Assembly (NCBI GenBank): GCA_018335015.1
Contig: JAGXKX010000004.1
Coordinates: forward strand, 1-60,767
From: Candidatus Bipolaricaulota bacterium
Lineage (GTDB): Bacteria; Bipolaricaulota; Bipolaricaulia; M55B111
DNA length: 60,767 bases
Direction: 5' to 3'
The first letter of the stretch is position 1. Every line of letters begins with the position of its first letter. Of the stretch, positions 1 to 60,767 are shown piece after piece. The notes under the pieces were generated by a model. The model made no database searches. It saw nothing but the letters and a program-made list of their open reading frames with translations, and had not been told where the DNA came from. Position numbers and translations under genes: made by a program.

Positions 1-94
1 AAAAATCAGTTGAGTGAACATTTTTGATCTCAAATCACTGTATGTCAGCATTACCTGAGTGGAACCATTAGGACTAAGAAGGATCATTAAAACT

Positions 95-138
95 CATTTC
101 CCCCTCGATGGGGGAAAGAGAGAATGGGGGTGATTGGG
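95..138. repeat. Intergenic hairpin repeat family R
   Basis: CATTTCCCCCTCGATGGGGGAAAGAGAGAATGGGGGTGATTGGG; TTTCCCCC/GGGGGAAA stem. Confidence 0.5.
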
Positions 139-155
139 TCTTAAAGCTAATAAAG

Positions 156-1460
156 TTACCTTATCCTCTCTTTGATCAGTTCCGGTTTCGCGGTCCGGGA
201 AGGGGTCAGTGTGAAGGCTTCGCGCACCAGTGGTTTTGCCTCTTCCAGGTTCGAGTCGTCGTTGTAATGTATCGTCGCGACCCTGCCGGAGCTGGGTACT
301 TCGTCCCCGATTTTCTTCTCGATTTCTATTCCGACGGCGTGATCTATTTTTTCTCCCTTTTCCTGCCGGCCCGCGCCGAGGATGTTTGCTGCCCTGCCTA
401 TCTTTAAAGCATCAAGGCCTGAGACGTAACCTTCTCCGTCAAGTTTTACATCAACCCTATTTTCGCTGGTTGGAAGCAGGCTCGGGTCTTCGATAATTTC
501 AGGATTTCCGCCCTGGTTTTTTATTAGCCTTTCGAATTTTTCCAGAGCAAGACCCGAAGCCAGCTTATCTTCGGCAAACTCTACGCCTTCTTCAATCGAA
601 TCGACCTTTCCGGACTGGAGGAGAAGTTCGGCTACAAGGTTTACCGTTACCTCCCGGAGTTCTCCCGAGGTTTCATCCTTCAGGACTTTTATCGCTTCCC
701 GGACCTCCAGAGAATTACCTACCGCGCGACCGAGGGGCTGGTTCATGTCCGTTATAAGGGCGGTTACGGTTAGACCTACTTCCTTTCCTATGTCGACACA
801 ACCCTGAGCCAGCTCCCTGGCCCTCTCGAGTTCCTTCATTATGGCCCCGGCGCCGGACTTGATATCCAGGACGAGGCCGTCGGGACCGCAGGCAATTTTT
901 TTGCTCATGATACTGCTTACGATCAGGGGGAGGGATTCGACCGTTCCCGTCACGTCTCTCAGCTCGTAAAGCTTCTGGTCGGCGGGAACGAGATCGGAGG
1001 TATGTTCCATTATCGCCATTCCGTCCTTCTCCATTCCTGTAAGGAATTCTCGGGTGTCGAGACTAACCCGGAACCCGGGAATCGACTCCAATTTATCTAT
1101 GGTCCCGCCGGTATGTCCCAGACCTCTGCCGGAGAGCTTGCCTATCTTTAACCCCACGGCTCCGACCAGCGGAACCAGGACCAGCGAGACGGAGTCCCCG
1201 ACTCCCCCGCTGGAGTGCTTGTCGACTTTAATCCCATCTACAGAGGACAGGTCGAGCTGTTTGCCGGAGTTTGCCATGCTCGTTGTGAGTTTGGCCGTCT
1301 CTTCCCGATCCAGTGAATTAAAGTAGACCGCCATGAGGAAGGCGGACATCTGGTAGTCAGGCACTTCACCCGCTACGTAGTCTTTTACTAAGCGATCGAT
1401 TTCAGGGGGTGAAAGTTTCTCGCCGTTTCGTTTCTTGACCAGAGTGTCGAGGAAATTCAT
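156..1460 (-). CDS. deoA: Pyrimidine-nucleoside / thymidine phosphorylase
   Basis: ORF with KVDKHSSGGVGDSVSL and SGRGLGHTGGTIDKLESIPGF motifs typical of the family. Confidence 0.93.
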   Translation of the reverse strand: MNFLDTLVKKRNGEKLSPPEIDRLVKDYVAGEVPDYQMSAFLMAVYFNSLDREETAKLTTSMANSGKQLDLSSVDGIKVDKHSSGGVGDSVSLVLVPLVGAVGLKIGKLSGRGLGHTGGTIDKLESIPGFRVSLDTREFLTGMEKDGMAIMEHTSDLVPADQKLYELRDVTGTVESLPLIVSSIMSKKIACGPDGLVLDIKSGAGAIMKELERARELAQGCVDIGKEVGLTVTALITDMNQPLGRAVGNSLEVREAIKVLKDETSGELREVTVNLVAELLLQSGKVDSIEEGVEFAEDKLASGLALEKFERLIKNQGGNPEIIEDPSLLPTSENRVDVKLDGEGYVSGLDALKIGRAANILGAGRQEKGEKIDHAVGIEIEKKIGDEVPSSGRVATIHYNDDSNLEEAKPLVREAFTLTPSRTAKPELIKERIR

Positions 1461-1465
1461 TTTAA

Positions 1466-2374
1466 TTATTCCCTCTGATAGGGCTCTCCTAGTTTATCGG
1501 GAAACCTTGCCCTACCAATTGCACCAGCAACGGCGAGTAAGGTTACAATATAGGGAGTCATCAATATGAACTGCCAGGGTATGTATTTCTTCACCCCGGC
1601 TGCGCTCGAAACCCAGACTCCCAGACTGTCGAAAAAGCCGAAGATAAATCCTCCCAGTAAGGCGAGAAGGGGATTTAGCTTGCTAAATACTACTGTGGCC
1701 AGAGCGATAAAACCTCGACCGGCCGCGAGTTCTTTGGTGAGTACTCCAAACCAATCTAAACTCATAAAGGCGCCGCCCAGTCCGGCCAGCATAGCGCCGG
1801 AAACTGTCGCAAAGAACCTGATCCTCTCTACATTTATCCCGGCGACATCCGCCGCTCTCGGGTGTTCGCCACAGATATTTATTTTCAGGCCGAGCTTTGT
1901 ATTTGAAACCAGATAATATACCAAAAAGACTATTACCAGAGTCAATATCGTTATATAGCTTATTCCACCGAAAGGTGTATCAATTTTTGGCATTCTCGCA
2001 GAAGCAGGAACTATGTGGTGTCCGGGGGTTTGCCAAACTGCGATAAGGCCGAAGGCTATAAGACCTCCGCCGAAAAGGTTGATGCCGACTCCGCTTATTA
2101 CCTGGTCACCTTTGAGATAAACGCTGATAAACCCGTGTAGTGCGCCGATCGCAAAACCCGTTACTATACCTGCCAGCAGTCCGACGTAGGGGGAGCCCGT
2201 CGCCTGGGCACTGACAGCACCGGTAAAAGCGCTTATCAGCAATATCCCCTCGAGGCCTATGTCAATTACTCCCGAACGCTCTCCAATTATTTCTCCCACT
2301 GCAGCGAGGGTGATGGGAACCATGGCGTTCAAAGAGATGACCAATATTCTGAGAAAACTAGTAAAAAATTCCAT
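1466..2374 (-). CDS. Nucleoside-type ABC transporter permease (BPD_transp_2 family)
   Basis: Multi-TM ORF, GEIIGERSGVIDIGLEG motif, adjacent to a second permease, an ATPase and a BmpA-like protein. Confidence 0.88.
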   Translation of the reverse strand: MEFFTSFLRILVISLNAMVPITLAAVGEIIGERSGVIDIGLEGILLISAFTGAVSAQATGSPYVGLLAGIVTGFAIGALHGFISVYLKGDQVISGVGINLFGGGLIAFGLIAVWQTPGHHIVPASARMPKIDTPFGGISYITILTLVIVFLVYYLVSNTKLGLKINICGEHPRAADVAGINVERIRFFATVSGAMLAGLGGAFMSLDWFGVLTKELAAGRGFIALATVVFSKLNPLLALLGGFIFGFFDSLGVWVSSAAGVKKYIPWQFILMTPYIVTLLAVAGAIGRARFPDKLGEPYQRE

Positions 2375-2376
2375 GA

Positions 2377-3462
2377 TTAGCTGGCTTTCACCTCATTTAT
2401 CCAGTTCCTCACGGCTGGCAGTAGCTGGTTCGACAGCTCAATTAGTTCGGGTGCTGCGAGGGCAATAATAATTACCCCCTGAATAATCCTTACCATTTCC
2501 AGAGGCACGCCGGCCGTTATCTGCATGGTCCGGGCCCCTACGTTGAGACCGGCGAAGAAAACTGCGGCGAAAATAACGCCTATCGGGTGGTTTCGTCCAA
2601 TCAACGCAACGCCTATTCCATCGAACCCCAGGTTTCTTACGGTCGACAAATCGGAATAGAGAGCGTAGGTAGGTGGGTGACCGATTATCTGCAAAGCCCC
2701 GGCTACACCAGCAGCCAGACCACCAAGAATAAATGTGGAGTTAATCGAGTAGTTTTCTTTTATACCCGCGTAATTGGCGGCGGCCGGGTTTTGCCCTACT
2801 ACTCTTAATTCAAACCCGAGTGTCGTCCGCCAGAGGAGGAAAAAAATCAATAAAGAAAAAGCGAGAGAGACAAACAGAGCGTATGTAAGGCTCGTCCCGC
2901 TAACCATTATGGGTAACCTGGAAGTGGTGGCGGCACTGATGGACTTCTCGGCTCGCTGGGGGTCTCCCAGCCATTCTACAACCGCGTACATTCCAAAGTA
3001 GAGCGCAACCCAGTTCAACATTATAGTCGAGATTACTTCGTGGACTCCTCTGGTTATCTTTAGAAAGGACGGGGGTAGGCTCCAGATGGCACCGGCCATC
3101 GCCCCCGCTATTATTGCAACCAGTACGTGAATTCCGGAAGGAAGAGATAATAAGCTAACGGAAATTGCCGCCAGCGCCCCCATGAATACCTGACCTTCCG
3201 CCCCTATGTTGAATATTCCACCACGGACACCGATTGCAAAAGTGAGACCGGTCAATATGAGCGGAGTAGCCCGGGCCAGAGTAGAGCTGAACCCGTAAAA
3301 ACTTCCAAATATCGCTGTAAACAGCGCATCGTAGGCGCCAAAAGGTGCATAACCCCATATAGCCATGATAATTGCTCCCACAGCTAAACCGATGAGGCCG
3401 GCCAGAAATGAGTTTAATATTGGTTTAACCTGCTCGTATATACGTGTAAGCATCTCATTCAC
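2377..3462 (-). CDS. Nucleoside-type ABC transporter permease (BPD_transp_2 family)
   Basis: Multi-TM ORF with GGIFNIGAEGQVFMGALAA motif; operonic. Confidence 0.88.
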   Translation of the reverse strand: MNEMLTRIYEQVKPILNSFLAGLIGLAVGAIIMAIWGYAPFGAYDALFTAIFGSFYGFSSTLARATPLILTGLTFAIGVRGGIFNIGAEGQVFMGALAAISVSLLSLPSGIHVLVAIIAGAMAGAIWSLPPSFLKITRGVHEVISTIMLNWVALYFGMYAVVEWLGDPQRAEKSISAATTSRLPIMVSGTSLTYALFVSLAFSLLIFFLLWRTTLGFELRVVGQNPAAANYAGIKENYSINSTFILGGLAAGVAGALQIIGHPPTYALYSDLSTVRNLGFDGIGVALIGRNHPIGVIFAAVFFAGLNVGARTMQITAGVPLEMVRIIQGVIIIALAAPELIELSNQLLPAVRNWINEVKAS

Positions 3463-3476
3463 CAGTAGTTAATTTT

Positions 3477-5024
3477 TTATGCCCCGGTCATAATCATTCC
3501 CAGTTCACTCTTGTCAGCTTCGTCAGAGTCGACAATTCCCACCACGTTACCTTCGAACATTACCGCGATTCTGTCGCTCAAAGAAATTACCTCGTCCAGG
3601 TCCTCGGATACAAGCAAGATCGCCGAACCACTGTCCCGGAGGTCGATGAATAACTCCCATGTGTGACTTACAGCCCTCCTATCTAGTCCGTGAGTGGGGT
3701 GAGAAGCGATAATAATCTCGGGGTCTCTCCAGCTTTCCCTGCCAAGGATCATTCGCTGAATGTTTCCTCCCGATAGAATCCTGGTTTCCGACTTCCAGAT
3801 GTCCGGTGCTATCACGTCAAATTCTTCTATTATCTCTTCGGCGTGATTGGTTATGGCAGAGCGATTTAATACGGAGTGCCAGGAAAAAGGAGAATCCCGG
3901 TAATCCCGCAGGACCATATTCTCACCTACGGTCATCGGTTCCACGACACCTATTTCCCTCCGTTTTTCCGGCATGTGGGCGACTCCCTTTTCCTGAATCT
4001 CGCGTGGGGAAGCATTGGTCATATCTTCTCCTTCTATGATGAGACTGCCCTCGTCTATCTCTCGAAGTCCCGTTATCGCCTCAATTAACTCGGATTGCCC
4101 GTTGCCTGAGACTCCTGCCACACCGAGAATTTCTCCTTCGTGGAGGTCCAGTGATACACCGTTTAACTGCGTATTCCCCCTTGGTCCCGTGACGTAGATA
4201 TCCTCGACAGAGAGGGACGTGCTCTGTTTCTTGAATTCTTTCCGTTCGAGATGAATGGGAATCTTTTCGTCCAGCATCATTTCTGTCAGTTCCTCTTCGT
4301 CCGTCTCCTCGATGTCGGTTTCCCCCATGACTTTTCCTAATTTCAGGACGGTTACCCGGTCGGAAACCTCCATTACTTCCTCCATTTTGTGGGTAATAAA
4401 AACTATCCCGAATCCTTCGTCAGCCATCCCCCGGAGGACTTTGAATAGTTGCTGGGCTTCTTGGGGAGTCAGGAGCGAAGTGGGTTCGTCGAGAATGAGT
4501 ACTTGTGGCTCGTGGTAAAGTACTTTCAGGATCTCGGCTCGCTGCTGTTCTCCCGCGGAGAGGTCGCCAACTCTGACGGTTGGGTCGACCTCCAATCCGT
4601 ACTTCTGGGATAACCTATATACTCTGCTTTCGACCTTGTCAAGGGGGTAAGAAAAATCCGAATCGTCCGTACCCAGGGTCACATTTTCGGCCACCGTAAA
4701 TGGTTTTGCCAGCATTACTTCCTGGTGGATCATCCCCACGCCGTGCTCCAGACCGTCCTGAGGCGAGTTTAGTTCGACCTCTTCACCCTGGATGTATATT
4801 TTACCTGCCGTGCTTCCGTAAAAGCCGGAAAGTATATTTGCCAGAACTGTCTTCCCTGCTCCGTTTTCTCCCAGCAAGGTGTGGACTTCGCCCTCTTTTA
4901 CGTCAAAGTCTATCTCGTTGAGTATTAGATGCTCCCAGACGCCAGGGAAACCTTTAGAAATCCCCTCGGCTCTTAGCAGGGTTCTTCCGGTATCTTTTCC
5001 TTCGGCGGTATCTGTTTTTGGCAT
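3477..5024 (-). CDS. ABC transporter ATPase with two nucleotide-binding domains (nucleoside/sugar type)
   Basis: Walker A GENGAGKT, LSAGEQQR signature, Walker B LILDEPTS, second domain LSGGNIQR. Confidence 0.92.
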   Translation of the reverse strand: MPKTDTAEGKDTGRTLLRAEGISKGFPGVWEHLILNEIDFDVKEGEVHTLLGENGAGKTVLANILSGFYGSTAGKIYIQGEEVELNSPQDGLEHGVGMIHQEVMLAKPFTVAENVTLGTDDSDFSYPLDKVESRVYRLSQKYGLEVDPTVRVGDLSAGEQQRAEILKVLYHEPQVLILDEPTSLLTPQEAQQLFKVLRGMADEGFGIVFITHKMEEVMEVSDRVTVLKLGKVMGETDIEETDEEELTEMMLDEKIPIHLERKEFKKQSTSLSVEDIYVTGPRGNTQLNGVSLDLHEGEILGVAGVSGNGQSELIEAITGLREIDEGSLIIEGEDMTNASPREIQEKGVAHMPEKRREIGVVEPMTVGENMVLRDYRDSPFSWHSVLNRSAITNHAEEIIEEFDVIAPDIWKSETRILSGGNIQRMILGRESWRDPEIIIASHPTHGLDRRAVSHTWELFIDLRDSGSAILLVSEDLDEVISLSDRIAVMFEGNVVGIVDSDEADKSELGMIMTGA

Positions 5025-5036
5025 TATAAAGTAAAA

Positions 5037-5065
5037 AACCCACCGGGATTTCCCGGTGGGTTTTT
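5037..5065 (-). terminator. Hairpin terminator/attenuator between bmpA-like gene and ABC ATPase
   Basis: AACCCACCGGGA-TT-TCCCGGTGGGTTTTT palindrome with A/T tracts on both sides. Confidence 0.85.
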
Positions 5066-5077
5066 AGTTGTTATTTT

Positions 5078-6286
5078 TTATGGATATTCTTTTCTAACGT
5101 CTTTCATTTCCTCTTCGGTCGAAGGTGCTGGCGGAGTTAGGCTGCCACTTACTATAAGGTTCTCCAGTTCGTTGACCCCGGTCCAGACGAAGTGCGGAAT
5201 TTCCTCTCTCATCTCAAGCCAGTTATCCTTTATCGTATCGACGTCTTCTTCCTTGATCTGGTCTCCCTTCAGACCGAACTGAATAAAGTCAACTAGTTGA
5301 TTGTAACGACTCATGCCAACACCCTGGTCATCCAGCCCTAATACTTCCGTTCCACCTTCAAAGTTTCCCTCAACTGCACGCTTCACCGCTATGTAGGAAG
5401 CTCGATCCACTCTCTTCATTCCACTTGCAAGAACTTTATTGCCGTTTCCCATATAATCCTGATTTGCGTCAACTCCAATCATGAACGGAGGGCCTGCCTC
5501 TTTTCCCTGCTGGTTGAGTTTATCCTTGACCGCTTCCAGTATCCCCAGACCTAGAGGCCCGGCGACGTTGTAAACCAGACCTGCACCCTGAGATATCTGA
5601 GCGTTGGCGGAGGATTTTCCTTTTGCGACATCGCTGAACGTGCCGGTGTAAGTCCAGAGCAAATCGACGTTTGCCTTCTCTCCCGTGACCTTTTCGTAAT
5701 AATCCAGCCCCCATTTTATCCCGAATCGGTAGCCGGCTTCGAACTTCCAGAGTGGCGGTATTTCAATGCCAAGAACGATGCCCACCTTTGAGTAATCGTA
5801 GTGGGCCGCGGTCATCGCGGCTAGAGCGCCCACCAGTGCACTGCTTTGCTGTTCTTGGAATACGAAGTTAAGTACATTGGGCTGATCGACTACGGCATCA
5901 ATTAGGGCGAAGTTCTGGTCCGGAAATTGCTTTGCTGCTGTTTCGATGGCGTCTGTTAGAAGGAAACCTACTCCTATTATTACTTCGTAATCGCCAGTAC
6001 GGGCTAAATTTCTTACATTAGGAAGATAGTCAGCCTCGCTTGCCGGTTGAGCGACCTGTAGTTCGACTCCGAACTCGGCTGCGGCTTCGTCCGCACCCTT
6101 GAACCCCATGTCGTTGAAGCTTAGGTCTCCCCGACCTCCGACGTCAGTGACTACTGCAATCTTCTTTTTGTCCTGAGCAACGGCATTGATTCCAAGGCTG
6201 GAAACTATAGTAATTCCAAAACTTAGCAGACCAATAACTAAGGACAAAGCAATAAATCTTGTTATATTCGAGTTATTCCTAAACAT
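5078..6286 (-). CDS. BmpA/PnrA-family nucleoside-binding lipoprotein-like protein
   Basis: Signal-like N terminus, VTDVGGRGDLSFNDMGFKGADEAA motif, upstream of permeases/ATPase. Confidence 0.88.
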   Translation of the reverse strand: MFRNNSNITRFIALSLVIGLLSFGITIVSSLGINAVAQDKKKIAVVTDVGGRGDLSFNDMGFKGADEAAAEFGVELQVAQPASEADYLPNVRNLARTGDYEVIIGVGFLLTDAIETAAKQFPDQNFALIDAVVDQPNVLNFVFQEQQSSALVGALAAMTAAHYDYSKVGIVLGIEIPPLWKFEAGYRFGIKWGLDYYEKVTGEKANVDLLWTYTGTFSDVAKGKSSANAQISQGAGLVYNVAGPLGLGILEAVKDKLNQQGKEAGPPFMIGVDANQDYMGNGNKVLASGMKRVDRASYIAVKRAVEGNFEGGTEVLGLDDQGVGMSRYNQLVDFIQFGLKGDQIKEEDVDTIKDNWLEMREEIPHFVWTGVNELENLIVSGSLTPPAPSTEEEMKDVRKEYP

Positions 6287-6399
6287 AATACCCCCTTTAT
6301 AAGGTATGAGTGAGTCGTTATTAGTTCGAGCCAGGAAAGTTTTCTTAAATCACCCCCCTGATTAAAAAAGTATAAAAAGTGCTGGCCAGACCCGCAAAT

Positions 6400-6654
6400 C
6401 TAAGCCTGGATTATCCTAGCCATAGTTCTATTTACTTCAGTTTTTTCTCCCTGTTCGATAAGGATATCGTCGACCATTCCATCCGTCGGAGATTCGACGG
6501 AAAACGTCGACTTCATAGTTTCAATTTCCGCTATTTCCATTCCCTTTGTTACTTTGTCCCCGGGAGATACCTTCCACTCTACAATGCTTATTTCTTCGAC
6601 TTTACCTAACTCCGGTACTTTTACGTCTACGCTGTCTGACAAGTCGATCACCAA
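6400..6654 (-). CDS. Stand-alone biotinyl/lipoyl carrier domain protein
   Basis: 84 aa; EIAEIETMKSTFSVESPTDG attachment-site hairpin. Confidence 0.8.
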   Translation of the reverse strand: MVIDLSDSVDVKVPELGKVEEISIVEWKVSPGDKVTKGMEIAEIETMKSTFSVESPTDGMVDDILIEQGEKTEVNRTMARIIQA

Positions 6655-6901
6655 CTTTAGGGAGTTAAATTGCCAACTGATTTTTTGAGTACATTTATTT
6701 TACGCAAGTTCCGCGCGGTTGATCAAGTACGATAATCAAGGCAAAAACCTCGATTTGGGCTCGGAGTTCTATGCCCGAATTCAGAATACCCTTAGATATT
6801 TAGACGGTTAAATATAGATCTTCCGCTTGGATTTAAACACGACCAGTAAAAATTGACTGGAACTTCGACCTTCTATTTCAGGTTATGCGGGTTATGACAA
6901 T

Positions 6902-8353
6902 TCAAGCTTCGTAGCTGGAGCGGATTTCTTCCTTTAGTTCCTTTATTTCTTCGTAGAGAAGAGGAGTGTCTTCGATCATGCTGTCTATTTTTTTGTGGGA
7001 GTGCATTACCGTGCTGTGGTCACGACTCCCGAACTTCTTTCCCAGGGCCGGAAAAGAACTGTCCGTCAGCTCGCGGGAGAGGTAGATCGCTATGTGTCGT
7101 GCCCGGGCGATCTCTTTCTTCCTGCTTTTTCCTTCCAGGTCCTCGATGGATAGATCGTAATTGCTCGTGACGACTTCTTTGATGGAGCCGACTGTGAGCT
7201 CTTTGGGCTCACTCGACTCGTCCGGTAGGAAGCTTCGAACCTCTTCGATTTTTAGCTTTCCGCCGGCGAGGTTCGCGTGGGCCACGGCTTTTATCAGGGC
7301 GCCTTCCAGAGCCCGTACGTTGGTCGATACCCTGGTTGCAATTAGCTCCAGCACTTCGTCGTCAACTTTTAACCCTTTCTGAGCCGCCTTTTTCCTGAGT
7401 ATGGCCACTCGAGTCTCGAAGTTTGGCGGCTGGATGTCCGCGACCAGACCCCACCTAAAACGCGATACGAGCCGATCCTGGAGGTCGGAAAACTCCTGTG
7501 GAGATCGGTCCGAAGTCAGGACGATCTGCTTGTCGTTCCCGTAAAGTTCGTTAAAAGTGTGAAACAGCTCCTCCTGAGTACCCTCTTTGTTTTCGAGGAA
7601 CTGTACGTCGTCGAGGAGGAACGCCTGAACGGATCGATATTTATTCCTGAATTCGTCATTTTTATTCTGCCTTATCGCCTGGATCATCTCTATGGCGAAC
7701 CTCTCCGAGGATGTGTAAATTACCTGGCCAGCAGGGTTCTGCTTTTTCAGGTAATTACCGATGGAGTGCAGGAGGTGCGTCTTGCCCAATCCGACTTTTG
7801 AATATAGAAAGAGAGGGTTGTAAGATTCTGCCGGCGATTCAGCCACGGCTCGACTGGCCGCGCTTGCAAGCTGGTTGCTCTTGCTTTTTACGAAATTGTC
7901 AAAGGTGTATTCTCTGTTGAGAGCCATCTGGCCGGCTGTATTACCGGTTCTTTCCTGGCCCTCGAGGGGGGTAGAGCCGCCCCCCGAGGAGGCCGGACTT
8001 GAGGGTTCTTCGGTTGAATTACCGCCGGAACTGACTGGGGGAGGTTGGAGGCTCGTTCCGTCCAGATTTTCTTCACTTTCAGTTGCCTCGTCACGCTCTT
8101 CCGGTTCAGCTACCTGAACGCTGACCTCTTTTTCCTCACCGGTCAGCTGTTTAACCGTGGACTTTATTAGGTCCAGGTAGCGTTCTTCCAGTCCGCGTTT
8201 TATAAAACCGCTGGGAGCTGATAACTCAATCCGGCCGTCCTGGAGGTCAACGGGTTCTAGGTTGTTGACCCAGGTTTCGAAGCTCGCCTCCGGTAGCTCC
8301 TTCTCTAGATTTTTTTTGATTTCCTGCCAAAGATGCACAGTTTGTTCACTCAT
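6902..8353 (-). CDS. dnaA: Chromosomal replication initiator protein DnaA
   Basis: YNPLFLYSKVGLGKTHLLHSIGN, FLLDDVQFL and SFPALGKKFGSRDHSTVMHSHKKI motifs. Confidence 0.97.
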   Translation of the reverse strand: MSEQTVHLWQEIKKNLEKELPEASFETWVNNLEPVDLQDGRIELSAPSGFIKRGLEERYLDLIKSTVKQLTGEEKEVSVQVAEPEERDEATESEENLDGTSLQPPPVSSGGNSTEEPSSPASSGGGSTPLEGQERTGNTAGQMALNREYTFDNFVKSKSNQLASAASRAVAESPAESYNPLFLYSKVGLGKTHLLHSIGNYLKKQNPAGQVIYTSSERFAIEMIQAIRQNKNDEFRNKYRSVQAFLLDDVQFLENKEGTQEELFHTFNELYGNDKQIVLTSDRSPQEFSDLQDRLVSRFRWGLVADIQPPNFETRVAILRKKAAQKGLKVDDEVLELIATRVSTNVRALEGALIKAVAHANLAGGKLKIEEVRSFLPDESSEPKELTVGSIKEVVTSNYDLSIEDLEGKSRKKEIARARHIAIYLSRELTDSSFPALGKKFGSRDHSTVMHSHKKIDSMIEDTPLLYEEIKELKEEIRSSYEA

Positions 8354-8648
8354 TTTATATATCCCGGAAAATAATAATACATACTTTCGAGACCCATTTA
8401 CAAATCAATCATTTTCGAGCACTATTTTTCTATGCACCATATCAAGGGGGATAGAGTAATTTTTTAACTAAAGCTTCCTCCCACGGGCACGTTGAACTGA
8501 TCGGATTGGATCAGGATGCTAGGGACTCCCATCCTCCCGAACTTCGAGGAGATTTTTCTAAAATGCCGACCTAGATCCTCGTGTTTTATTTGGCTAATAG
8601 GCTGGTAAGTACCTATGAGCGGTCGTATAAGTGGGGTTAAAAATTTGG

Positions 8649-8667
8649 AAAAACGGGGAAGTCCCCG
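8649..8667 (-). terminator. Rho-independent terminator after polA
   Basis: On the minus strand CGGGGA-CT-TCCCCG followed by TTTTT. Confidence 0.75.
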
Positions 8668-8689
8668 CCCTGAGGGCTGGACGGGAAAA

Positions 8690-11386
8690 TTAAAGCTCGC
8701 CCCAGTTGTCACCCGAAGCGACGTCTAACTTTAACGGAATTTTGAGCTCCAGGGAGTGCTCCATAATCCCTTTTAATTCTGACTTCACTTCCTCAACCGT
8801 GAACCACGGTACTTCCATAATCAACTCGTCGTGGATCTGGAGGAGCAGCTCACCGGGTAGCTCGTCCTCGTCTATAGCCTCTTTCACGTCGAGCATGGCT
8901 ACCTTCATCAGGTCCGCTGCGCTGCCCTGAATCGGTGTATTAATCGCGTTTCGTCTATCGTAATTTCTCCTCTGCCAGTTTTTGCTGTTAATATTCGGGA
9001 GGTATCTCCGGCGGTTGAACATCGTCGAGGCGTAGTGTCTCTTCTCCGCGATTTCCACCAGGTGGTCCATGAACTCCTTAGTCCGGGGGTAGAGATCGAA
9101 AAACCGATCGATGTACTTTTCCGCTTCTTCTCGGGGAATCCCAAGATCTCGGGAAAGTCCGTACTCCGTAATCCCGTATACTATTCCAAAGTTTACCCGT
9201 TTTGCCCTGTCCCGCATCTTTTCGTCGACCTCCTCCCTGCCCACGTCGAAAATTTCGGCGGCCGTCTTGGTGTGGAGGTCTTCATCCCGTTCAAACGTCC
9301 GCAATAGCTCCTCGTCCTCCGAGAGATGAGCTAATATTCTGAGTTCGACCTGGGAATAATCCGCCCCGATCAGCTTTTTACCTTCCGGGGCGACGAAAGC
9401 CTTCCGTAACTCGCTTCCCAGCTGGGAGCCCTTAGGTATGTTTTGAAGATTGGGATCCGAAGACGACAGCCTGCCTGTAGCCGTCGCGGTCTGATTGAAC
9501 GAGGTGTGAATCCTTCCCGTTCTGGGGTTAATCGTGTCGGGCAAAGTTTCCACGTAGGTATTGAGTAGTTTGCTCAGTTCCCTGAACTCAATTATTTTTT
9601 CGGGTAGCGGGTGTTTGTCCGATAGTTCTTCCAGCACCCTGGCGTTCGTTGAAGGACCGGTCTTGGTTCTTTCGATGACGGGCAGGTCCAGCTCTTCAAA
9701 CAGAATATTTCTTACCTGTTTTGGTGAGTTCGGGTTTAACTCCTCGCCGGCCAGGTCGTTTATCTCGTCCTGAAGAGAGTCTAGTCTTTCCCGCAAACTC
9801 TCCTCGCCCTCGGCAAGTCTGTCCGTGTCCAGCTTTATTCCGTGGTATTCCATGTCCCTGAGCACGTTGATCAAGGGAAGTTCCAGTTCCCGGAAGAGGT
9901 CCCTCTGATTCCTTTCTTCCAGCTTTTCTTCAAGTTGGTCCTTCAGCGTCCAGATGATCGTGGCATCGCTCGCCGCGTACGGCCCGGCTTCGTCGATCGG
10001 CAGGTTTCGGAAATCTTTTTCTTCCTCCTGGGAAAATAGGTCGCCGAACTCGTCTACTTCCCTGCCGAGATAGGTCTGAATTATCTCCTTGAGGTTGTGT
10101 TGCCGTTTCGTCGGCTTTAACAAGTAGGATGCAATCATCGAATCAAAGGTGATACCGGAAAGCTCGACCCCGGCTTTCTTCAGGACGATCCCGTCGAACT
10201 TGAGGTTTTGCCCGATTTTTCCCAGTTCAGGGTCCTCGAAGAGCGGTTTTAACCTCTCCAGTACGGTGGATTTGGGTATAGTATCGACTTCGCCGTGGCT
10301 TATGGGGACGTAATAACCGAGTTCTTCTTCCAGGGCAATGGAGATTCCCACGGGGTTTGCGTCGATTGGATTGAGTTCGTCGGTCTCGATATCGAAGGCA
10401 AATTCGCCCCGGGACTCCACCTTACTTGCCAGAGAGCCCAACTCTTCCTCGGTATTGACCAGTTCCCAGGAAATTTCAGTTCCCTCGTCGCCCAGATCCT
10501 CGAGGAATGACGCGAGCTCCAGGTCCTTTAAAAGTTCCTGGGCTCTCGTTATGTCCGGAGGGCGGATTCTGAGATCATCGAAATCGTACTCCAGTTCGAA
10601 GTCTTCCCGAAGTTCAACCAGGTGTTTGCCTTCCCTGGCCACCTCGCCGTGTTCGATTAAATTGTTCTTGACCCTGGTGGAGTCAACTTCTTCCACCCCC
10701 TCAAGGATATCCTCAAGGGAGTCGAATTGGGAAAGTAGCTTCTGGGCTCGAACCTCGCCGACCTGAGGCACACCGGGAATATTGTCAGAGGTATCACCGA
10801 TCAGGGCGAGAAAATCCCTGATCATTTCCGGGGGTACCCCGTACTTTTCTTCGACTCCCTCGGCGTCCATCACCTCTAACTCGTTGTCGTCCCCCGTGTC
10901 GACTATCTTCACGGTATCGTCGACGAGCTGGGCAAGGTCCTTGTCGCCAGTAAATATGAGCGTATCCATTCCGGCATCCCGCGCCAGGTTTGCCAGCTTG
11001 GCTATTACGTCGTCCGCTTCGTAACCTTCCTTCCTGACAACCCTGTACCCGAGGCTTTCGGTAATATCCTCGATTTTGGGAATCTGCCGAGCGAGTTCCT
11101 CCGGCATCTCGGGGCGATTGGCTTTGTATTCCTCGAATTCTTCGTGGCGGATTGTCTTTCCTTTGGAATCCATGGCAAGGACGACGTGAGAAGAAGGAAA
11201 TTCTTTCAGCACTTTTTCGAGGGACTGTAAATAACCGTATATAGCGTTCGTGGGAAATCCGCTACTTGTTGCCAGCCCCCGAATGGCGTAGAACGACCTG
11301 TACATTATCGCGTGACCGTCTATAAGAAGGAGCCTGTCCTCTTCCGGCTCCTCTGGAACGAGGGTCATTCCATTGCCTCCTCCCAC
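8690..11386 (-). CDS. polA: DNA polymerase I with 5'-3' exo, 3'-5' exo and polymerase domains
   Basis: FAFDIETD exonuclease motif; GADYSQVELRILAHLS and LLQIHDELIMEVP polymerase motifs. Confidence 0.96.
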   Translation of the reverse strand: MGGGNGMTLVPEEPEEDRLLLIDGHAIMYRSFYAIRGLATSSGFPTNAIYGYLQSLEKVLKEFPSSHVVLAMDSKGKTIRHEEFEEYKANRPEMPEELARQIPKIEDITESLGYRVVRKEGYEADDVIAKLANLARDAGMDTLIFTGDKDLAQLVDDTVKIVDTGDDNELEVMDAEGVEEKYGVPPEMIRDFLALIGDTSDNIPGVPQVGEVRAQKLLSQFDSLEDILEGVEEVDSTRVKNNLIEHGEVAREGKHLVELREDFELEYDFDDLRIRPPDITRAQELLKDLELASFLEDLGDEGTEISWELVNTEEELGSLASKVESRGEFAFDIETDELNPIDANPVGISIALEEELGYYVPISHGEVDTIPKSTVLERLKPLFEDPELGKIGQNLKFDGIVLKKAGVELSGITFDSMIASYLLKPTKRQHNLKEIIQTYLGREVDEFGDLFSQEEEKDFRNLPIDEAGPYAASDATIIWTLKDQLEEKLEERNQRDLFRELELPLINVLRDMEYHGIKLDTDRLAEGEESLRERLDSLQDEINDLAGEELNPNSPKQVRNILFEELDLPVIERTKTGPSTNARVLEELSDKHPLPEKIIEFRELSKLLNTYVETLPDTINPRTGRIHTSFNQTATATGRLSSSDPNLQNIPKGSQLGSELRKAFVAPEGKKLIGADYSQVELRILAHLSEDEELLRTFERDEDLHTKTAAEIFDVGREEVDEKMRDRAKRVNFGIVYGITEYGLSRDLGIPREEAEKYIDRFFDLYPRTKEFMDHLVEIAEKRHYASTMFNRRRYLPNINSKNWQRRNYDRRNAINTPIQGSAADLMKVAMLDVKEAIDEDELPGELLLQIHDELIMEVPWFTVEEVKSELKGIMEHSLELKIPLKLDVASGDNWGEL

Positions 11387-11880
11387 TGCTGATTCACGGC
11401 GGACTTAGCATCGAGGCCACAGCAAAGAGATACCCCTATGGCGTCGGCGGCGTCCGCCGGAGAGGGAAGTTCGTTCAATCCGAGTAATCGTTGAATCATC
11501 GTCTGAACCTGTTTTTTATTTGCTTTTCCGTATCCAGTTATGGTCTTTTTGATCTCGAGCGGGGAATAACTGACCACCTCTCGGCCGGAAGCGGCAAGGA
11601 TAATAACGCCCCGGGCCTGAGCCACCAGTACCGCCGTCTTCTGGTTATTACTAAAAAATATCTTCTCGACGGCGACCATTCCCGGCTCGTACTCCTCGAC
11701 TAAATCCCTCACTTCCGAATAAATCGACTCAAGCCTGGCGTCCATGGGCTCGTCAGATGATGTACGAATCGCCCCGCTTTCCCTTAGCTCAAACGACCTC
11801 TGGCCAGAAGCCTCGACCAGGGAGTACCCGCAGGTGGCGAGTCCGGGATCGATTCCCAGAATGACTTCCGATTTGTTCAC
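11365..11880 (-). CDS. ruvC: Crossover junction endodeoxyribonuclease RuvC
   Basis: ILGIDPGLATCGY, VAVEKIFFSNN, DAADAIGVSLC. Confidence 0.93.
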   Translation of the reverse strand: MNKSEVILGIDPGLATCGYSLVEASGQRSFELRESGAIRTSSDEPMDARLESIYSEVRDLVEEYEPGMVAVEKIFFSNNQKTAVLVAQARGVIILAASGREVVSYSPLEIKKTITGYGKANKKQVQTMIQRLLGLNELPSPADAADAIGVSLCCGLDAKSAVNQQWEEAME

Positions 11881-12410
11881 AGCAATTCAGCCAGTTTTTC
11901 CATTCTCGGGTCCTTTGCTTCGCCTTCCTCATCAGTTTCACAGGAGTGGTCTTCTTCTTCGTTTAAGTTTGCTCCACAGTTTGGGCAGAGCCCCTCGCAA
12001 TCATCTTTACAGAGGGGATAAGGTTCCAGATCCAGCTTCAGGAAACGGATTATATATGGTAAAAGATCGATCGTCCCGCTACCGCTTTCGTACCTGTATA
12101 TGGAAAGGTCTCCCTCGCTTTCGACTTCGGCTTCCATATCGGGACGGAATTCGATCTCTTCGTGTCTATCTATTCTGGTCTCGATCGGTTCAAGACATCT
12201 CCGGCAGTGTTCGATAACGGTAGTGGTAAAATCGATTGAAACGTTTATGATCCCTTCTTCCGAAGTAAAGGTCGCTCCCCCGGTAACGATTAGTTGATCC
12301 GCGACTTCCAGTTCGTCTTTGTGGAAACTTATGGTATCGAGGGAGGTACGTTCGTCGATCGAGACAAACTTTCCTTCTTTGCTCTTCAATTCGCTTAACT
12401 TTAGTTCCAT
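11877..12410 (-). CDS. DUF177/YceD-like protein
   Basis: Cys pairs CKDDCEGLCPNCGANLNEE near the C terminus; probable start at MELKLSELKS within the longer ORF. Confidence 0.85.
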   Translation of the reverse strand: MELKLSELKSKEGKFVSIDERTSLDTISFHKDELEVADQLIVTGGATFTSEEGIINVSIDFTTTVIEHCRRCLEPIETRIDRHEEIEFRPDMEAEVESEGDLSIYRYESGSGTIDLLPYIIRFLKLDLEPYPLCKDDCEGLCPNCGANLNEEEDHSCETDEEGEAKDPRMEKLAELL

Positions 12411-13044
12411 TTTGATCTCCTCCAGGTGAGAAGTAATTGTACCTGAATCCAGCCGTTCTTTACAGTTCACCCGCTAGAATGTAGGAATAAACCAGCTTCC
12501 TGTCGTAAGTCAAATCTACTAAATTAATCGGACTTGACGGCTTTTCTAACGACCTGGTTTTGTTTGACGGTTAACAGGTTATGTCAAAACTCTCTCCGTA
12601 TTTCAGCCACCTTGAAAGTGGTCGTGTTGAGGCAAGTATCGGGCATTCGTGATTATCACCCCGATCGGATGAAGGATCGATAATAACTTTCTTCTTGCTC
12701 CAAATGAAGTATATATTACCGGGAAAAGGTAATCAATTAACTGTATGGGTTTTTTACCTATGTTCTTCCGGGAGAACAGGGACCGCCCTAATGCAGGAGA
12801 TATAACAGCGCGAACTTCCACGATCGGGTGGTTTGTGTGGGTTAGCCTTCTATTCAGGAAATCGATAGCCGGATTTTTCAGGTCCGGTGTTGTGATTGGT
12901 TGAAGCGTAATAGCTCGTCCTTTGGTAAATTTCCAGTAATTATTACCAAAGTGAAACACAAAACACTTCAAGCCATGTCTATACCAGGGCTAAAAAGCCC
13001 TACCTTACCTATCGTGACAACCGGGGGGTTCTTTTTTGCGAAAA

Positions 13045-13075
13045 TTCCGGGCGAGCGCGGGGCTCGTTCTGCTAT
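13045..13075. repeat. Short hairpin repeat family P, copy 1
   Basis: TTCCGGG-CGAGC-GCGGG-GCTCG-TTCTGCTAT; resembles the copies at 21073 and 21776. Confidence 0.45.
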
Positions 13076-13154
13076 GGAGGCCCTGAAGACATCCGCTACA
13101 AAAGTTCAGTGGGGTGTGTCCGGCGAGGGTAAGTAGCAACAAGGAGGTCCATCT

Positions 13155-14177
13155 TCATCCTGCCTCTACGTTCATGACTATTGTCGGTTTGCCACCGTTC
13201 TTGAGAGACCGTCGGGCCGCGTCGAGGACCTTCAGGACGTTCAAACCGTCCTTTCCGTCGCTTCTCGGCTCGGTCCCGTTCTCGAAGGAATGAAGAAAAT
13301 GACGGCACATTTTCTTCATTGGCTCCTCCAGGGAAATATTGGGGATGTAAACGTCCCCGTAGCGGACGTTAAAACCTCCCTCGCCGGACTCTTCAGCACC
13401 TTTGTCAAATATCCACAGCTTGTTTCTGCTCTCCATGTCGTCGAACGTGGCCATTTTTTTGCTTCCAACTACGGTCATCCTTCGGGTTTTGTGGGGATCC
13501 AGCCAGCTTAAATGGGAATGAGCTTTAACGCCGTCCTCGAACTCCACAGTGAGGAAAACCGCATCCTCCCTCCCTTTCTCCCGCTCTAGGTATCTTCCCC
13601 CGTCAGCCGTGACTTCTTTCGGTTCCTTATTTATCAGATATAGCATAAGTGAGACTTCCTGAGAACCGAGGCTCCAGAGGATGTCTTCCTCGGTCTCCAG
13701 GTCCTCTAGGTCGAGTCGCTGACCGTGTACGTAGTATATGTCCCCCAGCTCGCCAGATTCTATCTTTTCATCCAGTACTTCCACCGCTGAGTGGTACTCG
13801 AGAAGGTGATCCACCATAAGTGTAGAATCTTTTTCCCTTGCCAGCTTCAGCAATTTTACGGCGTTGCTCACCTTCTTGGCCAGAGGGCGTTCGACCAGTA
13901 CGTGCTTTCCGGCTCCTAGTGCCCGCTTCGTCAGTTCGAAATGGGTGGTTCCCGGCGTCGATATCACTACAGCCGGTATTGACCTGTCTTCAATTATCTC
14001 GTCGCAACGCCCTGCAGTATCGATTTCCTGGTAATCCCGTTTAACTTCCTCCAGGCGCTCCTGATTCGAGTCGCACACTGTGACGTTACTTTGTCCGAGC
14101 AACTCTGAAAAGTTACGAACCAGATACTTGCCCCACTTTCCGGCTCCTATAACCGCGAGTTTATCGACTCCCCCCAT
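13155..14177 (-). CDS. Gfo/Idh/MocA-family oxidoreductase
   Basis: N-terminal Rossmann motif VIGAGKWGKYLVRNF; HVLVERPLAKK (EKP-like). Confidence 0.88.
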   Translation of the reverse strand: MGGVDKLAVIGAGKWGKYLVRNFSELLGQSNVTVCDSNQERLEEVKRDYQEIDTAGRCDEIIEDRSIPAVVISTPGTTHFELTKRALGAGKHVLVERPLAKKVSNAVKLLKLAREKDSTLMVDHLLEYHSAVEVLDEKIESGELGDIYYVHGQRLDLEDLETEEDILWSLGSQEVSLMLYLINKEPKEVTADGGRYLEREKGREDAVFLTVEFEDGVKAHSHLSWLDPHKTRRMTVVGSKKMATFDDMESRNKLWIFDKGAEESGEGGFNVRYGDVYIPNISLEEPMKKMCRHFLHSFENGTEPRSDGKDGLNVLKVLDAARRSLKNGGKPTIVMNVEAG

Positions 14178-14436
14178 ATAGCCTCCTTTTAATTCTCCCG
14201 ATTCTTTTATCTCTAATAGTAGTGATCGAAGTCAAAATGCCCCCTGTTCGCAAAAAAGTAGACTATAACAAAAGTGCTGACAGATCAATGACAGGCGTCC
14301 CTTCTCTCCGTTAAATAGGTCTTCCTACAAAACAAGCTCGGTAGTAGTCACCTATGTGGGAGGTCCTAATTAGATAAAATTCGAGAATTTTAGCAATAGT
14401 TTAACTTATGTTTAATTAATATACATTTGAATATAT

Positions 14437-15579
14437 TTGCCCTGGAGGTTACCGTTAATTGAGAAAATTTATTTCACTACCCTTCGGGAGGTGGTTACTA
14501 TTTTATTTAAAAATTTTAAGCGAACACTAATAATATCTTTGACGATTGGAGCACTGATTTTAGCGTTTTCGGTTGTAGTGCTTGGCCAGGAAGATGTTCA
14601 AACACCCTCTGACCAGGCGAAGATAGGGTATAGGAATGTGGGAAGTGTAATGAGCGAGGTAAGCGGAGCTGACGTTGATAAGAGTACCCTGGTAAAGGAG
14701 GCCCTATCAAATCTGTTTGCAGAACTGGCCGAACACATGAAAGAAAAAGGTGTACCGGAACAGGTGGTAGAAAATTTCGAGGATAGAGCAGAATCACTCA
14801 AAGAACTCGGGGAGGTTCTCACGAAGAACCAAATCGGTTCTGAGGCTTCCAGTATGGTCCGAAGTGCCGGTCGAGAGGACCCGGGTGGTGGAGTTCCTCT
14901 GTCCGTACTGGAGAAAGCAGGTCTGGATAAAGAAGACTTAGAAGGATTAACCGAAAAGGGATCAAATAAAAAGAAAGCTACCATGGTAGTAAAAAAGATG
15001 GCCCAAACGTCCGAGGAGGAACAGGTGACGGAAAAAGTCCGGGGCCAGGACCGGGAAAGCGACAATAACGGAAACGGAAGTGCGGGTAAACCCGAAAAGG
15101 CCGGGAACCCGGGAAACAGCGACAAAGGGGAAAGCAACAAAAACGAGGCCGCTACAACCGACGACCAGGGAGAGGCAAAAGCGAACAACGGTAACGGATC
15201 CGACGAAGCAGGTCCTTCAAACCAGGACGATAAAGAAAGCGTGGGGAATGGTAACGAAAACAAAGACACACCGGGGAATGACGCCGCTAAGGATAAAGGT
15301 AATTCCTCCGGTCAAGGCAGTGACGGCGCAGGACCACCTGGAGACGAAGAAATTAACGAAGAAGGTAATTCGGATCAACCAGCTGATAATAGTGGAACTC
15401 CGCCCGGTAATCTTGGGAAAGAGGATAACGGAAATGATAAGGGAAATGAAGTAAAAGAAGATCATGGAAACTCCGGAGGGCCAGGGCAGGGAAATTCCAA
15501 CTCACCCAAAGAGGATGAAGAAGAAGGTCAAGATAAAAATAACAAAGGAAAAGGAAACGGTAAAGGGAACGACAAGTAA
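14437..15579 (+). CDS. Secreted/anchored low-complexity Asn/Gly/Asp/Lys-rich protein
   Basis: Hydrophobic N-terminal segment (TLIISLTIGALILAFSVVVLGQ), then a charged domain and a ~170-aa N/G/D/K/E-rich tail; start codon uncertain. Confidence 0.7.
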   Translation: MPWRLPLIEKIYFTTLREVVTILFKNFKRTLIISLTIGALILAFSVVVLGQEDVQTPSDQAKIGYRNVGSVMSEVSGADVDKSTLVKEALSNLFAELAEHMKEKGVPEQVVENFEDRAESLKELGEVLTKNQIGSEASSMVRSAGREDPGGGVPLSVLEKAGLDKEDLEGLTEKGSNKKKATMVVKKMAQTSEEEQVTEKVRGQDRESDNNGNGSAGKPEKAGNPGNSDKGESNKNEAATTDDQGEAKANNGNGSDEAGPSNQDDKESVGNGNENKDTPGNDAAKDKGNSSGQGSDGAGPPGDEEINEEGNSDQPADNSGTPPGNLGKEDNGNDKGNEVKEDHGNSGGPGQGNSNSPKEDEEEGQDKNNKGKGNGKGNDK

Positions 15580-15627
15580 AACAACCACACGTAAATATAG
15601 TAGACTAAGTAAACTTTTTAGATAATG

Positions 15628-15664
15628 AAAAGGCCCGGGAACAACTCCCGGGCCTTTATTTTTT
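15628..15664 (+). terminator. Rho-independent terminator
   Basis: AAAGGCCCGGGA-ACAAC-TCCCGGGCCTTT then ATTTTTT. Confidence 0.9.
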
Positions 15665-15985
15665 ACTATGGGCCAACCCAAATGTACTCCTTTAAAAGGC
15701 GAACCTGAAACCCATAAGTTAGATGCCAAATGAACAGCAGGACATGAGGCTGGGTCCCCGCTTTCGTCCGAAACTAACGAGGAAACCGGAGAACAAAAAA
15801 ATTCTTCACCCACAAGAGCCTTAACACTTTATAATCTCCTTAAATACGGATTTACAGGTGACTTTTTCCTTTTGCAAGGACATAATTTACCAAATTAACA
15901 GATATTTATCACTTACAGCCGACAGCCAGTTTTACATCCTTTCAATTAGTTACCGATACCTTTTACCATAGGATAAGCCAAAAAA

Positions 15986-17932
15986 ATGAGTTTTAGACGA
16001 CGTCTTAACTTTATCTCCTGTGTTATCGTAATAGTTTTTGCACTTGGCCTAGGCACCGTCGGCCTTTCCGAGGAGGCCGGTGACCTGGTGATTACCGAAA
16101 TCGCCTGGATGGGGACCGAGGCCAGTTACGCCGATGAATGGATTGAACTCTATAACACAACGGGTTCTTCAGTAGACCTGGACGGATGGTCCCTGTACGG
16201 TGCCTCTTCCGGAGAATGCCTTAACTTTTCCGACGCCGACGGTTCTACCACTACCATCGTAGAGCCCTACGACTACCTGATCTACGCGGCCCACCAGGGC
16301 GATCTAAAAAATGAATCCGGAGCCAACCTCGTCGATATTTGGGATTCTACCATATCACTGAGCAACAGCTCTCCCGGTGAACTGATCCTCTACGATTCCA
16401 GTAACTGCACGGGGGACGTCGTGGACAGGGCCAACCAGCCCGACGGACCCTGGCTCGCGGGTGATAACTCCGAAAAAAGGACGATGGAAAGGGGTAATTA
16501 TTCTGGATCGGGGACGGACACGGATAACTGGGAGGACAATGACCCCGCAGTCAGCAGCACCGGGCTAGACGAAGACGGGAACCAAATAAAAGGAACACCA
16601 GGTACTAAAAACTCCGTTTATCAGAACAATCCTCCTGTCGCGGAGATCACAGGACCGGCGGAGTGTTCGCTGGGAGAAGAAATACAACTGGACGGTTCAA
16701 ATTCCGAAGATCCCAACGGATACATCGAATCCTTCCGCTGGGATCTCAACGGGGACGACGATCACGAAGTCGGATCAAAAGAATACGTTTCAGTTGCATG
16801 CTCGGACCTGGAATCAGTCAAAGTGAGTTTAAAAGTGAGGGATAACGATGGCGCGACCGACTTCGGATCCTTTTCAATCGAACCAAAACGCCCTTTCGAC
16901 GTCGAAGCGGGGAGGGACAGGTCTATAAAGCTCGGTTCGAGCGCGAAGTTAGAAGGTGCTATATCCGGTAATGAATCAAGGAGTTCCGTTAGCGTCTCCT
17001 GGGAACTACTGGAAGGGCCGGGAAAAGAAAACTGGAAGGTTGACGAACCGGGTAGAGTGGATCCTATATTCGTGCCTGAAGAACCGGGGACTTACCGGCT
17101 AAAACTGGTTGCCTCGACTGAAGGCGGAGTCAAACTGTCCGACGAGCTAACCATCTCGGTCAAGCAAAACCCCACTATAGATGAAGGAAAACTAGGAGTG
17201 AAGTTTATTTCAGAGACCGATTGCTCCTACGAGGGGAAGACCGAGACTGGGTTAAGAGCGGAAATAATCGAGAGCGAAGATCAGGTTCGGGGGACTATTA
17301 TCGGTTATAACCTCGAGGGAGAACCTGAATTTAATTTACCCGAGAAAACCCCGATTTCCTTCAAGGACCTCAAGGTCACCAATCTGAGTAGTGGGGTCGC
17401 GAGCGTTGATTTCTTCTATGACCAGGACAAATTGGATCCCAGCCAAAGAGAAGAAAACCTAGATCTGCTGTACCACCAACCTGAAGAAGGCTGGATTCAG
17501 GCGGAGGACGTAAGCGTTCGTCCCGGGAATAACTGCGTCACGGGAAAGATCCCTATTTCAAGTCTGAAGGGAACTCCTTTGACCGTAGCTGTCAGGGATT
17601 CATCAGATGATTCGATCGAAGAGCCACCTATTAAGACGGGCGGACTCTTGACTCATGGTCCCAATCCGATACCCGATGATGGGTGTATTTTCTGGTTCGA
17701 CCTCCCGAAGGAATCCGTCGGGGGAACTCTAAAGATTTACGCCGCAGACGGCAAATTACTTTACGAGAGGGAAATTTCCGGGGAACAGGAGAGGTTTCCG
17801 GTTGAGAGCAGGTGGAATCCCGTTGACGTTAACGGCCACCACCTGAATTCGGGCATATATTTTTACAGGTTGAAAATTAATATTTCCGGGGATATCCGGT
17901 GGTCGGAGGTGAAGAAACTAGTAATAAAATAG
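15986..17932 (+). CDS. Secreted multidomain protein: lamin-tail domain, PKD/Ig-like region, C-terminal sorting/FlgD-Ig-like domain
   Basis: Signal peptide; GDLVITEIAWMGTE...DEWIELYN (LTD); NPPVAEITGP...LDGSNSEDPNG (PKD-like); C-terminal GPNPIPDDGCIFWFDL...GIYFYRLK...KKLVIK. Confidence 0.8.
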   Translation: MSFRRRLNFISCVIVIVFALGLGTVGLSEEAGDLVITEIAWMGTEASYADEWIELYNTTGSSVDLDGWSLYGASSGECLNFSDADGSTTTIVEPYDYLIYAAHQGDLKNESGANLVDIWDSTISLSNSSPGELILYDSSNCTGDVVDRANQPDGPWLAGDNSEKRTMERGNYSGSGTDTDNWEDNDPAVSSTGLDEDGNQIKGTPGTKNSVYQNNPPVAEITGPAECSLGEEIQLDGSNSEDPNGYIESFRWDLNGDDDHEVGSKEYVSVACSDLESVKVSLKVRDNDGATDFGSFSIEPKRPFDVEAGRDRSIKLGSSAKLEGAISGNESRSSVSVSWELLEGPGKENWKVDEPGRVDPIFVPEEPGTYRLKLVASTEGGVKLSDELTISVKQNPTIDEGKLGVKFISETDCSYEGKTETGLRAEIIESEDQVRGTIIGYNLEGEPEFNLPEKTPISFKDLKVTNLSSGVASVDFFYDQDKLDPSQREENLDLLYHQPEEGWIQAEDVSVRPGNNCVTGKIPISSLKGTPLTVAVRDSSDDSIEEPPIKTGGLLTHGPNPIPDDGCIFWFDLPKESVGGTLKIYAADGKLLYEREISGEQERFPVESRWNPVDVNGHHLNSGIYFYRLKINISGDIRWSEVKKLVIK

Positions 17933-17937
17933 CCATT

Positions 17938-18816
17938 ATGAAAGGATTTCCTAAACTCTATATTTCGATCATCGCACTGTTATTCCTTTTTCTCTCACTC
18001 GACTGCCATGCAGCCTCCACGGGAATTGATTCTCTTTTCGAATTACCCTTGGATGCCAGAAGCATGGGAATCGGAAAAGTTTCGCTCGGAATTTTGGCCG
18101 ACAGTGCCGGTGCTTTCGATAATCTCCTCGAGGGAAAAAAACCGGGCAAGTGGGAGCTGTCCTCTCTTTACGCCAATCAGTTAGGGGAACTCCATTACGC
18201 CACGCTCAATCTCCGAAGAAAAAACATTGGCGTCTCTTATCGGAGACTCAGTTCGGGGGAACTTACCGAACGGGACCTGCGAGGTAACGAGACAGGCAGG
18301 AGTTTTCGATACCGCAATCAGGGACTGGTAGGACGTATCGGGAGGTCATTCGGGCGTATGGGGCTATTGTTAAAGGGCCGGATAATCCAGAAAGGGATCG
18401 AAGACGGGGTTCTTTTGGGGTCGCTTACTCCGGGACTTAGCTACGAAATCAGCCCGGTAAGAGTTGGGTTGACGTTTTCGAATTTGATAGGCGGTGAAAT
18501 CTCCAGTTCGGGAGGCGGCTCGAGAACGTGGAACAAGGAGTTAACGTTCGGTCTCGGGTTTGAGACGGGTAATTTCATAGCCGGAATCGACCTGGAGGCC
18601 GAATTTCACGATCGTGGAGTAGAGCCGAACGGCCTTAGCGCCGGGATAGAGTGGTGGATAAGGAATTTCGTTGCCTTGAGGCTGGGGATAATGGACGACC
18701 TAAGACAGGCTATCGGATGGGGAATACGGGGGGAGAATATTCAACTCGATTACGCCTACCTCCGGCACGGTGAGCTGTCGAACAGTCATTTTGTTTCCTT
18801 TAGCTGGATTATTTAA
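17938..18816 (+). CDS. PorV/PorQ-like (UPF0164-type) outer-membrane protein
   Basis: Signal peptide then DARSMGIGKVSLGILADSAGAFDN; alternating beta-rich sequence; start inferred at MKGFPK. Confidence 0.65.
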   Translation: MKGFPKLYISIIALLFLFLSLDCHAASTGIDSLFELPLDARSMGIGKVSLGILADSAGAFDNLLEGKKPGKWELSSLYANQLGELHYATLNLRRKNIGVSYRRLSSGELTERDLRGNETGRSFRYRNQGLVGRIGRSFGRMGLLLKGRIIQKGIEDGVLLGSLTPGLSYEISPVRVGLTFSNLIGGEISSSGGGSRTWNKELTFGLGFETGNFIAGIDLEAEFHDRGVEPNGLSAGIEWWIRNFVALRLGIMDDLRQAIGWGIRGENIQLDYAYLRHGELSNSHFVSFSWII

Positions 18817-18965
18817 GAAGTACAAGTTGCAGGTGCTGGGTGCTAGGTAAAAAAACACCTATCGGGTTTCCTATTTAGCCGGACTCCTAGCTTAATCCCT
18901 GCCATCTTTTAGGTACTAGGTTTCGGTACTTGATACCAGGGCGAAGACATCTATCGGGTATCCTC

Positions 18966-19016
18966 ATTAACCCTCACCCCCAACTGTCATCTTCCCCAAT
19001 CGAGAGGGAAGATGAG
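18966..19016. repeat. Intergenic hairpin repeat family R (inverse orientation)
   Basis: CCCTCACCCCCAACTGTCATCTTCCCCAATCGAGAGGGAAGATGAGG; reverse complement resembles 95-138 and 19103-19144. Confidence 0.5.
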
Positions 19017-19102
19017 GAGACGGAACATTTTTAAAAGGAATTAATCGATGTGCGGAGCCCAAACATCCCGCAAGGGAGGGTGGAAGATCGAAAGGAACCT
19101 TT

Positions 19103-19144
19103 CATTTCCCTCTAAAATGGGGGAAAGAGATCTGAGGGGGTTGG
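19103..19144. repeat. Intergenic hairpin repeat family R
   Basis: CATTTCCCTCTAAAATGGGGGAAAGAGATCTGAGGGGGTTGG. Confidence 0.5.
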
Positions 19145-19183
19145 ATCCCTCTGCTAAAACAGGAGTAGATAAGCAGGAAAAAA

Positions 19184-20602
19184 CTACACCTGGGAATTTC
19201 TTTTGTCCTCGTACATCTTCTTGTCCGCTTCAGTGATTTTTTCCTCGACGCTGAGTTCTTCCTCGGGATCGAAGTTACTGGATCCGATCGCTAGAGTGAG
19301 GGGGAAATCAATGATTTCGTTCTCTTCGTTCCAGTTTTCCATTTTCGTTTTCAACCTCTCCACTACCGTCCGGGATCCGTCTCCGGTCTCCGGAAGGAGT
19401 ATTAGAAATTCATCTCCCCCGTATCTCACGACAGTATCCACTTCCCTCACGTTATCCTGCAACAGCTCTCCGACCTTTACTAGTACCTTGTCGCCTGTGG
19501 TGTGAGAGTAAGAGTCGTTGACCTCCTTAAATCCGTTGATATCAACCATCAGAAACGACAGTTTGTGGCCGTACCGCTGGGCTCTCTCAACTTCTTTGGT
19601 GAGTACTTCTTTCAGGTAATGCCTGTTGTAAAGACCGGTCAGCTGGTCATGTATCGCCTGGTGCCGGAGGTCACCTTCGACCTCCTCCCTTGAAAGCCGC
19701 TCTCCCACGTGGTGTGCCAGAATCTGCAACAGGTTGACGTCTTCCTCGGTAAAGTAACCTCGTTCGGAGGTAACCACCTGGAGAGCACCTCTGGAATCGA
19801 CCGGGGCGCTAACAATGGACTTGTATTTCTGCTGAGATAGATCGAACTGGCCGTATTCTTGAAAGTCCTCGCCACGAATAACCTGGTCCTTCTGCAAGGT
19901 AAGTTCTGTTAACCTCGCGCAGATCTCGTTCGGTAGAGTCGGCTTATTTTCCCCGAGCCCATTCCCTCTGGCCATGAGAGAGCGATCTTTTTCGAGGTGG
20001 AGCACGGATATATCCGGTGTTAGAACATTTTCGGCAACTTTAAGCGCGGTATCGTAAATTTCACCTTTTGATTTGGTGTCCTGTAATTTTGCTACCCCTT
20101 CCCTTAGCTGGAAGATCCTCTCGCCTACTTCTGTCTCCGGTTCTCCTGCAATATCACTCTCCGGACAGTTTCGGGCCTGCCAGATGATGCCTCCATTTCG
20201 GGTTTCGGTTAATTCCAGACAGTGGTAAACTCTGGAGCCATCCTTGCCTTCTCCCGCAATTTCTCCTTTCCAGGTACCTTGCTCGTTTAATTCCGGAAGA
20301 ATCGTTTGAGTGAACTCCTTTACTTTCTCGGATGGGTAGAGGGACTGCCAGTTCTTGCCCAGCAGTTCTTCGGGATCTTCGTAACCAAAAAGTCCAGCAA
20401 AAGTTTTATCTACGTAAGAAAAGAGCCCGTCGCTGTCAAGCAGAGCAATAGTTTTTCCTCCCCCCTTTTTGCCTCCTGTAACAGTCGATTTTTCGCCGGT
20501 CGCTTTAGCCAGATTAGACCTCCCGTCAACTTCAAATAGCCAGTCTTTTATATCTTCAAAATTTTCTGACAGTTGTTCAATTTTTTTCTTTTTTTTGGAC
20601 GA
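19184..20602 (-). CDS. PAS-GAF-GGDEF diguanylate cyclase-like protein
   Basis: C-terminal DQLTGLYNRHYL and RYGGDEFLILLPET (GGDEF); PAS-like N-terminal region. Confidence 0.9.
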   Translation of the reverse strand, partial: SSKKKKKIEQLSENFEDIKDWLFEVDGRSNLAKATGEKSTVTGGKKGGGKTIALLDSDGLFSYVDKTFAGLFGYEDPEELLGKNWQSLYPSEKVKEFTQTILPELNEQGTWKGEIAGEGKDGSRVYHCLELTETRNGGIIWQARNCPESDIAGEPETEVGERIFQLREGVAKLQDTKSKGEIYDTALKVAENVLTPDISVLHLEKDRSLMARGNGLGENKPTLPNEICARLTELTLQKDQVIRGEDFQEYGQFDLSQQKYKSIVSAPVDSRGALQVVTSERGYFTEEDVNLLQILAHHVGERLSREEVEGDLRHQAIHDQLTGLYNRHYLKEVLTKEVERAQRYGHKLSFLMVDINGFKEVNDSYSHTTGDKVLVKVGELLQDNVREVDTVVRYGGDEFLILLPETGDGSRTVVERLKTKMENWNEENEIIDFPLTLAIGSSNFDPEEELSVEEKITEADKKMYEDKRNSQV

Positions 20603-20778
20603 CATACGAAGGTTCCTCACCGCTTTTGGATTACAATTAATTATTACACAAATAGTATATCGATGTCATTAATTTGAGTCAAATATGTGGGAGCGGGGAA
20701 GTAAATGTGGAGGTTGAATTGAATATATAGAACCATTGCGCCGGATCGTGCTCTCACCGGAGCGGATATTCACTGTAA

Positions 20779-20981
20779 CTCAGTTCTTGCACCATTATTC
20801 GGAAGCGAGGGGTATCTCATATAGCAATAACTATATTTTTTAGTCCAATCCTCCTGCCCCTTACCTGGTAACTGATTTAACCTCAAAATCTTACCAGTAG
20901 AGGTAATCCCGGCAGCCAGGTAAGGGGCAGGAGGCATATGAGGACAAAATAATGATATACGACGATAGTGAAAGAACTGAT
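20779..20981 (+). mobile_element. MITE-like palindromic element, copy 1 (203 bp)
   Basis: Outer TIR CTCAGTTCTTGCACCATT...AGTGAAAGAACTGAT; internal perfect 19-bp arms CCTCCTGCCCCTTACCTGG (20850-20868)/CCAGGTAAGGGGCAGGAGG (20916-20934); flanked by TGTAA (20774-20778 and 20982-20986). Confidence 0.85.
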
Positions 20982-21072
20982 TGTAACAGATTTGCCCATC
21001 CAGGATATCAGGCCAGGTTACCGTGCCCGGGCAGTTTGTTAGGAAAGAGACGGTTTCACGTTTGGATCGACC

Positions 21073-21104
21073 TTCCGGGAGGGCATGGGAGCCCTCCCTG
21101 CTAT
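21073..21104. repeat. Short hairpin repeat family P, copy 2
   Basis: TTCCGGGAGGGC-ATGGGA-GCCCTCCCTGCTAT. Confidence 0.45.
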
Positions 21105-21197
21105 ACTAATAGTTCAGTTAGTCCGTACTCCTTGTTTGATAGTTCCAAGTAAGTACTGGAAAAGAGAGAAAGGGGTTTTTGGCGGGCTATTAAACTA

Positions 21198-21638
21198 TTA
21201 AATGTCCAGTTCTTTAAAGTCTTTGGCCGCGTGGGGATGGTCCTCGCCCTTGTAGGGCTTGAACTTTTTCAGCATTTCGTCTGCGAGGTTGTTTTTCGGC
21301 ATCATCCGTCTTACGGCTTCTTTGATCGGAATAAGGGAATCCTCTTCAAGCAACTCTCCGTAGCTTTTCTGTTTGAGGTTTCCCAGGTAGTCCGAATGGC
21401 TGTAGTACATTTTCTGTTCGGCCTTATTGCCCGTAAGTTTTACGTCGGTCGCGTTCACGACTACGACGAAATCTCCCGTATCCACGTGGGGAGTGTAGGT
21501 CGGTTTATGTTTTCCCTGCAGCACAGTTGCCACTTTTGAAGCGATTCTTCCTAACGGTTTACCTTCAGCATCTACGATATACCAGTCTCTATCTTGCTCG
21601 GTTATTTCCTCTTTTTTCGCCATCCAGGTATTTTGCAT
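21198..21638 (-). CDS. rplM: 50S ribosomal protein L13
   Basis: WYIVDAEGKPLGRIASKVATVLQGKHKPTYTPHVDTGDFVVVVNA. Confidence 0.96.
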   Translation of the reverse strand: MQNTWMAKKEEITEQDRDWYIVDAEGKPLGRIASKVATVLQGKHKPTYTPHVDTGDFVVVVNATDVKLTGNKAEQKMYYSHSDYLGNLKQKSYGELLEEDSLIPIKEAVRRMMPKNNLADEMLKKFKPYKGEDHPHAAKDFKELDI

Positions 21639-21775
21639 AATTTACCTCCGAATTTTTTACCCAGGGGAAGTTAGTTATTCAGTCAAATTATCTTTATGAT
21701 TGTGCAATTCAGGCTGGTAAAATTCAAGGGCCGTGAGTCTTAGGCGGATTCACCAAGTACTTGTTTTGCTGTACT

Positions 21776-21804
21776 AACGGGAGCACGGGGACTCCCTTTG
21801 CTAT
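21776..21804. repeat. Short hairpin repeat family P, copy 3
   Basis: ACGGGAG-CACGGGGA-CTCCCTTTGCTAT. Confidence 0.4.
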
Positions 21805-21996
21805 CTTTTTGAGAAGCCCATTTGAATCCTTTTTGGGTCTTACACCTTATCTGTCATCTCCTCCCATCAAAGGGAAGATCAAGTAAATCAGTTGATGGCT
21901 AGGATGAGTTTAGGTGCGGAAACCTAACTATTTTAATTACGTATGTGAAAGACTAATTAGGACCCCCGCATTCATTTCCTCTTTTGCGGACGGGGG

Positions 21997-23262
21997 TTAA
22001 TCCACCATTATCGTTTGCGACCTCTTCTTCCCTATCGAAACGATCGAAATCGGTACGTCGAGTTCCTTTTCCAGGAAGTCTACGTACCCCTGAGCCTCTG
22101 ACGGCAAATCTTCCAGGCTGCTGGCGTGACTGATGTCCTCGTCCCACCCTTCGAAAGTAATGTAGCTAGGCTCACATTCGCTCAGTTCTTCCGCGGTTGA
22201 GGGAAATTCCGTGATCTTCTCGCCGTCTTTCATGTAGTGGCTGGCAACCTTAATTTCGTCGAATCCCGATAGCACGTCGAGTTTGGTAAGGGCGATCTCC
22301 GTCATGTCGTTGAGGTCCAGGGCGAACTTCAGCCCGACGAGATCCAGAGGACCGCAACGCCTTGGTCTTCCTGTCGTAGCGCCGTACTCGTCTCCGTTAT
22401 CTCTAAGCCTCTCTCCCAGATCACCTTCGTCCTCCGTGGGCATCGGTCCCTTGCCCACTCGGGTCGTGTAGGCTTTTACGACGCCGATTCGACGCTCCAC
22501 CCTCGTCGGGGAAACGCCCGCTCCAGTGCCTATTCCACCGACAGTCGGGTTGGACGACGTCACGTAGGGGTACGTTCCAAAGTCGATATCGAGGAGAGTT
22601 CCCTGAGCGCCCTCGAAGATAACCGATTTCCCTTCGTCTATTGCTTTGTTGAGTACCGGAGACGAATTGACAATCTTGGCCTCGGATACCATATCTCTCA
22701 GCCGGTCCACGACGTCGAAGAACCTGTCCTCCTCGATTCGGTCAAGGTCGGAGGGATCGTCCCAGCGCTCTTTGAGTTTCTCCAGCCTGTCCCGAAACCG
22801 GTCCTCGAAATCCGACCGAAAGAGATCGTTTATCCTGAAACCGCTGCGGGCGGCTTTGTCCTCGTACGTCGGACCTATCCCCCGGCCCGTCGTGCCAACC
22901 TCTTCCTTTGCCTTCTCAAGTACCTCCACCACCGGATGATAAGGGGTAATGACATGGGCTCGCGCTCCCAGAAAAATATCGGGTTCGATAGCTCGTTTTT
23001 CCTGGAGTTGGTCCAGTTCTTCGACCAGACCTATCGGGTTTATCACCATGCCTGGGCCGAGCAGCACCCTGCAATCCTCGTGCAGGCTGGCGGATGGAAG
23101 ATGGTGGAACTTGAACTCCCCCGTATCGTCGACCACCGTGTGTCCCGCATTTGGCCCGCCGTTATATCGGACAACCCAGTCGGCGTCTTCGCTCAGCATG
23201 TCGGCGATCTTTCCTTTCCCTTCGTCTCCCCATTGTGAACCGATTATCGTAAGTGTGTTCAT
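21997..23262 (-). CDS. purA: Adenylosuccinate synthetase
   Basis: GSQWGDEGKGKIADML; YNGGPNAGHTVV; TTGRGIGPTYEDKAAR. Confidence 0.97.
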   Translation of the reverse strand: MNTLTIIGSQWGDEGKGKIADMLSEDADWVVRYNGGPNAGHTVVDDTGEFKFHHLPSASLHEDCRVLLGPGMVINPIGLVEELDQLQEKRAIEPDIFLGARAHVITPYHPVVEVLEKAKEEVGTTGRGIGPTYEDKAARSGFRINDLFRSDFEDRFRDRLEKLKERWDDPSDLDRIEEDRFFDVVDRLRDMVSEAKIVNSSPVLNKAIDEGKSVIFEGAQGTLLDIDFGTYPYVTSSNPTVGGIGTGAGVSPTRVERRIGVVKAYTTRVGKGPMPTEDEGDLGERLRDNGDEYGATTGRPRRCGPLDLVGLKFALDLNDMTEIALTKLDVLSGFDEIKVASHYMKDGEKITEFPSTAEELSECEPSYITFEGWDEDISHASSLEDLPSEAQGYVDFLEKELDVPISIVSIGKKRSQTIMVD

Positions 23263-23289
23263 TGAACCTCCCTCTGAGGTATGATTATT

Positions 23290-23859
23290 TTATTGTACTT
23301 GTTCCCGGTAAAAATCCTCAAATTTTCCAAGGAAATCCTCAAGCATCTTCGTCCGATCCACCTTTTCCCCGGTTACGTCTTTCATCGTGATCGAATTTTC
23401 CCTGACGGCTTCCGGTAGACCCGACGCCTCGTTATTTACGTTTATTCCGATTCCCACTATATAATCCCCGCTGCTTTCCTCGATAAGCAGTCCCGCTATT
23501 TTTTTGCCCTCCACGACCAGATCATTGGGCCTGGACACGCTCGTCTCTACTCCGTATTCCGCCAAAAGTGCCTGAACCAATTTAAGTAACTCGACGTATA
23601 ATTCGGGCGTGGCCAGGTGCATCAAACCGCCAAGAGTAAACGAGAACCACAACCCCCCCTCGGGTGAATACCACCTTCGTGTTCCGCTACCCTGACCGTG
23701 CGTCTGTTTGTCCGCAAGCACTATGGTTCCAGGCAAAACTTCCTCGCCGTGCCTGAGATAGCGGTTGGTTGAATCCAGTTCGTTCCGGTAGATAAACTCG
23801 GTCCAAACATCTGAATTCTGGACGAAATCCCGAACCGGCTTCCAGTTTGACAACCTCAA
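23290..23859 (-). CDS. birA: Biotin--protein ligase, catalytic domain only
   Basis: LDSTNRYLRHG, SPEGGLWFSFTL, KIAGLLIEESSGDYIVGIGINVN motifs; overlaps the ileS stop. Confidence 0.85.
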   Translation of the reverse strand: MRLSNWKPVRDFVQNSDVWTEFIYRNELDSTNRYLRHGEEVLPGTIVLADKQTHGQGSGTRRWYSPEGGLWFSFTLGGLMHLATPELYVELLKLVQALLAEYGVETSVSRPNDLVVEGKKIAGLLIEESSGDYIVGIGINVNNEASGLPEAVRENSITMKDVTGEKVDRTKMLEDFLGKFEDFYREQVQ

Positions 23860-26800
23860 TCAACCCGTTTTAGCGCGATCCTGGCCTTTTTCCCGTTCAA
23901 GCTCTCCTCCGACTCGACGTCAGCCGTTTCGGGTAACTCCCCTGCCCGGAGATCGCGGGTCAGCGTTTCCGACCTCAGGTAATCAGAGTGTTTTTCTACG
24001 GCACCCTCAATCGATTGATCTGCTTCGTAATAAAGCTCTATTCTGTCGGTGACCTCGAAACCTGCTTCCTTTCTCAGCTGCTGAATTCGCCGGATCAGCT
24101 CCCTGACGTAACCTTCCTGGCGTAGCCCCTCGTCGAGTTCGACGTTCAACAGTAACACGTAATCGTTGTTCTCGACTTTTTCGTAGGACTCGTCCGTTTC
24201 CCGGGTAAGTTCGACTTCCTCCCCGGTCACTGTGAAGGTTTCGCCGTCGATCTTTATCTCGACCTCTCCCTGTTCCTCCAGGGCAGTGACGATCAACTCG
24301 CCGTCCTCTTCCTCTATTCTGTCGCCAATCTTCTGTGCGTTTTCGCCAAACTTTGGACCCAGCTTGCTGAAGTCAGGGTTGACAACAGGAACGTAGTAAT
24401 CCTCGAGTTCGTCCTGAAATGATACTTCCTTCACGTTCAACTCTTCCTTTAACAGAGCGAGGGACTCGCCGGATATCTCGTCAAATTCCCGTTTGGGCTG
24501 AATTATAAGCTCGCTCAACGGCTGCCTCACCTTGATCTCGGCCCTGTTCCGGGCTTTTCTGCCCAGAGCCGTCAGGGAACGGACTTCCTTCACGTGGTCT
24601 TCGAGATCCTCGTCTATCTCCTCCCTACGCACTTCCGGCCAGTCGGCAAGGTGAACGCTATCCGGTCCGCGGGAATTCAAATTTCGGTAGAGTTCCTCTG
24701 CTAGGAACGGAGTAAACGGAGCAAATAAATTGCTGAGGGCAATTAACGAACGGTAGAGCGTGTGATGAGCCGCCAGCTTATCCTCGCCGGATTCGTCGCT
24801 CCAGAACCTATCCCTCGAACAGCGGACGTACCAGTTGCTGAGATCGTCGACGAAATTCTCTATCGCCGAAGTGGCAGACGGTACGTCGTAACTATCCAGC
24901 GAATCGGTAACCTTTTCGACCGTCCGGTTTAGCCTGGAATTAATCCAGCGGTCGAGCAGGGAAAGTTCCAGGTCCTCGGATTCGACAGCGGCCGGCTCAA
25001 ACTCGTCTATCTCCGCGTAGAGCGAAAAGAAATTGTAGGTATTTCTGACCGTGTCGAGAAACTTGTAGAGGACTTCTCCCGGACCTTCCTCTTCGAGGCG
25101 CCGCGTCTTCCAGGGTGCCGTGGTAGAAAATAGGTACCACCTTATCGCGTCCGCGCCGTACCTTTCTATCATTTCCCAGGGATCGATCACGTTGCCCCGG
25201 CTCTTGCTCATTGCGTTCCCTTCCGAGTCCAGCCCGTATCCAGTCACCAGGACGTTCTTAAAAGAGGACTGTCCGTGGAGCAGCGTACTCGTGACCAGGA
25301 GGGTGTAGAACCAGCCTCGAGTCTGATCCTGACCCTCGCAGATAAAGTCCGCGGGAAACAACCGCTGGAAATCTTCCTTGTTCTCGAATGGATAGTGGAG
25401 CTGAGCCGTATGCATAGAGCCGGAGTCGAACCAGGTATCAAGCACGTGCTCGACCCGATCCATCTCTCCGTCACAATTCGGGCAGGTAAGCTTGACCTCG
25501 TCTATGAACGGCCGATGTAGTTCGACCTCTTCGGCCAGTTCTTCGTCCTCGGCATGCTCGACCAGTTCCTTCCTACTGCCGATCGAGAGCTCGTGGTCGC
25601 AATCGTTACAGAGCCAGATATTGAGCGGCGTTCCCCAGTAGCGATCACGGCTCAACGCCCAGTCCTTCATGTTATCCAGGAAGTCGCCAAACCGTCCGTC
25701 ACGCATGTGTTCCGGGTACCAGTTTATCTTCTGATTGTTTTCGATTATCTCTTCCTGTCTTTCCGTGGTCTCAATGTACCAGGAATCCAGAGCGAAGTAG
25801 AGCAACGGCGTATCGCAGCGCCAGCAAAAAGGGTACTCGTGTTCGTAACTGGAGTGCTTGAGGAGGTAGCCTTTTTCCTCGAGATCCTCAACTATATCGT
25901 CGTCGGCGTCCTTGACGAAATCTCCTTCCGAGAGGGGGAACTCCGAGGTAAACTCGCCGTTTAGATTGAGAGGCTGAACGAAAGGGATGCCTTTCTTCTC
26001 GCCCAGTTCCGCGTCTTCCTCACCAAAGGAAGGAGCGACGTGAACGATTCCCGTTCCCTCGTCCAGCGTGACGAAATCCGCGTCGTGAACCCTGTAGGCG
26101 TCTTCGTCGTCGGACAGCCTGTACGGAGGCTCGTAGAATAGACCGATGAGCTCTTCTCCGGCGAATTCCTCTAACATCTCGTAATCGGGCCCGAGAACCT
26201 TATCCAGCAGGGCTTTTGCCATGATAATTTTCTCGCCTTCTACTTCCACTTTCGCGTACCAGAGTTCGTCGCTCACAGCGAGGGCTGTGTTGGACGGAAT
26301 CGTCCACGGAGTGGTCGTCCAGGCAAGCAGGCTGAGGTCCTCTTCACCCTCTATCGGAAACTTCACGAAGATGGAAGGGTCTTCCGTCAGTTCGTAACCC
26401 TGAGCCACCTCGTGCGAAGAGAGCCCCGTCCCGCACCGGGGACAGTAAGGCAGTACTTTGTGCCCCTTGTAAAGGAGATCCTGCTCCCAGATATTCTTTA
26501 GTTCCCACCACAGGGTCTCAATGTATTCGTCCTCATAAGTAATATAGGGGTCGTCGAGGTCTATCCAGAATCCCATCCGCTCGATCATCCTCTCCCATTC
26601 CTGCTTGTATTCCCAGACACTCTTTTTGCACTTCTCGACGAAATTCTCTATTCCGTATTCCTCAATCTCTTCCTTGCTTTCCAGGCCAAGCTCTTTTTCA
26701 ACCTCGAGCTCAACCGGAAGACCGTGGGTATCCCAGCCCCCTTTCCGCTCTACGTGATAACCCTGCATAGTCTTGTAGCGGGGAAAGAGGTCCTTGTAAA

Positions 26801-26987
26801 CCCGGGCCATCAGATGGCCAAAATGGGGCTTCCCGTTTGCCGTGGGCGGACCCTCGTAGAAAACCCATTCCTCGTTTCCCTCGGTCTCCTCCAGGCTTCG
26901 CTGAAAGATTTCTTCCTCCTCCCAGAAAGACACTACTTCTCGCTCGCGATCGAGAGGATTCTCGTTTAAATCACCGTATGTCGGCAT
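23856..26987 (-). CDS. ileS: Isoleucyl-tRNA synthetase
   Basis: PPTANGKPHFGHLM (HIGH-like) and MSKSRGN (KMSKS); ~1040 aa. Confidence 0.95.
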   Translation of the reverse strand: MPTYGDLNENPLDREREVVSFWEEEEIFQRSLEETEGNEEWVFYEGPPTANGKPHFGHLMARVYKDLFPRYKTMQGYHVERKGGWDTHGLPVELEVEKELGLESKEEIEEYGIENFVEKCKKSVWEYKQEWERMIERMGFWIDLDDPYITYEDEYIETLWWELKNIWEQDLLYKGHKVLPYCPRCGTGLSSHEVAQGYELTEDPSIFVKFPIEGEEDLSLLAWTTTPWTIPSNTALAVSDELWYAKVEVEGEKIIMAKALLDKVLGPDYEMLEEFAGEELIGLFYEPPYRLSDDEDAYRVHDADFVTLDEGTGIVHVAPSFGEEDAELGEKKGIPFVQPLNLNGEFTSEFPLSEGDFVKDADDDIVEDLEEKGYLLKHSSYEHEYPFCWRCDTPLLYFALDSWYIETTERQEEIIENNQKINWYPEHMRDGRFGDFLDNMKDWALSRDRYWGTPLNIWLCNDCDHELSIGSRKELVEHAEDEELAEEVELHRPFIDEVKLTCPNCDGEMDRVEHVLDTWFDSGSMHTAQLHYPFENKEDFQRLFPADFICEGQDQTRGWFYTLLVTSTLLHGQSSFKNVLVTGYGLDSEGNAMSKSRGNVIDPWEMIERYGADAIRWYLFSTTAPWKTRRLEEEGPGEVLYKFLDTVRNTYNFFSLYAEIDEFEPAAVESEDLELSLLDRWINSRLNRTVEKVTDSLDSYDVPSATSAIENFVDDLSNWYVRCSRDRFWSDESGEDKLAAHHTLYRSLIALSNLFAPFTPFLAEELYRNLNSRGPDSVHLADWPEVRREEIDEDLEDHVKEVRSLTALGRKARNRAEIKVRQPLSELIIQPKREFDEISGESLALLKEELNVKEVSFQDELEDYYVPVVNPDFSKLGPKFGENAQKIGDRIEEEDGELIVTALEEQGEVEIKIDGETFTVTGEEVELTRETDESYEKVENNDYVLLLNVELDEGLRQEGYVRELIRRIQQLRKEAGFEVTDRIELYYEADQSIEGAVEKHSDYLRSETLTRDLRAGELPETADVESEESLNGKKARIALKRVD

Positions 26988-27106
26988 AACGACCTCCAAA
27001 TATGAAAATCCGAAAAATAATATTAGATTAGAAAATACATATCAATCCGAGATCCGGAAGGTAAGCTAGTACCCATGAACCTTAAATAAAGGTGAAAACC
27101 AACCGT

Positions 27107-28762
27107 CTAAGCCAGATATCCCAGACCCTCCAGGCGCTCCTTGATTTCCTCGTCGTGCTCGTTGTTGGTCTTTCCTTCCCCCGTTCCGGGCAGGTTCGAT
27201 TCCGATAATTCGGGCTGGTGCTCGCTCCAGAACTCCTCGGAGAAGACTTCCCGCCGTGGAGATCCGTCCATGTAGGAGGGAATCTTTAGTCCCAGAGTAT
27301 GAAGAGAGATCGGCGCCGGATCGGAAATGTTCAACCCCTCGACCTCCGATTTCCGAAGGTACTTAGGACCGTAACCCGCAAACACGCCGTTCATCCTGTG
27401 AGTCCCGGTAATGGCAAAAGAGGGTATGATCCTATCCATGGTTTTAAATACCGTTAAACCACCCGTATCGGTTTCAAGGTCCTTGGTCAGGAATAGGATA
27501 TCCGGACCGCGCAACGATCTCGGGCCCTCGTAGACTTCCTCGTTCCTCATGACCTCGGCTATGACGTTTTCTCCGGTATGAGGGTTCCGAAGCTCCTTCA
27601 GGTCCCTCATAAGATCTTTCTGCACTCCGGGGGCATCTTCCGGGGTAATACAGCCGTGCTTCTCTCGTCCTTTTATGTTCAACCTTATAGCCCCCGTCAC
27701 GCCGCCCCGGGAATAAGCTTTTGTATTCTCCCAGTCGACGTCGTTGAGCGACAAAAACATCTTACCCAGAATGTCATTAAAGCCCTCCATCTCCCACTCG
27801 TTTCCCTTTGCCAGCGGGCCCAGCAGGTCGCCGATTTTGTATAAGTTCTTTTGATTCAGGCCAAGCTTCGAAGCAGATCGCTTTATCCTTACGCCAGCGG
27901 AATCTTTTAACTTCATGTAACCCTTCTGGATAAGCCAGCTGTTGACGTTAAAGATCCACTTCAACGGTCCGAATCCGTGATCCGAGACTATCATCACGTG
28001 AGTATCCTTGCCCGCGGACGAGTCGTAAATATTTTTAACCGCTTTCTCGACCCTCTTATATACCTCCAGCACGGGATCTTCGTCCACTGCGTTGCCGTCT
28101 TTACCCAGGGGAGAGTTCTGGTGAAAGAGGTGATGTTTAACCGTATCGGTTTCCATGAAATACACCATCGAAACGTCCCATTCCCGAGTCGAAAGAAGGT
28201 GGCGGGCAACTTCTTCCCTGTTAGTGATCGACCCCTTCAAGTCCTCGATCCATTGCTCGTTATTTAACGCCATTTCCGCGTGAGTCGGGGCAAACCGGTA
28301 GGTCTCCACTACTTTTTCTATCTCTTCCTTAAGACTCGGCGGATATACGTAGTCCTCGGCTTCCTTGGGAGTTAATACCCCTGATGTCATAAAACCGTTA
28401 ACTTTCCTGGGAGGATAGGTAACCGGAACGCCGATGACGCCAACTTTTTTGCCTGCCTCGCTGGCTAATTCCCAGAGGGTCTTTGCCTCGATCGAAGTGG
28501 AGTCCACCATTCCCTCTCCGTAGGTATCATTTCCCGAACTTCCCCAGTCAAATACACCGTGTTTACCAGGGTTAACTCCTGTCTGGAAGGTAGACCAGGC
28601 CGGTCCGGTGAGTGGTGGAATGGTGCTGGTCATTTCACCCCGGACGCCCTCGTTGATTAGCTTTTCCAGGAAGGGCAATTCATCCCGATCGAACCACGGG
28701 TCGAGAAGGTCGAAAGTTGCCCCGTCCAGTCCGAATATCAGTAGCTCTTTATCTGCTGACAT
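27107..28762 (-). CDS. Alkaline phosphatase-superfamily protein (type I phosphodiesterase/nucleotide pyrophosphatase)
   Basis: IFGLDGATFDLLDPW, PPLTGPAWSTFQTGVNPGKHGVFDW, VSDHGFGP. Confidence 0.88.
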   Translation of the reverse strand: MSADKELLIFGLDGATFDLLDPWFDRDELPFLEKLINEGVRGEMTSTIPPLTGPAWSTFQTGVNPGKHGVFDWGSSGNDTYGEGMVDSTSIEAKTLWELASEAGKKVGVIGVPVTYPPRKVNGFMTSGVLTPKEAEDYVYPPSLKEEIEKVVETYRFAPTHAEMALNNEQWIEDLKGSITNREEVARHLLSTREWDVSMVYFMETDTVKHHLFHQNSPLGKDGNAVDEDPVLEVYKRVEKAVKNIYDSSAGKDTHVMIVSDHGFGPLKWIFNVNSWLIQKGYMKLKDSAGVRIKRSASKLGLNQKNLYKIGDLLGPLAKGNEWEMEGFNDILGKMFLSLNDVDWENTKAYSRGGVTGAIRLNIKGREKHGCITPEDAPGVQKDLMRDLKELRNPHTGENVIAEVMRNEEVYEGPRSLRGPDILFLTKDLETDTGGLTVFKTMDRIIPSFAITGTHRMNGVFAGYGPKYLRKSEVEGLNISDPAPISLHTLGLKIPSYMDGSPRREVFSEEFWSEHQPELSESNLPGTGEGKTNNEHDEEIKERLEGLGYLA

Positions 28763-28916
28763 TGTACTCCTTTTAAGATTTCAAATGATCAAAAGATCGC
28801 ATAGATTCAGATAAGGATAACTGTTGGACCGGGAACTATCAAAGCAAAAACAGGGAGTCACTCTCCAACCAGCCGTTTCTTTACTGAGATTGCTGAGAAC
28901 GCCCCAGGATACAGAA

Positions 28917-29117
28917 CACAGTTCCTCCACCACCCCCGTACATCATTGTTTTGTCCTCCTGTGCCTCCTGCCTAATTACCTGGCAACTGATTTAACCTTA
29001 AAATTCTACCAGTAGACAAAATCCGGCAGCCAGGTAATAGGCAGGAGGCTTGAACTAAAAAATATAATGATTTCTTGTCTCCTTCACATTGCTTCCGACG
29101 GTAGTGAAAGAACTGAG
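28917..29117 (+). mobile_element. MITE-like palindromic element, copy 2 (201 bp)
   Basis: CACAGTTCCTCCACCA...AGTGAAAGAACTGAG ends; arms 28963-28984/29029-29049 complementary with one bulge; AGAA on both sides (28913-28916 and 29118-29121). Confidence 0.85.
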
Positions 29118-29239
29118 AGAAGTAATCGAAAAGGTCCTCCAGAGAAAACTTGTACCCGGTAACTGAGACCAGATACCTGTTAAGTTAGTAGTTGACCGTT
29201 GTACTGAAAGTCCATGGAAGTTAACCTCATAAAGATACA

Positions 29240-29878
29240 ATGAAACGCGACAGGGTAATCTTCGACCTCGACGGAGTTCTTCTCGATTCGGAAACCAACC
29301 TGGACTGGCTGGACCGGGCCCTTACAAGAGCTCTGGTAGAACTGGATCTTCCACTAACCAGAGAAAACATGGAAAAACTCTACCCTGGCGGGCTCCAGGA
29401 TTTCGAAACCGCCGTGAAAGACTTACCTTTCTCTCCAGAAAAAATTTGGAAAGTCAGGGATAAACACTACCTGGCCGAAAAACTGGAGATGATCGACAGG
29501 GGGGAACTCCGACCATTTTCCGACGTAACCAGCCTGGAACGGCTCCAGGACGATTACTCGCTCGGCGTAATAAGCAACTCCCCCGAAGTGGCGGTCAATC
29601 GCTTCATTAAGGCTTACAATTTTGAAGACCTTTTCGAGTCCTGGGTTGGACGAAGCTCGGAATTAAATTCGCTAGAGGAAATCAAGCCCGACCCAGCACT
29701 ATTCCAAAAACTAAAGGGGGAAGTCGGGGACGGAAAATTCTGGTACGTCGGCGACAGAGAAGTAGATAAAATATTCGCCGAAAACACGGATATGGAGTTT
29801 CTCCACCTCACCAGAAATGGAGAAGGATTTGAAAGTCTCGACGAACTGGTTGATTACCTGCTCGAACTAGCAGAATAA
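29240..29878 (+). CDS. HAD-superfamily hydrolase
   Basis: VIFDLDGVLLDSE; KPDPALFQKLK; YVGDREVD. Confidence 0.9.
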   Translation: MKRDRVIFDLDGVLLDSETNLDWLDRALTRALVELDLPLTRENMEKLYPGGLQDFETAVKDLPFSPEKIWKVRDKHYLAEKLEMIDRGELRPFSDVTSLERLQDDYSLGVISNSPEVAVNRFIKAYNFEDLFESWVGRSSELNSLEEIKPDPALFQKLKGEVGDGKFWYVGDREVDKIFAENTDMEFLHLTRNGEGFESLDELVDYLLELAE

Positions 29879-29955
29879 CCTAGTTTTGTTAGCTGGGTGG
29901 GAAAACCCCCGGTCTTTCTTCCCCCCACGACGTTCAGCCGTAGGAGGGCGAGTCT

Positions 29956-30924
29956 TCAGTCCCAGAGTTCGTAGGTCTGCTCTCCGATCGGTTCGTCAAA
30001 AGTCTCGCCGTCTACCTTCAATCCTATCGCGTCCGAAGCCCGAGCTTCTCCGATAACGGCGGCCCTGATTCCGTTGTTACTGAGCAGTTCGAGCGCCTCC
30101 TGAACCTCGGCCGCGGGTACGCTCGCTATTAGCGCTCCCGAGCCGAATACCTTCAGCGGGTCTACTTCCGCGGCTTCACAGATTTTCTCGGTATCGGGAT
30201 TAACGACGATCTCCTCCCGCTCGATTTCGAGAGCCAGGCCGGAAGCCGAAGCCATCTCAAACAGACCGGCCAGCACACCTCCCTCAGTCGGGTCGTGCAT
30301 GGCAGTGGCGTAATCATTTAAAAGCAACCCTTCGGGAAGTACGCTTAGTTGAGTCAGCCGATCCGCTCCTTTATCCAGGTCTTCTTCGGCGACTTCGCCT
30401 TCGAGTTCCTCCCGGAAATCGGTTGCGAGAATGCCAGTTGCCTCTATTCCCGCTCCTTTCGTCAGAATCAATTTGTCTTCGGGTCTGACTCCTCCAGTAG
30501 GGATATATCTGTCAGCGAGACCGAAACAGGTAAGAGACAGGAAGGGCCTCTTGATACCGGAAATATATTCCGAATGCCCGCCTATAATAGCAATTCCAAG
30601 CTCCTGCGAGGAGTTGTCTATCTGTCTTGAGATCTTATCGAGATAGTCCTCATCGCCGTCCGGCAACAGGTAAGTAATCGTCATCCATCTCGGTTCGGCA
30701 CCCGAAGCCGCCAGGTCGTTGCTGGCAATATTGACGCCGAGCGTCCCGACTCTATCCCCTGCGTAAATAATCGGATCCGAATTAACAACCAGGACCCGAT
30801 CCCCCAGATCTATCGCCGCAGTGTCCTCTCCGTAGGCGGGCCCGACCACTACGGACTCGTCCACTGAGCCCAATCTATTAAATACGTACTGGTTAAGTCC
30901 ATCTGGGCCGACCTTACCTACCAT
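29956..30924 (-). CDS. AIR synthase-related / HypE-like protein
   Basis: GEDTAAIDLGDRVLVVNSDPI; HDPTEGGVLAGLFEMA. Confidence 0.82.
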   Translation of the reverse strand: MVGKVGPDGLNQYVFNRLGSVDESVVVGPAYGEDTAAIDLGDRVLVVNSDPIIYAGDRVGTLGVNIASNDLAASGAEPRWMTITYLLPDGDEDYLDKISRQIDNSSQELGIAIIGGHSEYISGIKRPFLSLTCFGLADRYIPTGGVRPEDKLILTKGAGIEATGILATDFREELEGEVAEEDLDKGADRLTQLSVLPEGLLLNDYATAMHDPTEGGVLAGLFEMASASGLALEIEREEIVVNPDTEKICEAAEVDPLKVFGSGALIASVPAAEVQEALELLSNNGIRAAVIGEARASDAIGLKVDGETFDEPIGEQTYELWD

Positions 30925-30996
30925 CTCTCAATCACCCCGAACTGTCAGCTATGATAGCGGAAGGAAGGAAAATTTAAAAGAGCGAGGAAAAAACTT

Positions 30997-31097
30997 TGCC
31001 TCCTGTCCCTTACCTGGCTGCCGGGATTTAGTCTACTGGTAGGAGTTTAAGGTTAAATCAGTCCAGGTAAGGGACAGGAGGCATAGGAGGACAAAAC
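30997..31097 (-). mobile_element. MITE-like palindromic element, copy 3 (partial; core and inner flank)
   Basis: Perfect 21-bp arms TGCCTCCTGTCCCTTACCTGG (30997-31017)/CCAGGTAAGGGACAGGAGGCA (31063-31083); right inner flank TAGGAGGACAAAAC; outer TIRs not recognised. Confidence 0.7.
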
Positions 31098-31160
31098 TCC
31101 CCAGCTGTTAACCATATAGCCTTAATAGCTCGTTTTCTCCCCGGGTTTCCAGACAACCAC

Positions 31161-32201
31161 CTAACTACTCATGTAGTTACGGGCATCCGCAATAATATCC
31201 CTGATGTCTATCTCTCCACCCGCAGTGGATATACATAACCCACAACCCGAGCACCCGTAGTCGCCGAATTCGTCGAAGGACCACCGGAATTTATCGTAGA
31301 ACATTTCTTTCATCCGGCTATCGGTCGGATCGTCCGAGTGGAGTTCGTGGTGAATATCCTTCAGGGTCGCGGAGTCCCAGACCTTGTCCTTGATAGCACT
31401 CTCCCCGTCTCCCTCCTGAATATTGTGTAAAGTAAGGGAGGTCGGACAGGCAAGAGTAAATGCCGTACAGTAACGGTTCTTCGCGGAGTACTTTTCCCAG
31501 AATGGAGCGTCGCGCGGAACTTCTCCGACCTCGGGGCTAACTTCAAAATAGGCGTTTTTGTCCTCGATCTTCTTCCGCATCTTTTCCCTGTGGGCTTCCC
31601 TCAGCTCTATCTGTTTCTCCGTAGCCTCGGTAAGAAGATGATCGTAACGATCTGCTATCTCGTGTCCTTTTTGGGAATCCTCCCCAACCTCGATCAACAT
31701 ATCTCCGTAATGGGGCAGGGTAGAAACGTTCAAATCGAACCCGGACTCTGGATAGGGATTGCCCCCGACCTTGTTACAGAAACAGGGATCGGCAATCTCC
31801 AGACAGTCGCAGGATATTATCGTCGTTTCCTCCCTTCGTTTCTTATAGAAAGGGTAACTTATTTCGCCCTGTTCGAACGCTCGGTCGAGTATTTCCAGGG
31901 CATTTATATCACACGACTTATAACCCAGGAGGGCTAAACTTTTCCCCTCTTCGCCAGGCTGGCCTTCGGGGAAAGTATGGAGGACGTTATTTGGGGGGAA
32001 GAAGAAGTCGTAACACAGGGCGTCGGTTCTCCGACAGTTCAATTGAAAATGGGTTTCTTGAGGGTCCCACTGAACGAACTCCCATCGGCTTCTCGGGCCC
32101 TCTCGTTGCTGACAAAATACCGGAAGAAAGATGTAGTTGTCCTCGGCCAGGTTGTTTACTAACTTTCTCAGATCCCACTCGGAAAGACTGTAAATTTCCA
32201 T
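31161..32201 (-). CDS. Ferredoxin-domain protein of the hydrogenase/sulfite-reductase accessory subunit type (Fer4-like, HydB/AsrA-like)
   Basis: N-terminal domain with LLGYKSCDINALEILDRAF; C-terminal GCSGCGLCISTAGGEIDI. Confidence 0.7.
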   Translation of the reverse strand: MEIYSLSEWDLRKLVNNLAEDNYIFLPVFCQQREGPRSRWEFVQWDPQETHFQLNCRRTDALCYDFFFPPNNVLHTFPEGQPGEEGKSLALLGYKSCDINALEILDRAFEQGEISYPFYKKRREETTIISCDCLEIADPCFCNKVGGNPYPESGFDLNVSTLPHYGDMLIEVGEDSQKGHEIADRYDHLLTEATEKQIELREAHREKMRKKIEDKNAYFEVSPEVGEVPRDAPFWEKYSAKNRYCTAFTLACPTSLTLHNIQEGDGESAIKDKVWDSATLKDIHHELHSDDPTDSRMKEMFYDKFRWSFDEFGDYGCSGCGLCISTAGGEIDIRDIIADARNYMSS

Positions 32202-32567
32202 TTGTCCCCCCTATACGCGGTTCAAGGGAAAATATCCCCACGACCCGGACGAAAATAAAAGTTCAGAGAGACTGTCCAGTTACAATATTGTGGACATGTT
32301 CACGTTCTCAAAGTTATTATAGCATAGTTGAAACGATATGCCAAATATTCTCCATCGATTCCGGCTAAATGAACTGGATCATCGAGGTACGCTTCCGATC
32401 AGTTCGGAACGCCGGATATACCAGGTTTTATTAATCCCTTTTCCTAACGACTTGACAAAACTCTATTACCCGATAAGTTTTTAGGAGTTGCTTTACACCT
32501 ACGGGGGCGGAAATAGGTAAGGAGCAAGTTTTCCAAAAATATTTCATAAAGAGGTGAGATTTTTGAA

Positions 32568-33572
32568 ATGAAGAATCAAAAGGCAAAATGGGGTATAGTT
32601 GGCACCGCGAATATTGCAAAAAAAGCCCTTATCCCCGGTATAAGGGATTCAGATAGTTCCGAGCTTTACGCGGTAGGGTCCCGCGACGGGGCAAGAGCAA
32701 AAAGATTCGCGAAAGAATTCGAGATACCGGAAAGCTACGGGTCTTACGAAGGGCTTTTGGACGATCCTCGAGTCGAGTTCGTCTATATTCCACTGCCAAA
32801 CCACCTCCATCACGAGTGGACAATTAAATCGCTGAAAAGGGGGAAGCACGTTCTGTGTGAGAAGCCACTTGGTACCACCGCGGGAGAAGTCAGGGAAATG
32901 TTCGAAGCTGCAAAAGAGAACGACGTAAAACTGATGGAAGCGTTTATGTATCGATTCCACCCCCAGGTCCTTCGGGTCAAGGAATTAATTGACCGGGGAG
33001 AAATAGGCGAACCGAAATTCTTCCGAGGAGCTTTCTCTTTCCCGCTGGTTAACCAGGACCGGGAAGACGACATAAGGTGGAAGGAAGAGATGGGCGGAGG
33101 GAGTTTGTTGGACCTTGGCACGTATTCGATAAATACCGTACGATATCTCTTCGACGACGAGCCCCGGAAAGTTTTTGCCAGGTCTTCCTATCACCCGGAC
33201 CACACGGCAGACGCCGAAACCCAGGCGACCATGGAGTTTCCCGGTGACAGAACTGCCACGTTTGACAGCAGCTTCCTTCTCAGCGACCGGGCAAACTTCG
33301 AAGTCGTCAGCAGTTCGGGCGCTATTCGGGGATTTAACACCTACGGTCCAGGGCGATATAAACGTCTCAACGTCGAGATCGAAAGGGGCAACTCAAGGGA
33401 AATAGAAACGGTCAAGGGAGTAGACGAATATAGCCTGGAAGTAGACGAACTTTTAGATGCAGCTTCCAAAGATAGAAAACCCAAAATTACCAGGGAGGAT
33501 AGTATGAATCAAGCCAGAGTCCTGGACGCGGTGAAAGAATCGGCCGAAAACCAGAGCTGGGTGGAGGTATAA
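32568..33572 (+). CDS. Gfo/Idh/MocA-family oxidoreductase
   Basis: GIVGTANIAKKALIPGI; GKHVLCEKPLGTTAGE; MEAFMYRFHPQ. Confidence 0.92.
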   Translation: MKNQKAKWGIVGTANIAKKALIPGIRDSDSSELYAVGSRDGARAKRFAKEFEIPESYGSYEGLLDDPRVEFVYIPLPNHLHHEWTIKSLKRGKHVLCEKPLGTTAGEVREMFEAAKENDVKLMEAFMYRFHPQVLRVKELIDRGEIGEPKFFRGAFSFPLVNQDREDDIRWKEEMGGGSLLDLGTYSINTVRYLFDDEPRKVFARSSYHPDHTADAETQATMEFPGDRTATFDSSFLLSDRANFEVVSSSGAIRGFNTYGPGRYKRLNVEIERGNSREIETVKGVDEYSLEVDELLDAASKDRKPKITREDSMNQARVLDAVKESAENQSWVEV

Positions 33573-33661
33573 GACTTGAAAATACCATCGGGAAGGTTTC
33601 ATAATCTAGATCAAATTCGGCTAGTTCCAGTTATGGTCCTTCACGGGTAGAGATGATTTAA

Positions 33662-33778
33662 TTGGAAGAACTCCTCGAGAAAAAAACTTTCAACGGTTTG
33701 GTAAAAAAACGCAGGCGAAAAGACGACGGAAGAATAATTATTTATTATTCCCGGACGGAAAGCGGGGAGGGAGGTTAG
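33662..33778 (+). CDS. Possible small ORF (38 aa, basic) ending immediately before galT
   Basis: TTG-initiated frame LEELLEKKTFNGLVKKRRRKDDGRIIIYYSRTESGEGG*; stop abuts the galT ATG; not in the supplied ORF list (too short). Confidence 0.3.
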   Translation: MEELLEKKTFNGLVKKRRRKDDGRIIIYYSRTESGEGG

Positions 33779-34738
33779 ATGCCGGAACTCCGCTGGAACC
33801 CTATCCTTAAAAGATGGAACATAATATCCGACGCGAGGCAGGACCGGCCCGTCCTTCCAGAAGACAGTTGCCCTCTCTGCCCGGAGGTGCTGGAAGTACC
33901 CCGGGAGGATTACTACATAGTTTCGTTCGAAAACAGATTTCCCTCGCTGGAACGAGACCCCGAAACGCCGAACGTAGAAGGGGATTCATTCTACAAGGTG
34001 AGGAAAAACAGAGGAGTTTGCGAGGTCCTTCTCTATTCTTCCGATCACGACGCTTCCCCCGCCGACCTGAACCAGGAGAGGTTCGAGGACCTCATTAAGG
34101 TCTGGCGGGACAGGTTCGAGGAGCTATCCGGAGAAGATTTTATCGATTACGTCTACATCTTCGAAAACCGGGGTCGGGAGATAGGAGTAAGCCTGGACCA
34201 CCCTCACGGCCAAATTTACGCCTTCCCCTTTATCCCTCCCCTGGCCCGGAGATCGATCGAAAGCGCAAAGTCACATCATGAAAAATATGACGAATGTATT
34301 TTTTGCCGGGTTTTAGGAAAAGAGAGGGAGTTAGAGGAGAGGGTTATCTGGGAGGACGATTATTTCGCGGCTTTCGTCCCGTTTTACGCCCGGTTCCCCT
34401 ACGAAGTTCACCTCTACCCCAAACGGCACTTCCCGACGATTAAAGCGCTGGAGGACCGGGAACTTTCATCTCTGGCATCGGGCATTAAAACCGTGCTCAG
34501 TAAGTACGGGAACATCTTTCCGATAGACGATTTTCCTTATATAATGAGTTTCCACCAGGCTCCCGTAGACGACGGAGATTACTCCTATTATCACTTTCAC
34601 CTCGAATTTTACTCCCTTCAGCGAGGCGAAGACAAAATTAAGTACAGAGCGGGAGTCGAGACGGGAATGAACGCGTTTATATCCTCGCTTTCCCCGGAAA
34701 AGATGGCGAAAGACCTCAAAGAAACCCGCCCGAAATAG
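33779..34738 (+). CDS. galT: Galactose-1-phosphate uridylyltransferase
   Basis: ELRWNPILKRWNIIS; VSLDHPHGQIYAFPFIPP. Confidence 0.93.
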   Translation: MPELRWNPILKRWNIISDARQDRPVLPEDSCPLCPEVLEVPREDYYIVSFENRFPSLERDPETPNVEGDSFYKVRKNRGVCEVLLYSSDHDASPADLNQERFEDLIKVWRDRFEELSGEDFIDYVYIFENRGREIGVSLDHPHGQIYAFPFIPPLARRSIESAKSHHEKYDECIFCRVLGKERELEERVIWEDDYFAAFVPFYARFPYEVHLYPKRHFPTIKALEDRELSSLASGIKTVLSKYGNIFPIDDFPYIMSFHQAPVDDGDYSYYHFHLEFYSLQRGEDKIKYRAGVETGMNAFISSLSPEKMAKDLKETRPK

Positions 34739-34749
34739 CGGGATAATAA

Positions 34750-35913
34750 ATGAAAACCGATAGATTGAAAAAGGAGTTTACAGAATTTTTCGGTGCCGGT
34801 AGAGAACCCGAGATCTATCGTGCACCGGGCCGAGTTAACCTTATCGGCGAACATACCGATTACAACGACGGTCTCGTCCTCCCGATAGCTATAGATCTTT
34901 CGACGTACGGTCTATTCCGCCTCACGAACGAAGACAAAATACGGGTATACTCAGAAAACCTGGATAAATTTGAGGAGATCGAGCTCGCGAATCTTTCCCG
35001 GAGAAAAGGTAATTGGACGGACTACGTCAGGGGTGTCCTCTCGAGCCTGGAAAGTCGATCGAAAACTATCTCCGGGTTCGATCTCTACCTGAGCTCCGAA
35101 ATTCCCGTGGGAAGCGGGCTATCCAGTTCAGCTGCGCTCGAGGTAGTGACCGCCGTGGGTGCCATCAAGACGATGAACCTGGACGAAGTCGAAGATTTAG
35201 ATCTAATAAAACTCTGTCAGAAAGCGGAGAACGACTTCGTCGGGGCAAATACGGGGATTATGGACCAGTACGCATCTTACCTTGGCAGGGAGGGAGCGGG
35301 ACTCCTTATCAACACGGCCGAGCCTTCGCATAAATTTGTAGATCTCGGTCTGAAAGGTTACGAGCTTTTAGTGATCGATACCACTGTATCCCATACCCAC
35401 GATGACAACGAATACAACCGGAGGCGGAGGGATTGCGAAAGAGCGGTTAACGCGATAAACGAAAGTACCGCGGGGAAAACACTAAAGTCTTTGAGCGATA
35501 TACCCTCCGAGGAATTGGATGATATCTTACCCCAGCTTGAAGAAAGTCTAGCAAACCGGACCGAACACGTCGTCCGGGAAAACGAACGAGTAGAAAAAGC
35601 CGCCGGATTTTTTCAGCAGGGAAGAATAAAAGAGGTCGGAGAATTGTTCTTCGCCTCCCATGACAGTTTACGCGATCTCTACGAAGTTAGCTCCCCGGAG
35701 CTGGACTATCTAATAGAATTCGCCCGCGCCGAAGGTATTCCCGGAGCCAGAATGACCGGCGGAGGGTTTGGGGGATCGACCATACACCTGGTCCCCGAAA
35801 GTCAAATGGACGAATATCTGAAGAAAGCCTCCCGAGTATTCGAGGAGGAATTTGAAATAACTCCGGACGGATTCCCTGTTTCCCCGAGCGACGGAGCGAA
35901 ATTTCAAAATTAG
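34750..35913 (+). CDS. galK: Galactokinase
   Basis: APGRVNLIGEHTDYNDGLVLPIAI; PVGSGLSSSAALEV; GARMTGGGFGGSTIHLV. Confidence 0.96.
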   Translation: MKTDRLKKEFTEFFGAGREPEIYRAPGRVNLIGEHTDYNDGLVLPIAIDLSTYGLFRLTNEDKIRVYSENLDKFEEIELANLSRRKGNWTDYVRGVLSSLESRSKTISGFDLYLSSEIPVGSGLSSSAALEVVTAVGAIKTMNLDEVEDLDLIKLCQKAENDFVGANTGIMDQYASYLGREGAGLLINTAEPSHKFVDLGLKGYELLVIDTTVSHTHDDNEYNRRRRDCERAVNAINESTAGKTLKSLSDIPSEELDDILPQLEESLANRTEHVVRENERVEKAAGFFQQGRIKEVGELFFASHDSLRDLYEVSSPELDYLIEFARAEGIPGARMTGGGFGGSTIHLVPESQMDEYLKKASRVFEEEFEITPDGFPVSPSDGAKFQN

Positions 35914-36062
35914 CGAGGCATTTGCGCGAGAAAGGTTGTAATATTATTGTTTCTTGGTTAACCTCAATTAGGAAAACTTGAGTCAATTACCCCACTTTTA
36001 GAGAGTGGTTTGTAGAAATATTATTTTAAGGTTAGAAATTATGTTCTTTAAAATTTTGAGAC

Positions 36063-36170
36063 CCAGCACTCAATCGAGCCACGATATCAAGATTAAATTT
36101 GAATTGGCAAACAAACTAATTAATAACTACTCCACTTCGCACAGAGAACCGTTACTCGATTGAGTGCTGG
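36063..36170. repeat. 16-bp perfect inverted repeat bracketing a 76-bp AT-rich segment
   Basis: CCAGCACTCAATCGAG (36063-36078) and CTCGATTGAGTGCTGG (36155-36170). Confidence 0.85.
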
Positions 36171-36301
36171 ACCAAAAACAATCGATTCAACCCAAGTCAA
36201 AGAGCGGGCTCACTCTCGGCAGGTGGAGTTGAAAACTCTAATATGTTTTGGTAAATAAATCAACTATTGCGTTGACGCTGAGAAACAGCGGGTGATATTA
36301 G

Positions 36302-36529
36302 ATGATTACCGAAGAAGAAGTAGAAGAAGCACTAGATGAAGTCAGGCCATCTATCCAGGCAGACGGTGGAGACGTAGTTCTGGACGAAATCACCGAGGAT
36401 AACGTCGTAAAGGTACAGCTCGTGGGAGCCTGTGTCGGTTGCCCGATGTCGACAATGACCTTGAAACAGGGCGTCGAAAAGGTTCTGGAGTCTAAGATAC
36501 CAGAAATAGAAGAAGTTCAGGCAGTATAA
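36302..36529 (+). CDS. NifU C-terminal-domain (Nfu-type) Fe-S scaffold protein
   Basis: VRPSIQADGGDVVL; GACVGCPMSTMTLKQGVE. Confidence 0.93.
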   Translation: MITEEEVEEALDEVRPSIQADGGDVVLDEITEDNVVKVQLVGACVGCPMSTMTLKQGVEKVLESKIPEIEEVQAV

Positions 36530-36598
36530 CTGTCATCTTGAGTGAACCCCGTACAGTTAGTATCATAAACGAACCAAAAGAATTAGGGGTGGGACAAG

Positions 36599-37027
36599 AT
36601 GGCAGCAAGTCTTAATCAGGTTATTCTTATCGGAAATTTAACCGAGGATCCCGAACTTCAATACACACAATCAGGAGTCGCAAGAACAACTTTTACCATA
36701 GCAATAAACAGACAGTACAGAGACGCCAACGACGAATTGCAGGAAGAAACGACCTTCGTCCCCATCACCACGTGGAGAAATCAGGCTGAAAATTGCGCCA
36801 CCTACCTCAGTAAAGGCAGACCCGTTGCAGTAACCGGAAGACTCAGGATTTCCAACTACGAGGACGACGAGGGTAATAACAGAAAGTGGACGAGCGTAGT
36901 GGCCCAAAACGTCCAGTTCCTCGGATCCGGCCAGGGCGAAAGACAGGAGGAAAAAGCCGAACAACCTCCTCCGGAAAGACCGGAACCCAGTTCTTCCGAC
37001 GAAGACGACGAGGAAATACCATTTTAG
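36599..37027 (+). CDS. ssb: Single-stranded DNA-binding protein
   Basis: LNQVILIGNLTEDPELQYT; acidic EDDEEIPF C-terminal tip. Confidence 0.96.
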   Translation: MAASLNQVILIGNLTEDPELQYTQSGVARTTFTIAINRQYRDANDELQEETTFVPITTWRNQAENCATYLSKGRPVAVTGRLRISNYEDDEGNNRKWTSVVAQNVQFLGSGQGERQEEKAEQPPPERPEPSSSDEDDEEIPF

Positions 37028-37094
37028 GGGGTAAAGGCATTTAATCAACTAGAAATTAGATTATATTAGGTTTTGAATTAGATAAGTAATTACC

Positions 37095-37289
37095 CTCAGT
37101 TATTCACCAACGGCGACCTTGCTGTTTGGTCCGAAGAGGAGTTCCCCCCTTACCTGGCAACTGATTTAACCTTTTCAACTCAGTAGTAGACAAAATCCGG
37201 CAGCCAGGTAAGGGGGGAACTCCTAGAAAAAAGAAGTCAAAATATTCGTGAATTAAGCTTCGCTTTCAGGCAATGGAGAAAGATGTGAG
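37095..37289 (+). mobile_element. MITE-like palindromic element, copy 4 (~195 bp, diverged outer arms)
   Basis: CTCAGTTATTCACCAA left end; GGAGAAAGATGTGAG right end; perfect arms GGAGTTCCCCCCTTACCTGGC (37138-37158)/GCCAGGTAAGGGGGGAACTCC (37203-37223). Confidence 0.75.
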
Positions 37290-37356
37290 TTTAATTGAGG
37301 CTAGATGAAAAGAACTGAGGATTAGAGGTTGAGGTCAGAAATAACTGAGTCAGGGA

Positions 37357-38550
37357 CTAGGTTAACTCTTTTTTAACTTCAGAGGCGAATTCGCCCGGCA
37401 ACTGCTTTAGTATCGTGGTCATTACGAGCGGGTTCTTTGCCATTTTTTTGGCAAGGGGATACAGGTGGTCGATATCTCCGTTATCCGCTATCCAATCGGC
37501 CAGATTGGGTCTATTAAGAAGCCTTAACAGCCTGGAGAGGTTTTCGTCCGAGACTACCTCCAGAATCCTGTGGAGCAACATCTCCCGGTTTAGCTCCCCC
37601 CCTACCTGGCTCATCCACTCCCTGTAGTAGTAATCCGAAGGGTTCTCCATACCGGATAGCCCTTTTAACGCCGCTTTTCCCGCAAGTTCGGCGGTAATTG
37701 AAATAGGATACAACCCACCGCCGGTTGTCGGCTTCACCTGTCCGGCAGCGTCCCCGACAGTTATTACGCTACCACCTGTGGAATGGTCGGGAATACCGAT
37801 CGGTATTACACCCGTACGAAACTCTTCGGGGTAATCCGCCCCGACCTTATCGAGTAAATTATTGAAGGATTGCTTGAGCTTCTCACCGTCGTTGGTGCCC
37901 AACCCCACCCGAGATTTTCCCCCTGTGGTAGGGATAATCCACCCGAAAAACCCGGAGGCTACCTCCTCGCCGAAAAAGACCTCGACGTAGTCGTTGCTGA
38001 ATATCTCCAGTTCCATCTCGGCCTGGATGGCGTAGATCAACTCCGAGGGTCGTTCAAGGTCAAATAGCCTTCGGACGTCGCTTCTGGGTCCGTCGGCCCC
38101 GATAATTACACTCGAGCTTATAGTCCTTTCCCGGGAGCCATCGATCGACCTAACTTTAACCTCTGAACCGTCTCTCGCAAATATGCCGGTCTTTGGCCGT
38201 ATTCTGACGCCCTTATCTTCTGCGCGGGAGAGCAAGTCGGCATTTAACCTATCCCTGTCTATGACGTAAGCTTTGACTTCCGAAGAAGAGAGCTCGAAAT
38301 CGTCCCCGCCAGGAGGGTGGACGAGCACGCCTCTGATCTCGTTTACTATCGCCCTGTTTCTGCCACCCAGTCTTTCCCAGGCATCAACACTTACCAGCCC
38401 CCCACAGGCACTGGATCGAGCCGGGTCGTCCTTCTTGTCGATCAGGATCGTATCTCCACCGCCGTCGGCAACGACTTCCGCGGCAATAGCCCCGGCAGGC
38501 CCCCCACCAACTACCAATACGTCAGTATCAATTCTATCCATCTTCACCAC
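37357..38550 (-). CDS. FAD-dependent geranylgeranyl-reductase-family oxidoreductase
   Basis: DVLVVGGGPAGAIAAEVVA; GDAAGQVKPTTGGGLYPISI. Confidence 0.88.
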   Translation of the reverse strand: MVKMDRIDTDVLVVGGGPAGAIAAEVVADGGGDTILIDKKDDPARSSACGGLVSVDAWERLGGRNRAIVNEIRGVLVHPPGGDDFELSSSEVKAYVIDRDRLNADLLSRAEDKGVRIRPKTGIFARDGSEVKVRSIDGSRERTISSSVIIGADGPRSDVRRLFDLERPSELIYAIQAEMELEIFSNDYVEVFFGEEVASGFFGWIIPTTGGKSRVGLGTNDGEKLKQSFNNLLDKVGADYPEEFRTGVIPIGIPDHSTGGSVITVGDAAGQVKPTTGGGLYPISITAELAGKAALKGLSGMENPSDYYYREWMSQVGGELNREMLLHRILEVVSDENLSRLLRLLNRPNLADWIADNGDIDHLYPLAKKMAKNPLVMTTILKQLPGEFASEVKKELT

Positions 38551-39479
38551 TTTACCGTTAAGTCGACTGACATTTCCGGGTCGTACTTATTGCTGGTTAC
38601 TTCAAACTCGATCGTACGATCTCCCCGATAACCGACGTAAATACCGTAGCCCTCCTGTTCTCCGGATGATTCCACAAATCCGATACTCAGGTTTTCTCCG
38701 GTCAATTGTAAAGCCCAGCCACCAAGTTTTAGACCGTCCACTTCAACGAGCAAAAAACTATCCTTGTATACCAGCCTGGTAACTAATCCCAGGCTACCGG
38801 AAAACCCCCGAGAATCGAGTATAACTCCCTGACTCCACTTTAGATTTCCGGTTTCCAGAGAGATTCTCCTCTCCCCGTAGAGGGTCAGGTAGCTCCCGCT
38901 GACGTTCCCGAATTCCGAGAGGCTACCCCTCGAGAGGCTCGTCCAGTAGTTCCTCTTCTGAATCGGGAACCAGGGTTTCTTTTCTTCGAACCCGTTTTCG
39001 ACCTGGAGATCATAACCCAGGCTTATATTTCCCAGCGTATAGGATCCGTTACCACCCACCCGGTATCCGGTAGTGCCAAACCAGGCTCGGGAAGTAGAAG
39101 ATAAAGCCCAGCCGCCTATCCTGTAATCGAAGTAACTCGCCTCCAGTCCGCCAGCAAAATCATCCAGGCCGGGGTTTCCGGAAGAAAACGTCCCCAGCAA
39201 AAACGGACCCATCTTCCAGTTACCGAGGGAAACCGACAGTCTATCCCCGAAGCCCATTCCAAGCCCCAACTGATCTTTCGGGGAGAGAAACAGTCCCAGT
39301 TCGAACCCGGATAACTCGAAGTCCGCCAGTCCGGAAAAGTCGGGATAACTCAGGGAGAACTTCGGACGACCCTCGGAAATCGGTGACGGAAAACCCAAAG
39401 AAAGTAAAAAAACAACTAGTATCAACCCCAACGAGATCCGCAGGCTTCTGCCACTGGCGGAGCAAATACATGGTTTCAT
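38544..39479 (-). CDS. Predicted secreted beta-rich (possible outer-membrane barrel) protein
   Basis: Hydrophobic N-terminal signal then repeated amphipathic aromatic-ending strands, ends VDLTVKW. Confidence 0.55.
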   Translation of the reverse strand: MKPCICSASGRSLRISLGLILVVFLLSLGFPSPISEGRPKFSLSYPDFSGLADFELSGFELGLFLSPKDQLGLGMGFGDRLSVSLGNWKMGPFLLGTFSSGNPGLDDFAGGLEASYFDYRIGGWALSSTSRAWFGTTGYRVGGNGSYTLGNISLGYDLQVENGFEEKKPWFPIQKRNYWTSLSRGSLSEFGNVSGSYLTLYGERRISLETGNLKWSQGVILDSRGFSGSLGLVTRLVYKDSFLLVEVDGLKLGGWALQLTGENLSIGFVESSGEQEGYGIYVGYRGDRTIEFEVTSNKYDPEMSVDLTVKW

Positions 39480-39587
39480 GAAAAATCACTAAACCCCGTT
39501 CAACCGCACGAAAGACCGGTTATTCGAGCCCTATCCCGGTGCAGAAATCGGGCAAGCGGCACCGGGCTTTCACTGGTCCACTGGACA

Positions 39588-40604
39588 TCAGTTTTTCCGT
39601 CCCTCGAAAAGCAGGTTCATTATTCCGTATCGGGCCAGCAGGGCAAGTCCCAGTCCGACGAAAAACAGCTGAATTATCTTCACGGAAAAAGAGTACGCCA
39701 CCGCCTCGCTTCCGCTTATACCAAAGATCGCGAATATCCCGATAAACCCACCTTCCGAAACGCCAATTCCCCCAGGCGTTACCCAGAAGAATGAGGAAAG
39801 CACGGATATCATTGCAAACAACATCGTAAGTTCCTCGATTGTAAATACCCGGCCCTGGGTATAGTAAAAGTATATCTGCGGCCTGATGAACATGAATACC
39901 GTGGCTACGATATCCAGCATAAACGCTCCGCCGGTATGTCTAATGTGTTGGCCGAAAGCCATGCTTATCTCCTTCTCTAGGTGTCTGACTCCGTCTTCCA
40001 CTTTCTGGAGAATCTCCGGCCAGAACAGATTTCGCTTCAGGAAAGCTGCAAACTTCGTGAACAGGAACATCTTACTGTAAAAATTGAGAATCAACAGGGA
40101 AACAAGGCCGACAAAAATAAGAGAAATAAGTATAAGATATATAAGTGTATCGGACGGAAGCTGGCTATAAATTCCCAGCAGCGCCCCGATGAGAATCACC
40201 GCGACCAGTGCAGCCATCATGGTTATCCTTTCAGCCACGATAGTGGCAAATATCCTGCTGTAAGAAGAATCGCTCTCCCGCTCTATAACCAGCGCTCTTA
40301 CCGGTTCCCCGCCGAAGTGCATGGAAGGAGTCAAAAAACTTACCGCAAAACTCCCGATCCTAGCCCAGAAGCTCAGACTAAACGGCGCGATTACACCGTA
40401 TCCCTTCATAACTACCACCCATGCCAGGGTCCAGAAGAAGAAGGTTAGGACGATGGAAGAAATCATTAGTGCAAACCCGTCCCACCCGAGCGCGGAGATC
40501 TGTCGCAATACCTTTGCAGGCCCGATGTACCAGAGAATTCCAGCGAGTACGGCGAGCCCCAGAACCACGGACAGAGCAGTTGTAGTCTTTCGACCTAGTC
40601 GCAC
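39588..40604 (-). CDS. Lysylphosphatidylglycerol synthase TM-region / UPF0104-family membrane protein
   Basis: Multi-TM ORF; PSMHFGGEPVRALVI; TPGGIGVSEGGFIGIF. Confidence 0.85.
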   Translation of the reverse strand: MRLGRKTTTALSVVLGLAVLAGILWYIGPAKVLRQISALGWDGFALMISSIVLTFFFWTLAWVVVMKGYGVIAPFSLSFWARIGSFAVSFLTPSMHFGGEPVRALVIERESDSSYSRIFATIVAERITMMAALVAVILIGALLGIYSQLPSDTLIYLILISLIFVGLVSLLILNFYSKMFLFTKFAAFLKRNLFWPEILQKVEDGVRHLEKEISMAFGQHIRHTGGAFMLDIVATVFMFIRPQIYFYYTQGRVFTIEELTMLFAMISVLSSFFWVTPGGIGVSEGGFIGIFAIFGISGSEAVAYSFSVKIIQLFFVGLGLALLARYGIMNLLFEGRKN

Positions 40605-40698
40605 TTTAACCCTCCGATTCGCCTAATGAGAACTCAGTTGTACAAGGCTAACGGATACTTTATACTTTAGCAATATGTTTTGCATTCAGGGGTGAACT

Positions 40699-41715
40699 AT
40701 GCCCGATAATTATGATTTTGATCCAAGAGAAGAGCGCAGTAATACCGACTGGGATAGATTAAAAAGTAAATTCAAGAGATTTGGAGATAAAACGGGCTGG
40801 ATCGTGATCGGCCTGGTGGTAGTTATTTACCTGCTTCAGGGAATATACCAGGTGGGTCCGGCCGAAGTAGGGCTGGTAAAGCGATTCGGCAAACACGTAA
40901 GGACTGTAAACTCCGGCCTGAATTATCACGTGCCGCCCCCGATCGAGTCCGTAAAAAAAGTTAACGTCAGAGCAGTTCGGAAAATAGAGATCGGCTACGA
41001 GACGGTATCGCCACCACCGAACCCGCGATACAGGGAAGACGAGGCAGAGGCACTAATGCTGACCGGGGACGACAATATAGTCCACATGGAACTGGCGGTT
41101 CAATTCACCGTGATAGATCCCGAGCTATTTGCCTTTAACATCATAGATCCTCATTCCCTGGTGAAGGAGGCCGCGGAAGCGGTAATTCGCCAGGAAGTGG
41201 TAAAGCACGAAGTCGAACAAGCCCTCACGACGGAAAGAGCCGAAATCGCCAGCAATGCTCTGGATGATCTCCAGAGACTACTTGAGATGTACGAGGCCGG
41301 GATAAACATCGAGGCAATTAAGGTCCAGGATGCCAAACCCCCGGAGCCCGTAGTGCCGGCATTCGACGACGTGACCAGCGCAAAGGAAGACAAGCAGACC
41401 AAGATCAACCAGGCAGAAGCCTACGCAAACGACGTAATCCCCAACGCCAGGGGCCAGGCAGCGGAAATAGTCAACCAGGCCGAAGCCACAAAAGCGGAGC
41501 GAGTCAACGAAGCCGAGGGAGACGTAAGCAAATTCCTCCAGGTCCTCGAGGAGTACAACAGGGGAAGCCAGGAGGTAACACGGCGACGACTCTACATGGA
41601 AACTATGGAAGAAATCCTACCGGGTATGGACAAGGTCCTGCTTACTCAAAAGACGGACGGCTCCTCGGTACTAAAACTCCTCAATTTAAACGAACTGGAC
41701 GGTGGTAGCCAATGA
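40699..41715 (+). CDS. hflK: SPFH/Band-7 protein, HflK-like
   Basis: YQVGPAEVGLVKRFGKHVRTVNSGLNYHVPPPIE; ARGQAAEIVNQAEA. Confidence 0.88.
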   Translation: MPDNYDFDPREERSNTDWDRLKSKFKRFGDKTGWIVIGLVVVIYLLQGIYQVGPAEVGLVKRFGKHVRTVNSGLNYHVPPPIESVKKVNVRAVRKIEIGYETVSPPPNPRYREDEAEALMLTGDDNIVHMELAVQFTVIDPELFAFNIIDPHSLVKEAAEAVIRQEVVKHEVEQALTTERAEIASNALDDLQRLLEMYEAGINIEAIKVQDAKPPEPVVPAFDDVTSAKEDKQTKINQAEAYANDVIPNARGQAAEIVNQAEATKAERVNEAEGDVSKFLQVLEEYNRGSQEVTRRRLYMETMEEILPGMDKVLLTQKTDGSSVLKLLNLNELDGGSQ

Positions 41716-42635
41716 GAAAGCTAGCCTGGTTCGTCGGGATAGTGGTAGCAATACTGGTAATATTTAACCTGTTTACGTTTACGGTGGACGAAACGAAACA
41801 GGCGATAGTAGTCCAATACGGTAACATCAAACAGGTTGCCACGGAAGCTGGGCTCTACTTTAAGATCCCGTTCATTCAGAACGTCCAGTTCATGGAGGGA
41901 AGGTTACTTTCCTACGACATAGAACCGAGAGAGATTATTGCCGCCGATCAACGCCGGCTGTCCGTGAATAACTACGCAATATGGAGGATAGAGAGACCCA
42001 AAGAGTTCAAAGAGGCTTTCAACGCCCGCCGTGATATTGCCCAGACGAGAATTGACGACATCCTCTATTCTGACATGCGAAACGTCCTCGCCAGTTACGC
42101 GTTCAACCAAATAGCTTCCGGAGAGCGGGAGGCAATGTTGGAGACTACTCAGAAAACCAGTGCCGAAAAGCTAAAGGAGTACGGCATCAACCTCATCGAC
42201 GCCAAAATCAAGCGGGCCGACCTCCCCGAAGCCAACGAGGAAGCCGTCTTCGACCGGATGATCTCGGAACGGGAGCGACGGGCTTCGTTGCTGCGGGCCG
42301 AAGGAGACGAACGAGCCAAGGAAGTCAAGTCGGACGCCGACAGACAGAGCAGCGTAATCGTGGCAGAAGCCAGAAGAGATGCCGAAGAAATTCGAGGAGA
42401 AGGAGAGGCTGAGGCACTGAATATTTACGCCGACGCCTACAGTCAGGACGTGGACTTCTACGAATTCTGGCGAAAACTCGCATCCTACAGGCGGTCGTTC
42501 GTCGAAGGGAAGGGGAAAAACACGATCCTTATATCGCCGGACTCCCGATACATGCAGCTGCTCTCCAGTGGAGAGATCGAACTGGGGGAGGAAAAAGTTC
42601 AGACGGACGAGGAAGAAGTTTCCTCCGAGGAATAG
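41712..42635 (+). CDS. hflC: SPFH/Band-7 protein, HflC-like
   Basis: VDETKQAIVVQYGNIKQVATEAGLYFKIPFIQNV; RMISERERRASLLRAEGDERA. Confidence 0.9.
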   Translation: MRKLAWFVGIVVAILVIFNLFTFTVDETKQAIVVQYGNIKQVATEAGLYFKIPFIQNVQFMEGRLLSYDIEPREIIAADQRRLSVNNYAIWRIERPKEFKEAFNARRDIAQTRIDDILYSDMRNVLASYAFNQIASGEREAMLETTQKTSAEKLKEYGINLIDAKIKRADLPEANEEAVFDRMISERERRASLLRAEGDERAKEVKSDADRQSSVIVAEARRDAEEIRGEGEAEALNIYADAYSQDVDFYEFWRKLASYRRSFVEGKGKNTILISPDSRYMQLLSSGEIELGEEKVQTDEEEVSSEE

Positions 42636-42641
42636 ATGCAA

Positions 42642-42844
42642 CTCAGATCTTCCACCATCGCATGAAAGCGAAACTTAATGGTGAGTATTGATTTCTTTTT
42701 TTCACTACTAGCTCTCTACCTCTTACCTGGCTGCCGGATTTCGTCTCCTGGTGAGTTTTAAAGGTTAAATCAGTTGCCAGCTAAGAGGTAGAGAGCAGTC
42801 ATCCGAACCAGGTAGTTAAATCCACCGTTGGTGAAAGATCTGAG
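42642..42844 (-). mobile_element. MITE-like palindromic element, copy 5 (203 bp)
   Basis: CTCAGATCTTCCACCA...TGGTGAAAGATCTGAG ends; arms GCTCTCTACCTCTTACCTGGC (42711-42731)/GCCAGCTAAGAGGTAGAGAGC (42776-42796), one mismatch; flanks TGCAA/TACAA. Confidence 0.83.
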
Positions 42845-42875
42845 TACAACCGTCATCATTTTTTGTACAAGACCT

Positions 42876-42917
42876 AATAAACCCTCCCGGGGTAACTCTC
42901 AGGAGGGTTTATTTTTT
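42876..42917. terminator. Bidirectional terminator between hflC-like and coaX
   Basis: AATAAACCCTCC-CGGGGTAACTCTCA-GGAGGGTTTATTTTTT. Confidence 0.85.
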
Positions 42918-43675
42918 GTTTTCTCGCGCCAGAGCCTCAAACCTTCGAGCACCAGATCCTTTTCGAAGTGCTGGATTTGATCGATCTGCCTGAAGAACAA
43001 CCTGCCTTTGCCTCCGGTAGCAACAACGTGAAGGTTCGAATCGCATTCCTCCTTGAACCGTTCTATTAGCCCTTCGATCATTCCGACAAACCCGAGAACG
43101 AATCCGGAATTAATATTATCTACGGAGGTTTTCCCTATCACACTGTCAGGGGTCTCCAGCTCTACCTCGGGCAGGAGAGCCGCGCGCTCCACGAGCGCTT
43201 CTAGCGCGGTCTCCATCTCCGGAGCTATCGCACCCCCCAGGAAGTCACCTTCTTCGGAGTAGAGTTCGAAACTCGTTGCGGTACCGAAGTCAATTACTAA
43301 ACCCGGTCCTCCGTATAACTCCATCCCCCCGATAACGTTCGCCACCCGGTCCGGGCCGACAGCGTCCGGTTCGTCAACCCGCAGGCCTACCAATCCATTG
43401 TCTACGGGCTTCAGGAAAGTCGGCGAGACCCCAAGATATCTTTCCAGCCCCTGCACCAGACTTCTGTTCAAATAGGGAACGACCGATGAAATCACGGCGT
43501 CAGTCAGTTCGTCGGGGGCGACCTCAGATGATTGAAGTAGCGATCGAAATTTAATCCCCAGTTCATCGGGAGTTAAGCCCTGATCCGTAGAAATCCGCCA
43601 GGTGTATTCCAGCTCGTCTTCTCTAAAACAACCCATCGTTACGTTCGTGTTACCGACGTCGAGTCCCAGAAACAT
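42899..43675 (-). CDS. coaX: Type III pantothenate kinase
   Basis: LGLDVGNTNVTMGCF; VGPDRVANVIG; LVIDFGTATSFELY. Confidence 0.95.
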   Translation of the reverse strand: MFLGLDVGNTNVTMGCFREDELEYTWRISTDQGLTPDELGIKFRSLLQSSEVAPDELTDAVISSVVPYLNRSLVQGLERYLGVSPTFLKPVDNGLVGLRVDEPDAVGPDRVANVIGGMELYGGPGLVIDFGTATSFELYSEEGDFLGGAIAPEMETALEALVERAALLPEVELETPDSVIGKTSVDNINSGFVLGFVGMIEGLIERFKEECDSNLHVVATGGKGRLFFRQIDQIQHFEKDLVLEGLRLWREKTKNKPS

Positions 43676-43677
43676 CC

Positions 43678-44853
43678 TTAATCCCCCTGGAACGATTCCA
43701 CGATTCTTCGATAACTTTCCTCACTACCCAGCACGTCTACTCCGGCCATCGCTAAGGCTTTTGCCGCTGTCAACATTGCGGAATAACCAGCGTCGGAGTT
43801 GGACGCTTCCGCAAAAGCCTTCGAGTGGGACGGCGTGTCTTCCTCTGCAATTCTAATATAAGGATGGACCGCGGGAATTTTCTGGCTTACGTCTCCCATG
43901 TCGGTCGACCCCATGCCGCCTTCGTAGTCCTCGACCTCTTCCCCGAGCGCTTCGAAATTATCCTTTACCAGGTCGGCAAGCACGGGATTTGGCTCCATCG
44001 GTTGATAGCCGTGGCCCTCTTCGGTTATCTCGAGCTCGGCTCCCGTGGCGAGTGCCCCCGCTTCGGCACAGTTCTTGACTTTTTCCAGTAGTTCCTCCAG
44101 ATCCGAGGGCTCAGCGGCACGTACGTAGAAGCGAGCCGACGCGTGTTCCGGGACTATGTTCGGCTTTTCTCCTCCATCCGTAATTATTCCGTGAATACGG
44201 GAACTCTCCTTCGTGTGCTCCCTCAGCGCGTTGACGTTGTTGAAAGTCGTGATGACCGCGTCCAGAGCGTTAATTCCCTCCTCGGGTTGAGCAGAAGCGT
44301 GTGCCGCTTCTCCATAGAAGTCGAACTCCAGCTCCTGGACCCCCAGACTTCCTCGGCCCACCAGGGTCCTGTCCGACGGGTGAACCATCATCGCGACGTC
44401 CACCTCGTCAAAGACGCCGGAATTGATAAGTTCGATCTTACCGCCTCCTCCCTCTTCAGCCGGCGTTCCAACAACCAGGACCTGGCCGTCCAGCCGGTCC
44501 ATTACCGAGCAGAGACCTAGCCCGGCACCCAGACCTATGGTGGCAATCAGGTTGTGTCCGCAGGCGTGACCAAGGCCGGGTAGGGCGTCGTACTCGCTCA
44601 AAAACGCAATTGTAGGTCCCTCCCCTCCACTGGGACAGCGAGCGAGGAAGGCAGTATCCATTCCACCTAAGCCTCGGTCTACTGTGAAACCTCGTTCCTC
44701 CAGTTCTTCAGTCAACCATTCCATCGCCCTGTATTCTTCAAATTTCAGTTCCGGGTTGTCAAAAATTTGCCTGCCTAGATCGATTAGACCACCGGAGATT
44801 CCATCCAGCTCTTCTTTTACTTCTTCTTTTAGTGACCTAAGTTTCTCTGACAT
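43678..44853 (-). CDS. M20-family amidohydrolase/peptidase
   Basis: GHACGHNLIATIGLGAG; GTPAEEGGGGKIELI; GSTDMGDVSQKIPAVHPYI. Confidence 0.92.
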   Translation of the reverse strand: MSEKLRSLKEEVKEELDGISGGLIDLGRQIFDNPELKFEEYRAMEWLTEELEERGFTVDRGLGGMDTAFLARCPSGGEGPTIAFLSEYDALPGLGHACGHNLIATIGLGAGLGLCSVMDRLDGQVLVVGTPAEEGGGGKIELINSGVFDEVDVAMMVHPSDRTLVGRGSLGVQELEFDFYGEAAHASAQPEEGINALDAVITTFNNVNALREHTKESSRIHGIITDGGEKPNIVPEHASARFYVRAAEPSDLEELLEKVKNCAEAGALATGAELEITEEGHGYQPMEPNPVLADLVKDNFEALGEEVEDYEGGMGSTDMGDVSQKIPAVHPYIRIAEEDTPSHSKAFAEASNSDAGYSAMLTAAKALAMAGVDVLGSEESYRRIVESFQGD

Positions 44854-44964
44854 ATTACCACCCTACAGGTATCAAAAGAGATAACTTTTGATCAGAATAA
44901 TGAAAACTGTCCTTTTTATCGTTTTCCTTCCAACCTCGGTAATTTAAGTCCTAATTGATCAAAT

Positions 44965-44991
44965 AGAAAACCCCGGAGGATAATCTCCGGG
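44965..44991 (-). terminator. Terminator after rex
   Basis: Minus strand CCCGGAG-ATTATC-CTCCGGGGTTTTC. Confidence 0.75.
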
Positions 44992-45027
44992 AATTCGAAG
45001 AACAAGAATGCCCAGGCGGATTGGATT

Positions 45028-45702
45028 CTACAGGTAATAGACGAGCTGTTCCAGCTCTTTCGTTATGTCGACCTGAGCGAGCTGGACGTCTTCCGGCAAA
45101 TCCAGCAGGGTCGGAGCAAAGTTGAGCAATCCCGTGACCCCTCCTTCCACCAACATATCGGCGACTTTCTGGGCGGAAGAAGCGGGCACAGCGATTATTC
45201 CCAGTTTGACGTCCACTTCGGAAATTCTGTCGGAAAGGTTCGAGACGTCTTCCACTTCGACTCCGTTGATTTCCTTTCCGATCAATTGGGGGTTACTATC
45301 GAACGCCATTGTCACTTCAAACACCCGCCTGTCGAACCCGGAGTACGTCAATAGAGCCGAGCCGATATTACCCACGCCAACAAGTGCCATCTTCCAGTGC
45401 CTATCCAGGTTGAGAATTTCTCTGATCTCCGAGGCGAGTTTTTCCGTCTCGTAACCCACGCCTCGCTTTCCAAAATCGCCGAAATAAGAAAGGTCCTTCC
45501 TAACCTGAGCTGAATTCAGATTCAACCTACTTGAAAAATTTTCGGAGGAAATATTTTCTTCGCCCTGGTCGATCAATTTGTCCAGGCAACGTAGATATAG
45601 CGGCAACCTATCGATCGTTTCTTTGGGTATTCTTCTTTCTTTCATTATCGAGTAACCCCTTATTTTCAATTTGAGTCTACTGCCGGTCGTCCTAAGTCTC
45701 AA
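45028..45702 (-). CDS. rex: Redox-sensing transcriptional repressor Rex
   Basis: SAQVRKDLSYFGDFGKRGVGYE; ALVGVGNIGSALL; probable start at MKERRIPKETIDRL. Confidence 0.95.
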   Translation of the reverse strand: MRLRTTGSRLKLKIRGYSIMKERRIPKETIDRLPLYLRCLDKLIDQGEENISSENFSSRLNLNSAQVRKDLSYFGDFGKRGVGYETEKLASEIREILNLDRHWKMALVGVGNIGSALLTYSGFDRRVFEVTMAFDSNPQLIGKEINGVEVEDVSNLSDRISEVDVKLGIIAVPASSAQKVADMLVEGGVTGLLNFAPTLLDLPEDVQLAQVDITKELEQLVYYL

Positions 45703-45891
45703 TTCAATAATTATATGGATATTTATCGAGAAGGCAAATATATTGCGAGATATCGGGTTTTTACGGGAAAATCAGGAACTTGCCGGGATGGGCAGAATAT
45801 TATTGACTCGGTTTCTCCCTGGTCACTCATTCCTTTGCAAAGAATAACCCGTTCTAATATCCTTAATGGAAACTAAAGGAGGTGCTCTTTA

Positions 45892-46962
45892 ATGCACGAG
45901 AAATTATTCACACCCGGCCCAACCGAAGTAAGGACCGAACTTCTTCAGGAACTTTCAACGGCTCAGATTCACCACAGAACCGACGAGTTCAGCGATCTTT
46001 ACGACGAGATTCAACCCAGGTTACAAAAACTTCTCTACACGGATAATCCCGTGTTCCTGTTCACTTCATCCTCGACGGGAGCCATGGAATCGGCGGTAAC
46101 GAACGGCGTAAAGAAAAAATGTCTTACTGTTTCCAACGGTGCTTTTTCCGGGAGATGGCATAAAATTACGCTTAAGAACGGGGTGCCAGCCGACGAGATC
46201 GAACGAGATTGGGGAGAACCCGTCCCCCCCGAAGCGATTGACGAAAAGCTTTCCACCGGGAACTACGACGCGGTAACCATGGTCTTCAACGAAACGTCAA
46301 CCGGCATGATGAACCCGGTTAAGGAAGTCAGTGAAGTAGTTAGCAATTACGAAGACGTTCTGTTCCTCGTCGACGCCGTCTCCGGAATGGCTGGAGCAAA
46401 AATTAAAGTAGACGAATGGGGCATAGACATGTGCCTCGCAGGCGTACAGAAGGCCTTCGGGCTACCTTCCGGCCTGGCAGTAGCTTCGGTAAGCGACAAG
46501 CTGCTGGAAAGAGCAGAAGAAGTCGAGCCCAGGAGTTATTACTTCAACCTGCCGCTATTACACAAGTACCACAAGCGAAGTCAGACGAGAACTACACCGG
46601 CCATACCGCAAATAATTGCCCTCAGGAAACAGCTCGAATACATAGTTGAAGAGGAAGGAATTGAAAACCGTTTCGCCAGACACGAAAAGCTTTCAGGTAT
46701 CGTCCAGGACTGGGCCAAGAAGTACTTCGACATATTCCCCGCGGAGGGTTATTGGTCCAAGACACTTACCTGCGTCAAGAATACCAGGGGGGTTTCAGTT
46801 GCAGATCTGAACCAGGAGTTAATCGAAAAGCACAACCTCAGAATCGCTAACGGTTACGGGGATATGAAGGAAGAAACGTTCCGAATCTCCAACATGGCTG
46901 ACACTTCTGAACCGGATATCCGAGGGCTGCTGGCGACGATAAACGACATCCTCGGACTCTAA
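45892..46962 (+). CDS. Class V aminotransferase (alanine/serine-glyoxylate type)
   Basis: LFTPGPTEVRTELL; HHRTDEFSDLY; CLAGVQKAFGLPSGLAVASVS. Confidence 0.92.
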   Translation: MHEKLFTPGPTEVRTELLQELSTAQIHHRTDEFSDLYDEIQPRLQKLLYTDNPVFLFTSSSTGAMESAVTNGVKKKCLTVSNGAFSGRWHKITLKNGVPADEIERDWGEPVPPEAIDEKLSTGNYDAVTMVFNETSTGMMNPVKEVSEVVSNYEDVLFLVDAVSGMAGAKIKVDEWGIDMCLAGVQKAFGLPSGLAVASVSDKLLERAEEVEPRSYYFNLPLLHKYHKRSQTRTTPAIPQIIALRKQLEYIVEEEGIENRFARHEKLSGIVQDWAKKYFDIFPAEGYWSKTLTCVKNTRGVSVADLNQELIEKHNLRIANGYGDMKEETFRISNMADTSEPDIRGLLATINDILGL

Positions 46963-46980
46963 AAAGGAGGGTAAGTAAAA

Positions 46981-47895
46981 ATGGTTAAATTACTAATTTC
47001 GGATCCGATAGCGGACGAGGGGGTAGAAAAACTCGAAAGGGCGGGGTTCGAGCCCGATCACAAGTACGACCTATCCGCCGAGGAGCTCAAAGATGAGATA
47101 GGGCAATACGAGGGGATCGTGGTTCGATCCGGGACCAAACTACGGGCTTCCATCCTGGACGCAGCTGAGGGGCTGAAGATCATCGTCAGAGCGGGCGTGG
47201 GACTGGACAACATCGACCTCGATCGAGCGGACGAGCTCGGTATCGAGGTCCAAAACACTCCGGCAGCCAGCTCAAATTCAGTAGCGGAGCTGGCTCTGGG
47301 TCACATGTTCTCCCTTGCCCGTGAGATACCGCGCGGAACGGCGTCCCTGAAGAAGCAAAAGTGGATAAAGAGCGACCTGTACGGCACGGAACTTGCCGGA
47401 AAAACCCTGGGTATAATAGGGGTCGGGAGGATCGGCAGTCTGGTCGCGGAGAAAGGGATGGCGCTTGGCATGGAAGCAATAGCTTACGACAAATTCGTCG
47501 AGGAGTCCCCGGTAGAAGGTGTAGAGATGGTTAACCTGGATCGATTGCTAAGCGATTCCGACTACCTAACTCTACACATACCGTTTATCGAATCGGAAGG
47601 GGCGACGATCGCCGAACCGGAGTTGAAGAAAATGAAGGATTCTGCCTACCTGATAAACTGCGCTCGTGGAGGAGTGGTGGACGAAAAAGCGCTAAAACAG
47701 GCGTTGAGCAACGACTGGATCGCCGGGGCCGCTCTCGACGTATTCACGGAAGAGCCCCCCGAGGACGAGGAACTGCTGTCATTTGAGAACCTCTCACTGA
47801 CGCCCCACCTGGGTGCTTCCACAGCGGAGGCCCAGACAAGGGTCGGAACGCAGGCTGCAGACGAACTAATTGATTTTTTCGACAAGGAGGAATAA
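46981..47895 (+). CDS. serA: D-3-phosphoglycerate dehydrogenase, short form without ACT domain
   Basis: GRIGSLVAEKGMALGMEAIAYD; LINCARGGVVDEKAL; LTPHLGASTAEAQ; 304 aa. Confidence 0.92.
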   Translation: MVKLLISDPIADEGVEKLERAGFEPDHKYDLSAEELKDEIGQYEGIVVRSGTKLRASILDAAEGLKIIVRAGVGLDNIDLDRADELGIEVQNTPAASSNSVAELALGHMFSLAREIPRGTASLKKQKWIKSDLYGTELAGKTLGIIGVGRIGSLVAEKGMALGMEAIAYDKFVEESPVEGVEMVNLDRLLSDSDYLTLHIPFIESEGATIAEPELKKMKDSAYLINCARGGVVDEKALKQALSNDWIAGAALDVFTEEPPEDEELLSFENLSLTPHLGASTAEAQTRVGTQAADELIDFFDKEE

Positions 47896-47898
47896 CAG

Positions 47899-49200
47899 AT
47901 GGCTGAAGTCTATCCTTTTCAGGGATACCGATACAATCCGGAAAAAGTGGGCGACGTAAACCGCGTAGTTAGCCCACCGTACGATAAGATCGACGAAGAA
48001 GAGCGAGAAGACCTGGCCAACGAGAGTCTCTACAACATAGTCAGAATAATTCTAAGCAGGGCGAAAGACGAGGGAGAAGACAGGTACGAGCGGGCCGCAA
48101 AGAACCTTCAGGACTGGGTTGACGAAGGCGTCCTGCAGAGAGACGAGCAACCGGCCTTCTACGCCTACTATCAGAAATACGAAGCCGAGGGCGAAAAGAA
48201 AGTTCGAAAAGGCTTTATTGGACTAGGAAAAATTGAAGAAGGAGAAGGGGTCAAAGCACACGAAGAAACGATGTCCGGACCCAAAGCCGACAGGCTCCGG
48301 CTGCTCAGGGCGACGGAAGCCAACTTTGGCCAGATATTCATGCTCTATTCCGACCCCGAAAACGAGGTAACGGATGTAATGAACCGGGCAAAGGGAGAAA
48401 AGTCCGTCCTGGAAGTCAAGGATAAATACAGGAACACACACCAGATCTGGAAACTAACCGACGAGGAAATAAAGGAGCAAATCAAGGAAGAGATGAAGGA
48501 TAAAAGCCTTTACATAGCTGACGGCCACCACAGGTACGAAACCGCCCTGAACTACAGAAACGAGTGCAGGGAAAAGGGCTGGGAATCGCCCGAAAGTGGC
48601 GGTTTCGATACCAGAATGATGACTTTCGTAAACGTTGACGATCCCGGCCTGAGCATACTGGCGACCCACAGACTGCTCCACGACCTCAAGAACTTCAGAC
48701 CTCACGGCGTGCTTGACAAAGCAAGGAAACACTTCTCCATCACCCGATACGACGAAAGAGAGGACCTGCTGGAGAAGCTGGACGCGGACAGAGGAGAAAA
48801 ACACACCTTCGGTTACAGGGCAAAAGACGACAAAGCCTACTGGAGCCTTACCCTTCGCGACGAATCCATTATGGCCGAACTGCTTCCGGACAAGTCGGAA
48901 TCCTGGCGGGGTCTTGACGTCGCTATTCTCCACAAGCTCGTCCTCGAAAACTATCTGGGAATTGACGAAGAAGCACTGGAAGAAAAACGAAACCTGGAAT
49001 ACGTCAGGGGTCGAGAGAAAGCTCTAGACATGCTCAAAGAGGGAAGATATCAGGGCGCCTTCATCATGAATCCGACGAGAATAGACCAGGTTAAAGAAGT
49101 TGCTGACAGGGGAGAAAAGATGCCTCAGAAATCGACCGACTTCTATCCCAAATTGCTGACGGGTCCCGTGCTTCACAAATTACAAATCGACAAAGGTTAG
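47899..49200 (+). CDS. DUF1015-family protein
   Basis: FQGYRYNPEKVGDVNRVVSPPYDKI; LYIADGHHRYETALNYRNE. Confidence 0.92.
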   Translation: MAEVYPFQGYRYNPEKVGDVNRVVSPPYDKIDEEEREDLANESLYNIVRIILSRAKDEGEDRYERAAKNLQDWVDEGVLQRDEQPAFYAYYQKYEAEGEKKVRKGFIGLGKIEEGEGVKAHEETMSGPKADRLRLLRATEANFGQIFMLYSDPENEVTDVMNRAKGEKSVLEVKDKYRNTHQIWKLTDEEIKEQIKEEMKDKSLYIADGHHRYETALNYRNECREKGWESPESGGFDTRMMTFVNVDDPGLSILATHRLLHDLKNFRPHGVLDKARKHFSITRYDEREDLLEKLDADRGEKHTFGYRAKDDKAYWSLTLRDESIMAELLPDKSESWRGLDVAILHKLVLENYLGIDEEALEEKRNLEYVRGREKALDMLKEGRYQGAFIMNPTRIDQVKEVADRGEKMPQKSTDFYPKLLTGPVLHKLQIDKG

Positions 49201-49203
49201 GTT

Positions 49204-51816
49204 ATGGAGTGGACGACGGACGAACTTAGAGAAGCGTACCTGCGATATTTCGAGGAAAGAGATCACCGGAGAAAGGAGGGGTCAGGGCTGATTCCCGACG
49301 ATCCTTCCATGCTTTTTACTTCGGCAGGTATGGTGCAGTTCAAAGATATCTTCTGGGGCAAAAGGGAGCCGGAGGAAACCCGGGTTACCACATGTCAGAA
49401 GTGCTTCCGGGCTAACGATATCGAGCGTGTCGGCGAAACCTGGTACCACCATACCTTCTTCGAAATGCTCGGGAACTTCTCCTTTGGTGATTACTTCAAG
49501 AGAGGAGCTATCGAACTTGCCTGGGAATTCGTCACCGCGGTCCTCTCGTTTGAGAAGGAAAACCTCTGGGTCTCCGTTTACGAGACGGACGACGAAGCCT
49601 ACGCCGTCTGGCGCGACGAAATAGGCGTCCCGGAGCGGAAGATAGCCAGGCTGGGCAAGGACGAAAACTGGTGGGGGCCGGTGGGCGATTCCGGACCCTG
49701 CGGGCCCGACTCCGAGATATTTTACGACGCGGGCGAGGAATACAGCTGTGGCCCGGACTGCGAGGGGGTAGCCTGTGACTGTAACAGGTTCAACGAACTA
49801 TGGAACCTGGTCTTCACCGGCTACCAGATGAATAGACAGGGGGAAGTAGAAGAGCTGGAGCGACAGAATATTGATACTGGAATGGGATTAGAAAGGGTAG
49901 CCGCGGTTCTCCAGGGAGTGGATTCCGATTTCGAAATAGACGTGTTCCGTCCGTTAATCGAGGAATTAAAGGAGATAATTGGTCTCAACGACTACTCACC
50001 CGAAAAAACCAGCTACGTCCATAGAATCGGCGACCACTTACGAGGCGCGGCCTTTCTGATATCCGAGGGCGTGATTCCCGCCAACGAAGGCAGGGGCTAC
50101 GTGCTGCGCCGGATTATTCGGCGTGCCGTTCAGGCAGGGGATAGGCTCGGAATGAAGGAAACGTTTTTGACTTCGGCCCTGCCCCCGATTTACGATACAA
50201 TGGGAGGAACTTACCCTGAACTCGTCGATCGCAAGGACCTGATAGAGAACGTAATTGACCACGAAGAAGGAAGCTACAGAAATACCCTCAACGAAGGAGA
50301 ACAGCTATTTTACCGGCTGGCTTCCGACTTAAGAGAAGAAGAAAAGAAGGTAATTCCCGGCGAGGACGCCTTTCGGCTATACGATACGCACGGTCTACCG
50401 CTATCGTTCCTGAAAGAACTGGCGAACGAGGAGAACCTGGAAGTCGACGAAGAAGGGTTCGAGCAGGAAATGGCCAAGCAGAGGTCGAGATCGAGAAGCG
50501 AGCAGGAAGATGCTGAAGGGCTGCACGAGGTCGCCGACGTCCCGGAGACTGAATTCGTTGGCTACGAAAAGGACTGCCTAAAAGCGCAGGTCCTTGCTCT
50601 TATAGGCGACGGAGAAAAAACCGACCGGCTTTCGGAAGGGGAGGAAGGTGTGGCGGTACTGGACAGAACCCCGTTCTACGCCGAAGCTGGAGGGCAGGTG
50701 AGTGACGTGGGCACGCTGGAGGCCGAGGACTCCAGAGCTGCCGTCCACAAAGTAGTGGAAAGAAAAGGTATTTACTACCATCGGCTGGAAATGGAAACGG
50801 GCAGACTAAAGGTTGATGATAATATTGAAGCAAGGATAGAAACGAGGAAAAGGAGGAGTACGGAGCGAAACCACACGGGCACTCACCTGCTCCACCAGGC
50901 TCTCCAGCAAGTACTGGGGCCTCACGTAGTCCAGTCCGGTTCGAAAGTGGCACCCGAGGAGTTGAGATTCGACTTCAACCACTTCGAAATCCCTACCGAA
51001 GAAGAGCAGCGGGAAATCGAAAACCTGGTAAACGATGTTGTGCTCTCCGATAGACCGGTGTCCAAGAACTGGGTGGATAGCGTCGAGAAGGCTAAAGAAC
51101 TCGGGGCGGCCGCCCACTTCGAAGAGGAATACCGGGGAAAGGAGAAACTAAGGACGATAACGGTAGAGGGTTTCAGCAAGGAGCTCTGCGGAGGAACCCA
51201 CGTAAGCCGAACGGGGGAGATAGGTGGCTTTGCGATTCAGTCGATCGAAACTATCGCCTCGGGCATTCGACGGATAAGAGCCGTTACCGGTGAGAATTTC
51301 CTCTCCGAATTCAGGAGCCAGCGCGACCGGCTCGAAAGGCTGGCCGAACTGGCCGGTTCCGGAAAGTCCGGGATCGTAAAGCGGTTCGAATCGATATTAT
51401 CCCAGCAGGAAACACTGAGGAACGAGTTGGAGAGAAAAACCGAGAGGTTACTGTCCACGGTAAAAGATCAGGTTCTCGAAGAAGCGGAGACTCTCGACGG
51501 AGTCAGGCTGGTTTCCGCTCGGCCCGAGGTCGACGGGTCGGACCTAAAACGGTTAGCCGACCACGTCGAAAAGGAAGTCGACGGAGTAGTTATTTTAGGC
51601 ACGACCGAGGAGGACAGCGCCTCGATAGTCTGCAAGGTAACGAAATCCCTCACTGACGTGCTGGACGCGGGAGAAATCGTCAGGGAAGCTTCGGCAGTTC
51701 TTGGCGGAGGAGGCGGCGGCTCGGCCAACTTTGCCCAGGGAGGAGGCCCGAAAAAGGACCAGATCGACGAAGCGCTGCGGTCCGGGGCTAACATCGTAAG
51801 ATCGACGATCGGGTAG
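49204..51816 (+). CDS. alaS: Alanyl-tRNA synthetase
   Basis: LRYFEERDHRRK; DNDxx-type GPCGPDSEIFYD; NHTGTHLLHQALQQVLG; CGGTHVSRTGEIG. Confidence 0.96.
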   Translation: MEWTTDELREAYLRYFEERDHRRKEGSGLIPDDPSMLFTSAGMVQFKDIFWGKREPEETRVTTCQKCFRANDIERVGETWYHHTFFEMLGNFSFGDYFKRGAIELAWEFVTAVLSFEKENLWVSVYETDDEAYAVWRDEIGVPERKIARLGKDENWWGPVGDSGPCGPDSEIFYDAGEEYSCGPDCEGVACDCNRFNELWNLVFTGYQMNRQGEVEELERQNIDTGMGLERVAAVLQGVDSDFEIDVFRPLIEELKEIIGLNDYSPEKTSYVHRIGDHLRGAAFLISEGVIPANEGRGYVLRRIIRRAVQAGDRLGMKETFLTSALPPIYDTMGGTYPELVDRKDLIENVIDHEEGSYRNTLNEGEQLFYRLASDLREEEKKVIPGEDAFRLYDTHGLPLSFLKELANEENLEVDEEGFEQEMAKQRSRSRSEQEDAEGLHEVADVPETEFVGYEKDCLKAQVLALIGDGEKTDRLSEGEEGVAVLDRTPFYAEAGGQVSDVGTLEAEDSRAAVHKVVERKGIYYHRLEMETGRLKVDDNIEARIETRKRRSTERNHTGTHLLHQALQQVLGPHVVQSGSKVAPEELRFDFNHFEIPTEEEQREIENLVNDVVLSDRPVSKNWVDSVEKAKELGAAAHFEEEYRGKEKLRTITVEGFSKELCGGTHVSRTGEIGGFAIQSIETIASGIRRIRAVTGENFLSEFRSQRDRLERLAELAGSGKSGIVKRFESILSQQETLRNELERKTERLLSTVKDQVLEEAETLDGVRLVSARPEVDGSDLKRLADHVEKEVDGVVILGTTEEDSASIVCKVTKSLTDVLDAGEIVREASAVLGGGGGGSANFAQGGGPKKDQIDEALRSGANIVRSTIG

Positions 51817-51829
51817 TCCGGCTTCTCAA

Positions 51830-51950
51830 GCTCTCCCCCACTTACCTGACAACTGATTTAACCTTTAAAACTTACCAGTAGACGAAATCCGGCAGTCAGG
51901 TAAGTGGGGGAGAGCAGTCAACTATGTACGACAGTGGGAAAAGAACTGAG
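51830..51950 (+). mobile_element. MITE-like palindromic element, copy 6 (left outer arm absent)
   Basis: Perfect arms GCTCTCCCCCACTTACCTGAC (51830-51850)/GTCAGGTAAGTGGGGGAGAGC (51895-51915); right end GTGGGAAAAGAACTGAG at 51950. Confidence 0.75.
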
Positions 51951-51956
51951 TTTCGC

Positions 51957-53138
51957 TTACCGTTCGGCCGATATCGGCATACAGACGTAAAGGAAGTCTC
52001 CTTCACCCTTTGCCGGTTCCAGTAATCCGGCGGTCTCCGAATCACGTAACCAGAGTACCACTTCGTCGGTGCTCATCCGGCGCAATGCGTCTATCAAAAA
52101 TTCTGCCTTAAAGGAAATTTCTACATCCCCTTGACTGGGCTCAATCAGCTCGACAACCTCTTCCAGTTCGCCCTTTTCGGGGGACGAAGAATACATCGTC
52201 AGACCGTCCGACCCCTCTTCAGCCCTGAGCTCGACCGCTCCCGATTCCTCTGAGGCAGTGATTTCGGCCCGGGCGAGCGTTTCCAGAGTCCTGTTCCTAT
52301 CGAGCTTGAGCGGTAGTTCGTTGTCCTCCGGTATAACCGCTTCGTATTCCGGGAACTGTTCCATTATGAGCTTGTCGGAAAAAACGACGTCGTCGGAGAC
52401 GAAGAACACTTCCGACTTCGAGGCGTAGACAGAAACTTCTTCGGACTCCGTTCCGGATAGGATCCTATCCAGCTCAGTCAGTGCGCCGGACTCTATAAGA
52501 AGATCCGTCCGCTCCTCTACCTCCGAAAGGGGTATCGTTTTGACCGACATCCTGTAGCCGTTGGTGGCGATCATCTTTAGCTGGTCCTCTTCAAATATCG
52601 TCTTTACCCCGGTCAACGACAGTCTGGTCGTCTCTTTGGCCTTCAGCGCGGCAAACGTGGTCTGTTTTATCGCGTTCTTTAATTCGTCGACGTTAATTTT
52701 TGCTACGGGTTCCTCCGGCAATTCTTCGACACTCGGATAATCCTCCGTTGATAATTGAAACAAGTCGAAATTAATAGGGCCCGAGGAGAGTTCAACTTTC
52801 TGGTTTTCTTCCGGATCGGACTTCAACCTCACTTCACCATCCTCCGGAATGCGCTGCATTATTTTTGCCAATACGTCCCCCTTGAGAACAACCGTAGAGG
52901 AACCTTCAAGGTTTGATATCGGGACCGTGCACCTCGTGGTCATCTCCAGGTCAGTCGAAGTAAGTTTGAGTTCCTCGTCCCTTATTTCCAGCTTTACCCC
53001 GGAGAGTATAGGCATATCCCGTCCGGTCCCAATACTCCTCTTCACTATATCCATGCCGTAAATTAAATCCTTCGTGGCACACTTGAAGTCGACTTCGGCT
53101 GGACTGTCCGTCCCCACGTCAAGTTCCTGATCAGTCAC
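51957..53138 (-). CDS. dnaN: DNA polymerase III beta subunit (sliding clamp)
   Basis: MPILSGVKLEIRDEELKLTSTDLEM and overall three-domain clamp layout. Confidence 0.93.
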   Translation of the reverse strand: MTDQELDVGTDSPAEVDFKCATKDLIYGMDIVKRSIGTGRDMPILSGVKLEIRDEELKLTSTDLEMTTRCTVPISNLEGSSTVVLKGDVLAKIMQRIPEDGEVRLKSDPEENQKVELSSGPINFDLFQLSTEDYPSVEELPEEPVAKINVDELKNAIKQTTFAALKAKETTRLSLTGVKTIFEEDQLKMIATNGYRMSVKTIPLSEVEERTDLLIESGALTELDRILSGTESEEVSVYASKSEVFFVSDDVVFSDKLIMEQFPEYEAVIPEDNELPLKLDRNRTLETLARAEITASEESGAVELRAEEGSDGLTMYSSSPEKGELEEVVELIEPSQGDVEISFKAEFLIDALRRMSTDEVVLWLRDSETAGLLEPAKGEGDFLYVCMPISAER

Positions 53139-53229
53139 TATTTTACCTCCTAATTGCGTTCATGTCTTTTAGTTTTCGCCTTAACATAATACCAACTTTC
53201 TCGGCTCTAATCACACAAACCAGACCGCC

Positions 53230-53877
53230 TCATAGAAGCTCGGTCTCGAGTTCGGAAATCACTCTCCGGGAGATCTCGTCTTTTGGCAGGGTTCCGTCTA
53301 TAAGTACCGCCTCATCCATCGAGCGGATTTCCTCCAGGTAACCTTCTCTAACCCTCCTATAGAACTCCCGGGCCTCTTTTTCGATCCGGTCTGGCTTCTG
53401 CCCGGAACCCCGCCTTTCTCGTTCTTCCAGATCTATGTCCAGAAAAATGGTCGCGTTGGGTTCCACGCCGTTCAACGCTATATCGTTTAACCTCTTAACC
53501 ACGTCAATCGGTATACCACGGCCGTGACCCTGGTAGGCAACTGACGAAGCGGCAAACCGGTCCGAAATAATCACGTTTCCCTTTTCCAGTTCGGGTATTA
53601 TCTTCTCTCTCACGAGCTGAGCCCGCGAGACTTCGTAGAGGAAGAGCTCGCTCAAGGGCCTGATATCCATTCCGTGATCCTCCAGCAGGAGGTCGCGTAC
53701 TTTCCGGCCCAGAGACGTTCCACCAGGCTCTTCCACTTTAAGGACCTCGTGACCTTTTTCTTTCAGATAGTCAGCTAACAGCCCCGCCTGGGTCGTCGTT
53801 CCCGAACCGTCTAGCCCCTCGAAGACTATAAGACTACCGGCAAAGTTATTGTCCAAGGAACCTCGAACCTCCGGCAA
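53230..53877 (-). CDS. tmk: Thymidylate kinase
   Basis: IVFEGLDGSGTTTQAGLLADYL; DRFAASSVAYQGHGRGI. Confidence 0.95.
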   Translation of the reverse strand: MPEVRGSLDNNFAGSLIVFEGLDGSGTTTQAGLLADYLKEKGHEVLKVEEPGGTSLGRKVRDLLLEDHGMDIRPLSELFLYEVSRAQLVREKIIPELEKGNVIISDRFAASSVAYQGHGRGIPIDVVKRLNDIALNGVEPNATIFLDIDLEERERRGSGQKPDRIEKEAREFYRRVREGYLEEIRSMDEAVLIDGTLPKDEISRRVISELETELL

Positions 53878-54301
53878 GCATAAATATCACTAGACCGGCT
53901 CCGGTCACGATTGCAACGTCGGCAAGGTTAAATATGGGGGCCCTCCAGACTTGAATAAAATCGACCACGGCCCCGGTCATAAGCCTGTCCACCAGGTTAC
54001 CCAATGATCCACCGAGCAAAAATGCAAGTCCGAGTTTCGTTATCGACTGTCGCAGTCCCGAAAAGAAAAGAAGATAAACCAGCAGACCCACCGCGATTAC
54101 CGTTATCAGGAGAAATAGGTAACCTTTTCTCGGAAAAAGTCCAAACGCCCCGCCCGAGTTTTTGACGTAATGGAGGGAAAAGAATCCATTTCGAAAAAAT
54201 ATCGGATGTCCTCCCCTGTAGCCGACCCCCGCGAGAAACTTGCTCAACCTATCCAGTACGAAGACGAAAAGCGCTATCAGAAAGTACTGCAAATTTCCCA
54301 C
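53846..54301 (-). CDS. lspA: Lipoprotein signal peptidase II
   Basis: LGNLVDRLMTGAVVDFI; FNLADVAIVTGAGLV. Confidence 0.93.
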   Translation of the reverse strand: MGNLQYFLIALFVFVLDRLSKFLAGVGYRGGHPIFFRNGFFSLHYVKNSGGAFGLFPRKGYLFLLITVIAVGLLVYLLFFSGLRQSITKLGLAFLLGGSLGNLVDRLMTGAVVDFIQVWRAPIFNLADVAIVTGAGLVIFMLAGGSRFLGQ

Positions 54302-54352
54302 TTTACCTCCACTCCGGGCTTAAAACTCCTCTGTCTTATCCAGTAGCTACTT

Positions 54353-54553
54353 CTCAATTCTTTCACCATCCCCGTACATCATTGCTTTGTCCTCCTATGC
54401 CTCCTGCCTCTTACTTGGCTGCCGGATTTTGCCTACTGGTAGAATTTTAAGGTTAAATCAGTTGCCAGTTAAGAGGCAGGAGGTTTGAACTAAAAAATAT
54501 GGTGATTCCTCCTGACCTTCACCTTGCTTCCGAATAGTGGTGAAAGAACTGAG
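54353..54553 (-). mobile_element. MITE-like palindromic element, copy 7 (201 bp)
   Basis: CTCAATTCTTTCACCA...TGGTGAAAGAACTGAG ends; arms 54400-54419/54464-54483 (two mismatches); exact 5-bp flank TACTT (54348-54352 and 54554-54558). Confidence 0.87.
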
Positions 54554-54574
54554 TACTTTCCAACCTTTATCAAT

Positions 54575-55015
54575 CTAGGTCCAGACCATTAACCTGCTTA
54601 TCCTGGCGTTTTCCTTGATATTCAAACCCGAAGAGCTGACGTGCAGAACGGGGCTTTCCCTCAAATCTCCCTGGAAGATTAAAGGAGGATGGAACGATCC
54701 TCCCGAAGTCATCCTATTCAGAGGTACCACGAGTCCAAGACCTTCTGAAACGTTAATCTCCTCGTTGAACTCAATTATATAAATCCCGCCCTCCAGGTTC
54801 CACCAGCCGTAGTCGTCTTCGGGTGATCTCTTTGCGGGCTCCACCGGATCGAGATCCCCCAACTTCTCCTCGCTTCCCCCAAAATCAAGGTCGGTAGGGG
54901 AGGTCGGTTTTCTTACACTGTCGACTGTCAAATCGATTCCGGTATTCGCCAGTTGAGTTTCTTCGTGAATAATTCCATCTACGTAACCCTCAAGTTCTTT
55001 GCCGAAAAGAAACAT
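54575..55015 (-). CDS. dCTP deaminase/dUTPase-fold protein, divergent
   Basis: ANTGIDLTVDSV near N terminus; EFNEEINVSEGLGLVVPLNRMTSGG; GLNIKENARISRLMVW. Confidence 0.6.
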   Translation of the reverse strand: MFLFGKELEGYVDGIIHEETQLANTGIDLTVDSVRKPTSPTDLDFGGSEEKLGDLDPVEPAKRSPEDDYGWWNLEGGIYIIEFNEEINVSEGLGLVVPLNRMTSGGSFHPPLIFQGDLRESPVLHVSSSGLNIKENARISRLMVWT

Positions 55016-55162
55016 ATTGGATCACCCCGAAAAGTATGGCGGGGATGGGATTATTGTGCAAACCTTCCTCTGGTTCGCTCTCAGGCCAGTTACCACTGGA
55101 ATACATCTTGTGAATAATTTACCATTCAAATGAAACAGGAAAGGGAGGTAATACTTAACCCT

Positions 55163-55411
55163 ATGTGTCTTGCGATACCCGGTGAAGTACTTGCTGTCGA
55201 GGATGAACGCGCTACAGTTGACGTCGGGGGGGTAGAACAAGAGGTCAGGCTCGATACCTTGAGCGAAGACGTTGCCGAGGGCGATTACCTTTTAGTCCAC
55301 ACTGGTTTTGCCATCCAGAAACTCTCTCCCGAAGAAGCCCAGGAAACCCTGTCCCTGTTCGACGAATTGATAGAAACGAACAAGCAGCTGGAGGAAGAAC
55401 GTGAAGTTTAA
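55163..55411 (+). CDS. hypC: Hydrogenase assembly chaperone HypC
   Basis: MCLAIPGEVLAVEDERATVDVGGVEQEVRLDTL. Confidence 0.95.
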   Translation: MCLAIPGEVLAVEDERATVDVGGVEQEVRLDTLSEDVAEGDYLLVHTGFAIQKLSPEEAQETLSLFDELIETNKQLEEEREV

Positions 55412-56480
55412 GTTCAAAGACAGGGAACGGGCCGACGAACTGGTCCAGCTTATAAACCGACGGGTCCCGGACCGGCGGATAAAGATAGTTCACGTTTGTG
55501 GCACGCACGAAGTGGCGATTACCGAAAACGGTCTTCGCAGTTTGCTCCCCGATCGGATAGACATTAGAGAAGGACCCGGATGCCCGGTCTGCGTTACCCC
55601 GACTTCGGACCTGGACGCCGCGTTAAAGCTTGCGGAGAGGGGGGCGATAATAACCGCATTCGGGGATATGATGAACGTTCCGGGAACTGCCAAATCGCTA
55701 AACGAACTAAAGTCCGAGGGAGCCGACGTTAGGCTAGTCTACAGCGTAAGCGAAGGCGCAAAAATTGCCGAAAATACCGAAAAACAGGTCGTATTTTTAG
55801 GCGTCGGGTTCGAAACGACGACGCCCATGACGGCAGCAATTCTAAAAGACGACCCCCCAGAAAATTTCAGTATCCTCCCGAGCAACAAGCTGATTCCCCC
55901 GGCAATGAAGAGCTTGCTCGAGCTGCCGGATAACGACATAGACGGTTTTATCGCGCCCGGTCACGTTTCGACCATTATCGGCGTCCGGCCTTACGAGAGC
56001 CTGGCCGAAGAATACGGGGTACCAATAGTAGTCGGAGGCTTCGAGCCACTGGACATACTATACGCTCTGGCGCTAATAATGAACCAGATATCGAATAGCG
56101 ATCCAAAGGCGGAAAACGGGTATAACAGAGCAGTAGACTACGAAGGGAATCCAAAATCCAAGAAGTTGATAAAAGAGGTCTTTAAAGAAACGGATGCTAC
56201 CTGGCGGGGGATTGGCACTATTCCGAACTCGGGCCTGACGCTAAACCGGAATTACGAAGAGTGGAACGCCCTCAATAGGTTCGAGGTCGAACCCGAAGAA
56301 GGGATAGAAGAGCCCCCAAACTGTCTATGCCCCCAGGTAATTACCGCTCGGGCTACACCGGGAGAGTGTGAGCTATTCAAGGAGAAATGTACCCCGAGTA
56401 GTCCTTACGGACCCTGCATGGTCGGAGAGGAAGCGATGTGTAATATCTGGTATCGATACGGGGGCAGACCCAAGCTATGA
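55401..56480 (+). CDS. hypD: Hydrogenase formation protein HypD
   Basis: VHVCGTHEVAITENGLRSLLP; GPGCPVCVTP; FLGVGFETTTP. Confidence 0.96.
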   Translation: MKFKFKDRERADELVQLINRRVPDRRIKIVHVCGTHEVAITENGLRSLLPDRIDIREGPGCPVCVTPTSDLDAALKLAERGAIITAFGDMMNVPGTAKSLNELKSEGADVRLVYSVSEGAKIAENTEKQVVFLGVGFETTTPMTAAILKDDPPENFSILPSNKLIPPAMKSLLELPDNDIDGFIAPGHVSTIIGVRPYESLAEEYGVPIVVGGFEPLDILYALALIMNQISNSDPKAENGYNRAVDYEGNPKSKKLIKEVFKETDATWRGIGTIPNSGLTLNRNYEEWNALNRFEVEPEEGIEEPPNCLCPQVITARATPGECELFKEKCTPSSPYGPCMVGEEAMCNIWYRYGGRPKL

Positions 56481-57505
56481 ATAACCCGGAAGAAGAAACG
56501 GTTCAGCTAACTCACGGCGCCGGGGGCCGGGCTATGGGTGAGTTACTGGAGAAGCACGTGTTAAATACTTTCACCCGAAAGAGTGCCGGGGAGATCGGAC
56601 TCGACCAACTGGACGACGGGGCCACGATAGATTTGCCGGGAGAAGGGACTCTCGTGCTGACGACGGACAGCCACGTCGTAAAACCGCTATTTTTCCCCGG
56701 TGGAGATATCGGGAAACTCGCGGTCTGTGGAACGGTCAACGACCTTGCGGTAATGGGAGCGGATCCGATAGCTCTTACCTCCAGCCTTATCGTGGAGGAA
56801 GGGTTCCCGATCAAGAAACTCGATCGGGTCATGGCATCTATGGAAGAAACGTCCGCCGAATCGGGGATTCCGATTATTACCGGGGACACCAAAGTACTGG
56901 AGAAAGGCGATATGGACGGTCTGGCAATAAACACAGCGGGAATCGGACTGGCAGATAAGCCCATCTCCGATGCAGGAATGAACCCGGGAGACAAGGTGAT
57001 TCTTACCGGAACGATCGGCGACCACGGCATGGCGCTGATGCAGTACCGCGAAGGACTCAGTTTTAAAACGGAGCTGAAATCCGATATCGCCCCGCTGAAT
57101 AGTCTCCTCAGAAGTGCCAGTGAATCCGGTGATATAACTGCCATGAAGGACCCGACGAGGGGAGGAATCGCAGCCGCCCTGAACGAAATGGCTCAAAAAA
57201 GCAATCTAGGGCTAACGATAAAAGAGGAATTAGTTTCCGTCAGGGAAGCCGTATCAGGTATTGCCGAGTTAATTGGAATAAGTCCTTACGAAGTCGCAAA
57301 CGAAGGCAAAGCAATAATAACCGCCCGGGCGGAAACGGCTCGAGAAATCGTGGAAGGTTTGCGTGGCCACCCACTCGGCCGGAACGCTCGGATCATCGGA
57401 GAGATAAACCAGGAACGACCCGGCAAAGTAATTATGGAAACGGAAATCGGGGGGAGGAGGTTCCTGGAAGCCCCGCTGGGAGACCCTGTACCAAGGATTT
57501 GTTAG
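56477..57505 (+). CDS. hypE: Hydrogenase maturation protein HypE
   Basis: THGAGGRAMGELLEKHVLN; ends with the PRIC-type C terminus (DPVPRIC) carrying the terminal Cys. Confidence 0.96.
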   Translation: MNNPEEETVQLTHGAGGRAMGELLEKHVLNTFTRKSAGEIGLDQLDDGATIDLPGEGTLVLTTDSHVVKPLFFPGGDIGKLAVCGTVNDLAVMGADPIALTSSLIVEEGFPIKKLDRVMASMEETSAESGIPIITGDTKVLEKGDMDGLAINTAGIGLADKPISDAGMNPGDKVILTGTIGDHGMALMQYREGLSFKTELKSDIAPLNSLLRSASESGDITAMKDPTRGGIAAALNEMAQKSNLGLTIKEELVSVREAVSGIAELIGISPYEVANEGKAIITARAETAREIVEGLRGHPLGRNARIIGEINQERPGKVIMETEIGGRRFLEAPLGDPVPRIC

Positions 57506-57896
57506 GACGGTTAAGGGAATAATTTCCCGATTAAGGTTGGATATTAACCCGGCAAATCTTATACTAAGCTCAGTTATAATTGAATTCAGTAGTATTTATG
57601 GGGTTAAACTTTAACACGAAGTCGAGGCTTGGTTTATTCAGTTTAATTTTACACGAGCCACCGCGACGACGACCCGGATGGTTCTAAGTAATGCCCAAAG
57701 CAATAGATCAGATAATATGGCCGGCGTCTTTTATTTTATAAAGTCAAGCCGAAACCGGGGTGAGAATTCGGCCCCGGGGAGGTTACAATTATTAGTACAA
57801 TCTGATTAATTTACAATTTGTTTAGAGGGATAAGACCGAATGGTTGACTTAAGAGGAGTATTTTAACTTGAGTAGCGAGTTTGGAGGGATAATTTA

Positions 57897-59651
57897 GTGT
57901 CAAAGCACAGGATTTACGAAATCGCCGACGAGCTAGGACTGGAGTCTAAAGAAATGCTGGGGATCCTCGAGGAGCTTGGGATGGGAGATATGACACCCTT
58001 AAATACCGTGGACGACGAGGAATATAACCTTATTCTCGACCTTTACGAGGAAGAGGAAGGTGAACTGGAAGAGGAAGCCGAGGAAATTACAGAGGAAAAA
58101 GGAGAAGAGGAAGTACCCGAAGAAGCGGAAGAAAAAGAGGAGGAGGTAGAGGAAGCTCCTCCCCGACCCGCAGTCGTTTCGGTACTGGGGCACATAGACC
58201 ACGGGAAGACTACCTTGCTTGACACGATAAGAGAAGCCCGGGTGGCAAATAAGGAAGAAGGCGGGATAACTCAGTCCATAGGTGCCTACCAGATAGACTG
58301 GGAAGGAAATAAATTTACATTTGTCGATACCCCGGGCCATAAAGCATTTACCTCCATGAGGTCCCGTGGCGCCCAGGCTACGGATATAGCCATTCTGGTC
58401 GTAGCAGCTGATGACGGAATAATGGAACAGACGAATGAAGCAATCGCCCATATAGAAGCCGCGGACATACCCATGATCGTAGCTATCAACAAGATAGACA
58501 AGAACAACGCCAATCCCCAGGAAACGATGAACCAGCTCGCCCGGGAGGGCTTCACCCCTGACGAATGGGGTGGCGACACTATTATGGTCCAGCTTTCCGC
58601 GCTCACGGGAGAAAACATGGAAGAGCTGCTGGATATGATAAGTCTCGTTTCAGAAATGGAAAACCCTACCGGCGATCCCGAAGGAGAATTAAAGGGCTTT
58701 ATCGTAGAGAGTCATCTCGATTCGCGCATGGGTCCTCTGGCAACGGCGATTATTCAGGAGGGAACTCTTCGACCCAGAGACGCGCTCCTGGTGGGAAACA
58801 CGTACGGCAGGGTAAAATCACTCTCCGACGAGTCCGGACAAATAGACGAAGCCGGACCGAGCAAACCCGTGGAAATTATGGGGCTAAAGGACGTGCCTCC
58901 AGCCGGGGCGAGTATCGAAAGGTTTGACGATCTCGGTAAAGCTAAAGAGATAGCTCAGGAAAGGAAAGAAGAAGAGAAAATTCAAAGTCGGAAAGCCAAA
59001 CCTTCCGTAGAGGACCTCTTTGCTCAGGCAGAAAAAGACAACCTCGACCTCGTAATCAAAGCCAGCTCACGCGGCTCTCTGGACGCAGTTAAAAAGGAAC
59101 TGGACGAGATAGAGGTAGAGGATATCGAAATAGAAGTTCTCCACGAGGGAGTGGGCGACATTTCCGAAAGCGATATCATGCTCGCTTCGTCCTCGGAAAA
59201 CTATTCCGCCGTCGTAGGGTTCGGCGTCAAGATAAGAACGAAAGCGGAAGAGCAATCAGACCAGCTGGATATTCCGGTCGAGACTTACAACATAATCTAC
59301 GATCTTGTCGATAGCGTCAAACGGGCAATCGGTGAAGTAAAAGGACCACAGTACGAAGAGGTCAAGATCGGCGAAATCGAGGTCCGAGAGGTCTTCGAGA
59401 TAACTGGCTCTGGCCAGGTTGCCGGCTGTTACGTTGATTCAGGTAAAGTTACTAACAAGTCCCTGATCAAAGTCTGGCGGGACGGGGAGCTAGTTCACGA
59501 AGGTCAGATAGATAGCCTGAAAAGGTTCAAAGAAGACGTCAAAGAAGTCGGCGAAGATTACGAATGCGGTATTTCGATCGAGGACTTCGAAGGTTTCGAA
59601 GAAGGGGACACGCTAGAAGCTCTTACCAAAAAGAGGGTTGAGGCCTTCTAA
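57897..59651 (+). CDS. infB: Translation initiation factor IF-2 (GTG start)
   Basis: VLGHIDHGKTTLLDTIR; VDTPGHKAFTSMRSRGA; NKIDK. Confidence 0.96.
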   Translation: MSKHRIYEIADELGLESKEMLGILEELGMGDMTPLNTVDDEEYNLILDLYEEEEGELEEEAEEITEEKGEEEVPEEAEEKEEEVEEAPPRPAVVSVLGHIDHGKTTLLDTIREARVANKEEGGITQSIGAYQIDWEGNKFTFVDTPGHKAFTSMRSRGAQATDIAILVVAADDGIMEQTNEAIAHIEAADIPMIVAINKIDKNNANPQETMNQLAREGFTPDEWGGDTIMVQLSALTGENMEELLDMISLVSEMENPTGDPEGELKGFIVESHLDSRMGPLATAIIQEGTLRPRDALLVGNTYGRVKSLSDESGQIDEAGPSKPVEIMGLKDVPPAGASIERFDDLGKAKEIAQERKEEEKIQSRKAKPSVEDLFAQAEKDNLDLVIKASSRGSLDAVKKELDEIEVEDIEIEVLHEGVGDISESDIMLASSSENYSAVVGFGVKIRTKAEEQSDQLDIPVETYNIIYDLVDSVKRAIGEVKGPQYEEVKIGEIEVREVFEITGSGQVAGCYVDSGKVTNKSLIKVWRDGELVHEGQIDSLKRFKEDVKEVGEDYECGISIEDFEGFEEGDTLEALTKKRVEAF

Positions 59652-59675
59652 ACTGATATATTATCGGGGATCGAG

Positions 59676-59957
59676 ATGAGTATCGGGGTCCTAAAAGTCA
59701 AATTTATCATCCCTGGAGCGAACTCCCTCAAAGAAAAGCGGTCGATTATTCAACCTTTCATTCACAGAATACGCAATAACTACAATATATCGATAAACGA
59801 ACTGGACGGGGAGAACGACCCGAGGACGGCCACTCTCGGATTCGCTCACATAGCTAAAAGCAGCGATCTAAATCATAAAAAGATGGCTAAGATCGCCGAC
59901 GAGGCGGCCAAAGTGAAAAACCTACAAATAGAAAGACAGACCACAGAGGTCATGTAA
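59676..59957 (+). CDS. DUF503 (YlxP-like) protein
   Basis: Small ORF GVLKVKFIIPGANSLKEKRSIIQPFIHRIRNNYNISINE between infB and rbfA. Confidence 0.9.
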   Translation: MSIGVLKVKFIIPGANSLKEKRSIIQPFIHRIRNNYNISINELDGENDPRTATLGFAHIAKSSDLNHKKMAKIADEAAKVKNLQIERQTTEVM

Positions 59958-60322
59958 TGGGAAGCAAAGCCAAGAGGAGAAAAGAAGAAAAATTCAAGCG
60001 GGCCCTGGCAAAGATTATCGAGAAGGATACCAGGGACAGTGCGTTCGAGTTCGCCACTGTAACGGACGTGGAGCTGAGCGATGACTTCAAATACGCTGAC
60101 GTTTACGTAGACGTCATAGGCGACAAAGAAAAAAAGGAAAAATCCCTGGAGAAATTCAACGACAAAGAGGGGTTCTTCCGAACCAACATTGCCCATCAAT
60201 TAAATCCCAGATTCACTCCGGAATTAACCTTCAAGCTCGACCGCAGCCTGGAAAGGTTAAACAGGATAGAAGAGATACTAAATAAGGACGAAGAGTCGAG
60301 GGATAAAGAAGACAAACAGTGA
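59957..60322 (+). CDS. rbfA: Ribosome-binding factor A
   Basis: Position after infB/DUF503; FATVTDVELSDDFKYADVYVDVIGD. Confidence 0.9.
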   Translation: MGSKAKRRKEEKFKRALAKIIEKDTRDSAFEFATVTDVELSDDFKYADVYVDVIGDKEKKEKSLEKFNDKEGFFRTNIAHQLNPRFTPELTFKLDRSLERLNRIEEILNKDEESRDKEDKQ

Positions 60323-60336
60323 TTTGAGGGCCATCA

Positions 60337-60767
60337 ATGAAAGCTTTCGGTCCGGTACCCTCACGCAGACTCGGTCGGAGCCTGGGGATAAATAACATAC
60401 CCGCAAAAAATTGTACCTATTCCTGCATATACTGTCAGCTGGGAACCACCCTGGACCTTCAATCGAAGCGAAAGAACTTTTACGATCCATTAGAAATAAA
60501 AAAGGAAGTCAAACGTAAAGTCCAGGAGACCCGAGACAATGAAGTACGGATAGACTACCTGAGCTTCGTTCCCGACGGCGAACCGACGCTGGAAGAGAAA
60601 CTTGGAGAACAAATAGACTTAGTATCTACTCTTGGAATTGACACTGCCGTAATAAGCAACGCCTCCCTGATATGGGACGATTCAGTAAAATCTGACCTCG
60701 CAAAAGCGGATTGGGTTTCGTTGAAAGTTGACGCCGTAACCGAAAAGCACTGGCGAAAGATCAACCG
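60337..60767 (+). CDS. Radical SAM protein, truncated by the window end
   Basis: MKAFGPVPSRRLGRSLGINNIPAKNCTYSCIYCQLG (CxxxCxxC); open to end of window, so absent from the ORF list. Confidence 0.85.
   Translation, partial: MKAFGPVPSRRLGRSLGINNIPAKNCTYSCIYCQLGTTLDLQSKRKNFYDPLEIKKEVKRKVQETRDNEVRIDYLSFVPDGEPTLEEKLGEQIDLVSTLGIDTAVISNASLIWDDSVKSDLAKADWVSLKVDAVTEKHWRKIN

Follow-up and report, generated by a model that had tools for sequence, protein, structure and literature searches.

The window, which is the whole 60,767-nt stretch analysed here (contig JAGXKX010000004.1 of a Candidatus Bipolaricaulota bacterium), carries at 54353-54553 a 201-bp element with the same five bases, TACTT, directly outside both of its ends. 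A preliminary description of this DNA had claimed such an exact 5-bp duplication, and it is indeed present, abutting CTCAATTCTTTCACCA on the left and TGGTGAAAGAACTGAG on the right. The features of the locus are the following.

54348-54352, no strand: left target-site duplication TACTT, from the sequence and from flank statistics over the copies
54353-54553, plus strand: MITE copy of 201 bp, loop in orientation A
54353-54368, plus strand: left TIR, CTCAATTCTTTCACCA (family consensus CTCAGTTCTTTCACCA)
54400-54419, plus strand: left arm of the internal hairpin stem, CCTCCTGCCTCTTACTTGGC
54420-54463, plus strand: invertible hairpin loop of 44 nt, orientation A (the majority of copies have B)
54464-54483, plus strand: right arm of the internal hairpin stem, GCCAGTTAAGAGGCAGGAGG
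54538-54553, plus strand: right TIR, TGGTGAAAGAACTGAG, from the sequence
54554-54558, no strand: right target-site duplication TACTT, from the sequence

The element belongs to a family present in tens of copies per genome in one Ca. Bipolaricaulota genus. We read more than 60 TIR-bounded copies, which mostly measure 192-204 bp, carry no gene and are too short for a transposase. Their ends are CTCAG/CTGAG and their 16-bp TIR has the consensus given above; when up to two mismatches were allowed, this 16-mer matched 151 times in G000, against two matches for the reversed pattern. A search of the element's own genome, a 1.96-Mb draft in 152 contigs that is 87% complete, returned at least 71 matches (the best 40 of 167 candidates were scored), and since a hairpin also matches its own opposite strand, the copies number fewer than these 71. 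Further copies lie within the window.

20779-20981, minus strand: second copy, exact duplication TGTAA/TGTAA, loop A
28917-29117, plus strand: third copy, left TIR diverged and duplication unreadable, loop B
30996-31084, minus strand: degenerate copy, hairpin only, TIR unrecognisable
37095-37289, plus strand: old copy, loop inverted in the orthologous G003 copy
42642-42844, minus strand: copy from a subfamily whose arms differ, flanked by the duplication TGCAA/TACAA (4/5), site empty in G003
51828-51950, plus strand: old copy (hairpin and right TIR) that has orthologues in G002 and G003 and a compensatory stem change in situ

Of 40 genomes searched, from as far out as the class, only three besides its own held related copies, and all three belong to the same genus; an exact 20-mer of the element matched only a Candidatus Bipolaricaulota bacterium in a named genome collection. 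The plasmid, phage and viral collections that we searched contained no such element; exact-word matches in viral sequences came without the hairpin and TIR context, look like chance and were discarded. Rfam 15 gave no match above the gathering score in the window, just sub-threshold chance hits. Although the DNA is about 86% coding, 56 of 57 copies lie outside ORFs, with no strong bias towards convergent, tandem or divergent gene contexts. In G000, copies also sit within about 300 bp of the ends of contigs C11, C16, C18, C21, C26, C79, C117, C126 and C152; with many copies at contig ends, the assembly is probably broken by the family, whose copy number is then underestimated.

The flanks of the other copies confirm that the TACTT duplication exceeds chance and that 5 bp is the sole length standing out. 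An exact (5/5) flank duplication occurs in 29 of 68 distinct two-ended copies and a 4/5 match in another 15, bearing out the expectation that other genomic copies would share this duplication length. Copies with at most two end mismatches have the exact duplication in 19 of 31 cases, and about one third of all copies, mostly degenerate ones, have three or fewer matching flanking bases. When left and right flanks from different copies were paired as a control, 5/5 identity appeared in 0.44% of pairs. Mean per-base flank identity was 0.76 in the 5-bp register versus 0.28-0.40 at lengths of 2-4 and 6-11. The duplications are 81% A+T, compared with 58% in flanking DNA, most commonly with T first and A last.

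Empty orthologous sites, which were to be checked for a single target copy, could be read at base level for three other copies. The 42642-42844 copy is missing from G003, which has AACAA where the window has TGCAA and TACAA; the copy at L148:7042 is missing from both G002 and G003, which have TAAGG and TAAGA versus TAAAA in G000; and the copy at L148:15681 is missing from G003. Furthermore, copy L012 is nested in the loop of another copy, and since deleting L012 together with one TAGTA restores the canonical host hairpin, this insertion counts as a further empty site. At 54353 itself this check failed: the element is absent between the same genes in the relatives G002, G003, G001 and G004, where divergence of the intergenic sequence has gone too far for a single TACTT to be read. 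For the copies at 20779 and 28917, too, the intergenic DNA is too diverged for any base-level empty site. The family has moved recently, as an identical 201-bp element, letter for letter, occupies two different sites, L006 and L007, with the duplications TTTTC and ATGAT.

Two of these sites have neighbours worth recording. The right duplication of the copy at L148:7042-7249 adjoins an RNase P RNA gene (RF00010, L148:7250-7588, minus strand). In G002, a different copy (C11:2949-3148) lies within about 25 bp of the position corresponding to L148:15681; its flanks mismatched across the element, so it was left out of the count as an orthologue, and it may have inserted independently at a hot spot.

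Taken together, the flank statistics, the empty sites of other copies and the nested insertion support the original claim that transposition left a 5-bp duplication. Recombination or gene conversion might instead have spread an intergenic hairpin with a function such as termination or RNA processing, with TACTT arising by chance, and this would suit the intergenic position of all copies but one and the conservation of the hairpin above any other part of the element. We nevertheless consider it extremely improbable, as exact 5-bp duplications are far above the control, the empty sites hold a single target, the nested insertion has its own duplication, and a consensus scan found no terminator-like site at 54200-54700.

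Nearly every copy contains a hairpin with a 20-21-bp stem and a conserved loop of about 44 nt, which the preliminary description overlooked together with the inversion of the loop. RNA folding gave z = -7.2 for one strand and -6.1 for the other. Across 56 distinct hairpins, 94.7% of cells are paired, and 17 of 25 pairs have a change on both sides. Double-changed cells numbered 163, whereas shuffling gave 43 and the slid controls 14-38; related copies are not independent in this count. The sequence of the outer stem varies freely provided that pairing is kept. In the stem, double changes far outnumber one-sided changes that preserve pairing (G-U), which appears to favour correction of both arms together over compensation one step at a time. 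At the window 51836 locus, where three species share the same loop direction, compensatory stem differences are seen in situ.

Subfamilies whose arms cannot be aligned share the same ends and the same hairpin. This common core, a few cores that stand without recognisable TIRs, and two coreless TIR elements in G003 (L130:1957-2057, 101 bp, and L128:2327-2435, 109 bp, their flanks matching at 4/5) could be explained if the core were an independent mobile element that had entered many TIR elements in either direction, which would account for the opposite loops as well as for the unrelated arms. Yet 143 of 157 TIR sites have a core within 200 nt, a figure biased upward because many loci were fetched via the element itself; neither a duplication nor a precise junction was seen to flank the core; and among copies with matched arms, as well as at one orthologous locus, the loop differs in direction while the two stem arms stay where they are. 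An independent core is therefore improbable. The two coreless copies resemble deletions and show that the hairpin can be lost.

The loop is found in two directions relative to the arms: A, as at 54353, and B, as in the majority of copies. On a tree built from the arms only, loop direction requires eight changes, at least five of them forced by well-supported branches; the arms are short and many branches weak, and a single change suffices in no bootstrap tree. One inversion can be seen in place. At window 37144, where both flanks and arms can be aligned with the orthologous G003 copy, the loop of G003 is inverted, scoring 53 in that direction and 12 in the direct one. At the L147:12577 site, G002 has an inverted core that is too degenerate to be taken as a second in-situ flip.

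Repeated flips between inverted repeats might suggest a switch, in which the stem repeats serve as sites for a dedicated recombinase that turns the loop. The freely varying, merely paired outer stem argues against a fixed recombinase site, however, and compared with known invertases a spacer of 44 bp is very short; we regard such a switch as improbable. Rather, we think that the loop flips and the joint arm changes are probably by-products of replication template switching within the hairpin. Arm homogenisation and spacer inversion are both among the reported consequences of template switching (PMC8604942), which can also maintain hairpin stems (PMC8794818).

Selection for the hairpin may act alongside template switching. 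That the hairpin persists across subfamilies with unalignable arms could mean, and we put this forward tentatively, that it helps the element to spread or to be tolerated. A stronger version holds that the perfectly paired hairpin and fixed loop are a working part under selection, needed as DNA or RNA for mobilisation or host tolerance, with loop direction as a reversible two-state feature; this we consider unlikely.

Other repeats accompany the family. A 282-bp copy at L085:1543-1824 (G002 C286) holds an insert of about 75 bp that is bounded by inverted ends of its own, ATAGTGTAGCA...TGCTACACTAT, and by what looks like a duplication of about 9 bp, AAGGCGAGA; the insert represents a second, unrelated family of miniature elements. 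Some TIRs run directly into another repeated hairpin, GCCGAGGAAGCCC...GGGAGGAATCGGC (L046 at about 159-174; L095:1657, in G000 C67 and G002 C98; and the start of L086); this hairpin may be another mobile element that has inserted at the TIR or close to it. Other short sequences, at 21076-21104 and 21770-21804 of the window and at L148:1655-2410, recur in many copies in G003 and G002; one of them is hairpin-like (GGGAGGGCATGGGAGCCCTCCC), and they point to further repeat families in the genus.

No transposase with matching ends was found in the incomplete drafts among TIR pairs up to 4 kb apart, by comparing unpaired TIRs with one another, or with DDE_Tnp_1, Tn3 and rve profiles. The Pfam families DDE_Tnp_1 and DDE_Tnp_Tn3 (PF01526) were absent from six genomes of the genus and family (G000-G005), all incomplete draft assemblies, and the rve matches in G001 and G002 lack the family TIRs. 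A 1069-bp TIR pair in G002 C270 was rejected as the autonomous partner, having neither a matching duplication nor a credible transposase.

The length and AT preference of the duplication recall TIMEs (PMC4133298), which are likewise non-autonomous and of near-constant length, and the family could in principle be a Tn3-derived miniature element moved by a Tn3-family transposase. However, TIMEs have the 38-bp Tn3 inverted repeats, whereas the repeats here are unrelated and about 16 bp long, and the Tn3 transposase is missing from the six incomplete assemblies; we judge this origin very improbable. The element would more plausibly be moved in trans by a DDE-type transposase whose cuts, staggered by 5 bases, fall in AT-rich targets of the approximate form TTNNA. 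The 5-bp duplication would arise when the staggered cut is repaired, and insertion could be either cut-and-paste or copy-and-paste (replicative).

In conclusion, the element at 54353-54553 very likely belongs to a MITE family of an uncultured Ca. Bipolaricaulota genus, an element of about 200 bp, presumably mobilised in trans, that makes 5-bp duplications and contains a hairpin whose loop and arms were probably altered by template switching. Transposition is ordinary in itself and is now well supported for a phylum in which, within the literature searched, we found no description of a MITE; nor did that literature yield a description of loop inversion in a bacterial MITE. The many hairpin copies in several related genomes record both loop inversions and paired stem changes, so that the rate of template switching relative to that of structural selection becomes measurable in a bacterium; work on this question has usually relied on yeast, plastids and RNA genes.

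The features on which the MITE assignment rests are TIRs, a duplication of constant length (5 bp), small repeated units without a transposase gene, and empty orthologous sites. In these respects the family resembles the bacterial MITEs Correia/NEMIS, ERIC, RUP and YPAL (PMC2229807), which are about 100-200 bp long, carry no gene, have TIRs and a target duplication, lie between genes and are highly structured. Most bacterial MITEs end in TA (PMC2229807); unlike such TA-type elements (Correia, ERIC, RUP), the present family has CTCAG/CTGAG ends and a 5-bp AT-rich duplication, and unlike the bacterial MITEs reviewed (PMC2229807) it has an internal hairpin whose loop occurs in both orientations. 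Its arms and loop show the same marks as template-switch products at inverted repeats in yeast and in RNA genes, namely arm homogenisation or compensatory change (PMC8604942, PMC8794818) and spacer inversion (PMC8604942). In contrast to those cases, which concern inverted repeats of the host or RNA genes, the hairpin here lies within a multi-copy transposable element, and many such events can therefore be counted.
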